Source of the DNA: a virus
Strand: one strand, 5' to 3'
DNA: 40,482 nt
IMG/VR virus record: IMGVR_UViG_3300030117_006888
Location: 1-40,482 of that record
This document shows positions 1 to 40,482 of the stretch, one piece after another (positions within the stretch are counted from its first letter, which is position 1; each line of letters opens with the position of its first letter). The position numbers and the translations under genes were made by a program. Under the pieces are notes generated by a model that did not search any database, was not told where the DNA came from, and saw only the letters and a list, made by a program, of their open reading frames with translations.

Positions 1-2
1 AC

Positions 3-1232
3 GTAAATATCGATGCTGATGGAGACATCACATTGGATGCCGATGGCGGAACGATTACATTTGCCGATGCTGGTAGCTCACTGGGAACGATCACATCGGC
101 AGGGTACTCAGGCACCGCTGCGGTTGCTACAACCGTCACGATCACAGACAACGAGTCTACGAACGAAGAGAACGCCGTTGTATTTACCGCAGGCGGCGAC
201 GTTGATGGTGGCAACTTAGGTCTAGAATCCGATGGCGATTTGACTTACAACCCCAGCACGGGAACTCTTAGCGCAACCATCTTCAAGGGCAACGTCGATG
301 CCGTTGATGGAGACTTCGATGGTACGCTTGAGGCTGATGCAATCACGGTAGGTGGAACAAACCTACTTACTGGTGGTGTCATCACATCACTCGGCACCAT
401 CACTCAAGACACCGTGACGTTTACGTCGACAAACGCAAACGACCCTCAAGTCTTTATCAAGAACACAACAAACGATTCTAATGGTCCTGTCTTGGTTCTC
501 GAAAATGATCGGGGCTCAAACAACGGGGCAGATAATGACGTTTGTGGAATCATTGAGTTCAAAGGAACCGACGACGCTTCGGCTCAGACAACTTTTGCCA
601 TGGTGTCAGCAACCGTAAAGGACGCGAGCAACGGAGCCGAAGGCGGTGAGTTCGGTGTAGAAGTTGCAACTCATGATGGCGAGATGCAGTTTGGCTTGAA
701 GATCACCGATGGTGATGCTGAGGATGAACTGGATGTTGAGATCGGTAGCGGTATCAACTCCGTCACTACAGCCGCAGGATACGTCAAGGGCGCCAACGGT
801 GTATTGGTACCAGAGGGTAAATCGCTGCATATCGAAACGCCAATGCTGGCTACAGCAGATCACACTGCGACCGGCATTACAACTCTTCTGACTGCCAGCG
901 AAAACATCGCTCAAGGAAACTTGGTTTATGTATCTGGCAACGGGACGATCGGGATCGCCGACGCGGATGCAGTAGCTAAAATGCCTGCCATTGGAATCGC
1001 CGTTGCAGCTATTAGTTCAGGTCAGCCGGGGGCTGTGCTTCTGCAAGGAATGTTCCGCGATGACACGTTCAACTTTACTGCGGGCAACCGATTGTTTGCG
1101 AGCGCCACTGACGGCGGGATTACAGCGACTGTGCCGAGCGGTAGTAATGATGTGGCTCAAGCTGTCGGAGTTGCACTAAGCGACGACGTAATCTACTTCA
1201 AGCCCGACATGACACTGGTGGAAATAAGCTAA
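3..1232 (+). CDS. Tail fibre/appendage-like virion protein, 5' end outside window
   Basis: The reading frame is already open at base 3, so the true start lies upstream; 409 residues are visible. The sequence is Gly/Asp/Thr/Ala-rich and beta-prone, with recurrent DGD and DADG-type turns near the N-terminus and a smoother C-terminal domain (about residues 300-405). That composition and layout are common in fibre or appendage proteins of aquatic phages, so the function is inferred rather than shown by a diagnostic motif. Its TAA stop overlaps the ATG of the next gene (TAATG), which implies translational coupling. It opens the virion gene run that leads into the lysis cassette. A capsid decoration protein is an alternative. 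Confidence 0.7.
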   Translation, partial: VNIDADGDITLDADGGTITFADAGSSLGTITSAGYSGTAAVATTVTITDNESTNEENAVVFTAGGDVDGGNLGLESDGDLTYNPSTGTLSATIFKGNVDAVDGDFDGTLEADAITVGGTNLLTGGVITSLGTITQDTVTFTSTNANDPQVFIKNTTNDSNGPVLVLENDRGSNNGADNDVCGIIEFKGTDDASAQTTFAMVSATVKDASNGAEGGEFGVEVATHDGEMQFGLKITDGDAEDELDVEIGSGINSVTTAAGYVKGANGVLVPEGKSLHIETPMLATADHTATGITTLLTASENIAQGNLVYVSGNGTIGIADADAVAKMPAIGIAVAAISSGQPGAVLLQGMFRDDTFNFTAGNRLFASATDGGITATVPSGSNDVAQAVGVALSDDVIYFKPDMTLVEIS

Positions 1233-2362
1233 TGGGTGACTACGCACAAGTACACGATGTTGCTGTTGCTAACATTGCACAAATCAACGACGTTCCCTAC
1301 GCAAACTGCGGTCAACTAAACGACTGCACAAAGGCAGCATCCGGTGCTACGCGCTGGGTAGCCTTGGCTGAAGACGGTTATGTTGGCTATTGCTCAAATT
1401 CTGACCGTACATCTTGGACAGGGTATGACAATGACTCTGGTACGGCAGACGCTGTTGATATTGCCTTTGGTAAAGACAACAGCGGAAATGGTATTTATTG
1501 TGGTACTCGGACTAGCGGAAGTAGAGAGATCGTAGTTTCTGGGACGGACGTAACATCAGTAGGAAATTGGACAGAAGTAGACCTTCCCGGTGGTACCATT
1601 AAGCAGATGTGTATTAACTGGGGCGCACGATCGAACGGTGCAGCCGCAGGGACGTGGATGTCAGCGGGTATGCAGGGTCAAGAGGGTATATATCGGAGCA
1701 TAGATGGTGCCCAAAACTGGTCAAAAATAGATCTAAGTGGTATTACAAACCACGCTAGCAACAAGTTTATCAATGGTATCCACAGTGATGGCAGCGGAAA
1801 CTGGATGACCCTACAAGGCGAAAGCAGTGGGCGGATATATTACTCGAATGATGATGGTGCAAGCTTTACCGCTAGCACTCCGTTTACCATCGGAAGAGGG
1901 CAAGCAGTCGCCTACACAAACAATACTTGGATAGTTGTATATTCACGTCAAAGCCAGATTAGAATAAGAACGTGTGCCGCGAGTGATATTACAACATGGT
2001 CTAGTGAAGTTGATGCAAAAGGCATACCGCATCTTTCGTCAGATGGACAAAAAATCAGCATCGCAGCAGCAAACGGTAATGTTTGTATAGTTGGTCAGAA
2101 TGATTCCGATGTAAACACTTTTACTGTGAACGGAACAACAGTATCTGAGCCCCAACAAGTATCTCTATCAATGAGTGGCGATACAATTTTCGACATCGCT
2201 ACCGATGGAACAACATGGTTAATCGCAGCTAAAGATGGTGACGTATGGGAATCAACAAATAATGGTGCGAGTTGGAGTCAAATTGTAGACGGCTTTCAAG
2301 CTGACGGAAGCAACGAAAAAGATTTGGTCGGCATATGTGCTGATGTTGTTTTACCACTTTAA
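1232..2362 (+). CDS. BNR/Asp-box repeat protein (beta-propeller-like, virion-associated)
   Basis: The 376-residue product has at least three Asp-box-like signatures of the S-x-(D/N)-x-G-x-x-(W/F) type: one near YRSIDGAQNW, one near YYSNDDGASF and one near WESTNNGASW. These mark blade turns of sialidase-like or YCF48-like beta-propellers. No sialidase catalytic arginine triad or FRIP motif was recognised, so a binding or structural role is more likely than catalysis. The ATG overlaps the stop of the fibre-like gene, tying it to the same virion operon. The likely role is host-surface recognition or a tail accessory protein. Repeat recognition is fairly secure; function is inference. Confidence 0.65.
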   Translation: MGDYAQVHDVAVANIAQINDVPYANCGQLNDCTKAASGATRWVALAEDGYVGYCSNSDRTSWTGYDNDSGTADAVDIAFGKDNSGNGIYCGTRTSGSREIVVSGTDVTSVGNWTEVDLPGGTIKQMCINWGARSNGAAAGTWMSAGMQGQEGIYRSIDGAQNWSKIDLSGITNHASNKFINGIHSDGSGNWMTLQGESSGRIYYSNDDGASFTASTPFTIGRGQAVAYTNNTWIVVYSRQSQIRIRTCAASDITTWSSEVDAKGIPHLSSDGQKISIAAANGNVCIVGQNDSDVNTFTVNGTTVSEPQQVSLSMSGDTIFDIATDGTTWLIAAKDGDVWESTNNGASWSQIVDGFQADGSNEKDLVGICADVVLPL

Positions 2363-2388
2363 TGGCTTGAATCTAAGAGGAGCTAATC

Positions 2389-2778
2389 GTGAGCAGTAAT
2401 TTAAAAATAGCGAGTTTTGACTCAGCAACGCTTTCGTACAAAATCATTTCTGACTCTAGTATTGGCGCGGCTCCTATAGTCGATGTAACATCAGGTAGCG
2501 GTAAGATTTACGATATCAATGTAGATACGTCATCTGGCATCAACAACGATTACTTTTTGAAGCTTTGGTTGACAACAGCGTCTGTGAGCATTGGAACTAC
2601 ACCGCCTGATGTAATCATCAAAATTCCTCAGGACAAAGTCATTCGAACTAACTATCCGGGTGGTCTTCCGTATACATCGCTAAGTGCTGCGTTGGTTTCT
2701 GGTGCGGAGGATAGTAATACGACTCATACTACAAGTGGTAATAGTGGTACGGTCAACCTCACAATCGTCACGTCATAG
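2389..2778 (+). CDS. Small beta-rich virion-type protein, tandem paralogue 1
   Basis: GTG start, chosen because an AAGAGGAG Shine-Dalgarno lies just upstream. The 129-residue product is Ser/Thr/Val-rich with no catalytic motif. Its plan is shared with the next three genes: a central strand like KIYDINVDTSSG, a middle block ending in a PxxxP or PEG-like turn, and a final strand of the VNLTIVTS type. The four genes are nearly contiguous and in the same direction, which suggests tandem duplication and divergence. A role as a capsid or tail decoration protein is inferred from neighbours. No function is known. Confidence 0.65.
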   Translation: MSSNLKIASFDSATLSYKIISDSSIGAAPIVDVTSGSGKIYDINVDTSSGINNDYFLKLWLTTASVSIGTTPPDVIIKIPQDKVIRTNYPGGLPYTSLSAALVSGAEDSNTTHTTSGNSGTVNLTIVTS

Positions 2779-2787
2779 GAGTTATCA

Positions 2788-3201
2788 ATGAGCGTTAGAG
2801 TAACCAATGTACCTCAAAGATTAGCTGAAACACTTGTTATTGATTCGTCTGCGGACGCGACGACCGGTAATGCCTCTGGCGCGGCAGGCACAGGAGAAAA
2901 CATTTTCTCTGGTACAAGCGGAGCGACTAAATTTTACGCGTGGAAAATCGACGGTACTCAGGCAACAACTGCGTTTTATGTGAAAGTCCAAGAGGCTACG
3001 ACATACACGCAAAGCACAAACTCTCATCCAAGCTATCGATTTTATTGTCCCGCTGGTCAGATCGTTCACTATCTTTTTCCCGAAGGTCAGACGTTTAGTA
3101 CCGGGATTAGTTTTATTGCCACGACAACAGCAGCAACATCTGCAGCCAGCCAAACTGCCCCTACAGGGACAGTGTCAGTTACAGTTCTCGGTGGAACCTG
3201 A
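2788..3201 (+). CDS. Small beta-rich virion-type protein, tandem paralogue 2
   Basis: ATG start preceded by AGGAG (TAGGAGTTATCAATG). The 137-residue product shows the tandem-family plan: a first core strand FYAWKIDGTQATT, then AFYVKVQEA, a turn FPEGQTFSTGISF and a final strand TVSVTVLGGT. It is closest to the fourth copy at 3571, which also has the PEGQxxSTG turn, so copies 2 and 4 probably share a more recent ancestor or are under the same constraint. The product lacks a signal peptide or membrane segment. Assembly into a multimeric virion surface feature is inferred. Confidence 0.65.
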   Translation: MSVRVTNVPQRLAETLVIDSSADATTGNASGAAGTGENIFSGTSGATKFYAWKIDGTQATTAFYVKVQEATTYTQSTNSHPSYRFYCPAGQIVHYLFPEGQTFSTGISFIATTTAATSAASQTAPTGTVSVTVLGGT

Positions 3202-3203
3202 TC

Positions 3204-3563
3204 ATGGCGGCGTCACTTTCACTGACAAAGTTTCATGACTCGGTCGACTACAAACTCGTGCAATGCACTGAGATTGAAGACGCTACCGTTTTTGTGAATG
3301 TGACTGGTGCTCCGGGAACCCTTCATTCAGCTTCCATTGATTCGAGCAAGTCCAGTAGCAATCTTTCGTTGCATATTCTGGACGGTAAAGACACGAGCAA
3401 CAGCGAGTTTATTATTCGAGGAACTGGTCTTGCTGTAAGGTCCGTTCAGATTCCTACTGGATTTGCTTTCGACATGTTGAACTTTCGGGTATCTGCGAAT
3501 AGCGCGGAAAATGATACTACTGATTTCAGTGGGACCGTTAACGTAACTTTGGTTTGTAGTTGA
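3204..3563 (+). CDS. Small beta-rich virion-type protein, tandem paralogue 3
   Basis: ATG follows the previous stop by two bases, with GGTGG upstream. The 119-residue product has a core strand LHSASIDSSKSSSN, then LSLHILDGKD, an IPTGFAF turn and a final NVTLVCS strand. It is the same layout as copy 1, whose last strand is VNLTIVTS. Copies 1 and 3 therefore look like one subtype and copies 2 and 4 like another, as though a two-gene unit had been duplicated. No enzymatic motif is visible. The virion role is inferred from position. Confidence 0.62.
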   Translation: MAASLSLTKFHDSVDYKLVQCTEIEDATVFVNVTGAPGTLHSASIDSSKSSSNLSLHILDGKDTSNSEFIIRGTGLAVRSVQIPTGFAFDMLNFRVSANSAENDTTDFSGTVNVTLVCS

Positions 3564-3570
3564 GGTTCGA

Positions 3571-3945
3571 ATGGCAGTTACCGCTACTACTAATATTACG
3601 GCTCTCGGAGGAATGCTGATAACGGACTTCGAGGCCAACTCGTCCGTTGAGCAGCACATGACTGCGAATACTTCGGGTTTACTGTTTCTCATCGAAATTG
3701 ACAATACGGCTAATGCTTCGACGTCAGCATATGTGCGCATCAAAGATGCTCAATCTGCGGGAGCAGAAGGAACTTTGGTTCCAACGTTTATGTTTTACGC
3801 CGGTCCTGCCTCTAAGGCGTCATATGTTTTACCTGAAGGTCAACTGTATTCCACGGGACTAACGATGTGGTGTACTACAAGTAACGCTCCGGCTGACACA
3901 ACCTCTCCACAGTCAGCCGTGATAGTGAAACTTATCGCAACATAG
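3571..3945 (+). CDS. Small beta-rich virion-type protein, tandem paralogue 4
   Basis: ATG preceded by GAGG. The 124-residue product has core strand LFLIEIDNTANAST, then AYVRIKDAQ, the turn LPEGQLYSTGLTM and a last strand AVIVKLIAT. The PEGQxxSTG turn matches copy 2 at 2788. It closes the tandem array immediately before the lysis-type genes. No membrane segment or cysteine cluster is present. The paralogy call rests on shared order of strands and turns read by eye, not on an alignment score. Confidence 0.62.
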   Translation: MAVTATTNITALGGMLITDFEANSSVEQHMTANTSGLLFLIEIDNTANASTSAYVRIKDAQSAGAEGTLVPTFMFYAGPASKASYVLPEGQLYSTGLTMWCTTSNAPADTTSPQSAVIVKLIAT

Positions 3946-3953
3946 GACATAGG

Positions 3954-4352
3954 ATGTTTAAGATGGAACCTGTTTCGTGGACGGTTATTGCTGTTGTAGC
4001 TTCTCTTGGTGTAGGTTTTGGTGCGGGTTGGGGTCTCAAGCCTGATGCGAGTGTCAAGGCTATCGAGGCGCAAACAGAGGCCATTGAGCAACTTAATAAT
4101 GGTAATCAGGCTCTGGTTGACAAGGTGCAAAAGGTTGCATTGACGGAGGCTGAAAAAGAGGCGTCCATTGCCGACAAGCTGACTGATATTCCGCCGCCGT
4201 GTATCAAAGAAATCGGTGGTGACCCTATGTCGATGCAATGCATGTGGGCATTATGCATCCGAACAGGTGAAACAGATCGGCAACGATGTGAGCCAGCCAA
4301 GTTGACGGATCAACTGCTCAGTACTTATAGTTGTTCTGATACCCCTGACTAG
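3954..4352 (+). CDS. Membrane-anchored coiled-coil protein, spanin-like candidate
   Basis: The 132-residue product has one N-terminal transmembrane segment (about residues 8-26), then a heptad-like Glu/Gln/Lys/Ala-rich stretch (30-75), and a C-terminal part with several cysteines (PPC...C...C...RC...C) that could form disulfides in the periplasm. This topology resembles an inner-membrane spanin or another lysis accessory protein, and the gene sits directly before other lysis candidates. No lipobox or embedded Rz1-type frame was found, so the spanin call is tentative. ATG at 3963 is an alternative start. Confidence 0.5.
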   Translation: MFKMEPVSWTVIAVVASLGVGFGAGWGLKPDASVKAIEAQTEAIEQLNNGNQALVDKVQKVALTEAEKEASIADKLTDIPPPCIKEIGGDPMSMQCMWALCIRTGETDRQRCEPAKLTDQLLSTYSCSDTPD

Positions 4353-4362
4353 CGGAGTCGTC

Positions 4363-4659
4363 ATGGACCTTAAAGACTTTGTTGTACCCGCAGTAACAGT
4401 TATTTTTGCTGCCGGTGTTTCTTTTGCATCGTTCGAATCATCTGCGCAGGAGGTAGAAGATATCGACGAGCGTCTCACCGTTCTCGAGTCTAACTTGGGC
4501 AAGCAAGAGGTGGTTGATGTCAAGATCGAGGGTATTGAAAAACGCCTTGATAAGATGGAAGATATTGTTCAGAAAATGCTGGATATTCAACAGAAACAGG
4601 CCGTTAATATCGCGCAAATCTGCCAAGCAACAAACGCAAACTGCAGTAGTGGTAACTAA
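4363..4659 (+). CDS. Small membrane-anchored coiled-coil protein, lysis region
   Basis: ATG with GGAG upstream. The 98-residue product has a hydrophobic N-terminal segment (about residues 7-24) that could be a transmembrane or uncleaved signal anchor, followed by a long heptad-rich coiled coil (30-80) of Glu, Asp, Lys, Ile and Val and a short tail with two cysteines. It lies between a spanin-like gene and an endolysin candidate. It might be a lysis accessory protein or a membrane-bound spacer. No family was recognised. Confidence 0.55.
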   Translation: MDLKDFVVPAVTVIFAAGVSFASFESSAQEVEDIDERLTVLESNLGKQEVVDVKIEGIEKRLDKMEDIVQKMLDIQQKQAVNIAQICQATNANCSSGN

Positions 4660-4660
4660 T

Positions 4661-5248
4661 ATGAGACCAGAAATTTTGGACCACTCCGCCTCTCTCGGGC
4701 ACACAGTATTCGAGAGCGGGAAGTACAACCTGAATATTATTGGCATCCGGAATGCTGATCATCAAGCAAACCGATTCGATGACACGATTCATTGCGTGTA
4801 CAGGGACGACAGTGGTGATTGGATTCAGAAGTCATGGCCTTGTACAACGGAACCCGGAAAGTATTGGCTTGAGAATCCCACCAATGTCAACGGAACCGCA
4901 GTATTGGTACCCGGACAGTATCGAAGCGTGTGGAAGATTGATAAGCATCAAGGCAAGTATTATGCACTGTGTCAGCGAAATGGAACCGTGAAGGTGTATC
5001 GTGACGACAACCGAGATGAAATTATCGACTGTGACCCTGATTCGATTACTGAAGGGTTTTATGGCATCAACATTCACAAGGCCGGTACTCAATCGACTCA
5101 GATCGATCGATGGTCTGCAGGATGCCAAGTGTTCGCGAACGAATCAGATTTCGACGAGTTCATGGTTATTTGTGGCAAAGCTCGTGAGAACTGGGGCAAT
5201 GCCTTTTCATACACCCTGATTCTCGAACATGAGAAAGGTTCGGACTGA
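4661..5248 (+). CDS. Putative endolysin with L,D-transpeptidase-like H...SxGC motif
   Basis: Start ATG at 4661 lies just after the previous stop; the frame is open further upstream but that part overlaps the preceding gene. The 195-residue product contains GINIHKAG followed by WSAGCQVF, placing His139 sixteen residues before Cys155 with Ser152 in an S-A-G-C motif. YkuD-type L,D-transpeptidases use H-x(14-17)-[S/T]-H-G-C, so this looks like a divergent relative with Ala in place of the second His. The position between coiled-coil membrane proteins and a holin-like gene supports a role in murein cleavage. The enzyme class is inferred, not proven. Confidence 0.55.
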   Translation: MRPEILDHSASLGHTVFESGKYNLNIIGIRNADHQANRFDDTIHCVYRDDSGDWIQKSWPCTTEPGKYWLENPTNVNGTAVLVPGQYRSVWKIDKHQGKYYALCQRNGTVKVYRDDNRDEIIDCDPDSITEGFYGINIHKAGTQSTQIDRWSAGCQVFANESDFDEFMVICGKARENWGNAFSYTLILEHEKGSD

Positions 5249-5556
5249 TGGAAGCGTTGGTCGACTCACTATTAGCAGACGGCCATCTTGGAGTATTTGC
5301 TGCGTTCCTGCTGTATCAATTTGTAATGATGCAGCGCCGTTTGGATAAACTCGTAGGCGGATTCCAAGAGCAAGTGGAGCAGATGAGGTCGGAGTATGAT
5401 GAGCGATCAGAAAAGATGCGTGACAGATACGACAACGTCATAAAAGAATACCGTGACCGAGAAGATACGCAGTCGAAAGATTTTTTGATTACACGTACTA
5501 AAGTTCACAATGATATTGTTGCTAAGCTCGACAGAATACTGGATCGAGACAAGTAG
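5248..5556 (+). CDS. BhlA/UviB-like holin candidate
   Basis: ATG overlaps the endolysin stop (TGATG). The 102-residue product has one N-terminal transmembrane segment (about residues 10-29, GVFAAFLLYQFVMM) and then a highly charged helical region to the end, rich in Arg, Asp, Glu and Lys. Short proteins with one N-terminal membrane helix followed by a charged coiled coil are typical of the BhlA/UviB holin family. Coupling to the endolysin candidate supports the call. A membrane-anchored structural role cannot be excluded. Confidence 0.55.
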   Translation: MEALVDSLLADGHLGVFAAFLLYQFVMMQRRLDKLVGGFQEQVEQMRSEYDERSEKMRDRYDNVIKEYRDREDTQSKDFLITRTKVHNDIVAKLDRILDRDK

Positions 5557-5571
5557 GTCTTAGTGATGCTG

Positions 5572-5826
5572 TCACACCTCTGGAATGTCGTGATAAAAAA
5601 GATCGGCAGCCCGGTCTAGTAATTTTTCTGTCGCTTCGATTTCATCCTCAGATATGCCTGCTGCAAGCATTACGTTTCCGGAGTATAGACCGTACCCGCC
5701 CTCAATCTTGAGTATCGATAGATCCTCAAAACCAAGATCAGTAAGGGCAACCAGTAGTTGCTCTATGTTTTCAGACACAACCATAAGAGTGTCTATTAGT
5801 TCTGCAGTATTCATACTTTGAAGCAT
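5572..5826 (-). CDS. Hypothetical acidic protein, partner of XRE regulator
   Basis: ATG at 5826 was chosen because AGAAGG precedes it and it begins just after the XRE gene stop (TGATATG). The 84-residue product is acidic and mainly helical, with no cysteine cluster, membrane segment or known motif. Being the second gene of a two-gene minus-strand unit behind a DNA-binding regulator, it could be a co-regulator, anti-repressor or toxin/antitoxin partner. None of these can be shown from sequence alone. It converges tail-to-tail with the holin-like gene. Confidence 0.6.
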   Translation of the reverse strand: MLQSMNTAELIDTLMVVSENIEQLLVALTDLGFEDLSILKIEGGYGLYSGNVMLAAGISEDEIEATEKLLDRAADLFYHDIPEV

Positions 5827-5827
5827 A

Positions 5828-6127
5828 TCACCTTCTCGTCCACCGTCCCGGACCACTTCTGGCATCGATACGGGCACGTTCACCTAAATCAACAAGATGA
5901 GCCACCCAACTTTCATACCGAACAGGTTCGTTCTCACCTTTTTTGGGTGACGAAGAAAATGCTTCAGCCAAACCTTTGACGTGCCTCATAGTAGGGAGTC
6001 TCGAACCTGACTCGATACGGCTGACTTCCGACTGACTCAATCCTGCAGATCTAGCAAGATCGGCAAGGGTCCATTGTCTAGACACTCTCGATTGACGCAT
6101 AAATCTCGAAAAGGCACTATCAGGCAT
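5828..6127 (-). CDS. XRE/Cro-CI-type helix-turn-helix regulator
   Basis: The 99-residue product contains a classical XRE domain (about residues 8-60): WTLADLARSAGLSQSEVSRIESG is the two-helix recognition core, read here in two overlapping parts, WTLADLARSAGLSQ and SQSEVSRIESGSRLP. The start at 6127 is favoured by GGAG at the right spacing; an in-frame ATG at 6160 would add 11 residues. It is divergent from the helicase gene and separated from it by a perfect palindrome, so it probably represses the replication block, itself or both. The C-terminus is short and basic with no peptidase domain, so SOS-type self-cleavage is not expected. Confidence 0.85.
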   Translation of the reverse strand: MPDSAFSRFMRQSRVSRQWTLADLARSAGLSQSEVSRIESGSRLPTMRHVKGLAEAFSSSPKKGENEPVRYESWVAHLVDLGERARIDARSGPGRWTRR

Positions 6128-6186
6128 ATCAACTCCAGATGAACCACTACGGTAGCCCATGTGTACTCATACGTCAACTTTAGGTC

Positions 6187-6215
6187 TTGACACCCTGTCA
6201 CGCCTGCCATAAGCT
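6187..6215 (+). promoter_or_regulatory. Promoter with overlapping palindromic operator (TGACA-CCC-TGTCA)
   Basis: TTGACA at 6187-6192 is a perfect -35 hexamer. Seventeen bases later TAAGCT (6210-6215) can serve as a weak -10. A perfect inverted repeat TGACACCCTGTCA (6188-6200) overlaps the -35, which is where a repressor would block RNA polymerase. It lies between the XRE regulator and the helicase gene, so the regulator is the obvious candidate ligand. No experimental support is available. Confidence 0.5.
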
Positions 6216-6221
6216 CGTCTC

Positions 6222-8171
6222 ATGATTCAACAGCCTCACATCAGCTACATGATACCCAACCCCCATAATCCAGATTTTTTGGAGCGAATCGAATCTTTGG
6301 TTCCGGGGTCACTTGTTTACGGTCGAGCATCAGGTGCTTACCGGCGAAGCAGACTTAAAAACTGTGACTCAGACATAAAAAACAACTTGTCCGTCTGTGA
6401 GATTTACGCACCTATACATTGTGCTTGGCTTGTAGAAAGAATTTTATGTCACAACAAGTTGAGTTTCTCCTCGATAGCCACGTCCTATTCAGACAGGTCT
6501 ATCAAGGCGTGGTCAGACGAACCGATCAGAAGAGACTCTCTGGAGCGTCAAGGTAGATCTAGTTGTCAGAGATCTGTTGTTCGGGGCGAACTTCGTCGAG
6601 ACGTTTTAGACATTGCAACGCCATATCAGTTCATGGGTGTTGAGTGGTGTAGAACAAGACCTTGGGCGATGAATGTTTGGTCTTGTGGGTCGGGTAAAAC
6701 ACTGGGGGCGATTATGTCGGCTCTCTGTAGGAGCGAGTCAAAGGAATCTGTTCTCGTCGTGTGTCCTGCGAAAGCGCGTCATGTTTGGTGGAGTCAGGTA
6801 CAGGAGTATACGCACATCAAGCCATTCAGGGTGAAGCCTTCATCAGAGAAAAGAAAGTCAGATCAATCATTCGACGATTACATGAGAGAGTGCAACATAT
6901 TGAACGCGTACAACAAAGTGCCGTTCGTCATTGTGGGCGCTGAGTCTCTGCCCGACAACATGGATTTGATTCGTGAATTAGATCCCAAGATTTTGATTTT
7001 GGATGAAATACATACTCACGGTAGTCGAAAGAGATGGACGGCAATCCATGAAGCCGATGGTTCTGTGTCCTTCAAACGAAAGAAGACTGCGGCAAGTAAC
7101 AGGGCAAACTCAAAAGTAGACAGGGAGAATCGAGCAGTAGCTGCGATGGACCTGAGTCGTATGAAAAGTTTGAATCTTCGTATAGGTCTGACTGCTACAC
7201 CATTGGATGACGGTCGTCCGAGAAGATTGTGGTCGCAGCTTGATCTGTTGTCGCCGGGTGGCTTTTCTCACAGCTACTCTAATTTTGCGCATCGATACTG
7301 TTCTGCGAGGCCGGGTCAGTTTGGTGGTTTAGACGATACCGGCAGTAGCAACATTGAAGAGTTGAAAGCTCGATGTTCATTTTTTGTCCATGAAGTGCCG
7401 TACTCGGAGTCTCATGCATCACTACCTGATACTCGAGTTCAGGTAATGTATTTAAGTTCTTCGGAACTCAATCGTGCCGAAAGGTGGAGTGAAGATCAAA
7501 CGTTCGGTCAAGCGACAAAAAGTTTTGTACGAGAAGCAAAAACAAATCCTCTAGCCCGTGAGCGGGTTGTAGAGGCCCGTCTTTCAGAAGCGTGCAGTCG
7601 GAAACGTAAGTACGTGGTGGGTGAAGCCATCGAAGGTCTGAAGGGAGGGGGTAAGGTCGTCATTTTTACCGCTCGGAGGCGCGAGACAGAGCTTTGGGAG
7701 TATGATCTGCGTCGTGCCTTGAAGAAGGGTGATGAGGCCTTAGGCGAGGTCCCAGTTTGGATGGCACACGGGGGTGTGTCTGAGACTGAGAGAGATCAGA
7801 TGATCGATGCCTTTAGGGAAGCCGACGGTCCATGTTGTCTAATCGCAACTGGTCAAAGTGTCGGTACAGGTGTCGACGGCATGCAGACTGCGGATCTCGC
7901 CATTTTTGCGATGCTGCCTTGGAAGCCGGGAGATTTTGTACAATGGAAGGGTCGGTTTGATCGACTCGGCGGAAGCCCAACTCTACTCAAGGTGGTTGTC
8001 GCGCAAGGAACCTATGACGAACGAGTCGTAGAGATACTTGTTGAAAAGTTTGGTCCTATCGAATCGTTTTTGAAAGCCGATGAACTCGATGGTCTGGGAC
8101 AAAAGCTTCTTGGGATGGACAACGAAGATGCACTTGTAAGCAGCATCATCAGCAAACTGGAGGTTGTGTAA
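6222..8171 (+). CDS. SNF2-type superfamily 2 DNA helicase/translocase
   Basis: The 649-residue product shows SF2 motifs in order: motif I CGSGKT (residues 155-160), motif Ia-like VVCPAKARHVWW, motif II DEIH (261-264), motif III GLTATP, and in the second RecA lobe VVIFTARR, TGQSVGTGVDG and motif VI QWKGRFDRLG. This is the SNF2/SMARCAL1-like pattern of ATP-driven DNA translocases that remodel or anneal forks, and it is frequent in phage replication modules. About 130 N-terminal residues before motif I are unassigned. No Shine-Dalgarno is visible, and the predicted promoter would place the transcript start at or near the ATG, so translation may be leaderless. Confidence 0.88.
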   Translation: MIQQPHISYMIPNPHNPDFLERIESLVPGSLVYGRASGAYRRSRLKNCDSDIKNNLSVCEIYAPIHCAWLVERILCHNKLSFSSIATSYSDRSIKAWSDEPIRRDSLERQGRSSCQRSVVRGELRRDVLDIATPYQFMGVEWCRTRPWAMNVWSCGSGKTLGAIMSALCRSESKESVLVVCPAKARHVWWSQVQEYTHIKPFRVKPSSEKRKSDQSFDDYMRECNILNAYNKVPFVIVGAESLPDNMDLIRELDPKILILDEIHTHGSRKRWTAIHEADGSVSFKRKKTAASNRANSKVDRENRAVAAMDLSRMKSLNLRIGLTATPLDDGRPRRLWSQLDLLSPGGFSHSYSNFAHRYCSARPGQFGGLDDTGSSNIEELKARCSFFVHEVPYSESHASLPDTRVQVMYLSSSELNRAERWSEDQTFGQATKSFVREAKTNPLARERVVEARLSEACSRKRKYVVGEAIEGLKGGGKVVIFTARRRETELWEYDLRRALKKGDEALGEVPVWMAHGGVSETERDQMIDAFREADGPCCLIATGQSVGTGVDGMQTADLAIFAMLPWKPGDFVQWKGRFDRLGGSPTLLKVVVAQGTYDERVVEILVEKFGPIESFLKADELDGLGQKLLGMDNEDALVSSIISKLEVV

Positions 8172-8344
8172 TGGACTTGAACGATGAACGATTGCATCGA
8201 AGGCGGGTACCGTGGAAAGCTTTGACGAAAGAGGGGTACGAGCCGAGAAAGGTGATGATTGCAGCCCAAAAACTGGGAATGTGGAAGCTTGCGACAAGCG
8301 CTAAACAAAGAATCGACAATGAGAAACGAGTCGTCAATAAATGA
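8171..8344 (+). CDS. Small basic protein bridging helicase and nuclease genes
   Basis: A 57-codon gene whose ATG overlaps the helicase stop (TAATG) and whose own TGA overlaps the nuclease start (ATGA). The protein is basic, with Arg/Lys-rich ends, and probably helical. It carries no cysteine motif. Perfect coupling on both sides is strong evidence that it is translated. A DNA-binding accessory role next to helicase and nuclease is plausible but only inferred. Confidence 0.65.
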   Translation: MDLNDERLHRRRVPWKALTKEGYEPRKVMIAAQKLGMWKLATSAKQRIDNEKRVVNK

Positions 8345-9327
8345 ATAAGATACTCATCGACGCTGGGAGAAGTAGTCGAGGGTGGTCACGGATAGGATCA
8401 TTCTTCCGTTGCCCCCAGCTTTTCGCCTATCAGAACAGACTGAATATGAGCTTGATTCCTGCGAGCGCATTGACGCGTGGGAGTATGGGTCATGTGATCC
8501 AAGCGCATCAGCATGCAATCTGGGGCGCTCGAACTTCATCTGGTGTTTGGGTGGACGAAACATGGTACGACGACCCCACTGTTTTTCTTGATCCTGAAGA
8601 TGCCGTACAGCTTTGGTGCGATACTAATGGTGGCCATGAGCACCTTGAACGAATGGTCGAAACGTTTCATCAATATATGAGTCAGCACCCTGAGTGTCCC
8701 GGCGATGTCATTGCAGTCGAGTACCCTATCACTGCAGTCTTAGGGACAAAGGATAATGAGTGGGGCTTATGGGTCGTTCACAGGGAAGATCAACATTTCG
8801 ATCGTCGGGTGGCATATGTCAAAGCATTCGACGGCGGTAAAATTATACCCTCTCCCCTGAACTGTCCGGGTCACCCAGATTGTGGATCAGCTATCGTTCT
8901 GACTAGACGTCTCGATATGGTGATCAAAGACAGGTCTGGTCGAATATTTATCTGGGATCACAAACATCAGGCAAGAGTCGCTATGAACGGAAGTGTTGAT
9001 GGTTACGCTGCCGATGGTGGTTTCGCCGCCTTTAGAATTATGGGTAAACAACTTTACGGTAATGACTTCGGAGGCATCGCTCTCAACCTTATTCAAACCC
9101 AGCAGCCATGGAAGGTAGCAAGACCTCTTGTTCCTTCGACACCTCATAGAGATAAGCATTTTGCCGACATGCTATGGAGAGCAGAGCATCAACTGGCGAG
9201 GCTCGATTTGGAGCTACCCGAGTTCTGGAACTGGCCAAAAGTGCAGCACGAGACTGCATGCGTCGGTAGATACGGTGCATGTGCCGGAATCAAAATGTGT
9301 TTCCACGGCGAAGCGGCCACAATCTGA
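8341..9327 (+). CDS. Cas4/RecB-like PD-(D/E)XK nuclease with probable Fe-S cluster
   Basis: The 328-residue product has the nuclease core RLDMVIK...IWDHKH with Asp192, Asp206 and Lys208 as likely catalytic residues, and a QxxxY-type region further on. One cysteine near the N-terminus (Cys24 in FFRCPQL) and three near the C-terminus (Cys307, Cys314, Cys320) match the bracketing cysteines of the 4Fe-4S cluster in Cas4 and AddB-type nucleases. Phages use such enzymes as recombination exonucleases. It is coupled to the small basic gene before it and lies next to a Sak4-like ATPase, which supports a role in DNA end processing. Confidence 0.8.
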   Translation: MNKILIDAGRSSRGWSRIGSFFRCPQLFAYQNRLNMSLIPASALTRGSMGHVIQAHQHAIWGARTSSGVWVDETWYDDPTVFLDPEDAVQLWCDTNGGHEHLERMVETFHQYMSQHPECPGDVIAVEYPITAVLGTKDNEWGLWVVHREDQHFDRRVAYVKAFDGGKIIPSPLNCPGHPDCGSAIVLTRRLDMVIKDRSGRIFIWDHKHQARVAMNGSVDGYAADGGFAAFRIMGKQLYGNDFGGIALNLIQTQQPWKVARPLVPSTPHRDKHFADMLWRAEHQLARLDLELPEFWNWPKVQHETACVGRYGACAGIKMCFHGEAATI

Positions 9328-9340
9328 CCGAAAGCAATGG

Positions 9341-9390
9341 TCGAGACTTGATACTATTCAAATCCCAAAGCAACCAACATTGGAGAAAAC
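9341..9390 (+). promoter_or_regulatory. Leader of Sak4-like gene, shared with the SMC-like gene leader
   Basis: This leader contains TCGAGACTTGATA (9341-9353) and then CCCAAAGCAAC followed by TGGAGAAAAC up to the ATG. The leader at 14222-14287 carries matching blocks TCGAGTCTTGACA, CCCAAAGCAAC and TGGAGAAACC in the same order. GGAG is the ribosome binding site. The shared block upstream of it is not needed for ribosome binding and may be a promoter or a target of RNA-level control. Confidence 0.45.
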
Positions 9391-10368
9391 ATGACCAGCG
9401 AAGAACTGCCTACCGTAATGATTACGGTTTACGGCAAACCAAAACAAAAGAAAACCAGTGACGCATTAGCTGCGTTTCCTACCGCTCTTTTCTGCGGGGT
9501 TCCATCAGCAATTACACTCGTTGCACAGAATGAGTTGGGATTTACGCCTACTGTTCATCCAGATTCGCCCAAGAATCTGACCGAGCTTGTGGGCATGCTG
9601 AAGATGATGGCTTTGGATGGATCAGCAAAGCCTTATGGTGCTGTCGTTGTGGATGATCTCAGTCATCTTTGTCAGAGGTCTATGCTCGAATGGATGGAAG
9701 CCGCGCCGACAGGTCGTAGCGGTAAGAAGGATAGATTTTTTCCGTACCAACAGTTGAACCAAATGTTGCTTGAGATTGCCCATATTTCAAGGCATTTGGG
9801 TGTTCATCTTCTTATGAACTTTCACGAGCGAACTCCCGGCACAAACGCCGAGGGTCGCTTTTGTCCGGGTGGTCCCGACGTACCATCGAGAAACCAAATC
9901 GAAACTTTGCCCTCATGGTGCGATATCAACGTAAGGGCTATGGTTGATCCAAACTACCCAGATCCGTGGTTCCCAAGTATTTACTACTGCGACCCGACAG
10001 ACCCCGATTGGGTGACTGGAGACAGAACTGGAGTATGCACCAAGAAGACTCCCGGTAACATTCGAGAAATTTTGCGGGCAAGCGAGAGCAACTATCACCT
10101 TGCGCGGTTGCCGGGTCTTGAATGGCAGGATGAGGTTGCTCAATCCGTGGCAGACGATATGGTAGGTGGTGCCGCAGTTCAGGATGCAATCAAATCTGCG
10201 GTGTCAGGTCGGACTGACAACCCTCTACACCTCAGATGGGCGTGCCAAGATGGCATCGCTCGCGGTGTCTTGTTGCAGCAGGCGAAAACGTCACTGTTTG
10301 ATTTTGAGATGAAAGAAACCAACACAGCAAACTCTCCATCTTTGCCGCCCCCACCACCTAACAAATAG
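9391..10368 (+). CDS. Sak4-like RecA-fold ATPase (putative single-strand annealing recombinase)
   Basis: The 325-residue product begins with a RecA/AAA_24-type strand, IMTVYGKPKQKKTSDA-like, giving a P-loop GKPKQKKT at residues 15-22, and has a Walker B strand VVVDDLS with Asp88-Asp89. The usual glycine before the P-loop lysine is lysine here. Short RecA-fold ATPases beside a Cas4-like nuclease and a DUF669-type protein are typical of the phage Sak4 recombination module. The C-terminus ends in a proline-rich tail (six prolines) that may bind partners. The recombinase role comes from family and neighbours. Confidence 0.72.
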   Translation: MTSEELPTVMITVYGKPKQKKTSDALAAFPTALFCGVPSAITLVAQNELGFTPTVHPDSPKNLTELVGMLKMMALDGSAKPYGAVVVDDLSHLCQRSMLEWMEAAPTGRSGKKDRFFPYQQLNQMLLEIAHISRHLGVHLLMNFHERTPGTNAEGRFCPGGPDVPSRNQIETLPSWCDINVRAMVDPNYPDPWFPSIYYCDPTDPDWVTGDRTGVCTKKTPGNIREILRASESNYHLARLPGLEWQDEVAQSVADDMVGGAAVQDAIKSAVSGRTDNPLHLRWACQDGIARGVLLQQAKTSLFDFEMKETNTANSPSLPPPPPNK

Positions 10369-10415
10369 TTTCAACCCCCCGGTCATAAGACCACAACCCA
10401 AAAAAGGAGCCATTC

Positions 10416-11012
10416 ATGGGCATCAAAATTTCTGGTAACGCATTTCAAGGTATTAGTTCGTTGGGATCTGCCGTCCCTAACGCGGGCTTTTATCCTGTCT
10501 CAATCGTACGTATTGAGACTGGAGCAAACGACAAACCCGGAACTCGGAGGTTTCACGTCCAGTTCGATAATGGGTTCAAGATGTTTACGTTTGTGAGCCT
10601 GCCATACGACAACAGCGGCAACCTACTGCCGGGCCTCAGTGACAAGCAGGTACGTGGTCGCATGGCCGCTCTTCGAACTATTCTCGAGTCTCTTGGTTAC
10701 ACAAAAGAAAATATCGAGACTGCAGATGAGATCAATGATGCATGGTTCTTGGGAACTATGAACAATGGTCGAGTAGCATACGTTGAGTTCGAGCCGGGTC
10801 AGAAAGGAGTTGCAGGGTCATACAACGAGATCAAACGATTCCTTACTAAAGAACAATTCGAAGCTTTGAGTGAAGTAAGCAACGAAAAACCTGTAGAGAC
10901 CGTGGCTCAGAAACCAGCCGCGCCCGAACCCACAACTAATGGTGCCCCAGTACCTCCGTCTGGAGTGTCTTTGCCGCCGCCTGTTAGTGCTGCCCAGAAC
11001 ATCGTGGGCTGA
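10416..11012 (+). CDS. DUF669-type single-stranded-DNA-binding-like protein
   Basis: ATG with AAAGGAG upstream. The 198-residue product has a compact N-terminal domain (about residues 1-145) with alternating strands and a C-terminal Pro/Ala/Thr-rich linker ending in a hydrophobic tip. The N-terminal region, including NAGFYPVSIVRIETG and the KGxxxxYNEIKRF stretch, resembles DUF669 proteins that follow Sak4-type ATPases in phages and act as ssDNA-binding proteins. The tail lacks the acidic tip of bacterial SSB, which a separate gene at 26501 has. Recognition is from memory of the family and gene order. Confidence 0.65.
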   Translation: MGIKISGNAFQGISSLGSAVPNAGFYPVSIVRIETGANDKPGTRRFHVQFDNGFKMFTFVSLPYDNSGNLLPGLSDKQVRGRMAALRTILESLGYTKENIETADEINDAWFLGTMNNGRVAYVEFEPGQKGVAGSYNEIKRFLTKEQFEALSEVSNEKPVETVAQKPAAPEPTTNGAPVPPSGVSLPPPVSAAQNIVG

Positions 11013-11015
11013 TTA

Positions 11016-13796
11016 GTGGCATCCTTCAACCCCAAAGAATGTGGCGCGCGATGTGACGTCTGTCCGTTGGGGCCAGAAGGACCACTTCATAAAGATGAGT
11101 GGCGGCCTGTGGGTGGTGAGTTCCATCGACAGGCTGCCATCATCGCTGTAGCTGAATCCCCCGGAGCAGATGAGGTTCAGCACGGCAGACCTTTAGTTGG
11201 TCGAGCAGGTACAGAATGGGCGAACGCTCTGGTGCAGGCTGGCAAAGGTAGAGTGGACGTCGACTTGGATCACGTCATCTCATGCAAGCCGCCGGGACAA
11301 GACTCTGGGTCGTGGCGTCGTATGGAAAAGGCACTCGACAGACTCAACAGAAGACGACTGAAGAATGGTGATGATCCTCTGCCTCACCCAGTCGAATGTT
11401 GTCGGCCTCGCCTTATGAGTGTGGTCGAGAAGTATGAAAACATTATTACCTTAGGTAAAACTGCAACGTCAGTATTGACGGGTCAATCAAGCAGCATCCA
11501 AAGTTTGCGAGGTGGCCCGATGCAGATTGACGACGACTTTGATTGGGTGTCCGATCGTGGGACGAGAAAAATTATGCCCATGCTGCACCCGTCTTTTATT
11601 TTAAGGTCACCGAGTTGGAGGCATGTATTGCACTCTGACGTGGCCAAAGCATTTAGGTGGTTCGACAATTGTTTGCGCTGGACATCGCCAGATAGTCTGA
11701 TCAACCCATCGCCTGATGAACTTGCCGACTGGTTGTCCCAAAGCGCGCCGTTCTGGGCTTACGACGTTGAGACAGACGGGATCGAACCCTTAGAGTGCAA
11801 TCTTCGGACAATTGCGATTGCTATTCCTGACATGGATGAAACGGGTAAAGCTGCTCGTTCAAACGTGTATCAAAATGCGAAGGCTGTAGGTGTCGGTCTG
11901 CTGTCGGTAGATGGTCGCACACGAATCTACAATCCTGAAGATGAGAGAAAGATTCTGGATCTTCTCCGTCAGGCATTTACAGACGGACGAGTATGGGTTG
12001 GTCACAACGCAGGATACTACGACAGGATGGTGGTCGAGACTCGACTCGGAGTCACACCCTACCCGCTTGTGGACACTCTTTTTCATGCGCGTTTTAGGGC
12101 TCCAGATCTGCCGAAAGGGTTGAAGACAATTGGTTCAATACTGACCGATGTCGAGCGTTGGGAAACAACAGAAAAGGGAACCCACATATCGACCGGTAGT
12201 CAGGATGACGATGAGCTACTGCGATACAACATCGTTGATTCTACAGTCAACGCACGGATCGTTGTGCCCCTGATGGACGCTTCTGCTGCTGCTGGAGCAT
12301 TCGAAAGCATTTCACCAGACATCAAACCTTCTGGTTGGTCAATCACTCGACCGTGGAATCTAAATGAAATCGACCATGCCACACAAGAGATGTGTGTTGG
12401 AATGCACAAATCGGGTGTTTGGGTCGATCAAAAGCTTCGTTCATTGTTGGAAGCGGAGTATGATGTATCAGTTCGAAAACGCTACAAGAACCTGCAGTCA
12501 CTGGCTCAGTGCGTTGGGTTGTCTAAGTTGGACTCAGACTCGGTGAACGAGTTGAACCCCGGTAGCGCCGATCAAATTCGTAATCTGCTCTATGAGCGTT
12601 GGGGCTTGGGTATACCTGCATCAATGGATGCGCGGGAGTTCTACACTGAGACGGGCGCTCCGGGTACTGGTGACGCGGTGCTGAGGGCGCATCTTGCCTC
12701 AGGTCGATTGACGGAAGATCAAGAATCATTTGTTCGTGAGTTGAGACTGTATCGGAGGGAGAAAAACAAAATCTTGGGAACCGTTTTGATTCCACTGCGC
12801 AGACGCGATCAAGACTCTAAAAAAGGATTGGTCCATGAAGATGGTCGTGTCCGATCAACATGGAATGCTCACGTAACAAGTGTGGGCCGACTGAGTAGTA
12901 GCGGACCAAACTTACAGAATATCGGTAACCGAAAAGGTCAGGGAAGACTGAAAAAGATTTTTGCCGCTCCTCCCGGACGAATCCTTGTTGGAGCCGATCT
13001 CGATCAAGCGCACCTTAGAATCACTGCTTGCTATTGGCAGATACCCCGTTTGCTCGAATGCTTTGCGACTGGCAAGGATCCCCACAATCTTCTTGCTTAC
13101 GACGTTTTCGGTAAAGACTTCAAGAATGCAAGCGGATGGGGTCCGGATGGTTTCAGCTTGAACCGCAAGCCTACAGGCGGTGAAGCAAAAGCTATGCGCG
13201 ATGTAATGAAGACCTTTCGGTACGCGTCAATCTATTGGGCAGACCCTACGACTGTATGGCAGGTACTGACTAGCACAGAGACAGATGATGGTCGTATGCC
13301 ATACCTGAAGTTCGAGACGAGGGAAGTAAGGCATTTCCACAACAAGTGGCTCGAGGCAGAGCCTGAGTGGGAGGTGGCGTGGAAGAACATGCTGCAGCTT
13401 TATGAGAAGCAGGGCCATATGTTTGAGCCGGTGTTCGGTCGCAGGTCAGGGCCACTGTCAGACGGTAAAAAGAATGAGGTCGTAAACTTCCCAATCCTCG
13501 CGGCAGAATCGTCGATTATGAGAATCGCAGAACAAGAGGTAATCTCGGCGTTCCCGTTTGACTACGCGGGTCGTGGTACTGGAATGATCCATCAGTGCCA
13601 TGATTCTATAGCAGTTGAGATTGAACTGCCATCGGGGCTACCTCAAGACTGGCAGCCGGTATCCGGTGAACCGTTGCCACCACAAATAGAGCATGCACGA
13701 AAAACTATCGAATCATGCATGACAGTTTCTCTTCCGGGATGGGAAGTCCCAATGACTGCTGAGGCCGATGTCGGTCGCAGCCTTAAAGATGTTTGA
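11016..13796 (+). CDS. Uracil-DNA glycosylase / 3'-5' exonuclease / family A DNA polymerase fusion
   Basis: GTG start three bases after the previous stop. The 926-residue product has three domains. Residues 1-220 match family 4/5 uracil-DNA glycosylase: CDVC (13-16), AESPGADE (46-53), SCKPPG, ECCRPRL and HPSFILRSP, so all four Fe-S cysteines appear present. A DEDDy-like exonuclease follows with DVETD (250-254), HNAGYYD and YNIVDS. The polymerase has motif A DLDQAHLR (661-668), motif B RDVMKTFRYASIYW (728-741) and motif C HDS (862-864). Three motif positions are unusual: His666 at the steric-gate Glu, Tyr736 at the Phe762 position, and Ser864 for the usual Glu. It is the probable replicative polymerase. 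Confidence 0.88.
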   Translation: MASFNPKECGARCDVCPLGPEGPLHKDEWRPVGGEFHRQAAIIAVAESPGADEVQHGRPLVGRAGTEWANALVQAGKGRVDVDLDHVISCKPPGQDSGSWRRMEKALDRLNRRRLKNGDDPLPHPVECCRPRLMSVVEKYENIITLGKTATSVLTGQSSSIQSLRGGPMQIDDDFDWVSDRGTRKIMPMLHPSFILRSPSWRHVLHSDVAKAFRWFDNCLRWTSPDSLINPSPDELADWLSQSAPFWAYDVETDGIEPLECNLRTIAIAIPDMDETGKAARSNVYQNAKAVGVGLLSVDGRTRIYNPEDERKILDLLRQAFTDGRVWVGHNAGYYDRMVVETRLGVTPYPLVDTLFHARFRAPDLPKGLKTIGSILTDVERWETTEKGTHISTGSQDDDELLRYNIVDSTVNARIVVPLMDASAAAGAFESISPDIKPSGWSITRPWNLNEIDHATQEMCVGMHKSGVWVDQKLRSLLEAEYDVSVRKRYKNLQSLAQCVGLSKLDSDSVNELNPGSADQIRNLLYERWGLGIPASMDAREFYTETGAPGTGDAVLRAHLASGRLTEDQESFVRELRLYRREKNKILGTVLIPLRRRDQDSKKGLVHEDGRVRSTWNAHVTSVGRLSSSGPNLQNIGNRKGQGRLKKIFAAPPGRILVGADLDQAHLRITACYWQIPRLLECFATGKDPHNLLAYDVFGKDFKNASGWGPDGFSLNRKPTGGEAKAMRDVMKTFRYASIYWADPTTVWQVLTSTETDDGRMPYLKFETREVRHFHNKWLEAEPEWEVAWKNMLQLYEKQGHMFEPVFGRRSGPLSDGKKNEVVNFPILAAESSIMRIAEQEVISAFPFDYAGRGTGMIHQCHDSIAVEIELPSGLPQDWQPVSGEPLPPQIEHARKTIESCMTVSLPGWEVPMTAEADVGRSLKDV

Positions 13797-13803
13797 GGTT
13801 TGT

Positions 13804-14232
13804 ATGAAATCGCAATGGTTCCTAGCTCACAGTAAAAAAGATGAACCCGAAGAAATTGAACTCTGGTGCAAAGAGATCGGTGAGAATCTTACAGGGGATG
13901 GATGGGAGGCGTTTGTCATCTCTGGTCGCGATGACTACGCCAATCGATCTGCTGCAATGGGTGGGTGGAAAGCTTGGTGCCGCGACGTGCCCTCCGGTAC
14001 AGATTATGCCGGTCATCCCATGTACCACGGTGTCATCGTTCCCGCAGATTCATTGATAGAGGAACCGACTGTTGGAAAGGCAACCGCACAAATCATTGAG
14101 GGTTTTCTTAGAGAAGGCAAGCATGCATATACGTGGTGCCCCGATTCCAAAAAGTTCAAGCAAATACAATCTGTCGAGACACTCCCAAATGATGACTGGG
14201 TGGCTTGGGCAAAACTAACGTTCGAGTCTTGA
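13804..14232 (+). CDS. Hypothetical protein, possible Rossmann-like (NDT/TIR-like) fold
   Basis: ATG at 13804 is preceded by GAGG; an upstream in-frame ATG at 13768 would overlap the polymerase. The 142-residue product starts with a strand (WFLAHS), has a long helix, and later a pattern VIVPADSLIEEPTVGKATAQII followed by a helix and HAYTW, quoted here only as VIVPADSLIEEPTVGKA. That arrangement recalls nucleoside 2-deoxyribosyltransferase or TIR-like Rossmann folds, where a conserved acidic residue follows the second strand. The resemblance is weak and the function is unassigned. It sits between polymerase and SMC-like genes. Confidence 0.6.
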   Translation: MKSQWFLAHSKKDEPEEIELWCKEIGENLTGDGWEAFVISGRDDYANRSAAMGGWKAWCRDVPSGTDYAGHPMYHGVIVPADSLIEEPTVGKATAQIIEGFLREGKHAYTWCPDSKKFKQIQSVETLPNDDWVAWAKLTFES

Positions 14233-14287
14233 CAGTGCGGTACATTCGTGTGAAGTTTTTTTACCCAAAGCAACTAATGGAGAAACC
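14222..14287 (+). promoter_or_regulatory. Promoter/leader of the SMC-like gene (TTGACA and shared leader)
   Basis: TTGACA at 14229-14234 is a perfect -35 hexamer at the end of the upstream gene, though no good -10 stands at the ideal distance. A T-run, CCCAAAGCAAC (14264-14274) and TGGAGAAACC lead to the ATG. The same ordered blocks occur upstream of the Sak4-like gene at 9341-9390, so the two genes may be co-regulated. Confidence 0.45.
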
Positions 14288-16294
14288 ATGAGACCTTATG
14301 TCAAACACGTTTACAGTAATCTTAAATCACCCTTAGCTGATGGGGAAGCATGGGAGGTTGAATTGAGTCAGAGAACATTGTTTGTTGGCTCAAATACCAG
14401 CCATAAAAGCAGTGTTATTCAGTCCATCGAGTTGGCTTTGGCCGGTTCAGCAGACGATATTTTTGGTCGAAGTGCGGTGTCTGATGCTGCGCTGTTGTTG
14501 ACCTTAGCTCCCAAAGATGAGCTTGGAATTACGGCGACGTTGTCCAACTCGAAAACAGCATCCTTCAATGTCAGAAGGGAGGGAACAAAGGTTAAACGAC
14601 CAACACATGATGGTCCCGGTGCGGGATCGCTTGTCCATCGGTCTGTAGCTGCGGCTCTTTCGGGTTCTCCTGCATCTGCCCGTAAAGCGTTTCTTGGGTG
14701 GTCAGGTGGCAACGTCGATCTGAATCGTGTGCTTCAATACCTTCCTGAAAGCATGCACTCAAAGTATAAGGACATTGCACAGTTCAAGGGCAGGGGTAAG
14801 ACTGCGGTCGAGACTTTGATTGACGTTGCTGCGTATGCAGGACAGAAGCAGCGTGAGGCAGCAAAGGAGGCCAAAGGCGCAGAGATTCTTCTCAACGGAA
14901 TCAACAATGAGCTTGATGCCCGCCCTGATGATGATGACATGGTGCGCATGAGGTCAGCGGTAGCTCAGGCAAAGATGATTCTAGATCGGTCGGTCAGGGC
15001 TGGTAAGCAAGGCATGACTCCTGAGGAGAAGAATGAAAAGATAGACAGCATCAAATCGATGATAGAATTTTTGGAGAGTAAAAGATTGAACTCTGTTCAT
15101 GAACGAGATCAACTTCAAAAGGTTTTGCCATCAAAAGGTGAGAACGTTGATCACGCAATCGCAATCGTAGATGTAGCAGTCAAGCATAGCCTTGATGCCT
15201 GCCCCGTTTGTAGCAGTGAAGTTGGTTTGGACCACTTGAAGAACTGCCAGTCATTCTATCAACAACAAGCAGATGAATGGGATCGGAAATCGAAAAGCAC
15301 GATGGAGTCAATCAAGACCTTCGAAAAGAATATCGGCACCTACGAGGCTGAAATTGCTATTCAAAAAGAGAAACTCGAAGAGCTTGAATCGGTGAAACCA
15401 AAGCAGAAAGATCCGAACGTCATTCCAGTTGTTGATGCCACGGCAAGACTGGAGGCGGCGATGGATGCCATGACCAAGATGGATCACGCTGTTGCACAAT
15501 GGGACAGCTTTCAAAGGGCAAGAGGTAAGGTGACCCGCATGAAGGAAGATGTGGAGACCTATAAGTCGATGAAGAAAGAATGTGAGTCAGCGATTGGAAT
15601 GTTGTTGAATGATCAGACAAAGACTTTTTCAAACAAGGTACAAAAGTATCTGCCCGAAGATTGGAGGTTTAACATTGAGCTTATTGACGGTGATCGGGAA
15701 GTCTTTCGTATGGGGATTATGAGGGGCGACAAGCTACACGCCGCACTGTCCGGGGCTGAGTGGACCTCTGTTGTCACTGCTATATCGATGGCTGTTGTCG
15801 AAGGTCTGGGACAGGATGAGCCTGCCGTGTTGATTCCTGAAGATAGAGCGTGGGATGGAAAGACACTCGCTTCTGTGATGCGTGGGTTTAGTAACTTCGA
15901 TGGTCAAGTTGTTATGGCAAGCACTACACGTCCTGTTGGAAAGACACCCAAGGGCTGGACGATTGTTGAAATGGATAAGCTGATTGAGTCTTGGACAACG
16001 TCCGAAGTTGACGAGGAGGAGGCCCCAGTTGAGGAGGTGCCAACCGTTAGCAAGACAAGTATCAATCATGCCAGTGGTGGCTTCAGGGTTACAACTAGAA
16101 CCGCGATTATGCTTGAAACATTGGGTTATCAAACAGATGTTATTCAATCAATGTCTCGCGACACTGTGGCAGAGCTTATCAGACAGCAGATTCCGCCAGA
16201 GAATGTTTGTGTGACTGAGGATGGTGGTTTCTACATTCGCAGGGGCGGTAACGTTTTGCCTATGCCACCCGCACCGAAAGTATCGCCGACGTGA
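14288..16294 (+). CDS. SMC/RecF-like AAA ATPase with zinc-hook-type CxxC
   Basis: The 668-residue product has an N-terminal P-loop GSNTSHKS (residues 34-41), a long helical and coiled-coil middle interrupted by CPVC (305-308) that resembles a Rad50-type zinc hook, a signature-like ALSGAEW and a Walker B-like AVLIPED strand followed by VVMAST. This is the plan of SMC/Rad50/RecF-type ATPases acting on DNA ends or structure. The P-loop has His where Gly normally precedes the catalytic Lys. A C-terminal extension of about 130 residues is unassigned. Recombination or replication support is likely given its neighbours. Confidence 0.8.
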   Translation: MRPYVKHVYSNLKSPLADGEAWEVELSQRTLFVGSNTSHKSSVIQSIELALAGSADDIFGRSAVSDAALLLTLAPKDELGITATLSNSKTASFNVRREGTKVKRPTHDGPGAGSLVHRSVAAALSGSPASARKAFLGWSGGNVDLNRVLQYLPESMHSKYKDIAQFKGRGKTAVETLIDVAAYAGQKQREAAKEAKGAEILLNGINNELDARPDDDDMVRMRSAVAQAKMILDRSVRAGKQGMTPEEKNEKIDSIKSMIEFLESKRLNSVHERDQLQKVLPSKGENVDHAIAIVDVAVKHSLDACPVCSSEVGLDHLKNCQSFYQQQADEWDRKSKSTMESIKTFEKNIGTYEAEIAIQKEKLEELESVKPKQKDPNVIPVVDATARLEAAMDAMTKMDHAVAQWDSFQRARGKVTRMKEDVETYKSMKKECESAIGMLLNDQTKTFSNKVQKYLPEDWRFNIELIDGDREVFRMGIMRGDKLHAALSGAEWTSVVTAISMAVVEGLGQDEPAVLIPEDRAWDGKTLASVMRGFSNFDGQVVMASTTRPVGKTPKGWTIVEMDKLIESWTTSEVDEEEAPVEEVPTVSKTSINHASGGFRVTTRTAIMLETLGYQTDVIQSMSRDTVAELIRQQIPPENVCVTEDGGFYIRRGGNVLPMPPAPKVSPT

Positions 16295-16512
16295 ACTGTG
16301 AGCATTGTGGAGAAAAAACGAAGGTAGTTGATTCTCGTAACGGTGATTCAACTGCCTCGTTTCGAGGGCAAGGACTCATCCGTGAGCATGTGTCTTGGTA
16401 CACAAGCGATTGGGTATGTCGTCAACGCAAGTGTTTGAGTTGCGGCCGTGTTTCGGTCACTGTTGAGATTTCAATCACTGACCTTAACAACGGCTGGCAA
16501 CGAAAGACTTAG
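16291..16512 (+). CDS. NrdR-type zinc-ribbon miniprotein
   Basis: GTG start overlaps the stop of the SMC-like gene (GTGA). The 73-residue product has CEHC followed by KVVDSR and later RQRKCLSCGRVSVTVE. This is the N-terminal zinc ribbon of the ribonucleotide reductase repressor NrdR, in which CxxC, VxDSR, RRRxCxxCxxR and F-T-x-E occur in this order. The ATP-cone domain of NrdR is absent, so this is a ribbon-only protein. It might bind NrdR boxes or nucleic acid without nucleotide sensing. DNA binding is inference. Confidence 0.75.
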   Translation: MNCEHCGEKTKVVDSRNGDSTASFRGQGLIREHVSWYTSDWVCRQRKCLSCGRVSVTVEISITDLNNGWQRKT

Positions 16513-16874
16513 TGTTCTTCGACTGAGTATTTATTGATTGTACGGAAACTGAAGGATTTATTGGTTCCTTCAATTGTGATTAGCCGTGGAATCATACGGC
16601 TTCCGTACCCACCCTTTGGAGCTTCTGTGACCTGCTTGAGAGCCGCATTAAACGATGCGTCACCAACAAAATTGAGTCGAACCTCACCTGCGTTTGTAAT
16701 CAAATGTAAGGTTCGATGTTTTGGTGGAGGCGGTGGAGGGGCTTCAGCCTTGGGCTTTGGCGCAGCCTTTGGTGCCGATTTCTTTGCGGCAGTTTTCTTT
16801 GGTGCAGTTTTTTTCGGGGCTGCCTTTTTCTTGGGTGCAGCCTTTGCCTTCGCTGGTTTTTTTGTCGGGGCCAT
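16509..16874 (-). CDS. Histone-H1-like protein with Lys/Ala/Pro tail
   Basis: ATG at 16874 was chosen because GGAGAG precedes it; the longer upstream frame lacks such a site. Of 121 residues, about the first 40 are Lys/Ala/Pro repeats (for example KKAAPKKTAPKKTAAKK), as in histone H1, actinobacterial HupB tails or chlamydial Hc1. A run of proline residues joins this tail to a compact C-terminal domain of about 70 residues that was not recognised. Nonspecific DNA binding through the tail is likely. It could compact phage DNA or affect host chromatin. It converges with the NrdR-type gene and is divergent from the DUF927 gene. Confidence 0.75.
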   Translation of the reverse strand: MAPTKKPAKAKAAPKKKAAPKKTAPKKTAAKKSAPKAAPKPKAEAPPPPPPKHRTLHLITNAGEVRLNFVGDASFNAALKQVTEAPKGGYGSRMIPRLITIEGTNKSFSFRTINKYSVEEH

Positions 16875-16899
16875 GATCTCTCCGTTATCGGGTGAGCTT

Positions 16900-16908
16900 A
16901 GTATAACA
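16900..16908 (-). promoter_or_regulatory. Extended -10 promoter of the H1-like gene
   Basis: Reading the minus strand, TGTTATACT gives a TG-n-TATACT extended -10 about 26 bases upstream of the ATG at 16874. No convincing -35 was found, which is usual for extended -10 promoters. It would give an independent transcript for this divergent gene. Confidence 0.4.
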
Positions 16909-17085
16909 GGATGTTGTGTCTTGGTGTTTGACACGATGCTTGGTGGCCCGATAGAGTTGTCTCGTCTGGTACTCATTCTTCCCATGAATGGTCCGGCTTT
17001 GGGTGGCATCGTCTGAGTCCTTCTCTCAGGCGGTGCTTTCTCGTCTTGATGTTTCGTAGATTTTCTGATTTAAAAGGTGGTGATC

Positions 17086-19200
17086 ATGGAAAGTGATGGC
17101 TCAGCGACGGTAGATGAACCTCGCAGTGCAGCAAATGCTGAGCCCAGTGAAGAAACTAACAACGGTCACAGAGACATTTTGTCTCGATTGTTAGCGTCCC
17201 TTCAAGCTGGTGGTCGTGAAGAACAACGTGCGGCGTGGGCTGCAATACAAGATCCCGATGTGATGGCGGCTCTTGCCGATGGATGGCGAGCAAATGAAGC
17301 AGAGGTCAGTGCTGCGTTCTCAGTGATTGAAACTGTTCCGGGACAGGTGCAGAGAACACGCAACATGAGGTCGGCAGTTAGACGGTTGGCTGAAGAGCGT
17401 AGTCGTCGAGATGCAGATCGATTGATTGATCAGCTTGAAGAACAACTTGGTCAACCCCAAACGCTCGCGTCACTTTTGGGTGGTGGTGCGCCACCCCCAT
17501 CTGTGCTGCCAATACAAACACTTGAGACACTTCACATGCCCCGTGGTTTCGACATGGATGTGTCAGGTGTCTACCGGCTATCAGCCTCGGTCGATGGTAC
17601 TCTCAACCGCACGAGGATTGCTCCTGCGCCGATTTTTATCGCTGGTCGGACGGTCGATGTGCATTCGGGTGAAGCCAAGCGTCAGGTGATCTGGAGGGGT
17701 CCAAGTGGTTGGTGCTCACGGGTGATTGATCGCAGGACCATTCTTGACGCGTCAAAGATTATTCTACTTACAAATCTTGAGGCACCGATTAACTCCAACA
17801 CAACAGGTCAGATGGTTCAGTACCTCGCTGATTTTGAGGCCGATAACAGTCATCGATTTCCTGTCGTACGTTCTGCTGCTCGTATGGGTTGGCAGCCTGA
17901 TGGTGGGTTCCTGTTGCCTGATGTGTTTTACGCTGTGAATGATGAGGCAAGCTCTAACTTTGCGCTCACCCCGCCAAGCGGGTTGGAGACACTTTCTTCT
18001 GGATGGACCACTGCTGGCACATGGGAAGGGTGGCTTGAAGCTATGGGGCTTGTCTCATCATTCCCCTACATGTACATCGCCATGTACGCTGGGGCAGCGG
18101 CTCCACTGCTTTCTGTGTTGCGTATTCCCGGATTCGTCGTTGACTTCAGTGGTGAAACAAGTGGAGGAAAGACAACGGCACTTCGATTTTCCGCGTCGGT
18201 TTGGGGAAGACCTGCTGAGTCGTACCCAACTGCAATGTATTCGTGGGATGCGACAAAGGTCTGGATTGAACGGACTAGTGGATTCCTTCACAATCTGCCT
18301 TTGATTCTCGATGAGACTAAGCGAGCAAGACACCCAAGGATTGTGCGTGATGTCATTTATGACTTCTGCCAAGGACAAGGTCGTGGTCGTGGGTCCGTCG
18401 ATGGTACAAGGCATACAGAGTCTTGGCGTTCAGTTCTTATTAGCAGCGGTGAGGGCGCGGCAACATCGTTTTCGCAGGACGCAGGAACGAGAGCGCGAGT
18501 GCTCAGCTTGAAAGGTAAGCCGCTTGGCAGTGATGTTGATGTCGGCTCAAGAGTGAGTGAAGAAGCGCAGATTATTTTGGCAACAAACTACGGCCATCTT
18601 GGAAGAAGATTGGTGCAATATCTTGTGGCGAATCGTGCCAGCCATGACGACATTCGACAGATCTTTCGGCAGGCCAGAGACAAGTACGCAAGTATTGCAC
18701 GTACTGCTGTTGCTCGGAGACACGCAGGCCATCTCGCTGTCTTGGAAGTTACTGCCGCGATCGTGCATCTGTTGGGTGTACCTCAACCTGACGTCGATCC
18801 TTTTGGGTATCTTATCGAGTCGCAGGAAGCTGCTGCTGCTGACGCAGACAGACCGTTGGTCGCCTTGCAAGACATGTTGTCTTGGTGTGCGACACATCAA
18901 ACAAGGTTTTGGGGTCGTGCGGACCTCGATAACAATGGGCGTCCACGCGCACCCAATGCCGGTTGGGCTGGCTCTTGGGGCTCAGGCGAAGACTGGGACT
19001 TCATCGCAATTTCAACGCTTACCTTCAAAGAGGTGATCAGAAATATCGGACATGACCCAGATGAAATTATCCAACGGTGGGTGGCCCGTGGCTGGCTAAA
19101 CACAGGATCAGGAAGGCATCGTACCCGAGTAGTAAGGATCGATGGGGCACCTACCCGATGCTACTGTATTGATAAGACAGCAAGTGACTATGCTCTTTAG
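17086..19200 (+). CDS. DUF927 helicase-like replication protein
   Basis: ATG at 17086 follows AAGGTGG; two upstream GTG codons are less likely starts. The 704-residue product has a helical N-terminal region of about 150 residues, then a DUF927-type domain with P-loop GETSGGKT (356-363), Walker B LPLILDETKR (Asp409-Glu410) and a downstream sensor region around VLISSGEG. Phage and plasmid DUF927 proteins are replicative helicase-like ATPases, often fused or adjacent to primases. No TOPRIM or archaeo-eukaryotic primase motif was found here. It is the likely replicative helicase. It converges with the small gene on the minus strand. Confidence 0.8.
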   Translation: MESDGSATVDEPRSAANAEPSEETNNGHRDILSRLLASLQAGGREEQRAAWAAIQDPDVMAALADGWRANEAEVSAAFSVIETVPGQVQRTRNMRSAVRRLAEERSRRDADRLIDQLEEQLGQPQTLASLLGGGAPPPSVLPIQTLETLHMPRGFDMDVSGVYRLSASVDGTLNRTRIAPAPIFIAGRTVDVHSGEAKRQVIWRGPSGWCSRVIDRRTILDASKIILLTNLEAPINSNTTGQMVQYLADFEADNSHRFPVVRSAARMGWQPDGGFLLPDVFYAVNDEASSNFALTPPSGLETLSSGWTTAGTWEGWLEAMGLVSSFPYMYIAMYAGAAAPLLSVLRIPGFVVDFSGETSGGKTTALRFSASVWGRPAESYPTAMYSWDATKVWIERTSGFLHNLPLILDETKRARHPRIVRDVIYDFCQGQGRGRGSVDGTRHTESWRSVLISSGEGAATSFSQDAGTRARVLSLKGKPLGSDVDVGSRVSEEAQIILATNYGHLGRRLVQYLVANRASHDDIRQIFRQARDKYASIARTAVARRHAGHLAVLEVTAAIVHLLGVPQPDVDPFGYLIESQEAAAADADRPLVALQDMLSWCATHQTRFWGRADLDNNGRPRAPNAGWAGSWGSGEDWDFIAISTLTFKEVIRNIGHDPDEIIQRWVARGWLNTGSGRHRTRVVRIDGAPTRCYCIDKTASDYAL

Positions 19201-19409
19201 TCGCAAGTCCAGCATTTGCCTTGATTGCAAACTTTGCGCAGGGCTTTTGCTGTCGCCCAAACTGGTCCGTGTTGGAGTTTACATGATCGGCATTTTACAT
19301 AAACGATTTGCGTCGAACCTGTTGCTGAGAAGGTGAGGCGGTATGAGTGAAACTTGGACAGTTCCTGTTGTGCGTCTGATGCTGGCTGTTGATTCCAAGA
19401 TAAAGACAT
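19197..19409 (-). CDS. Small zinc-ribbon protein
   Basis: A 70-residue protein on the minus strand with an excellent AGGAGG Shine-Dalgarno four bases before its ATG. It has CRSC and, near the C-terminus, CNQGKCWTC, which can form a four-cysteine zinc site. Its last four bases overlap the end of the convergent DUF927 gene. It is divergent from the small-terminase-like gene across a 19-bp palindrome. A small DNA- or protein-binding regulator is plausible, but no family was recognised. Confidence 0.65.
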   Translation of the reverse strand: MSLSWNQQPASDAQQELSKFHSYRLTFSATGSTQIVYVKCRSCKLQHGPVWATAKALRKVCNQGKCWTCD

Positions 19410-19426
19410 TGGTCCTCCTGTTACTA

Positions 19427-19445
19427 ACGTACCACACTGGTACGT
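19427..19445. promoter_or_regulatory. Perfect 19-bp palindrome, putative operator
   Basis: ACGTACC-ACACT-GGTACGT is a perfect inverted repeat with seven-base arms in the divergent region between the zinc-ribbon gene and the small-terminase-like gene. The core ACCACACTGGTA recurs on the minus strand at 38792-38810, upstream of another virion-module gene. This suggests a binding site for one dimeric regulator controlling both places. Confidence 0.5.
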
Positions 19446-19505
19446 GATGCGCTACTGTTTCGCGGTTGGGTTGTGACACACAAATGAATCAGGTAGAGTG
19501 AGACC

Positions 19506-20057
19506 ATGCCAGACGACAATCCAGTTCAGATGCCCAGTGCGCCAAACATTGAAGAGGCACCTGCAAGCCAATCATTACATATGGTTCCAACATCAGTTGT
19601 CCCTGCAGGAGAGCAGGAGGTAGCGGCGATGTTGGCAGAGCAGGCAAGATTTAATGACGAGCCCGAAATGAAAGCTGTCGCGGGTCAGTTGTTGGCGGCC
19701 GGTCACACGGTGAGGTCAACGTCGAGGAGACTTGGAATACGAGCATCGACAGTTTGGTCTTGGTCGAAGGAGCCGAACATTGCAGAGGCAATGGCGGCAG
19801 GTGTAGAGAGGCGTAAGTCTGCGCTCGGACAGGGACTTGAAGAGGCTGCGCATCAGGCGCTCGGTGCATTGCTCGAGGTTGCTAATGATGTGGGCGCTCA
19901 GCCAAAGGACAGAGTTAAGGCGTCGGAGGCGATCCTCGACAGGTGTGGGATCACGCCAGACGTGAATGTTGCCAGTACTCAGGTTGGAGTCACCGTTGAT
20001 GTTGACTTCGACGAGAGGTTGGCGCGCATTGTAGCCGGAGCAAAAACTGAAACGTGA
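19506..20057 (+). CDS. Terminase small subunit-like DNA-binding protein
   Basis: The 183-residue product has a flexible N-terminus, then a helix-turn-helix (about residues 56-90, with GHTVRSTSRRLGIRASTVWSW read in part), and a helical oligomerisation-like region that includes ALLEVANDVGAQPKDRVKAS. This is the pattern of phage small terminases that pick the packaging site and recruit the large subunit. No large terminase gene lies in the window, so the assignment rests on fold and motif only. A generic HTH regulator is the alternative. Confidence 0.62.
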   Translation: MPDDNPVQMPSAPNIEEAPASQSLHMVPTSVVPAGEQEVAAMLAEQARFNDEPEMKAVAGQLLAAGHTVRSTSRRLGIRASTVWSWSKEPNIAEAMAAGVERRKSALGQGLEEAAHQALGALLEVANDVGAQPKDRVKASEAILDRCGITPDVNVASTQVGVTVDVDFDERLARIVAGAKTET

Positions 20058-20096
20058 TTCGTGTTATGCGGTATGCTGATGCTGTTGGAGGCAACA

Positions 20097-20408
20097 ATGC
20101 ACGGACCAAAGATTATGATCATCGCGAAGAAAGAAATGATGGGTGATGAGATGCCCGATTTCGACGGTGATTCGTTTGATGATGCGCGAAAGAAGATGAT
20201 GAAGGAAAAGCCAACGGAAGGTAAATATCCCGAGGATCCTCATGATGCGATGAAGGCGATGGCAGAGGAATTGTACAAAGCCTCGAAGATGCATGCCGGG
20301 CAAGCTGACAAGTTGATGGAGTTGTGCGAACAGATGTATGGCAAAAAGCAAGAGGCATTCGTAGCGTCGGGTCACAATCCGCATGGTAAGAAGTCAAAGA
20401 TGTATTGA
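20097..20408 (+). CDS. Hypothetical acidic/Met-rich small protein
   Basis: ATG at 20097 is preceded by GGAGG (TTGGAGGCAACA); an upstream GTG at 20061 is less likely. The 103-residue product is rich in Met, Lys, Asp and Glu, with an N-terminal hydrophobic strand (KIMIIA) and a helical C-terminal half. Similar short Met/Lys-rich proteins occur near phage head genes. No motif was identified. It lies just after the small-terminase-like gene. Confidence 0.6.
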   Translation: MHGPKIMIIAKKEMMGDEMPDFDGDSFDDARKKMMKEKPTEGKYPEDPHDAMKAMAEELYKASKMHAGQADKLMELCEQMYGKKQEAFVASGHNPHGKKSKMY

Positions 20409-20421
20409 TGGCAATCAAAAA

Positions 20422-20559
20422 ATGCCAGTGCTCTGGTTGTTGGTTGCTGTTTGGTTGTGGGCGTTGATTGGATTGGCAGTCATAAAAAAACCCCCAACCG
20501 GCGAAAGTGCAGAACCGGAAGGGGGTCAGCGGGTGTTACCCCGCGATGTTTCGGACTGA
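20422..20559 (+). CDS. Possible 45-residue single-pass membrane peptide
   Basis: A short frame encodes a strongly hydrophobic N-terminal helix (LWLLVAVWLWALIGLAV), two lysines and a polar tail. This is a clean membrane-peptide layout. However, no clear Shine-Dalgarno is present and the frame runs across the minus-strand terminator stem. The hydrophobic reading may be chance. Confidence 0.3.
   Translation: MPVLWLLVAVWLWALIGLAVIKKPPTGESAEPEGGQRVLPRDVSD
20484..20525 (-). terminator. Rho-independent terminator of the long minus-strand operon
   Basis: Read on the minus strand, CCCCCTTCCGG pairs imperfectly with CCGGTTGGGGG (20491-20525; two central mismatches) and is followed by seven T residues (20484-20490). 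It stands downstream of the gene at 20600-20809, where the operon should end. Confidence 0.7.
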
Positions 20560-20599
20560 CCAGTGGTCGTCCTTGTTTTATGCCGTCATCTGGTGGTCG

Positions 20600-20809
20600 T
20601 CAACTTTGTCCAAATGGTTGGCCGTGAATTTGACCGACTAAATGGTGGGCGGCCTCGTGCCAACTGTCGTCGCATGTGTTCCAATGTTCGGTCAGTTGTT
20701 TTTTGATGAAGTCTACGATTGCTGATTTGTGGCCTCGGGCGTCGGGGCGCAACTCACTTACAAGGATGTTTGCAACTTGCTCGCGGTTTCCTTTGGTGTT
20801 GGCAGCCAT
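20600..20809 (-). CDS. Hypothetical small protein, last gene of minus operon
   Basis: ATG at 20809 is preceded by GGAGG and overlaps the stop of the preceding gene by one base. The 69-residue product is helical with many His and Trp residues in its C-terminal half. It lacks cysteine pairs or a membrane segment. The gene ends before a terminator and is the promoter-distal member of the operon. No family was recognised. Confidence 0.65.
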   Translation of the reverse strand: MAANTKGNREQVANILVSELRPDARGHKSAIVDFIKKQLTEHWNTCDDSWHEAAHHLVGQIHGQPFGQS

Positions 20810-20982
20810 CACTCACCTCCTTCGGTGGCTTCGCTTTGGCAGTAGGCGCAGGTAAAATACTCAGGCCCAACTTTGTTGAGGTTCTCGGTTAAGTCACGGT
20901 CACCGTCCACGGTTACGTTGATATTGAACATCGCACTGTCATCCTTGTGAGATTCGCACTCAGGGTTGCTACACTTGAGCAT
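20809..20982 (-). CDS. Zinc-ribbon miniprotein (57 residues)
   Basis: ATG with AGGAGG upstream, stop overlapping the next ATG (TGATG). The protein starts with LKCSNPECES and ends with YFTCAYCQS, giving two cysteine pairs (CxxxxC and CxxC) around a beta-rich middle. That is a complete zinc-ribbon layout in 57 residues. It may bind nucleic acid or protein. Its function is unknown. Confidence 0.65.
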   Translation of the reverse strand: MLKCSNPECESHKDDSAMFNINVTVDGDRDLTENLNKVGPEYFTCAYCQSEATEGGE

Positions 20983-21155
20983 CACTTACCTCCTGAACAT
21001 GCTGGACATTCAGGTAGAATATCTGCAGCATCGACGACACTGTAAACGGACTCGCCTCTTTCGATTCTGTCCAACTGCTCTTGAGTGACGCTAACCTCCA
21101 CAGGCTTTTGCAACGTCCATGTTTTTCCATCATCCAATACGTATATGTACGTCAT
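20982..21155 (-). CDS. Hypothetical miniprotein with C-terminal CxxC (57 residues)
   Basis: ATG at 21155 with GGAGGTGA upstream. The stop TGA overlaps the ATG of the zinc-ribbon gene. The product begins with strands (TYIYVLDDGKTW), has a helix and ends with ECPACSGG, a lone CxxC. One pair alone cannot make a four-cysteine site unless the protein dimerises. The overlaps and ribosome site argue that it is real. Confidence 0.6.
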   Translation of the reverse strand: MTYIYVLDDGKTWTLQKPVEVSVTQEQLDRIERGESVYSVVDAADILPECPACSGGK

Positions 21156-21331
21156 GATTCACCTCCATCATTGTCGAATCCGATGACGGCACAATCTTCT
21201 TCGAATGCGTCGGGGTCTGTTTTGTATCGTTCAAGTGTTTGGCCTATAAAATACTCCTGCAAGTCAGTGAGACTCAGAGAATCCCAAACTGCTTCGGCTA
21301 ACTTCCAACGGTTGGCTTCATTGTTTTTCAT
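21152..21331 (-). CDS. Hypothetical acidic miniprotein (59 residues)
   Basis: A short gene ending in ATGA with the next gene. The product is acidic and helical (NRWKLAEAVWDSL, then DLQEYFIGQTLERY). No motif is visible. The ribosome site is weak (GGATTGAG), but the four-base overlap supports expression from the operon transcript. Confidence 0.55.
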   Translation of the reverse strand: MKNNEANRWKLAEAVWDSLSLTDLQEYFIGQTLERYKTDPDAFEEDCAVIGFDNDGGES

Positions 21332-21347
21332 TACTCAATCCAGTTTC

Positions 21348-22046
21348 TTAGTGCATTAGGAAGATTATGTACTGTTGTTTTTCTTGGTGATTGCTGCACA
21401 GTCCGCAAGAGTTGCAGTCGATGCCGCGTTGAGTTTGTGCGGGACAGACAACACCAAGTTTGCCCGATGGTGTTTTGAATTTCTCACCGTTCCAAACTGG
21501 TAGATGTTTGAGCGAAGTCCGTTTGCTGTCGGGAGTCCGGAACGGCACTGTCTGAGCGACGTGCCAGCCATCGGATAGGAGTTTGTCAGATTGTTCGAAA
21601 GTTTCTGTGCTGGCCATGGAGAGGCCCTTGAGGTGGGAACCTTTCGACTCTGCGAAGTGAGTGTAGATTAGCAATCCCTTGAAGCCTGCCTCTTTGAACT
21701 TGTTGGTCCAGTGTTGGACGACTGATCGGCTGAATATAGATGGATCACCACCAACCGCTGCCCGTGCGTATTTTGCTGAACGTCTGGATTTGTTGATTGC
21801 ACGGTCAATGCTGTAGCGTGAGGGGTCAGTTTTGTTGCGGCGTTGCATACCTGAATGTGCAGCGACTGGCATGCCGCGCCAGTAGTAACAACCGTTGTGA
21901 CGCATTGGGCAGCCACTGCATGACTTCTCAGTTTCCTGTCTGGTGGCACCGACGTATCCCTGTGGTATTGGTCCAGTCTTTGTGTTCGTGCTGTCGGGCA
22001 CCCATAGCATGGTTGCGTTTTTGCCGTCTGGCTGGATCTTGTTCAT
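21348..22046 (-). CDS. Conserved cysteine-rich phage protein (Gp88-like candidate)
   Basis: The 232-residue product has a first cysteine group, CSGCPMRHNGCYYW, near the N-terminus and a last group, VVCPAQTQRGIDCNSCGLC, near the C-terminus. Together these could hold zinc or an iron-sulfur cluster. The central part includes HWTNKFKEAGFKGLLIYTH, a helix and strand with a conserved look. This general layout resembles the cysteine-rich gene product 88 family of actinobacteriophages, recalled rather than aligned. Function is unknown. Confidence 0.6.
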   Translation of the reverse strand: MNKIQPDGKNATMLWVPDSTNTKTGPIPQGYVGATRQETEKSCSGCPMRHNGCYYWRGMPVAAHSGMQRRNKTDPSRYSIDRAINKSRRSAKYARAAVGGDPSIFSRSVVQHWTNKFKEAGFKGLLIYTHFAESKGSHLKGLSMASTETFEQSDKLLSDGWHVAQTVPFRTPDSKRTSLKHLPVWNGEKFKTPSGKLGVVCPAQTQRGIDCNSCGLCSNHQEKQQYIIFLMH

Positions 22047-22147
22047 GGGGTCTGCTCATTAGAAAAATGTGTGCTGTGTCGCGTTTTGGTTCGAACGGTG
22101 GGGTTCGGTAGTGATGGGCGGTGTCCAGTTTCGTAAGGGTGGGTCAT
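22043..22147 (-). CDS. Possible 34-residue peptide in operon overlap
   Basis: A short frame begins in the gap after the gene at 22161 and its TGA overlaps the next start (ATGA). The peptide is polar, Thr/Pro/His-rich. No ribosome site is visible. The overlap is the sole support. Confidence 0.25.
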   Translation of the reverse strand: MTHPYETGHRPSLPNPTVRTKTRHSTHFSNEQTP

Positions 22148-22160
22148 GATTTGATTCGGG

Positions 22161-22535
22161 TTAGTCGTCTGTCCTTGGCGGTGGAGGCCTGAGTATCTTG
22201 GACCATTTTGGTGGAGTGTCTCGTGGTCTGGTGGTTCGGACCTGTGGGTCATTGTCCATTGCTTGTTGCAGGCGTGAACGTATGGACACTGGAGCTTGGT
22301 TTACATCGCCGTTGATACTGTATGGGTCATGCGGGTCTGCAATCGCGGCTTCTTGGATCAGCATTTTGACCACGCTTAGAAGTCCGTCGAGTCGGAGTTG
22401 TTCTTCTTCACGTGAGTCGTGAACTTCTTGAAGTGTGGTTTCTTTGCAGTCGTAGGAATGTTCTGCTATTGCGAGTTCTGTGCAGACAACTGCCCGTCTG
22501 TACGCTTCGATTTGGTCCATGAGCATGTGGTACAT
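22161..22535 (-). CDS. Hypothetical helical protein
   Basis: The 124-residue product is helical over its first 75 residues, with charged heptad-like segments (REEEQLRLDGLLSVVKM), and then has a polar Pro/Arg-rich tail. Its start overlaps the previous stop. No motif or family was recognised. Coupling within the operon supports translation. Confidence 0.65.
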   Translation of the reverse strand: MYHMLMDQIEAYRRAVVCTELAIAEHSYDCKETTLQEVHDSREEEQLRLDGLLSVVKMLIQEAAIADPHDPYSINGDVNQAPVSIRSRLQQAMDNDPQVRTTRPRDTPPKWSKILRPPPPRTDD

Positions 22536-22984
22536 CAGTCAACCTTTGAGATGATGCGAAGGCCGGATGTGTTCTCCGGTTGCGCTGTTGATTGTGGGTC
22601 GTAGTCTTCGATGATGAGATCGCCTTGAAAGACGGTGTTGCCTTGGCGGTTGATTGTCGCGTATGGTTGGATTGTGTTCATGCGTTCGCTGGTCCTGTTG
22701 GGCCATACGTCCTGATAGTTGCCGCTGCGGATTTGATCGAGGTTGTACAGCAAGTAGTCGAATACGGGTTCGCTGCAGTTGTCGATGAGGTATCGAAGAA
22801 TGTGCTTCTGGCCGGAAGTCTGACGCCGCATTTGGGTGCCGTCAGGGTCCTTGGATAGTGTGCCGAGTAAACTGATAGTCAGGTCGACTGGGTAAACGCC
22901 AGCAGGTAGTTCGTTTTTGAACTGAGATGCGTTTCGGTTTTGGTTGAACTTGGCAAGGATTGCTTTTTGTAGGTCGTCGATCAT
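22535..22984 (-). CDS. Hypothetical protein, operon-coupled
   Basis: ATG at 22984 forms an ATGA overlap with the preceding gene; a longer upstream extension would lie inside it. The 149-residue product has a helical N-terminus (DDLQKAILAKF) and mixed alpha/beta body, with a YATINRQGNTVFQGDLI strand pair. No catalytic motif is visible. Function is unknown. Confidence 0.65.
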   Translation of the reverse strand: MIDDLQKAILAKFNQNRNASQFKNELPAGVYPVDLTISLLGTLSKDPDGTQMRRQTSGQKHILRYLIDNCSEPVFDYLLYNLDQIRSGNYQDVWPNRTSERMNTIQPYATINRQGNTVFQGDLIIEDYDPQSTAQPENTSGLRIISKVD

Positions 22985-23379
22985 GATGTTTTGTCCGGGT
23001 AGTGGGTGAAAGCTCGGATGATTGGCTTGTGGGTGTTGGTTGTCGCGCAATACTTGGTCGTGAAAAGTGCGATGTGTGCAGAATGAACAGGTTGTTCTGT
23101 TTCTTCGTTGATGAATGTTGTGTGATGGTAGGGGTTGTAGATCACGCGGGTGTTACAGCGTGCTGAATCCTCGTCGGCTACGTGATACATTCGGTGACCT
23201 ACTGCCATTGCGTGTACGTTTTTCCGTTGTTGGTCTCGTACTCTTTTGTTGCCAGCTTGACTGACTTTGAAGTCGACGCATTCGAGCGCAACATAGGGGG
23301 CGTGTTCATACACACGATCGTTGCGTTGAATGCTGTAGCACTTTTTGCGTACGTTCCAATATACTTTTTCTTTTGCCAT
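22981..23379 (-). CDS. Conserved phage protein of the KVYWNxRKKCxSI type
   Basis: ATG with AAGG upstream. The 132-residue product begins KVYWNVRKKCYSIQR and has VSQAGNKRVRDQQRKNVHAMAVG; this arrangement is recalled from many phage and prophage proteins of unknown function. It is basic, so nucleic-acid contact is possible. The C-terminal half carries several His residues. The family recognition is from memory. Confidence 0.65.
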   Translation of the reverse strand: MAKEKVYWNVRKKCYSIQRNDRVYEHAPYVALECVDFKVSQAGNKRVRDQQRKNVHAMAVGHRMYHVADEDSARCNTRVIYNPYHHTTFINEETEQPVHSAHIALFTTKYCATTNTHKPIIRAFTHYPDKTS

Positions 23380-23487
23380 GGTTGACCTTGGGTGTGAGGA
23401 GACACGAAGTGATTCGTACCGTTTCGTAGTGTACTGATCAGCGGTGTGTTGGGTTGTCCAGTAGTGTGATGTAGTGCTTTGGGTTTT

Positions 23488-23510
23488 GAGGCACCTGTTC
23501 GCCGTGCCTC
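23488..23510 (-). other. Intergenic hairpin between two operon genes
   Basis: GAGGCAC and GTGCCTC form a perfect seven-base-pair stem with a nine-base loop in the 144-base gap at 23380-23523. No T-run follows in the minus direction, so it is not a standard terminator. It might be an RNA processing or stability element. Confidence 0.35.
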
Positions 23511-23523
23511 CCTGCGCGAAAAA

Positions 23524-24162
23524 TTATTTGGCTGCTGCTGCTTGGGCGACAGGAGATACCCATTTGCCCTTCGCATTTTTGACTTGAACATCGTACCGGC
23601 CGAAGCTGAATTTGCGGCTCGCTCCGATGCCACAATACAAACCTGCATCGACCACAGCTTGAATCAACATGTCACTGTCGAGTTTGGTGTTCTGAATGAT
23701 GTTGATTGTGAACTCACAAGACCAGTCAGGGATGACAGTGCGTGTGATTGGTAATGATGCACCATTGGTTTTGTTGCGGATGATTGTGTCGTACCTGAAT
23801 CGAGGGTCAGTCGAGATGCCCTGTGGTGTCTGAGGTCCCTCGTATTTCAGTGGGGTGTCGCCGCCGAAGAAGCAGTACTTGGTGATTGCCGTGCCAAGCC
23901 TGTGCAGCTTTGCGCCGTCAATGACGCTGCCACGAATGCATTTTTCGGGAAGGTGCATGCCGATTTCTTCGTTGTAATAGCAGCCAGCCTCAACAAGTTT
24001 TTGTGACTGTTGCTCAAGCAGTGCGTTTTTGTCTGCGGTTTTTGACTTCATGGCCTTGTTTAGTGCCGCGAGTTCTTTCGCGTATCGATTGCGTGGGTCT
24101 GCTGTTTGGTTGTTGTCAAGCATCAACAGTTTGCCGGAGATGCGGAAGTGTAGTTGTTTCAT
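23524..24162 (-). CDS. Conserved phage protein with RAMP-like glycine-rich loop
   Basis: ATG with GAGGA upstream. The 212-residue product has NQTADP (about residues 18-23) near the N-terminus, a central IPDWSCEFTINI strand and near the C-terminus AGLYCGIGASRKFSFGRYDV, quoted in part. A QTADP-bearing family with a DWSxxFT strand and a G-rich AGxxxGxGxxRxxxGR loop is found in many phages. The G-rich loop and the strand order recall RAMP-superfamily RNA-binding folds such as Cas5, Cas6 and Cas7. The relation to CRISPR proteins is only a suggestion. Function is unknown. Confidence 0.65.
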   Translation of the reverse strand: MKQLHFRISGKLLMLDNNQTADPRNRYAKELAALNKAMKSKTADKNALLEQQSQKLVEAGCYYNEEIGMHLPEKCIRGSVIDGAKLHRLGTAITKYCFFGGDTPLKYEGPQTPQGISTDPRFRYDTIIRNKTNGASLPITRTVIPDWSCEFTINIIQNTKLDSDMLIQAVVDAGLYCGIGASRKFSFGRYDVQVKNAKGKWVSPVAQAAAAK

Positions 24163-24707
24163 GATTTGTCCTCATGGTTGGTGGCTTTGGGTGTGCCGTG
24201 GTTTGTGAACTCAATGGGTTGGGTTTCTGTCTTCAGTGCGTCACGTCTTGCCTGTGATGCATGTTGGTGAAGCGAGCTTAGACGAACCTGATGGTTCATT
24301 TTTGCCCGTCTTTCTGCTCGTGTGAGGTCAGTGTCGCGAGTGTGGTCCAAGATTTTCGCGCCTTTCCGGATTGCTGCAATGATCTGTTTGGAGACATTGT
24401 GAGTTGTGTATGTGATGTTCTCGCCGGGCTGCAAAATTACAAAGCCGTAGCCATGTGCTGTTTTTGGGAATCGTCCGGTGTGTACGAGAATGGCTTCGCG
24501 CCAGCCTTCTCGGACTGAACAGATTGTCATTGTCCATTTGCGGTATACGGATACAGGGTCTGCATCAGTGGGTGGTGTGAGTCCGCTCCAGTCAATGATG
24601 TTTTTATTGGAAACAATTTTGAACTCTGGTCGTTCTGCCATGATTGACAGTGTTTGAGATACGCATTTGTCGATTGCTTCTCTGATGTCTTCTCTCGATG
24701 TGGTCAT
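24159..24707 (-). CDS. Hypothetical protein coupled to the RAMP-like gene
   Basis: The 182-residue product ends in an ATGA overlap with the RAMP-like gene, so the two are probably made together and may work together. It has an N-terminal helix, a central beta region containing WREAILVHTGRFPKT and HGYGFVILQPGE, and a basic helical C-terminus. No cysteine motif or catalytic signature was recognised. No clear Shine-Dalgarno precedes the ATG. Confidence 0.65.
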   Translation of the reverse strand: MTTSREDIREAIDKCVSQTLSIMAERPEFKIVSNKNIIDWSGLTPPTDADPVSVYRKWTMTICSVREGWREAILVHTGRFPKTAHGYGFVILQPGENITYTTHNVSKQIIAAIRKGAKILDHTRDTDLTRAERRAKMNHQVRLSSLHQHASQARRDALKTETQPIEFTNHGTPKATNHEDKS

Positions 24708-24783
24708 TGGTCGTCCGTTGTGGCGAGGTGTGAATAGTCTCGATTTGCTGCGTACGGTGGTGTTTGGTTCCGTATTGAAATGT

Positions 24784-24814
24784 GCAGGGTTTTGGGTCGT
24801 ACGGATGACCCTGC
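24784..24814 (-). other. Intergenic inverted repeat GCAGGGT/ACCCTGC
   Basis: Seven-base arms flank a 17-base loop in the 119-base gap at 24708-24826. There is no T-run, so a terminator is not supported. It may be an operator or an RNA element controlling the downstream pair. Confidence 0.3.
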
Positions 24815-24826
24815 GAACCGGAAGAG

Positions 24827-25009
24827 TTATTTTGGTTGTTGTTTTTTCGATCTTGTCAGTGTGACCGGACGGTCACAGTCGAAGCAGTAGTTGTTGTCGG
24901 ATGCGTCCCAGTGTCCGGCATCGTCGAAGACCTTGTTTGTATTGGGGTCAATCCATGCCTTGAGTTGTACGTTAGGGGATAGGCATTCTGCGCATACTAT
25001 GGGCGGCAT
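24827..25009 (-). CDS. Zinc-ribbon miniprotein (60 residues)
   Basis: ATG with GAGG upstream, starting two bases after the DUF932-like gene stop. The 60-residue product has VCAECLSP and, later, YCFDCDRP, a four-cysteine zinc ribbon with a W-I-D-P-N middle. It ends in a basic tail (RSKKQQPK). It probably binds zinc and may contact nucleic acid. Function is unknown. Confidence 0.7.
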   Translation of the reverse strand: MPPIVCAECLSPNVQLKAWIDPNTNKVFDDAGHWDASDNNYCFDCDRPVTLTRSKKQQPK

Positions 25010-25011
25010 GA

Positions 25012-25944
25012 TTACTTTGCCTCGCCAGCTTCGACGTATTCACGGATCTGCAAGTCGAATGATGGGATGTAAGCCTCGGTTACAGATCCGCCTGCGTCAG
25101 CAATTGCACGCGTTGCGTGGTCGATGCCAGCATAGTGTGCGAATGCGCCTCGTGGTGCAGTGCGTTGACCGGCTGCAGTCACTGCTTGGTAAGCACTGAA
25201 CAAATCGTACTGACCATGTTCGTCATGCAGGTCGCCATTGTGGCAAGCGTTCCAGTAACGGAAAGCAGCGGTGAACTCCTGAGGTTTGATCAAGCCACGG
25301 CTGAATAGAACACCCATGTATGCACCGAACAAGTCGTTGCGAACTGGTATGTCTTTCCATGTCTGAAGCATTTCGATGCGTTGACGGATTGGCTCGATTG
25401 CCTCGGTGCAGATTTCTTGAATCATGCCGTTGAGTGTGTCGAACACGTTGGTGGTTTGTTTGGCCTTGATCATGTATTCGCCGTTGAAGATTCCGTTGGC
25501 GCATACCGTTGGAGCAGAACCGATGGCTGCTGCAGGTGCAATGCTTTTGTCGAGACTGGACCGCATTGCGATGGTGATGGCATGCCCGCTGTGACCTGAT
25601 CCGAAACCAATCATCCCGAACATCTGATTGTTGTTTCGGTTGAGAGCGTACGTTTCGAAGATAGGATCTGCATCGAGCATGTTGCCCATCACATCACGGC
25701 AATGGTCAGCTAGCGTTGTGAAGCCAACGGGTTGCCACTGTACGTTGCCGGAGCGTGGATGGAAAGTTGGTTCGGGTGTTGGTACTGTTGCAAGCTGTGT
25801 GTAGTCACAACGATAAGCGTCGGGAGCGCCGATAGTCATGATCTGCTGTGACTTGAGTCGCGGTAGAGGTGCTGGCCTGCGTCGTGGTAGGTCAGGGTTG
25901 AGTCGCAGAGTTGATAGTGGTGTGGATGTTGTCGGTTGCATCAT
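25012..25944 (-). CDS. DUF932-like phage protein
   Basis: ATG with GGAG upstream, and ATGA overlap with the previous gene. The 310-residue product has a proline-rich N-terminus, a central GFGSGHSGHAITIAMRS-type region, and the C-terminal FRYWNACHNG...YDLFSAYQAVTAAGQR, quoted in part. Layout and this last region fit the DUF932 (phage/plasmid-like) family seen in many mobile elements. Its function is not known; some members are linked to recombination. The call is from motif memory, not a search. Confidence 0.6.
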   Translation of the reverse strand: MMQPTTSTPLSTLRLNPDLPRRRPAPLPRLKSQQIMTIGAPDAYRCDYTQLATVPTPEPTFHPRSGNVQWQPVGFTTLADHCRDVMGNMLDADPIFETYALNRNNNQMFGMIGFGSGHSGHAITIAMRSSLDKSIAPAAAIGSAPTVCANGIFNGEYMIKAKQTTNVFDTLNGMIQEICTEAIEPIRQRIEMLQTWKDIPVRNDLFGAYMGVLFSRGLIKPQEFTAAFRYWNACHNGDLHDEHGQYDLFSAYQAVTAAGQRTAPRGAFAHYAGIDHATRAIADAGGSVTEAYIPSFDLQIREYVEAGEAK

Positions 25945-26198
25945 GTCTCCAGTTGGATGATGGTTGTTGGGTCAGGACACGGAACGTTGATTCGTTCGCA
26001 TTGACCCGTGGCTGGGTGATATCGGTGACGGAACTGGTGGATCCAGTGGCCATCGATTTTTACGGTGCCCATGTACTCCCAGTGTTCGTGAGAATCGACA
26101 GGACCGGGCGGTTTTGTTCTGAACTTGGTGTTGAATACAATTGACCAAGCGCGTTCCCATTCGGGAGTGTCTCGCATCATAGAGTGGATAGCTGGCAT
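25941..26198 (-). CDS. Hypothetical small protein
   Basis: The 85-residue product overlaps the DUF932-like start by ATGA. It contains HEHWEYMGTVKIDGHWIHQF and a HPATGQCERINVPCP region, so it is His- and Trp-rich with two cysteines. No known motif was matched. Its upstream end overlaps the previous gene by 22 bases, which is longer than its neighbours show, so a later start is possible. Confidence 0.6.
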   Translation of the reverse strand: MPAIHSMMRDTPEWERAWSIVFNTKFRTKPPGPVDSHEHWEYMGTVKIDGHWIHQFRHRYHPATGQCERINVPCPDPTTIIQLET

Positions 26199-26491
26199 GG
26201 AGGTATCGTTCCTTTGCGTGGATTACGCGGTAGCTCCTGCAGTAAAGTCTGAAGCAGATTTACTGGTGAAGCGGGAATGATTCCATCGTATACAGCCAAC
26301 AGCAGGGTAGCTTTGGTCGGTGACATTGGTAGTATACCGACTGCGTCCTCTGTGCCCTTCTTGATTAGAACTTGATTTGGTTTAGTTTGTTGATTGAGCC
26401 ACTGCACGTATCGAGTGCGGTGGGGTGTGTTTTGTTTTTTGCGGAGAGGTACCGTGAATCGGCGTCTCTCCTTCTCTTCATCGTCTGTCAT
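26177..26491 (-). CDS. Hypothetical basic protein
   Basis: ATG with AAGGAG upstream. The 104-residue product has a charged N-terminus (DDEEKERRR) and basic stretch, then a hydrophobic helix (KATLLLAVYDGIIPASPVNLLQTLL) that is amphipathic rather than clearly membrane-spanning; only part is quoted as TLLLAVYDGIIPASPVNLL. It follows ssb by nine bases. No family was recognised. Confidence 0.6.
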   Translation of the reverse strand: MTDDEEKERRRFTVPLRKKQNTPHRTRYVQWLNQQTKPNQVLIKKGTEDAVGILPMSPTKATLLLAVYDGIIPASPVNLLQTLLQELPRNPRKGTIPPCQLSTL

Positions 26492-26500
26492 TGGCGCTCC

Positions 26501-26884
26501 TTAGAACGGGATCTCGTCGTCTGTTTGATAGGGTCGTTGTGTTGTTGCTCCGTTGGTTGGTGTTTGTCGTTTGGATAGAAACTCTACTTTGTCGCCGATG
26601 ATCTCGAAGCTTTTGCGCTCGACACCTTCTTTGTCTGTGTACTTGTTGGACCGGATCTTGCCCAGCACTGCGACCTTCGAACCCTTGGCGAGGAACTTGG
26701 CGCATGACTTCGCTGTGCCCGCGAACACAACGACACGGTGCCACTCTGTGTGATCGACCCATTGATTGTCGCGTTTGATTGATTCGTTTGTTGCTACGCT
26801 GAGGATGCAGATCTGCATGCCGCTTTCTGTTTCGCGGAATTCAGGGTCTTGGCCGAGGTTGCCTGTTAGGAATACATGATTCAT
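26501..26884 (-). CDS. ssb: Single-stranded DNA-binding protein, canonical SSB
   Basis: The 127-residue product has the OB-fold signature: NHVFLTGNLGQDPEFR at the N-terminus, then SVATNE, WHRVVVFAGTAKSCAKFLAKG and VLGKIRSNKYTDKEG, and it ends in the acidic tip DDEIPF that recruits SSB partners. The linker is short. It coats ssDNA during replication and recombination. Since it retains the partner-binding tip, it may also recruit host repair or replication proteins. It is the second ssDNA-binding-type gene here, besides the DUF669-like one at 10416. Confidence 0.93.
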   Translation of the reverse strand: MNHVFLTGNLGQDPEFRETESGMQICILSVATNESIKRDNQWVDHTEWHRVVVFAGTAKSCAKFLAKGSKVAVLGKIRSNKYTDKEGVERKSFEIIGDKVEFLSKRQTPTNGATTQRPYQTDDEIPF

Positions 26885-26980
26885 GTTGATACCTTGTTGG
26901 GTTTGTTGTTTGTATGGAACCTGTTTTTAGCCATGCTGGTTGATAGGTGGTTTTCGAAACAGGCAAAAGGGTTGACCACC

Positions 26981-27451
26981 TTATAGTTCTTGGCAGTTTG
27001 TTTGTTGTGTTTTGAATAGCGGTTTACGTTTGTGATCGACGTGGTCACCAGCTACTGCATCGGACATGGTGAGTGCTGTGTAGAAAGCGAGACGTCGAGC
27101 GTTTTGATTGTAGAACTCATCCTCTTCTGTAGATGAATTTGATATGTGGCAGCCGATGTCGAGTTGTCTGTTGATTTCGTCGACGAACTTTTTACGTAAC
27201 TCGGCAGTGTCGGGTCTGGAGTGGTATCTGTCTCTGACTGTTGCTAGAGCGAGACCGTTGTACTCACAGAGGAGTAGGCAGTACGGACTGAGACCAAGAC
27301 GTATTGTGTTGTTCATCTTGATGTAAGGTGAACACTCGAAGAGTCCTTTGCCGTGTAGATAGCTTGCGAGTCGTACCAGTTCGAGTGGTGTTGTGCGGTT
27401 GAGCCTCGCGCTGTCACGTTTGTCGAATGTGTAGATAATTACAGGGGTCAT
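26981..27451 (-). CDS. Hypothetical protein
   Basis: ATG at 27451 makes an ATGA overlap with the previous gene. The 156-residue product starts with a hydrophobic strand (PVIIYTFD), has a LVRLASYLHGKGLF helix and a central NTIRLGLSPYCLLLCEYNGL strand pair. No catalytic or binding motif was recognised. Just after its stop a 7-bp inverted repeat (AGGTGGT/ACCACCT) may form a hairpin. Function is unknown. Confidence 0.65.
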   Translation of the reverse strand: MTPVIIYTFDKRDSARLNRTTPLELVRLASYLHGKGLFECSPYIKMNNTIRLGLSPYCLLLCEYNGLALATVRDRYHSRPDTAELRKKFVDEINRQLDIGCHISNSSTEEDEFYNQNARRLAFYTALTMSDAVAGDHVDHKRKPLFKTQQTNCQEL

Positions 27452-27666
27452 TGTGTCGCCTGTGGTTGGGGCGTTGGGTTCTGCAACTTGATTTGACATA
27501 CAGTGCAATCGAGCATGTCAGTCACAAGAATTTCTTTGACGAATACACGACCGGGTCCGAAACGAAGACGATCAAGGTGTGGTCTGACTACTGACAAAGG
27601 AACACGCTCCTGCTCGATGTGTTGTCCGCCGTCGATGTCGTACCAGTAGAGATTGAATAGTTCCAT
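27448..27666 (-). CDS. Hypothetical small protein with CxxC
   Basis: ATG at 27666 was chosen because TTGGAG precedes it; the longer frame overlaps the DUF3228-like gene. The 72-residue product includes LYWYDIDGG, a VRPHLDRLRFGPGR segment and a C-terminal LDCTVCQIK. The CxxC is single, so any zinc site would need a partner. Coupled to the next gene by ATGA. Confidence 0.6.
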   Translation of the reverse strand: MELFNLYWYDIDGGQHIEQERVPLSVVRPHLDRLRFGPGRVFVKEILVTDMLDCTVCQIKLQNPTPQPQATQ

Positions 27667-27680
27667 TTTTTGCTCCAAGT

Positions 27681-27755
27681 TTAAGGCATGAAAAGTGTTG
27701 CGAATCCAACGAAGTAGATTGCAAGTAGGAAGGTTGATGCAAGGTCCCAGAACAT
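27681..27755 (-). CDS. Putative 24-residue membrane peptide
   Basis: A 24-codon frame starts in a TAATG overlap with the DUF3228-like gene stop and ends before the next ribosome site. Nearly the whole peptide is one hydrophobic helix (WDLASTFLLAIYFVGFATLF). It resembles small phage membrane peptides by size and layout alone. Coupling and composition support it, but length makes chance possible. Confidence 0.4.
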   Translation of the reverse strand: MFWDLASTFLLAIYFVGFATLFMP

Positions 27756-28354
27756 TAGCGCACGTTCGCGTAGGCGGAATGGTAGTCAAGTGACTGTTGC
27801 TTTTCGGTCGTTGTGTAGGTACATCCGCTGCCACCTGCTGCGATTCCAGCCTCGTTGCGTGCGATGGTGGACGGCGTTGGGGGTATGGGAGTACCAACCA
27901 TCTCGCCGTTGATCGATACAATAGCGTGACTGGTTGTTGGTTGTACCTTGATACCTTCTCGAGCGAGTTGTCCTGCACTGTATACGATTAGGTGTAGGTA
28001 CTTTGCTGTTGCAGGTTGCACGTCACTTGATTGGAAGAACGTGCGTTCGACAGGTTCTTCACCTTCACGACGAGGTTCGTTTGTTGTTTGCAGCAGATGT
28101 CTGTTCGTGTCTGTGATCAGAGCCTGACCTGCCAAGCAGTTTGTGAAGTTTTCGATGACGATTGTTTTCACGTATGGCTTCGTTGAATCAGTGAATGTCG
28201 CGACAAGTTTGTCGAACGTTGGGTGTGTGATTGTGGCCATGAAATCTTCGGGACTGCCGGAGATGCTTGTGCCGATGAAGTCGGGGTCGAAGTGACGTTT
28301 AGCGAAGTCTGTGATTTCAATCCGTGATAGATCGATTGGTCTGGTCAGTGCCAT
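27755..28354 (-). CDS. DUF3228-like protein
   Basis: ATG at 28354 with AGGAG upstream; an earlier in-frame start at 28441 lacks support. The 199-residue product has a central YLHLIVYSAGQLAREG, then HAIVSINGE, PPTPSTIARNEAG and GGSGCTYTT. This order matches DUF3228, in which a VLYSAxxL strand, a WEIVS strand, a P-x-TMARN segment and a GGT-x-x-x-Y end recur. The family has no known function and includes bacterial and phage members. Recognition is by memory of the family pattern. Confidence 0.6.
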   Translation of the reverse strand: MALTRPIDLSRIEITDFAKRHFDPDFIGTSISGSPEDFMATITHPTFDKLVATFTDSTKPYVKTIVIENFTNCLAGQALITDTNRHLLQTTNEPRREGEEPVERTFFQSSDVQPATAKYLHLIVYSAGQLAREGIKVQPTTSHAIVSINGEMVGTPIPPTPSTIARNEAGIAAGGSGCTYTTTEKQQSLDYHSAYANVR

Positions 28355-28417
28355 GGTTGGCTCCTGTGTTTGGGTTTTGGGTTGATTGATTTGTCGAACA
28401 GCGTTGGCTGTGTAAAT

Positions 28418-28468
28418 GTGCGCCCTGTTGTTATTGCGCACGGAGCCGGACGCCCGCTCGTTGTGCGC
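28418..28468. promoter_or_regulatory. Three GTGCGC/GCGCAC sites in the gap before the DUF3228-like gene
   Basis: GTGCGC (28418-28423), GCGCAC (28436-28441) and GTGCGC (28463-28468) lie in the 161-base gap between 28355 and 28515. The last two form an inverted repeat with a 21-base spacer. They could be an operator or an RNA hairpin. No clear promoter hexamers were seen beside them. Confidence 0.3.
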
Positions 28469-28515
28469 TCAACCTTCGGTGGTTTGGTTTGTGGTATCCG
28501 AAGGATTGCCAGTTG

Positions 28516-29166
28516 TTACCCACTGGTGGGGGTTTGTTGTTTGTTGAGATTGTCGAATGATGCGATGAATTGTGTCCACATTGCTGTGAGTTCGCATTCC
28601 TGAGCGAAGACATGATCGACCGTTCTGCATCTTGAGTGACAATGGACCTCGAGATGGGTGGAGTTCGAGTTTGTTTCTGTGGTTTCTACGCTGACTCCGA
28701 TATCGTCGAGGATGTACATTGCGCAGTATGTCGTTGTCGGTGTCCCGTCGGCTCTGTTTTTCGGGAAATGGATGAACATGTTTATGTCGAGTTCGTCGGC
28801 AGTCCGCCAGTGTTCGCATGGTTCAACTGGGCAAACGTCGACTTGTACTGAGAACCTTGCCTCAGGTGCTATGTAAGGATCGAACATGTCTTCGTATTTT
28901 TCGAGACGCCCTCTGATTTCGTCCTCCAGTAGTGATTCGATCCGCAGTTCGCAGTTGCCTTTCAAGCTTTGGAGTTGAACCTTGCGTTCTGAGACATACG
29001 GTTCCATTTTGGCTGCAAGTGTTGCTACCGCCTTGCGTATGGAATCAGGAAGCTCTGCGCTTTGAATGGCTTGGATGTTTTTGTTCATGACTCGGATGTG
29101 AGAATCTATGTGGTCTTCGCAATCGTCGAGTATGCTCCTGCTTGGAAAGTTTGAGTTTTTGGACAT
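28516..29166 (-). CDS. Hypothetical helical protein
   Basis: ATG with AGGAG upstream. The 216-residue product has a helical N-terminal half rich in charge (KMEPYVSERKVQLQSLKGN) and a C-terminal beta-rich half with scattered cysteines and His. No zinc pair spacing or catalytic motif was recognised. It is an early member of the long operon. Confidence 0.65.
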   Translation of the reverse strand: MSKNSNFPSRSILDDCEDHIDSHIRVMNKNIQAIQSAELPDSIRKAVATLAAKMEPYVSERKVQLQSLKGNCELRIESLLEDEIRGRLEKYEDMFDPYIAPEARFSVQVDVCPVEPCEHWRTADELDINMFIHFPKNRADGTPTTTYCAMYILDDIGVSVETTETNSNSTHLEVHCHSRCRTVDHVFAQECELTAMWTQFIASFDNLNKQQTPTSG

Positions 29167-29194
29167 GATGTTTGCTCCTGATTTTTATGCAGGT

Positions 29195-29521
29195 TTAAGG
29201 GAGTGAAATTCTGAAATCGTCGCACTCGGAAACGAATCGTGAACGTTGTTCTTCTGTGAAGCCGTTGCTTTCGCAATATCCATCGATGATTACTTCTCGC
29301 AGGTTGAGGACGAGCTTCATCATTTTCCACGACATGTTACCGATTTCTTCGTTGATGTCGTACGCCAAGTCGATGCAGTGAACTGTGTTGAATCGTTCCA
29401 AATTTTTCGCCAAGACCTGCATCTTCCCGATCTTTTGTTGCTGCTGCATTATTGAATGCATTGTTTTGCAGATCCATTCGATGTCGTCTTTGGCGTCGTT
29501 GAATGTGATGTCTGTGGCCAT
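29195..29521 (-). CDS. Hypothetical helical protein, first gene of the minus operon
   Basis: ATG at 29521 follows AGGAG at good spacing. The 108-residue product is almost entirely helical (MHSIMQQQQKIGKMQVLAKN, later MSWKMMKLVLNLREVI). It is the promoter-proximal gene of the run down to 20600. Directly upstream lies a six-base inverted repeat (ACACTA-TGGG-TAGTGT, 29533-29548) and the GTAACC repeats. Function is unknown. Confidence 0.65.
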   Translation of the reverse strand: MATDITFNDAKDDIEWICKTMHSIMQQQQKIGKMQVLAKNLERFNTVHCIDLAYDINEEIGNMSWKMMKLVLNLREVIIDGYCESNGFTEEQRSRFVSECDDFRISLP

Positions 29522-29532
29522 TGTTGCTCCTG

Positions 29533-29548
29533 ACACTATGGGTAGTGT
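29533..29548. promoter_or_regulatory. Inverted repeat before the first operon gene
   Basis: ACACTA and TAGTGT are perfect six-base arms with a four-base centre, just upstream of the ribosome binding site of the gene at 29195-29521. As DNA it could be an operator; as RNA, a leader hairpin close to the ribosome site. Confidence 0.35.
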
Positions 29549-29559
29549 TTGATGTTGGT

Positions 29560-29835
29560 GTAACCACCAAGATGTGGGTGGTTACGCGATTGCTTTGGTA
29601 CAACCTTGTGAATGGCTGAACGCCCCTGTTACCCACCTGTTTGCACCATGAATATTCTTGTGCGCGCGGTCGTGTGTGAAGCAATATTTGTTTGTTTTGC
29701 TTTGATGCACAGTGCTTGCGCGCGAAAGGTACATGTTCTTTTTTGTGGTTACAGTGGTTACACTGCTTGGTAATAGAGTTTGTACCTTTGGTTTGGTGTA
29801 ACCCATTGTGGGTAACGTTTGGGTTACTGGGTTAC
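29560..29835. repeat. GTAACC/GGTTAC repeat cluster, candidate origin or control region
   Basis: About nine copies of GTAACC or GGTTAC variants lie in both orientations in 276 bases: GTAACCACC (29560) with its perfect partner GGTGGTTAC (29577), GTTACCCACC (29638), GTGGTTAC twice (29745, 29754), GTAACCC (29798), GGGTAAC (29810) and GGGTTAC twice (29821, 29829). An AT-rich tract follows at about 29836-29885. No convincing gene occupies 29522-30110. Clustered short repeats beside AT-rich DNA are seen at phage and plasmid origins and at multi-site promoters. Confidence 0.5.
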
Positions 29836-30110
29836 ACAGGAAACAAAAAGTTGAAATAGAAAAAACACAAAATAAAAATCGCCAGTACTCTGATTGTTTC
29901 AACCCGGCCCGGTTGCGCCCTGCCCCTGAGGCCGGGGGTTGGGTGGCTGGGAGTGTCTGTGAGTTCCGGGGTGCGTGCGTTGGCATTACCACTGAGTTGG
30001 TTGGTGTCTCCTGTGTGACTGGCTGAACTGCGATGCTTGGTACGGAGACGGTCGTCGTACACATGGAAAAGAAGGTCATGGTAATGACTCCTTTGCGCTA
30101 CGGGCGGCAG

Positions 30111-30146
30111 AAAAAAGGCCCCGAGTCGCCGAAGCGACCCGGAGCC
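30111..30146 (-). terminator. Strong rho-independent terminator after the 30164-31138 gene
   Basis: Read on the minus strand, GGCTCCGGGTCGC and GCGACTCGGGGCC form a 13-bp stem (two G-T wobbles) closed by a TTCG tetraloop and followed by six T residues. It ends transcription of the gene at 30164-31138, so genes from 29521 down need their own promoter in the repeat region. Confidence 0.88.
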
Positions 30147-30163
30147 AGCGGGCAGGTACGTGG

Positions 30164-31138
30164 TTACTTGCTTGCGTCAAGGATGCGAGCAGCAAGGTCG
30201 TTGGCCACCTCGTGACGTTTCGCCATTTCACGAACCTCACGGTTGTCGCGGCGAGCTTCATCGGCCTCATGTACGTAAGGCGTTTCAACTACCTGCGTTC
30301 TCTCGTACCGACCGGTTGCGTGGTTGTGAATCCATTGGTCGGACGGGAGAGCGTCCTCATCGGCAACAAGCTTCTTGACCGGAAAAGGCCCGAACACGCC
30401 GTGCTGGGTTGGGTCAGGACACTCGTTCGACTTGAAGGACATCTTCGGGACATCCTCACCAAGGAGGATGGCGTCCTCGATGGCCTTCGCAGCACCATCG
30501 CGAGACCCGCGAAAGGCATCGTACGGCTTGCCGGTGCGTTGAGAGACACCAGCAGGGACCATCTTACGGAATGTTGAATAGGTCTCAACATTCGCAAGGA
30601 AGGAGAGGATGGCCATCACCTCCTTCGTCGCTGCCTTCAAGGCCTTGGTGTGGTTGCGAAGAACCAACGAGGCAGATGACTTACGACCGTCGGCCTTGGT
30701 TGGGGGTGTCATCTTCGCAAGCCAAGCAGCGAGGGCGATGTCCTCATCAACGAACAGGTGGGCGTGGGTCGAGCCATTGAACGCAAGTCCATTGGAACGA
30801 AGCTGGGCCAAGGTGCGTCGAGGAGCCTTGTCTTGGCTGAACATCCGCATACCCATAACGAATGGGTAAAGCGTGACGTCCTCGGCATCTTGGTCCTCTC
30901 GTGGCACCTGAAAGCCGCAACGCAACTCGGAACCCTTGAGCATCGCCATGACCTTCTCTTCCTGATGGTCGATTTGTCGCCATTCTTGGTCTTCACCGAA
31001 GAGGTCGTCGATGCGGGCATCGAGTTTGTTGCAAGCCTCCTTGAACGCCTTAGCAGCAGCTTTGTTCTTCTTCTGGAAGACGCCCATAGCTGCAGAAGTT
31101 TCGTTGGACGGACGTTGAATTACAGGTTGACGTGACAT
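30164..31138 (-). CDS. Hypothetical protein, single-gene transcript
   Basis: ATG with AAGGAAG upstream. The 324-residue product has a helical, basic N-terminus (KKNKAAAKAFKEACNKLD), a middle segment including LYPFVMGMRMFSQDKAP and LAFNGSTHAHLFVDED, and a charged helical C-terminus. It contains no cysteine cluster, P-loop or membrane segment. It is transcribed alone, with its own terminator, which often marks strongly expressed or separately timed genes. Base composition is richer in C than the genes to its left. Function is unknown. Confidence 0.7.
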   Translation of the reverse strand: MSRQPVIQRPSNETSAAMGVFQKKNKAAAKAFKEACNKLDARIDDLFGEDQEWRQIDHQEEKVMAMLKGSELRCGFQVPREDQDAEDVTLYPFVMGMRMFSQDKAPRRTLAQLRSNGLAFNGSTHAHLFVDEDIALAAWLAKMTPPTKADGRKSSASLVLRNHTKALKAATKEVMAILSFLANVETYSTFRKMVPAGVSQRTGKPYDAFRGSRDGAAKAIEDAILLGEDVPKMSFKSNECPDPTQHGVFGPFPVKKLVADEDALPSDQWIHNHATGRYERTQVVETPYVHEADEARRDNREVREMAKRHEVANDLAARILDASK

Positions 31139-31161
31139 GTTAGCACTTCCTTATTGGAAAA

Positions 31162-32110
31162 CGGGACGCTACGCGCCCCAAGGTTTAGACAACGGACAAA
31201 CTCCGAATTGAATATGAACGATGTCAAAGAACAGACCAGAAGTCGAAATGACCCCAAGGTCAAAAGCCGAACATTCGGCTTGGTTATAAGAAACGAAAAC
31301 CAGACATTAAAAGCTCCAAGGCTCAACAAACTGTGATGCTCTTTACTTGTAAACATTTGGACCTCCTTTCTCACTGTCGTTGGGAAAGGAGGGCCAAGTT
31401 GAGCCGTAAAACACTAGTAGTAGTAGTGCAGCACCGGCTATAACAGAAAGAGCGAGCCACAAGGCGAGCACCCAATCCCATAGGGTACGACTCACTTCGC
31501 GAGAAGTGACATTTAGCCGGTGCCAGCACACCAGCGTTAAGGATAGTCCTTCGCGCTGCGGGAGTGAAGCGTAGGCTTTTTCCTTAGAATCTAAACAAGA
31601 AGTACGAAAAACTACGAGGGGTATCTGACTTCACTCCGTCTAGCAGCGCAACAAAAATAGTGTCCGGATATGCCACCAGACAGACCGGATGACCAAACTT
31701 GTTTGGTCACCCCATGCGACTTGCTAAACTGGGTCTTCTGGTTGACTCCGTCAATCGATCGAAGATCGAAAGAAGGCTCAGTGCAAGCAACGTGTTTGGT
31801 CGCGGGGGTTTGCCGGTCCAAAAAAGAAGCCAGAGTTCAGAGCGTTTCCCAGCGAATGAAGATGTCGATTCGTTCGTTCTGCGGTTAGTGATCCGCGAGG
31901 AGCGGTTTATCGAACCGGACGGAAGTGAGTAGATACCAAATGTCCGAAAACCGAACCAGTGAGAATCGTGTAAGCTACTAGGATTATTGAGGTTTGTCGG
32001 CATGCCCGGCGGGCCGGTGGTCTCTAGTTACTTCGCGAGGAGGGTCGATAAGGGATAGCGACGAGTGGAAAAAACTGGTCGCGCAAGCGACTCCGCTGAT
32101 TGGCTCAAGT
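31162..32110 (+). ncRNA. Putative large structured non-coding RNA
   Basis: This stretch lacks a convincing protein gene yet has many complementary helices. Nested or long-range: 31320-31327 with 31398-31405 (8 bp, enclosing 31357-31370 with 31384-31397, 13 bp and one mismatch); 31431-31440 with 31514-31523 (10 bp, extended by GTGC/GCAC); 31553-31559 with 31643-31649 and 31561-31569 with 31629-31637. Local: 31492-31509 with a GCGA loop, 31690-31709, 31851-31878, 31893-31905, 32031-32042 with a GCGA loop, 32077-32092 with a GCAA loop. GNRA loops occur only when read on the plus strand. Both ends are estimates. A weak TTGACG/TTATTG pair at 31127-31156 could be its promoter. Confidence 0.6.
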
Positions 32111-32123
32111 AACCAAAACGATT

Positions 32124-32244
32124 AATCCGCCCAGACGTTGAATCCGCCACGCGTTGATGCCGGAACAACGATCAATCCGCCACCCCGCCGCTGAGAGGAA
32201 CTCGACGTAATCTTCGCAGAGAGTTTGAATCCGCCACCCCGCCG
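32124..32244. repeat. AATCCGCC direct repeats
   Basis: Four direct copies of AATCCGCC begin at 32124, 32141, 32174 and 32228. The last two extend to a 17-base identical copy, AATCCGCCACCCCGCCG. Spacings of 17, 33 and 54 are near multiples of 17. They lie between the structured RNA region and the RHH-type gene. Binding sites for the regulator or a packaging/replication protein are possible. From 32245 to 32452 no gene or clear promoter was found. Confidence 0.6.
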
Positions 32245-32452
32245 ATGGTCGCAGCAGTACTTAGAATACCGGAACCGGAGGTTGATAGTGGAGGGGGGGA
32301 GGGTACCCCTGTTGTGCGCCGTACCACCCATAATGCCGAGACCGCTTTCCCGACCGGGCCTATTCGCCAACTGCCTTACCGCTGTGGTATTACCGCCTTG
32401 CTACGAAAGGGCTTACGTGGTACTTTTCTGATCCAACCCATTGAGGACCACT

Positions 32453-33070
32453 ATGCCACGACCCAAATCAGACGAGATCAAGCTAAATTTAGACTCCGAC
32501 ACCCTTGAACGACTGGACAAACTGGTACCGATCGTCGCTTCATCGGCTGCTGCTCGGGAGTTTGGGGTCGAAGTCGACCGTAGACTGGTCTCTCGGGTCG
32601 CTTTGTTGCGTGGTCTGACCGCTATGGAGGCGGCGGTGCCTCAAGAATCGGCACCTGCACCGCCAGAAACTCCTGTGATGGACGTCGCGCCCCCTCCTCC
32701 GCTGTCGATTCCGGTCCCGGAGCCCGAAAACGAGCCAGAATCGGAGTCTGAAGAGGTCTCAATGGACGTTGAGTCCGCTGAAGTTGGGGATGATGGCTTG
32801 ATTCGGCCCCCTGAAGGCTGGAATCTGTGGAGTTCTCGGGAACGGATCCCGCCGGAGCATGTAGATGTCGACAACCACTACCAAAAAGGTGGCTGGAACC
32901 GGTACTGGGGACGTTCTGGGGAGGAAGTTATTGCGTTTTATTGGACTCCAGAGCCGGAAAAGCAGGATTATCCGTCATATAAGAAGACTGACGCCAACGG
33001 TAAGGAGATTATTGTGCAAAAAACCCCATATGGCCCCGGTCACATGATTCCCCACGGGTGGTCAGCGTGA
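32453..33070 (+). CDS. RHH-like (CopG/Arc-type) N-terminal regulator with acidic linker
   Basis: ATG at 32453 is preceded by GAGGAC; an earlier in-frame ATG at 32441 is less well placed. The 205-residue product starts PRPKSDEIKLNLDSDTLERL, a strand and helix that look like ribbon-helix-helix DNA-binding proteins, with a second helix rich in Ala and Arg. A long Pro/Glu-rich linker (about residues 70-115) follows and a Trp-rich C-terminal domain (WNLWSSRERIPPEH). It could bind the AATCCGCC repeats upstream. The RHH call is tentative. Confidence 0.6.
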   Translation: MPRPKSDEIKLNLDSDTLERLDKLVPIVASSAAAREFGVEVDRRLVSRVALLRGLTAMEAAVPQESAPAPPETPVMDVAPPPPLSIPVPEPENEPESESEEVSMDVESAEVGDDGLIRPPEGWNLWSSRERIPPEHVDVDNHYQKGGWNRYWGRSGEEVIAFYWTPEPEKQDYPSYKKTDANGKEIIVQKTPYGPGHMIPHGWSA

Positions 33071-33525
33071 AACTGCAACCAACATCCGAAGAAATTGCGG
33101 CATATTTGGAAGAAATGAACCCTGAAGCCTTAATGTACGAGGGATTCGAGGATGCTCTAGTTGGATTTGCGAGTCGGTGCTCGACTCAGCCACTCGCTTT
33201 GTACGATCGCGGGAAATGCATTGATATCCTCGTAGATAGCGGAATGAGTCCCGAAGATGCCGAGGAGTACTTCGCATATAACGTCGAAGGTTGCTGGGCT
33301 GGACCCAACACTCCTCTAATCGCCGCCTTTTGTCTTGAGCCGATAGGACTCCGGTACCCCATATCGAACTTGGAGTTGATTACAGAGACGGGCGGTGACG
33401 TCGAGGTATACGTCGGCAGACATACCGGGCCGGAATCCGTAGCCGACTCTGCAGATACTGGGTCGGGTGGCGTAAACGGTGCATCCGAGTCCGGGGGTCC
33501 CGTCGGATCTAGTAAACAAACCTAA
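33067..33525 (+). CDS. Conserved phage protein of the GFEDALVG / AEEYFxxNVxG type
   Basis: GTG at 33067 overlaps the previous stop (GTGA). The 152-residue product carries YEGFEDALVGFASR, ALYDRGKCIDILVDSGM and EDAEEYFAYNVEGCWAG. This pattern is recalled from many short phage proteins, which usually end just after the NVxGxxxG-x-x-TP stretch. Here the frame continues about 65 residues into a Gly/Ser-rich tail lying antisense to the YkgJ gene, so the tail is probably not conserved. Function is unknown. Confidence 0.65.
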   Translation: MKLQPTSEEIAAYLEEMNPEALMYEGFEDALVGFASRCSTQPLALYDRGKCIDILVDSGMSPEDAEEYFAYNVEGCWAGPNTPLIAAFCLEPIGLRYPISNLELITETGGDVEVYVGRHTGPESVADSADTGSGGVNGASESGGPVGSSKQT

Positions 33526-33672
33526 ATGTCCGCACGATCCGTCAGGTTTAATTTTAAAATCAAACTGTTTATCCTCTTCCGGCAGCTCGATGTAGGGCAG
33601 TCGGTCTTTTATGTTGGCACAACAGCACCCACAAGATGTGCATTCAAACCTTTTATTGAGAGATTTATTCAT
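33316..33672 (-). CDS. YkgJ-type zinc/iron-chelating cysteine-cluster protein
   Basis: The 118-residue product begins with FECTSCGCCCANI (Cys11, 14, 16-18), has a second region GSCGHL and a third GCTVYATRPSICRVGYG, with a final C in RLCNQL. This order, F-x-C-x-x-C-G-x-C-C then C-x-x-Y-x-x-R-P-x-x-C-R, is the YkgJ family signature of metal-binding proteins. Its last 210 bases overlap the gene at 33067 in antisense. Its ATG shares the bases CATG with the divergent FmdB gene, so no space exists for a separate promoter. The role of YkgJ proteins in phage is unknown. Confidence 0.7.
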   Translation of the reverse strand: MNKSLNKRFECTSCGCCCANIKDRLPYIELPEEDKQFDFKIKPDGSCGHLGLFTRSDGTPGLGCTVYATRPSICRVGYGFRPGMSADVYLDVTARLCNQLQVRYGVPESYRLKTKGGD

Positions 33673-33856
33673 GCCTTTGTATGTATTTAAGTGTGATAAG
33701 TGCGAGGAAAAGATCGAAGTCTTACAGGCGTTCGGAGATCCTGAGCCCGATTGCCGAGACTGTCAGGTACCGATGATAAAGCAAGTTGCCTTTGCTTCGT
33801 TTATCTTGCAGGGGTCTGGTTGGGCAAAAGACAATTATGGGCTGAAAGAAGACTAG
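33671..33856 (+). CDS. FmdB-type zinc-ribbon protein
   Basis: ATG at 33671 has GAGAG some distance upstream. The 61-residue product has PLYVFKCDKCEEKIEV, CRDCQVPM and FILQGSGWAKDNYG. This is the FmdB zinc-ribbon pattern: Y-x-F-x-C-x-x-C, a second CxxC and a G-S-G-W-x-x-D-x-Y end. The family is widespread in phage genomes near head genes. It is a putative regulator in bacteria, but has no settled role in phages. Confidence 0.82.
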   Translation: MPLYVFKCDKCEEKIEVLQAFGDPEPDCRDCQVPMIKQVAFASFILQGSGWAKDNYGLKED

Positions 33857-33888
33857 CAGTTAGTGTACAATTCGTGTGGAGGTGTTTC

Positions 33889-34059
33889 GTGCCCGGTAAG
33901 ATGGACCAGAAAAAAATGGAACGGAAGAAAAAATTATCCGCCGCCGTAAAGGGTAGGAAGAAAAGCTTTCCTGATTTGAACAAAGATGGGAAGATTACGA
34001 AGGCTGATATCCTCATGGGTCGTGGTGTGAAACCTGCGGGCAAAACAGACAAGTCTTAA
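33889..34059 (+). CDS. EF-hand-loop miniprotein (56 residues)
   Basis: GTG start with GGAGG upstream; the first ATG would give a shorter form. The product has a basic N-terminus (KMERKKKLSAAVKGRKKS) and DLNKDGKITKADI, a 12-residue EF-hand loop with Asp1, Asn3, Asp5, Thr9 and Asp12. Such single loops are seen in dockerin-like and other calcium-binding proteins. A role in virion assembly with calcium as cofactor is possible. The loop is clear; function is inferred. Confidence 0.7.
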   Translation: MPGKMDQKKMERKKKLSAAVKGRKKSFPDLNKDGKITKADILMGRGVKPAGKTDKS

Positions 34060-34080
34060 TAAATACTTGGAGAAGTAGTC

Positions 34081-36543
34081 ATGGCTGACAACAATAAAAA
34101 TCTTTCTGAGCCTCGTGAGACATACAAGGGATTTAAGATTCCTCGTAGGAATCCAAACACGGGCAAACCTACGACAATGCAGGAACGCCGAGACTTTAAA
34201 AAAGCTATTGATGAACGCACAGTTTTGTTTCGTCGAGATCCACCTGTGGATGAGTTTGGTAACGAGATTATTGGCGAACCACGTAACCCCACGGCTCTTC
34301 AGAGAAAGGGTAAACGTTTAGCTGAGCAGGTCATTGGTCCCACTTTTGAGGACCTGAAAAAAACGGCAACTGAACTGCCCGGTAAGATCGGTCGTGGTGC
34401 AAAGGCTGTTGGTGAAGGATTATTTGAGGCGGTCACTATTGTGCCCCGAACCAAGGCTGCGATTGCTGCTGATCCTGAGGGCGCTAAGCAGTTTGTTAGT
34501 GCCGTAATGTCTGGAGACCGAGAGGCAATCCGGTCGATGGCTACAGAGGCTTCTGAGGGTGTTGCAGAGCCTTTCGCTACCTTTGGTGACGTAACTCTCG
34601 GTGGTATGGCCGCACAAGAAGGTAAGTTTGGTGAAGCCGCTATGTACGGTGGTCTGATCCTAGCCCCTGGAATTCTTCAGACATTAGGTAAATCCATGTC
34701 TAAAGGTTGGCTGAAGAGTGCCGCTGAGGCGGGCGAAGAGATCCCTGATGAAGCCGCAAGGAAGATGAACGACCTTGCGAAGCGTGTAGACGAAGGAAAA
34801 GTCACAGACGACATGCAGATCCGTCGTGAGATAGCGATGATCGAGGACGATCATGCATATGATTATCAGGCGTCGTTAGGTGAGCGCGACACAGACTTTG
34901 ACTTTGAGTCAGTAAGCCGCACGCCTGCAGGCGGCGATGGGGCAGATGCTCTGCTTGAGGCAATCAATCGTAGGACCCAAGAAATAGAACGGAGACTAGC
35001 CGATCTTGAGTTCTCGACTGACGAATACGGTAACCCATTTCAAATGCGCGAAGTGGATCTTGAGCTTGAGTTAGAAGATCTTTATGATCAGAGGCAAAAA
35101 ATTCTATCACGCCGTGGAGGCGGAGGCACCCCCGGCGGCGGTGGTGGTGGAGTAGCTGCGTTCAAGAAAGATCAAGCTGCTGAACAAGAATACTTTAGGT
35201 CTACGGGGGAAGGTGTCTATGAACCCGAAAAGTCGTCACCTAAGTTTGGTTTGGCGAATCAAGGACATCACAATGTCGTAGAGGATTTGGGTCCGCTTCT
35301 TCCCCAAGACAGAAACCTGCTTGAAGAGTTTGCAGGTAAATACAATTTGAGCGAAACAGAGTTGCGTCAGTTGCGGGATGAGTATGTAGCCTATGGGTAT
35401 GATGATTTCCCATCAAGATCTCAGCGTGGTTTTGAAGAGATCGACATCCCCGACGATCGCTCAAGAGGCGGAGGACCCCCCTCGGGAAAGCCCCCCGGCG
35501 GTGAAGTAGAGGATCTCTTTCCGCATCAAAACCTTCTGGACAAAGCTCAAAAGTCAGGTCTTGATATTCCTACTTGGCTCCGAGGCGCGCCGGGTGAAGA
35601 ACTTATATATCGTCCGATTGGTAAGCCTAAAGAGTTTGACAATCCGGGTTTTGTTGAGATGATCGAAACCGAGGGTTTCGACACTGATTATTTATCGAAT
35701 GTAAATGAGTATCTGACGCTCAGAAGGAACTCACTGAAAGAACAATACGATGATCAGTTGCGACTAGCCTATCAAGATTATCCAAATAGGATCGACACCG
35801 CTGCCATAGAGGAAGCCGATAAACTCAGGCTTGATCTTGAACAATTCAGTCGCGCTTATGATGAGTCAACTAACTCGATGAGAGGTAATTTCGTTAGGCG
35901 ATTCGCCCGTGATGTTGAGGTTGTTCGTGTTGATTTGAGGGATATCGAGCAAACAATCGGGTTGAACAGTCAAATAGTTAATTTTGCAAACAGGTTGGAG
36001 AGGAGTTTGGCAGATGAATTGACGACCAGAGATATCAACAAGAATCCTATCCTTCCTATGATTAAAGAGGCGTTCGAAAATATGGCGAGTGAGCCAATAG
36101 ACGCTAATAGTAAGCGGTCGGCTTACAGGGCACTAGAAGACATGTTCGATGATTATAGAAATCTGGACAAAGCAAAACAATTGCATCTTGCATCTGCCCC
36201 TACCCTGAGTAAGTTCCGTGGAAATCTCCAAGCACATAATCGAAAGCGATTTGTAAACGAATTCCTGAACAATTATTATTCAAAATACGGCACGCCGATA
36301 TCTGATAATCGTGGAGTAACAACTAAATCACTCGACGATATTGAGGGGCCGTCAGATGCTGAGATTGAAGAAATGGTTGGTCAGGCTTCCCGCGAAGAAT
36401 TGCAGGAAGCTGCCAAGCGCAGGAACTTTGAGCGTTTTGGTAGCGCCACCGTAGAGGAAAGATTGAGACGTAATCGCGAGCGCGGTAAGAGGGATCGTCC
36501 TTTCAAGTCTCTTATACGAGAACAAGGACAAGAAGATAACTAA
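34081..36543 (+). CDS. Large virion-associated protein candidate (820 residues)
   Basis: ATG with GGAG upstream. The product is highly charged and mostly helical: an N-terminal Lys/Arg-rich region, an Ala/Gly-rich stretch of about 60 residues (LGGMAAQEGKFGEAAMYGGL) that could be a membrane-active segment, Gly-rich linkers near residues 345-362 and 460-475, and long coiled-coil stretches in the C-terminal 400 residues. No enzymatic motif was found. Size, charge and placement before a decoration-like gene fit an internal virion or ejection protein. This is inference. Confidence 0.65.
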   Translation: MADNNKNLSEPRETYKGFKIPRRNPNTGKPTTMQERRDFKKAIDERTVLFRRDPPVDEFGNEIIGEPRNPTALQRKGKRLAEQVIGPTFEDLKKTATELPGKIGRGAKAVGEGLFEAVTIVPRTKAAIAADPEGAKQFVSAVMSGDREAIRSMATEASEGVAEPFATFGDVTLGGMAAQEGKFGEAAMYGGLILAPGILQTLGKSMSKGWLKSAAEAGEEIPDEAARKMNDLAKRVDEGKVTDDMQIRREIAMIEDDHAYDYQASLGERDTDFDFESVSRTPAGGDGADALLEAINRRTQEIERRLADLEFSTDEYGNPFQMREVDLELELEDLYDQRQKILSRRGGGGTPGGGGGGVAAFKKDQAAEQEYFRSTGEGVYEPEKSSPKFGLANQGHHNVVEDLGPLLPQDRNLLEEFAGKYNLSETELRQLRDEYVAYGYDDFPSRSQRGFEEIDIPDDRSRGGGPPSGKPPGGEVEDLFPHQNLLDKAQKSGLDIPTWLRGAPGEELIYRPIGKPKEFDNPGFVEMIETEGFDTDYLSNVNEYLTLRRNSLKEQYDDQLRLAYQDYPNRIDTAAIEEADKLRLDLEQFSRAYDESTNSMRGNFVRRFARDVEVVRVDLRDIEQTIGLNSQIVNFANRLERSLADELTTRDINKNPILPMIKEAFENMASEPIDANSKRSAYRALEDMFDDYRNLDKAKQLHLASAPTLSKFRGNLQAHNRKRFVNEFLNNYYSKYGTPISDNRGVTTKSLDDIEGPSDAEIEEMVGQASREELQEAAKRRNFERFGSATVEERLRRNRERGKRDRPFKSLIREQGQEDN

Positions 36544-36631
36544 TAGTTTTTGTTGCCGTTTTTCCTGCTCATGGTAGGATTTCTGTGCGTGATGATGCGC
36601 TTTTGTAACTCCTAAAAAGGAATGGAAAATC

Positions 36632-37279
36632 ATGGCTAAGTTTAAGCAAGAACAAATTATTCCCGGCGTAACGAAGACTCGTTCGAACGCTGTAAAGGTC
36701 TACTGCGGTGCCGCTATTGCAGAGAACGATATCATCGTGGCTACTGGTATGCAGGGTGACTTCCTGTCATGTGTGCCTGCCGACAACACGGACATTACTA
36801 AGTGTCGCGGTCCTTTCTTCGTAGCAGACTTTGCTGGTGCATCTGGTGAGTATTTGCCTCTTGCCCTGCCGTACAAGGTCATCACTGACAAGAACACCTC
36901 TGACGCTGCTCAAGTTGGTGACGCCGTGTACTTGAGCACTGGCGGAGATGTCACTCTGGGTGCCGTGCCTGCTGCAACTGCTGATGGTGCTGCCTTCAGC
37001 GCGAACGTTCGTGTTGGTCGGATCACAAAGGTTGACGCTAGTGCAGGAGCCTACGTCCTTGAGCCTAGTGTAGCTAACGGTGCTCCAATCGTGGGCAAGG
37101 TGACATGCAGCGGTACATCATCGACAGTCACCGGTTTTACCGCAGAGCTTAATGGTGCTCCGGTCGTCGTGTCTATGGACGCAAACATCGCGACAACAGG
37201 CGCGGTCATTGCACTAGGCACACTGACGATTCACCATGCCTCGTCCACCGACGATGCTACATACGCCATCTTCGCCTAA
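36632..37279 (+). CDS. Head decoration/stabilisation-like protein
   Basis: ATG with AAGGA upstream. The 215-residue product is Ala/Gly/Val/Thr-rich and beta-prone, with VKVYCGAAIAENDIIVATG, then DAAQVGDAVYLSTGG and VRVGRITKVDASAGAYVLEP, read in parts. Such alternation of G-D-x-V-Y strands is typical of DUF2190-like decoration proteins and short head proteins. It ends before a strong terminator, consistent with an abundant product. A major capsid protein is less likely because it lacks the usual length. Confidence 0.65.
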   Translation: MAKFKQEQIIPGVTKTRSNAVKVYCGAAIAENDIIVATGMQGDFLSCVPADNTDITKCRGPFFVADFAGASGEYLPLALPYKVITDKNTSDAAQVGDAVYLSTGGDVTLGAVPAATADGAAFSANVRVGRITKVDASAGAYVLEPSVANGAPIVGKVTCSGTSSTVTGFTAELNGAPVVVSMDANIATTGAVIALGTLTIHHASSTDDATYAIFA

Positions 37280-37299
37280 ACAGCGCAGACAAAGAAAAG

Positions 37300-37331
37300 C
37301 CCCCGGTCGCTTAGGCAATCGGGGGTTTTTT
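37300..37331 (+). terminator. Rho-independent terminator after the decoration-like gene
   Basis: CCCCCGGT (37300-37307) and ATCGGGGG (37318-37325) make an 8-bp stem with one G-T wobble and are followed by six T residues. A-rich sequence on the other side may also let it work for the convergent minus-strand genes. Confidence 0.85.
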
Positions 37332-37333
37332 AT

Positions 37334-38272
37334 TTACTGACGAAGAAGAAGTTCTTGTTCGACCATGGCCTGCTTTCGCAGTTGGTCCATCATTTCTTCG
37401 AACGACCGTGGATCTCCGCCCTCTGTACCAGATGCTGTGTCGGGTCCCATGTTCATAAGCTTCATACCTTCGGGTACTGGCTCAGGCTCAGGTTCCGGCT
37501 CAGGCTCGGGTTCTGGGGCTGGTGGTGGATACAACGCTCGTACCATCTTGACGGCATCTTCGGGAGTCACGTTAGCTCGTGCCAGTTCGCAAAAGCGATC
37601 GAACGCGTCGTCGTTTTCGTATACGTCTGACGCAGTAGTCGTCAGCCATTTTTCGAGTTGATCGACTTGTACTTCTACTTGACTGTTTTGGAACTCCTCT
37701 AGTTGTTGGTAGACCTCTTGATACTGTCGCAGTGCTTTGTCCCGCTCTTGTGCTGCCTTTTCGAGCGCGCTTCCATGCGACATCGATGCCTTCTCGTGTG
37801 CCTGCTCTGCTTCTCGACGCAAGGTTTGCAGGGCCGAGTTGTGGGCGATCTTAAGCTCATCGATTTCGCGTTGTTTGGCGACCATAGGATCGATATCGCC
37901 GTGCATCCATCGTTGGACCTTGATCTCGTTCTCTCGAACTGTTTTCATCAGATCATCAACGGCGCGACGTTCCTTAGCAAGTTCTTGAAACTTCGATGTG
38001 TATCCACGTTGGTAGTTCTGATACTTTCCTTGAATACCTTCGATGATCGTGTTTCGAATCGCTGGGTCAAGTTGCTGAACCCATTCTTTCGAGTTCAGAT
38101 CTTCGATTTCGCCGTTCCACTCAAATACGGGGGGTGCTTCAACCTCTTCTTCAACTTCGACAGGTGTAGCTTCTACAGTCTCCTGTGGTTCGGCACTCAC
38201 CTCCACTTCTGCGGCAGGTTCTGCTTCAGTTGTTTCTGGTGTTTCTACAGCTTCGTTATCTTCGTTGAACAT
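37334..38272 (-). CDS. Scaffolding-like acidic coiled-coil protein
   Basis: The 312-residue product has a very acidic N-terminus (about residues 1-50), a central coiled coil of about 150 residues (with KVQRWMHGDIDPMVAKQREI in part), and a run of Pro-Glu repeats before the C-terminus. Acidic, helical proteins encoded beside head genes usually act as capsid scaffolds. GGAGG lies ten bases upstream of the ATG, within the previous gene. The DNA of the repeat (about 37470-37520) is a simple GGCTCA-type repeat. Function is inferred from composition and place. Confidence 0.6.
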   Translation of the reverse strand: MFNEDNEAVETPETTEAEPAAEVEVSAEPQETVEATPVEVEEEVEAPPVFEWNGEIEDLNSKEWVQQLDPAIRNTIIEGIQGKYQNYQRGYTSKFQELAKERRAVDDLMKTVRENEIKVQRWMHGDIDPMVAKQREIDELKIAHNSALQTLRREAEQAHEKASMSHGSALEKAAQERDKALRQYQEVYQQLEEFQNSQVEVQVDQLEKWLTTTASDVYENDDAFDRFCELARANVTPEDAVKMVRALYPPPAPEPEPEPEPEPEPVPEGMKLMNMGPDTASGTEGGDPRSFEEMMDQLRKQAMVEQELLLRQ

Positions 38273-38275
38273 GAA

Positions 38276-38773
38276 TTACATTCCTCCTTCTGGTCCCATG
38301 GGCGGCATCATTGGAGGCGCGCCCTCAGGCATCATTCCTTGCGGCTGTTCCGCCATGGGTTGTGGCTTTGGTTGATCTTGTTTACGTGCTGCGATCATTT
38401 CGAGTTGCATAAGAACATCAAAGTCAGAGGCAATCATTTCAGCAAGTTCTTTCGGTGACTTGCCTCGTGTCTTGTCCAGTTCTTGTGCTGCGTCAAAAAG
38501 CATTTGAGCCCGCTCCGGCGTCACACCCAAAGTTTCTACCAGATCTTTGAGTTCGCCACCAGCATCATCGGGAGAATCCATTCCGGACTCTTTGTCGCGA
38601 CGTTCCAACTCATCGTCGATCACCTTCAGTGCGTCGGTCGCCTTTTTCCCTGTTTCATCCATCGAGGCTTCGCCCTCTGGCATAGGAGGTGCGTCGGCAG
38701 GTGCTCCGGGTTCCCCCGCGTACATTCCTGCTTTGCCGGGAAGGCGCTCACCAGTTTTTGGGTCAGTTGGCAT
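38276..38773 (-). CDS. Hypothetical Pro/Met-rich protein beside scaffold-like gene
   Basis: ATG with GGAG upstream. The 165-residue product has a Pro/Ala/Gly-rich N-terminus, a helical, acidic middle (KKATDALKVIDDELERR; ELKDLVETLGVTPERAQML) and a Met/Pro-rich C-terminus. No catalytic motif is visible. It ends two bases before the scaffold-like gene, so it may be a partner in head assembly. A palindrome at 38792-38810 lies just upstream. Confidence 0.65.
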   Translation of the reverse strand: MPTDPKTGERLPGKAGMYAGEPGAPADAPPMPEGEASMDETGKKATDALKVIDDELERRDKESGMDSPDDAGGELKDLVETLGVTPERAQMLFDAAQELDKTRGKSPKELAEMIASDFDVLMQLEMIAARKQDQPKPQPMAEQPQGMMPEGAPPMMPPMGPEGGM

Positions 38774-38791
38774 GTTGGCTCCGTTTTGATT

Positions 38792-38810
38792 GTTACCAGT
38801 GTGGTGTAAC
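38792..38810. promoter_or_regulatory. Putative operator sharing a core with the 19427 palindrome
   Basis: GTTACCAGTGTGGTGTAAC is an imperfect inverted repeat. Its minus-strand core ACCACACTGGTA equals the core of the perfect palindrome at 19427-19445. A TATAAAT-like -10 lies just upstream on the minus strand, so a repressor here could control the gene at 38276. Confidence 0.45.
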
Positions 38811-38814
38811 TAAT

Positions 38815-39069
38815 TTATATATTGTTGTTGTCGATTTCAATCTCTGGGTCAACCAATTCGAAAGTTGCCTTGTGACCAATCGCTAGTATGAATTTATTTG
38901 GGAGTGTTCGTCGCTCTCCCGACTCTCTGTCTTCGTATACAAGACTGTCACGAACGGCGTCTTCTTTTATCTTCCTGAGTATTCTGTCGTTTTTTGTCGC
39001 AAGTCGTTTTGCGTATTGTACGAGTTGTCCGTCTGACAGTAGATTTCGTCTGCTTGGATCTGGCATCAT
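38815..39069 (-). CDS. Hypothetical basic protein
   Basis: AGGAGG precedes two adjacent ATG codons; the first (39069) gives an overlap with the upstream stop. The 84-residue product is basic and helical at its N-terminal half (DGQLVQYAKRLATKNDRILR) with a C-terminal beta-rich part ending in acidic residues. No motif was recognised. It is part of the head-module-type run on the minus strand. Confidence 0.65.
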   Translation of the reverse strand: MMPDPSRRNLLSDGQLVQYAKRLATKNDRILRKIKEDAVRDSLVYEDRESGERRTLPNKFILAIGHKATFELVDPEIEIDNNNI

Positions 39070-39527
39070 TTACCTCCTACAAGTTCCGCTGCGCTTTTTG
39101 TTTGTGTTCGACCTTCGGCTTTCAACCGTTTGCTTTCGACGCTAACCTCTTTGAGAATCTTATCGTTGAGGCTTTTTGCTTTCTTACGTTTCCAACTGTT
39201 GTGTCGGATTGTATCAAGTCGTTCAGATCGTTGTGCGAGAGTTTCCTCTTGAATGTTTACCCGTTTACCGGGGAACCGCTCTTCGATGGTCGCGATGCAT
39301 CGATCGTAGTCCTCTTTGGTTTCGGCTTTGCCCAGCACACCAAAGTCGACGGCAGCGAAAGATCCGGGGCCTTGTCCATGGATAGCGTATCGGAGTCCAC
39401 GGAAACTCATCTTGCGTTTGCTGCCGCACTCGGGGCAATCGTCGGGTCCATCTGCTCGCTTGTAGATTGCTTCCTCCTCAAAGAAGTCGCAACCAGTGCA
39501 TTCGAGGTTGTTCATTATCAGGCTCAT
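39066..39527 (-). CDS. Zinc-ribbon protein with basic C-terminus
   Basis: The ATG overlaps the previous stop by ATGA. The 153-residue product begins with NLECTGCDFFEEE and DDCPECGSKRKMSF, a zinc ribbon of two CxxC knuckles, then a mixed region and a Lys/Arg-rich helical C-terminus (SWKRKKAKSLNDKILKE). It probably binds zinc and possibly nucleic acid. Similar FmdB-like ribbons occur in phage head modules. Function is unknown. Confidence 0.7.
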   Translation of the reverse strand: MSLIMNNLECTGCDFFEEEAIYKRADGPDDCPECGSKRKMSFRGLRYAIHGQGPGSFAAVDFGVLGKAETKEDYDRCIATIEERFPGKRVNIQEETLAQRSERLDTIRHNSWKRKKAKSLNDKILKEVSVESKRLKAEGRTQTKSAAELVGGK

Positions 39528-40354
39528 GATCCCTCTGGGTCTGTAAGTTCTTCCGCACCTGCTAAGATACCAGCCAGACGGAGACGCTCGATTGTTGAAG
39601 ACGGACTAAATAGCTCAAAAGGTACATAAGTATTATTGAATATGTCTGTTGGTGGATCGTCTTCGCCACGGAACACCGATCCGTCGGATCCGACAAAAAA
39701 TACGGCTCCGGATGGAAAAGTTTGTTTTTGGTACCTGTCACCATTTATCCTGACTTCTTCAACCGATCTTGGTTCTTCGTCTGAAAACTGTTCGTCGTAG
39801 TTCTTTTTTGCTGCGTCTTTTGCGGCTTCTTCTAGTGCATCAGGATCGGTAGCTACCTCTTCGGGCAGATAGTTTTTGTAAATCTCTGCGTTTGTTTCGG
39901 CCAAGGTTGGTTCTTTTGGGTCGCCGCCACCGCCGCCGCCATCTTCTGTTCCCGGTCCAGATCGACGACGATTTTCCTCGTCTCGCTTCCTGCCTGCGCG
40001 ACGTTGTCGAGCCAAATCCAAAGCTTGATTCGTGCTGCCAATTTTACTGACTGCCGACAAGAGAGCCTCTTGATCCGCTGGATCGTCGCGTTCTTCGTCA
40101 GTGTCTAAGTCAAAAGTAGCAGATTTTTCTTCTGGGTCTTTGTCTGCATCCAGATCGACTCCGGCGGGGCTGTCCGTACGCAATGGAGTTGCGTATCCCT
40201 CCTTGAACACGCCAGCGGCCTCAGCTTGTTTTTTCATCAATTCAGCCGATCGTTGTGCGACGCTTTTTTGTTTTTCGTCAATCGACTTCTTTGACTCATC
40301 TCCAGCCTGTGGCTCTGACTGCCGCATGCCCAATTTAATATCTTCTAAGTTCAT
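39524..40354 (-). CDS. Hypothetical acidic protein of the head-module region
   Basis: The ATG overlaps the previous stop (TAATG). The 276-residue product is acidic with a long disordered middle (polyglycine stretch and Arg-rich patch RRAGRKRDEENRRRS) and a compact C-terminal part (NGDRYQKQTFPSGAVFFVGS). No catalytic residues or cysteine pairs are visible. It could be a head-assembly or connector-associated protein because of its neighbours. No family was recognised. Confidence 0.65.
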   Translation of the reverse strand: MNLEDIKLGMRQSEPQAGDESKKSIDEKQKSVAQRSAELMKKQAEAAGVFKEGYATPLRTDSPAGVDLDADKDPEEKSATFDLDTDEERDDPADQEALLSAVSKIGSTNQALDLARQRRAGRKRDEENRRRSGPGTEDGGGGGGDPKEPTLAETNAEIYKNYLPEEVATDPDALEEAAKDAAKKNYDEQFSDEEPRSVEEVRINGDRYQKQTFPSGAVFFVGSDGSVFRGEDDPPTDIFNNTYVPFELFSPSSTIERLRLAGILAGAEELTDPEGS

Positions 40355-40482
40355 TACGCTTTCCTGCTTTTTACTGCCGCTGCTAATTTTTGGCGCTTGG
40401 CCTTTTTCTTGAAGCTCGCGTACTGCTCGCCTTTGGCTTCTGACTTTCGCTTAGTCCGTGTTTCCGCAGCAGTTTGTTGAGG
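40354..40482 (-). CDS. 3' end of a minus-strand gene, Lys/Arg-rich C-terminus
   Basis: The frame is open from the right edge to a TAA whose last base lies in the next ATG (TAATG). The 42 visible residues are strongly basic (FKKKAKRQKLAAAVKSRK). A basic C-terminus next to head-type genes could belong to a portal or other DNA-contacting protein, but too little is visible for an assignment. Confidence 0.55.
   Translation of the reverse strand, partial: PQQTAAETRTKRKSEAKGEQYASFKKKAKRQKLAAAVKSRKA

Follow-up and report, generated by a model that had tools for sequence, protein, structure and literature searches.

A large structured non-coding RNA with exchangeable arms, predicted between two divergent operons of uncultivated phages

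The locus, its genes and its relatives

The window, that is the whole stretch of DNA analyzed here, is a virus record of 40,482 bases. In a group of uncultivated phages, the locus of interest is located between two oppositely facing gene clusters and comprises about 0.5-0.9 kb without a protein gene. In the window the corresponding gap spans 31139-32452 and holds no open reading frame of more than 98 amino acids wholly inside. Matches of frames of at least 30 amino acids to relatives are confined to stretches in which the DNA itself is conserved, and they shrink to fragments beyond the closest relative. As they follow DNA conservation and fade with distance, they give no indication of a conserved protein gene. 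A minus-strand frame at 31120-31374, which is open in the closest relative with 78% amino-acid identity, is not counted as coding evidence. The initial annotation had described this gene desert in an otherwise packed genome, and the desert was confirmed. Of the large gaps, just one other was considered as a candidate (20409-21347); it was rejected because it is filled with small minus-strand frames, and the gap at 31139-32452 therefore stands out. The left operon (21348-31138) is minus-coded, yet the GC skew of the plus strand is positive throughout it, that is, independent of the coding strand.

IMG/VR contigs carrying the same locus were reached via the protein encoded at 33058-33525, while the primase-helicase led to 35 related contigs, the longest of 65-76 kb. 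Five relatives of the putative RNA were found (L003, L005, L004, L099 and L100), all of them between the same divergent operons and upstream of the same gene (32453-33070), which is held by 22 of 39 related records. The sample thus consists of six genomes from a single sequence collection, three of them closely alignable. A blastn search of a collection of annotated phages gave no match to the RNA region, and in DNA motif scans of viral contigs the known relatives were the only real matches; one promising match, L031, was rejected as it lies inside a coding frame. When bacterial and archaeal genomes were scanned for the core motif, 20 contigs were returned, the core model gave one weak match at chance level, and no convincing relative was apparent in the genomes scanned.

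Predicted fold and parts of the RNA

For the plus strand of 31340-32120, the predicted folding energy is -298.6 kcal/mol, compared with a mean of -241.8 kcal/mol for dinucleotide shuffles (z=-7.9); the minus strand reaches z=-5.0 against the same kind of shuffles. In 150-base windows, local folding is strongest at about 31320-31800, weak at 31800-32110 and poorer than in shuffles (z>0) at 32100-32450. Because folding there is worse than in shuffles, the last third of the desert (32119-32452), with its repeats, G-run and promoter, is regarded as conserved regulatory DNA and not RNA. A structured RNA is predicted to be encoded by approximately 31320-32108, its transcription being inferred. The predicted parts are listed in Table 1. 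The structure analysis covers nested helices only.

Table 1. Predicted features of the RNA locus and of the equivalent locus in sister phages (window coordinates; strand given where assigned).
Feature	Position	Strand	Remarks
5' domain	31320-31405	+	outer stem 31320-31327/31398-31405; hairpin 31356-31398
TAGTAGTAGTAGT motif	31415-31427	+	window, L003, L005, L004, L099
Long-range stem	31431-31523	+	31431-31440/31514-31523 around GCGA-capped hairpin 31492-31509
Long-range domain	31553-31649	+	31553-31559/31643-31649; 31560-31569/31629-31637; inner stem-loops
Hairpin TGACCAAA-CTTG-TTTGGTCA	31690-31709	+
Core three-way junction	31691-31793	+	common to all six genomes
Core P1	31728-31733/31777-31782	+
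Core P3	31735-31739/31771-31775	+
Core P4	31740-31746/31750-31756	+
Core P5	31757-31760/31764-31767	+
3' part	31800-32108	+	weaker local folding; two GNRA hairpins
3' hairpin, GCGA loop	32031-32042	+
ACGAGTGGAA	32061-32070	+	in 3' part
3' hairpin, GCAA loop	32078-32091	+
DNA element	32119-32305		outside RNA fold
Operator-like palindrome TTACCGCTGTGGTATTACC and sigma-70-type promoter	32376-32426	+	overlapping
Right-hand gene	32453-33070	+	constant right neighbour of locus
~180-nt element, type A			L101, L103, L109, L125
~180-nt element, type B			L102, L123, L126
~180-nt element, type C			L124

The 5' domain (z=-4.1) has equivalents in L003, L005 and L099 with z values of -3.7 to -4.1, and it covaries, TTGGACCTCC/GGAGGGCCAA in the window being replaced by AATGAACTCC/GGAGTTCATT in L005. 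Read on the minus strand, the hairpin of this domain (hairpin 1) contains AAAGGAGGTCCAAATG; at 31354-31374 it presents the Shine-Dalgarno sequence AGGAGG and an ATG that starts a short reading frame running in the direction of the left operon. Similar ribosome-site-like minus-strand sequences occur in L099, L100 and L004. It is therefore possible that this hairpin also has a part in the leader of the left operon. The segment 31399-31405 can pair either locally with 31320-31326 or with the 3' end at 32102-32108, to which it is also complementary, and these two alternative partners leave the outermost closure unsettled. The run TAGTAGTAGT is, within these loci, exclusive to the large RNA, where it occurs at one place per locus and on the plus strand only.

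Farther inward, L003 and L005 carry a larger branched insert inside the equivalent of the 31431-31523 stem. The hairpin at 31690-31709 has a G-U variant in L005 and, in L004, a wholly different yet complementary stem (GTCAATC/GATTGAC). The P2 arm of the core junction is missing from the window and present in the other five genomes. The 3' part is near-identical in L003 and mostly gone from L005.

Covariation among the relatives

The initial annotation had named two long-range helices, 31431-31440/31514-31523 and 31553-31569/31629-31649, had suggested a search for compensatory changes and had regarded an absence of covariation among homologues as refuting an RNA. Both helices proved to be exactly placed and both covary in relatives, so that the proposal withstood this attempt at refutation. 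In three genomes the first stem reads GCACCGGCT/AGCCGGTGC, GAAAAATCC/GGATTTTTC and GAAAAATCT/AGATTTTTC, and the hairpin enclosed by it (31492-31509) TCACTTC/GAAGTGA, TCGTTTT/AAAACGA and TCATTTC/GAAATGA; for the 31553-31649 domain, L005 shows compensatory AU-GC and GC-AU changes.

RNAalifold, applied to the window, L003 and L005, yields 189 pairs, 20 of which are changed on both sides. If the structure is predicted from the window only, L005 has 11 compensated pairs where 3.9 are expected and L003 has 7 where 1.4 are expected under a label-shuffle null. In the core junction, aligned for five genomes with long apical loops trimmed, nine pairs are changed on both sides as compared with 2.0 in shuffles. 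In nine helices, 221 of 227 positions pair if both arms come from one genome, as opposed to 405 of 572 if arms are combined across genomes; 39 of 70 pairs are changed on both sides, and eight G-U and no A-C pairs are present on the plus strand. These helices were picked by eye on the plus strand and are biased to pairing and to that strand, such that the figures for them are illustrative. A covariance model, R1, built from the other five genomes with the window left out, finds the window at E=9e-12; its hits comprise all six phages that carry the large RNA, and 39 further phage records gave none.

Which strand encodes the RNA

The plus strand is likely to be the RNA strand. The annotation had seen three GNRA hairpins on the plus strand only, and this held: the loops are GCGA (31499-31502), GCGA (32035-32038) and GCAA (32083-32086), with none on minus. 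In all six RNAs A exceeds T (201 and 158, respectively, in L004), and in five of the six genomes the plus strand outperforms the minus strand in folding relative to shuffles, the fold of L005 being slightly better on minus. Compensatory pair counts are about equal for the minus-strand fold, and strand-neutral helices with a single wobble are too few to tell the strands apart. Terminator-like hairpins are found on the minus strand at 32091-32078 and 31682-31661. As the hairpin at 32078-32091 carries a GNRA loop on plus, it is left undecided whether true minus-strand terminators exist. Neither a consistent upstream plus-strand promoter for the RNA nor a consistent minus-strand promoter was found.

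Arm turnover and replacement in sister phages

Arms of the RNA are gained, lost and swapped between phages while the core is kept. The window RNA has no P2 arm and the L003 RNA, otherwise close to it, does. A 62-base stretch of L003 that includes part of this arm is 95% identical to L099, whose RNA around the stretch cannot be aligned to L003 at that level.

Sister phages with the same right-hand gene contain elements of about 180 nt at the same locus, whose ends (GTGACCGGG..CCCGATCACG) resemble each other and whose middles are of at least three kinds (types A to C in Table 1). Two of these elements were folded and gave z=-5.2 and -6.0. One type of middle exhibits mostly sequence identity, with only two pairs changed on both sides, and the structure of the ~180-nt elements is therefore less well proven. 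No Rfam match was obtained for them in the loci scanned. With this reservation about the structure of its substitutes, sister phages have other structured elements in place of the large RNA. The sequence ACGAGTGGAA is shared by the large RNA (window, Table 1; L099, oriented, at 2069) and the type B element (L102, L126) and is preceded by CGCGAGG in several cases.

The downstream DNA element and the right-hand gene

Four ATCCGCC repeats (32125, 32142, 32175 and 32229) and the G-run GGAGGGGGGGAGGGTA (32290-32305) separate the RNA from the right operon's promoter. The element containing them is conserved in L003, L004 and L005, and related forms are present in L099, L100 and the sister phages. 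The promoter, TTGCTA-17-TACTTT with an extended -10 (TGG before the -10), has a -35/17/-10 arrangement that is identical in L004, L099, L100 and L109, related phages of both clades. As inferred from its sequence, it would drive the right operon with gene 32453-33070 as the first gene. The product of this gene has no match in PDB or Pfam. AlphaFold modeled it with a mean pLDDT of 64, showing a helix-rich N-terminus, a Pro-rich linker and an unrecognized C-terminal domain; from the sequence and this modest model, a ribbon-helix-helix-like N-terminus is inferred.

Discussion

The data presented here show a non-coding locus in a conserved position, helices that covary, arms that turn over and replacement of the whole in sister phages. 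What they do not show directly is transcription from the plus strand, the ends of the RNA, action in trans or any target; these are inferred in the absence of expression data. On this basis we slightly favor, with a probability of roughly 0.55, a stand-alone, trans-acting non-coding RNA of a new family encoded on the plus strand. It would probably begin at 31320 or farther upstream and end close to 32108, and its conserved core junction would hold several arms varying in length and sequence between phages. As a stable fold it may bind or titrate a host or phage factor, although no target has been identified, and by analogy with GOLLD and ROOL it may self-associate. In this proposal the large RNA is not the leader of a neighboring gene: the right operon persists in sister phages in which ~180-nt elements take the place of the large RNA. 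A trans-acting RNA is the simplest explanation because the locus is fixed, the core conserved, the arms exchangeable, a protein absent and the downstream operon equipped with its own promoter. Against it stand the lack of expression data and of a consistent upstream plus-strand promoter, the good folding of the minus strand with its terminator-like hairpins, the minus-strand ribosome site in hairpin 1 and the fact that only six genomes are available.

Among the alternatives, a long 5' leader with attenuators and a hairpin hiding the ribosome site, structured and read leftward into the left, minus-strand operon, survives best and is nevertheless unlikely. In its favor are the z value of the minus fold (-5.0), the two terminator-like minus-strand sites at 32091-32078 and 31682-31661 and the AGGAG plus ATG of hairpin 1 on the minus strand of the window, L099, L100 and L004. 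However, the plus strand is favored by GNRA loops, by unpaired stretches rich in A and by the occurrence of G-U instead of A-C pairs; it also folds better relative to shuffles in five of six genomes, and no consistent minus-strand promoter was found. Three further explanations are considered very unlikely. A cis-acting plus-strand leader regulating the right operon from gene 32453 onward would agree with the common direction and the invariable position directly upstream of this gene, but a conserved promoter and operator separate the RNA from the gene, and in sister phages an unrelated RNA precedes the same gene and promoter. Part of a replication origin, with an RNA priming or controlling replication, could be suspected from the four repeats and the conserved G-run directly after the RNA and from the inferred resemblance of the neighboring protein to small DNA-binding proteins. 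The repeats and the G-run are, however, equally compatible with a promoter-operator region, and none of the window, G001 and G006 shows a switch in the sign of GC skew at the locus, which disfavors a bidirectional origin here. Palindromic DNA, or debris between genes that yields no RNA, would be consistent with the variability of the locus and with transcription not having been shown, but leaves the conserved core, the G-U pairs, the GNRA loops and the covariation over long distances unexplained. That the RNA is a divergent GOLLD or ROOL, as similar length, many helices and phage origin might suggest, is all but excluded by the lack of any Rfam match at the gathering score, of a match to GOLLD or ROOL at relaxed thresholds and of a tRNA nearby.

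Returning to the trans-acting RNA, a bolder reading is conceivable, namely that of an RNA cassette between fixed operons that is rebuilt by arm swaps or replaced outright by ~180-nt RNAs. If true, this would be in keeping with a phage RNA that counters variable host factors, e.g. defense systems. Arm turnover and replacement are indeed what an RNA facing changing host factors might exhibit; yet relaxed constraint on peripheral stems would look like arm turnover as well, and no target has been identified. Were it confirmed that unrelated structured RNAs are exchanged at one fixed site, this would suggest a diversification of RNA modules by phages comparable to that of accessory protein genes. 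Only a small number of very large structured phage RNAs are known, and what they do is unsettled. An additional family that has a core amenable to modeling, and relatives revealing dispensable arms, offers a new handle on the function of such RNAs.

Comparison with known large RNAs

The initial annotation had proposed a large ornate non-coding RNA. Such an RNA, read on the plus strand, is supported by covariation, conserved position, absence of coding and strand signals, transcription remaining inferred. It had left undecided whether the RNA belongs to GOLLD or ROOL or is new and had pointed to a comparison with Rfam covariance models. That comparison upholds the second possibility: at the gathering score there is no match to any family, GOLLD and ROOL included, in the window or in 13 related loci, and relaxed thresholds give nothing for GOLLD or ROOL and only weak chance matches below gathering. 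tRNA genes are absent from the window and from the near-complete relative G001; ARAGORN finds two in G006, distant from the locus.

GOLLD is an RNA of phages and prophages, often of more than 800 nt, with many helices and with conserved and variable parts (PMC12286853). The window RNA resembles it in being phage-borne, in size, in its many helices and in being partly conserved and partly variable. It differs in lacking a covariance-model match and in its secondary structure; moreover, the shared core is internal in the window RNA and forms the 3' half in GOLLD, which is often, though not strictly, found near tRNAs, whereas neither the window nor G001 has one. ROOL, a structurally complex phage RNA of about 660 nt for which a protein partner is not known (PMC12286853), likewise gives no covariance-model match, and the window RNA is not part of a tRNA island. 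GOLLD is further characterized by assembly into a multimeric RNA nanocage, and ROOL by defined pseudoknots and kissing loops. OLE, which comes from bacteria and assembles into a homo-oligomer (PMC12286853), is similarly large and ornate, again without a covariance-model match. Phage ICP1, which has no tRNAs, produces a non-coding RNA of approximately 800 nt from an ORF-less space of about 1 kb, and this RNA is its most abundant transcript (PMC7567579); length and ORF-less space are similar to those of the window RNA, the phage is a different one. No function is established in these sources for GOLLD and ROOL (PMC12286853) or for the ICP1 RNA (PMC7567579). The likeness to GOLLD and ROOL is thus limited to size, style and phage origin. 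In being long, non-coding and extensively structured with covariation, the putative RNA agrees with the loose kind of large ornate phage RNAs, which are also expected to be abundant discrete transcripts and within which it matches no known family and is likely to represent a separate, new one.
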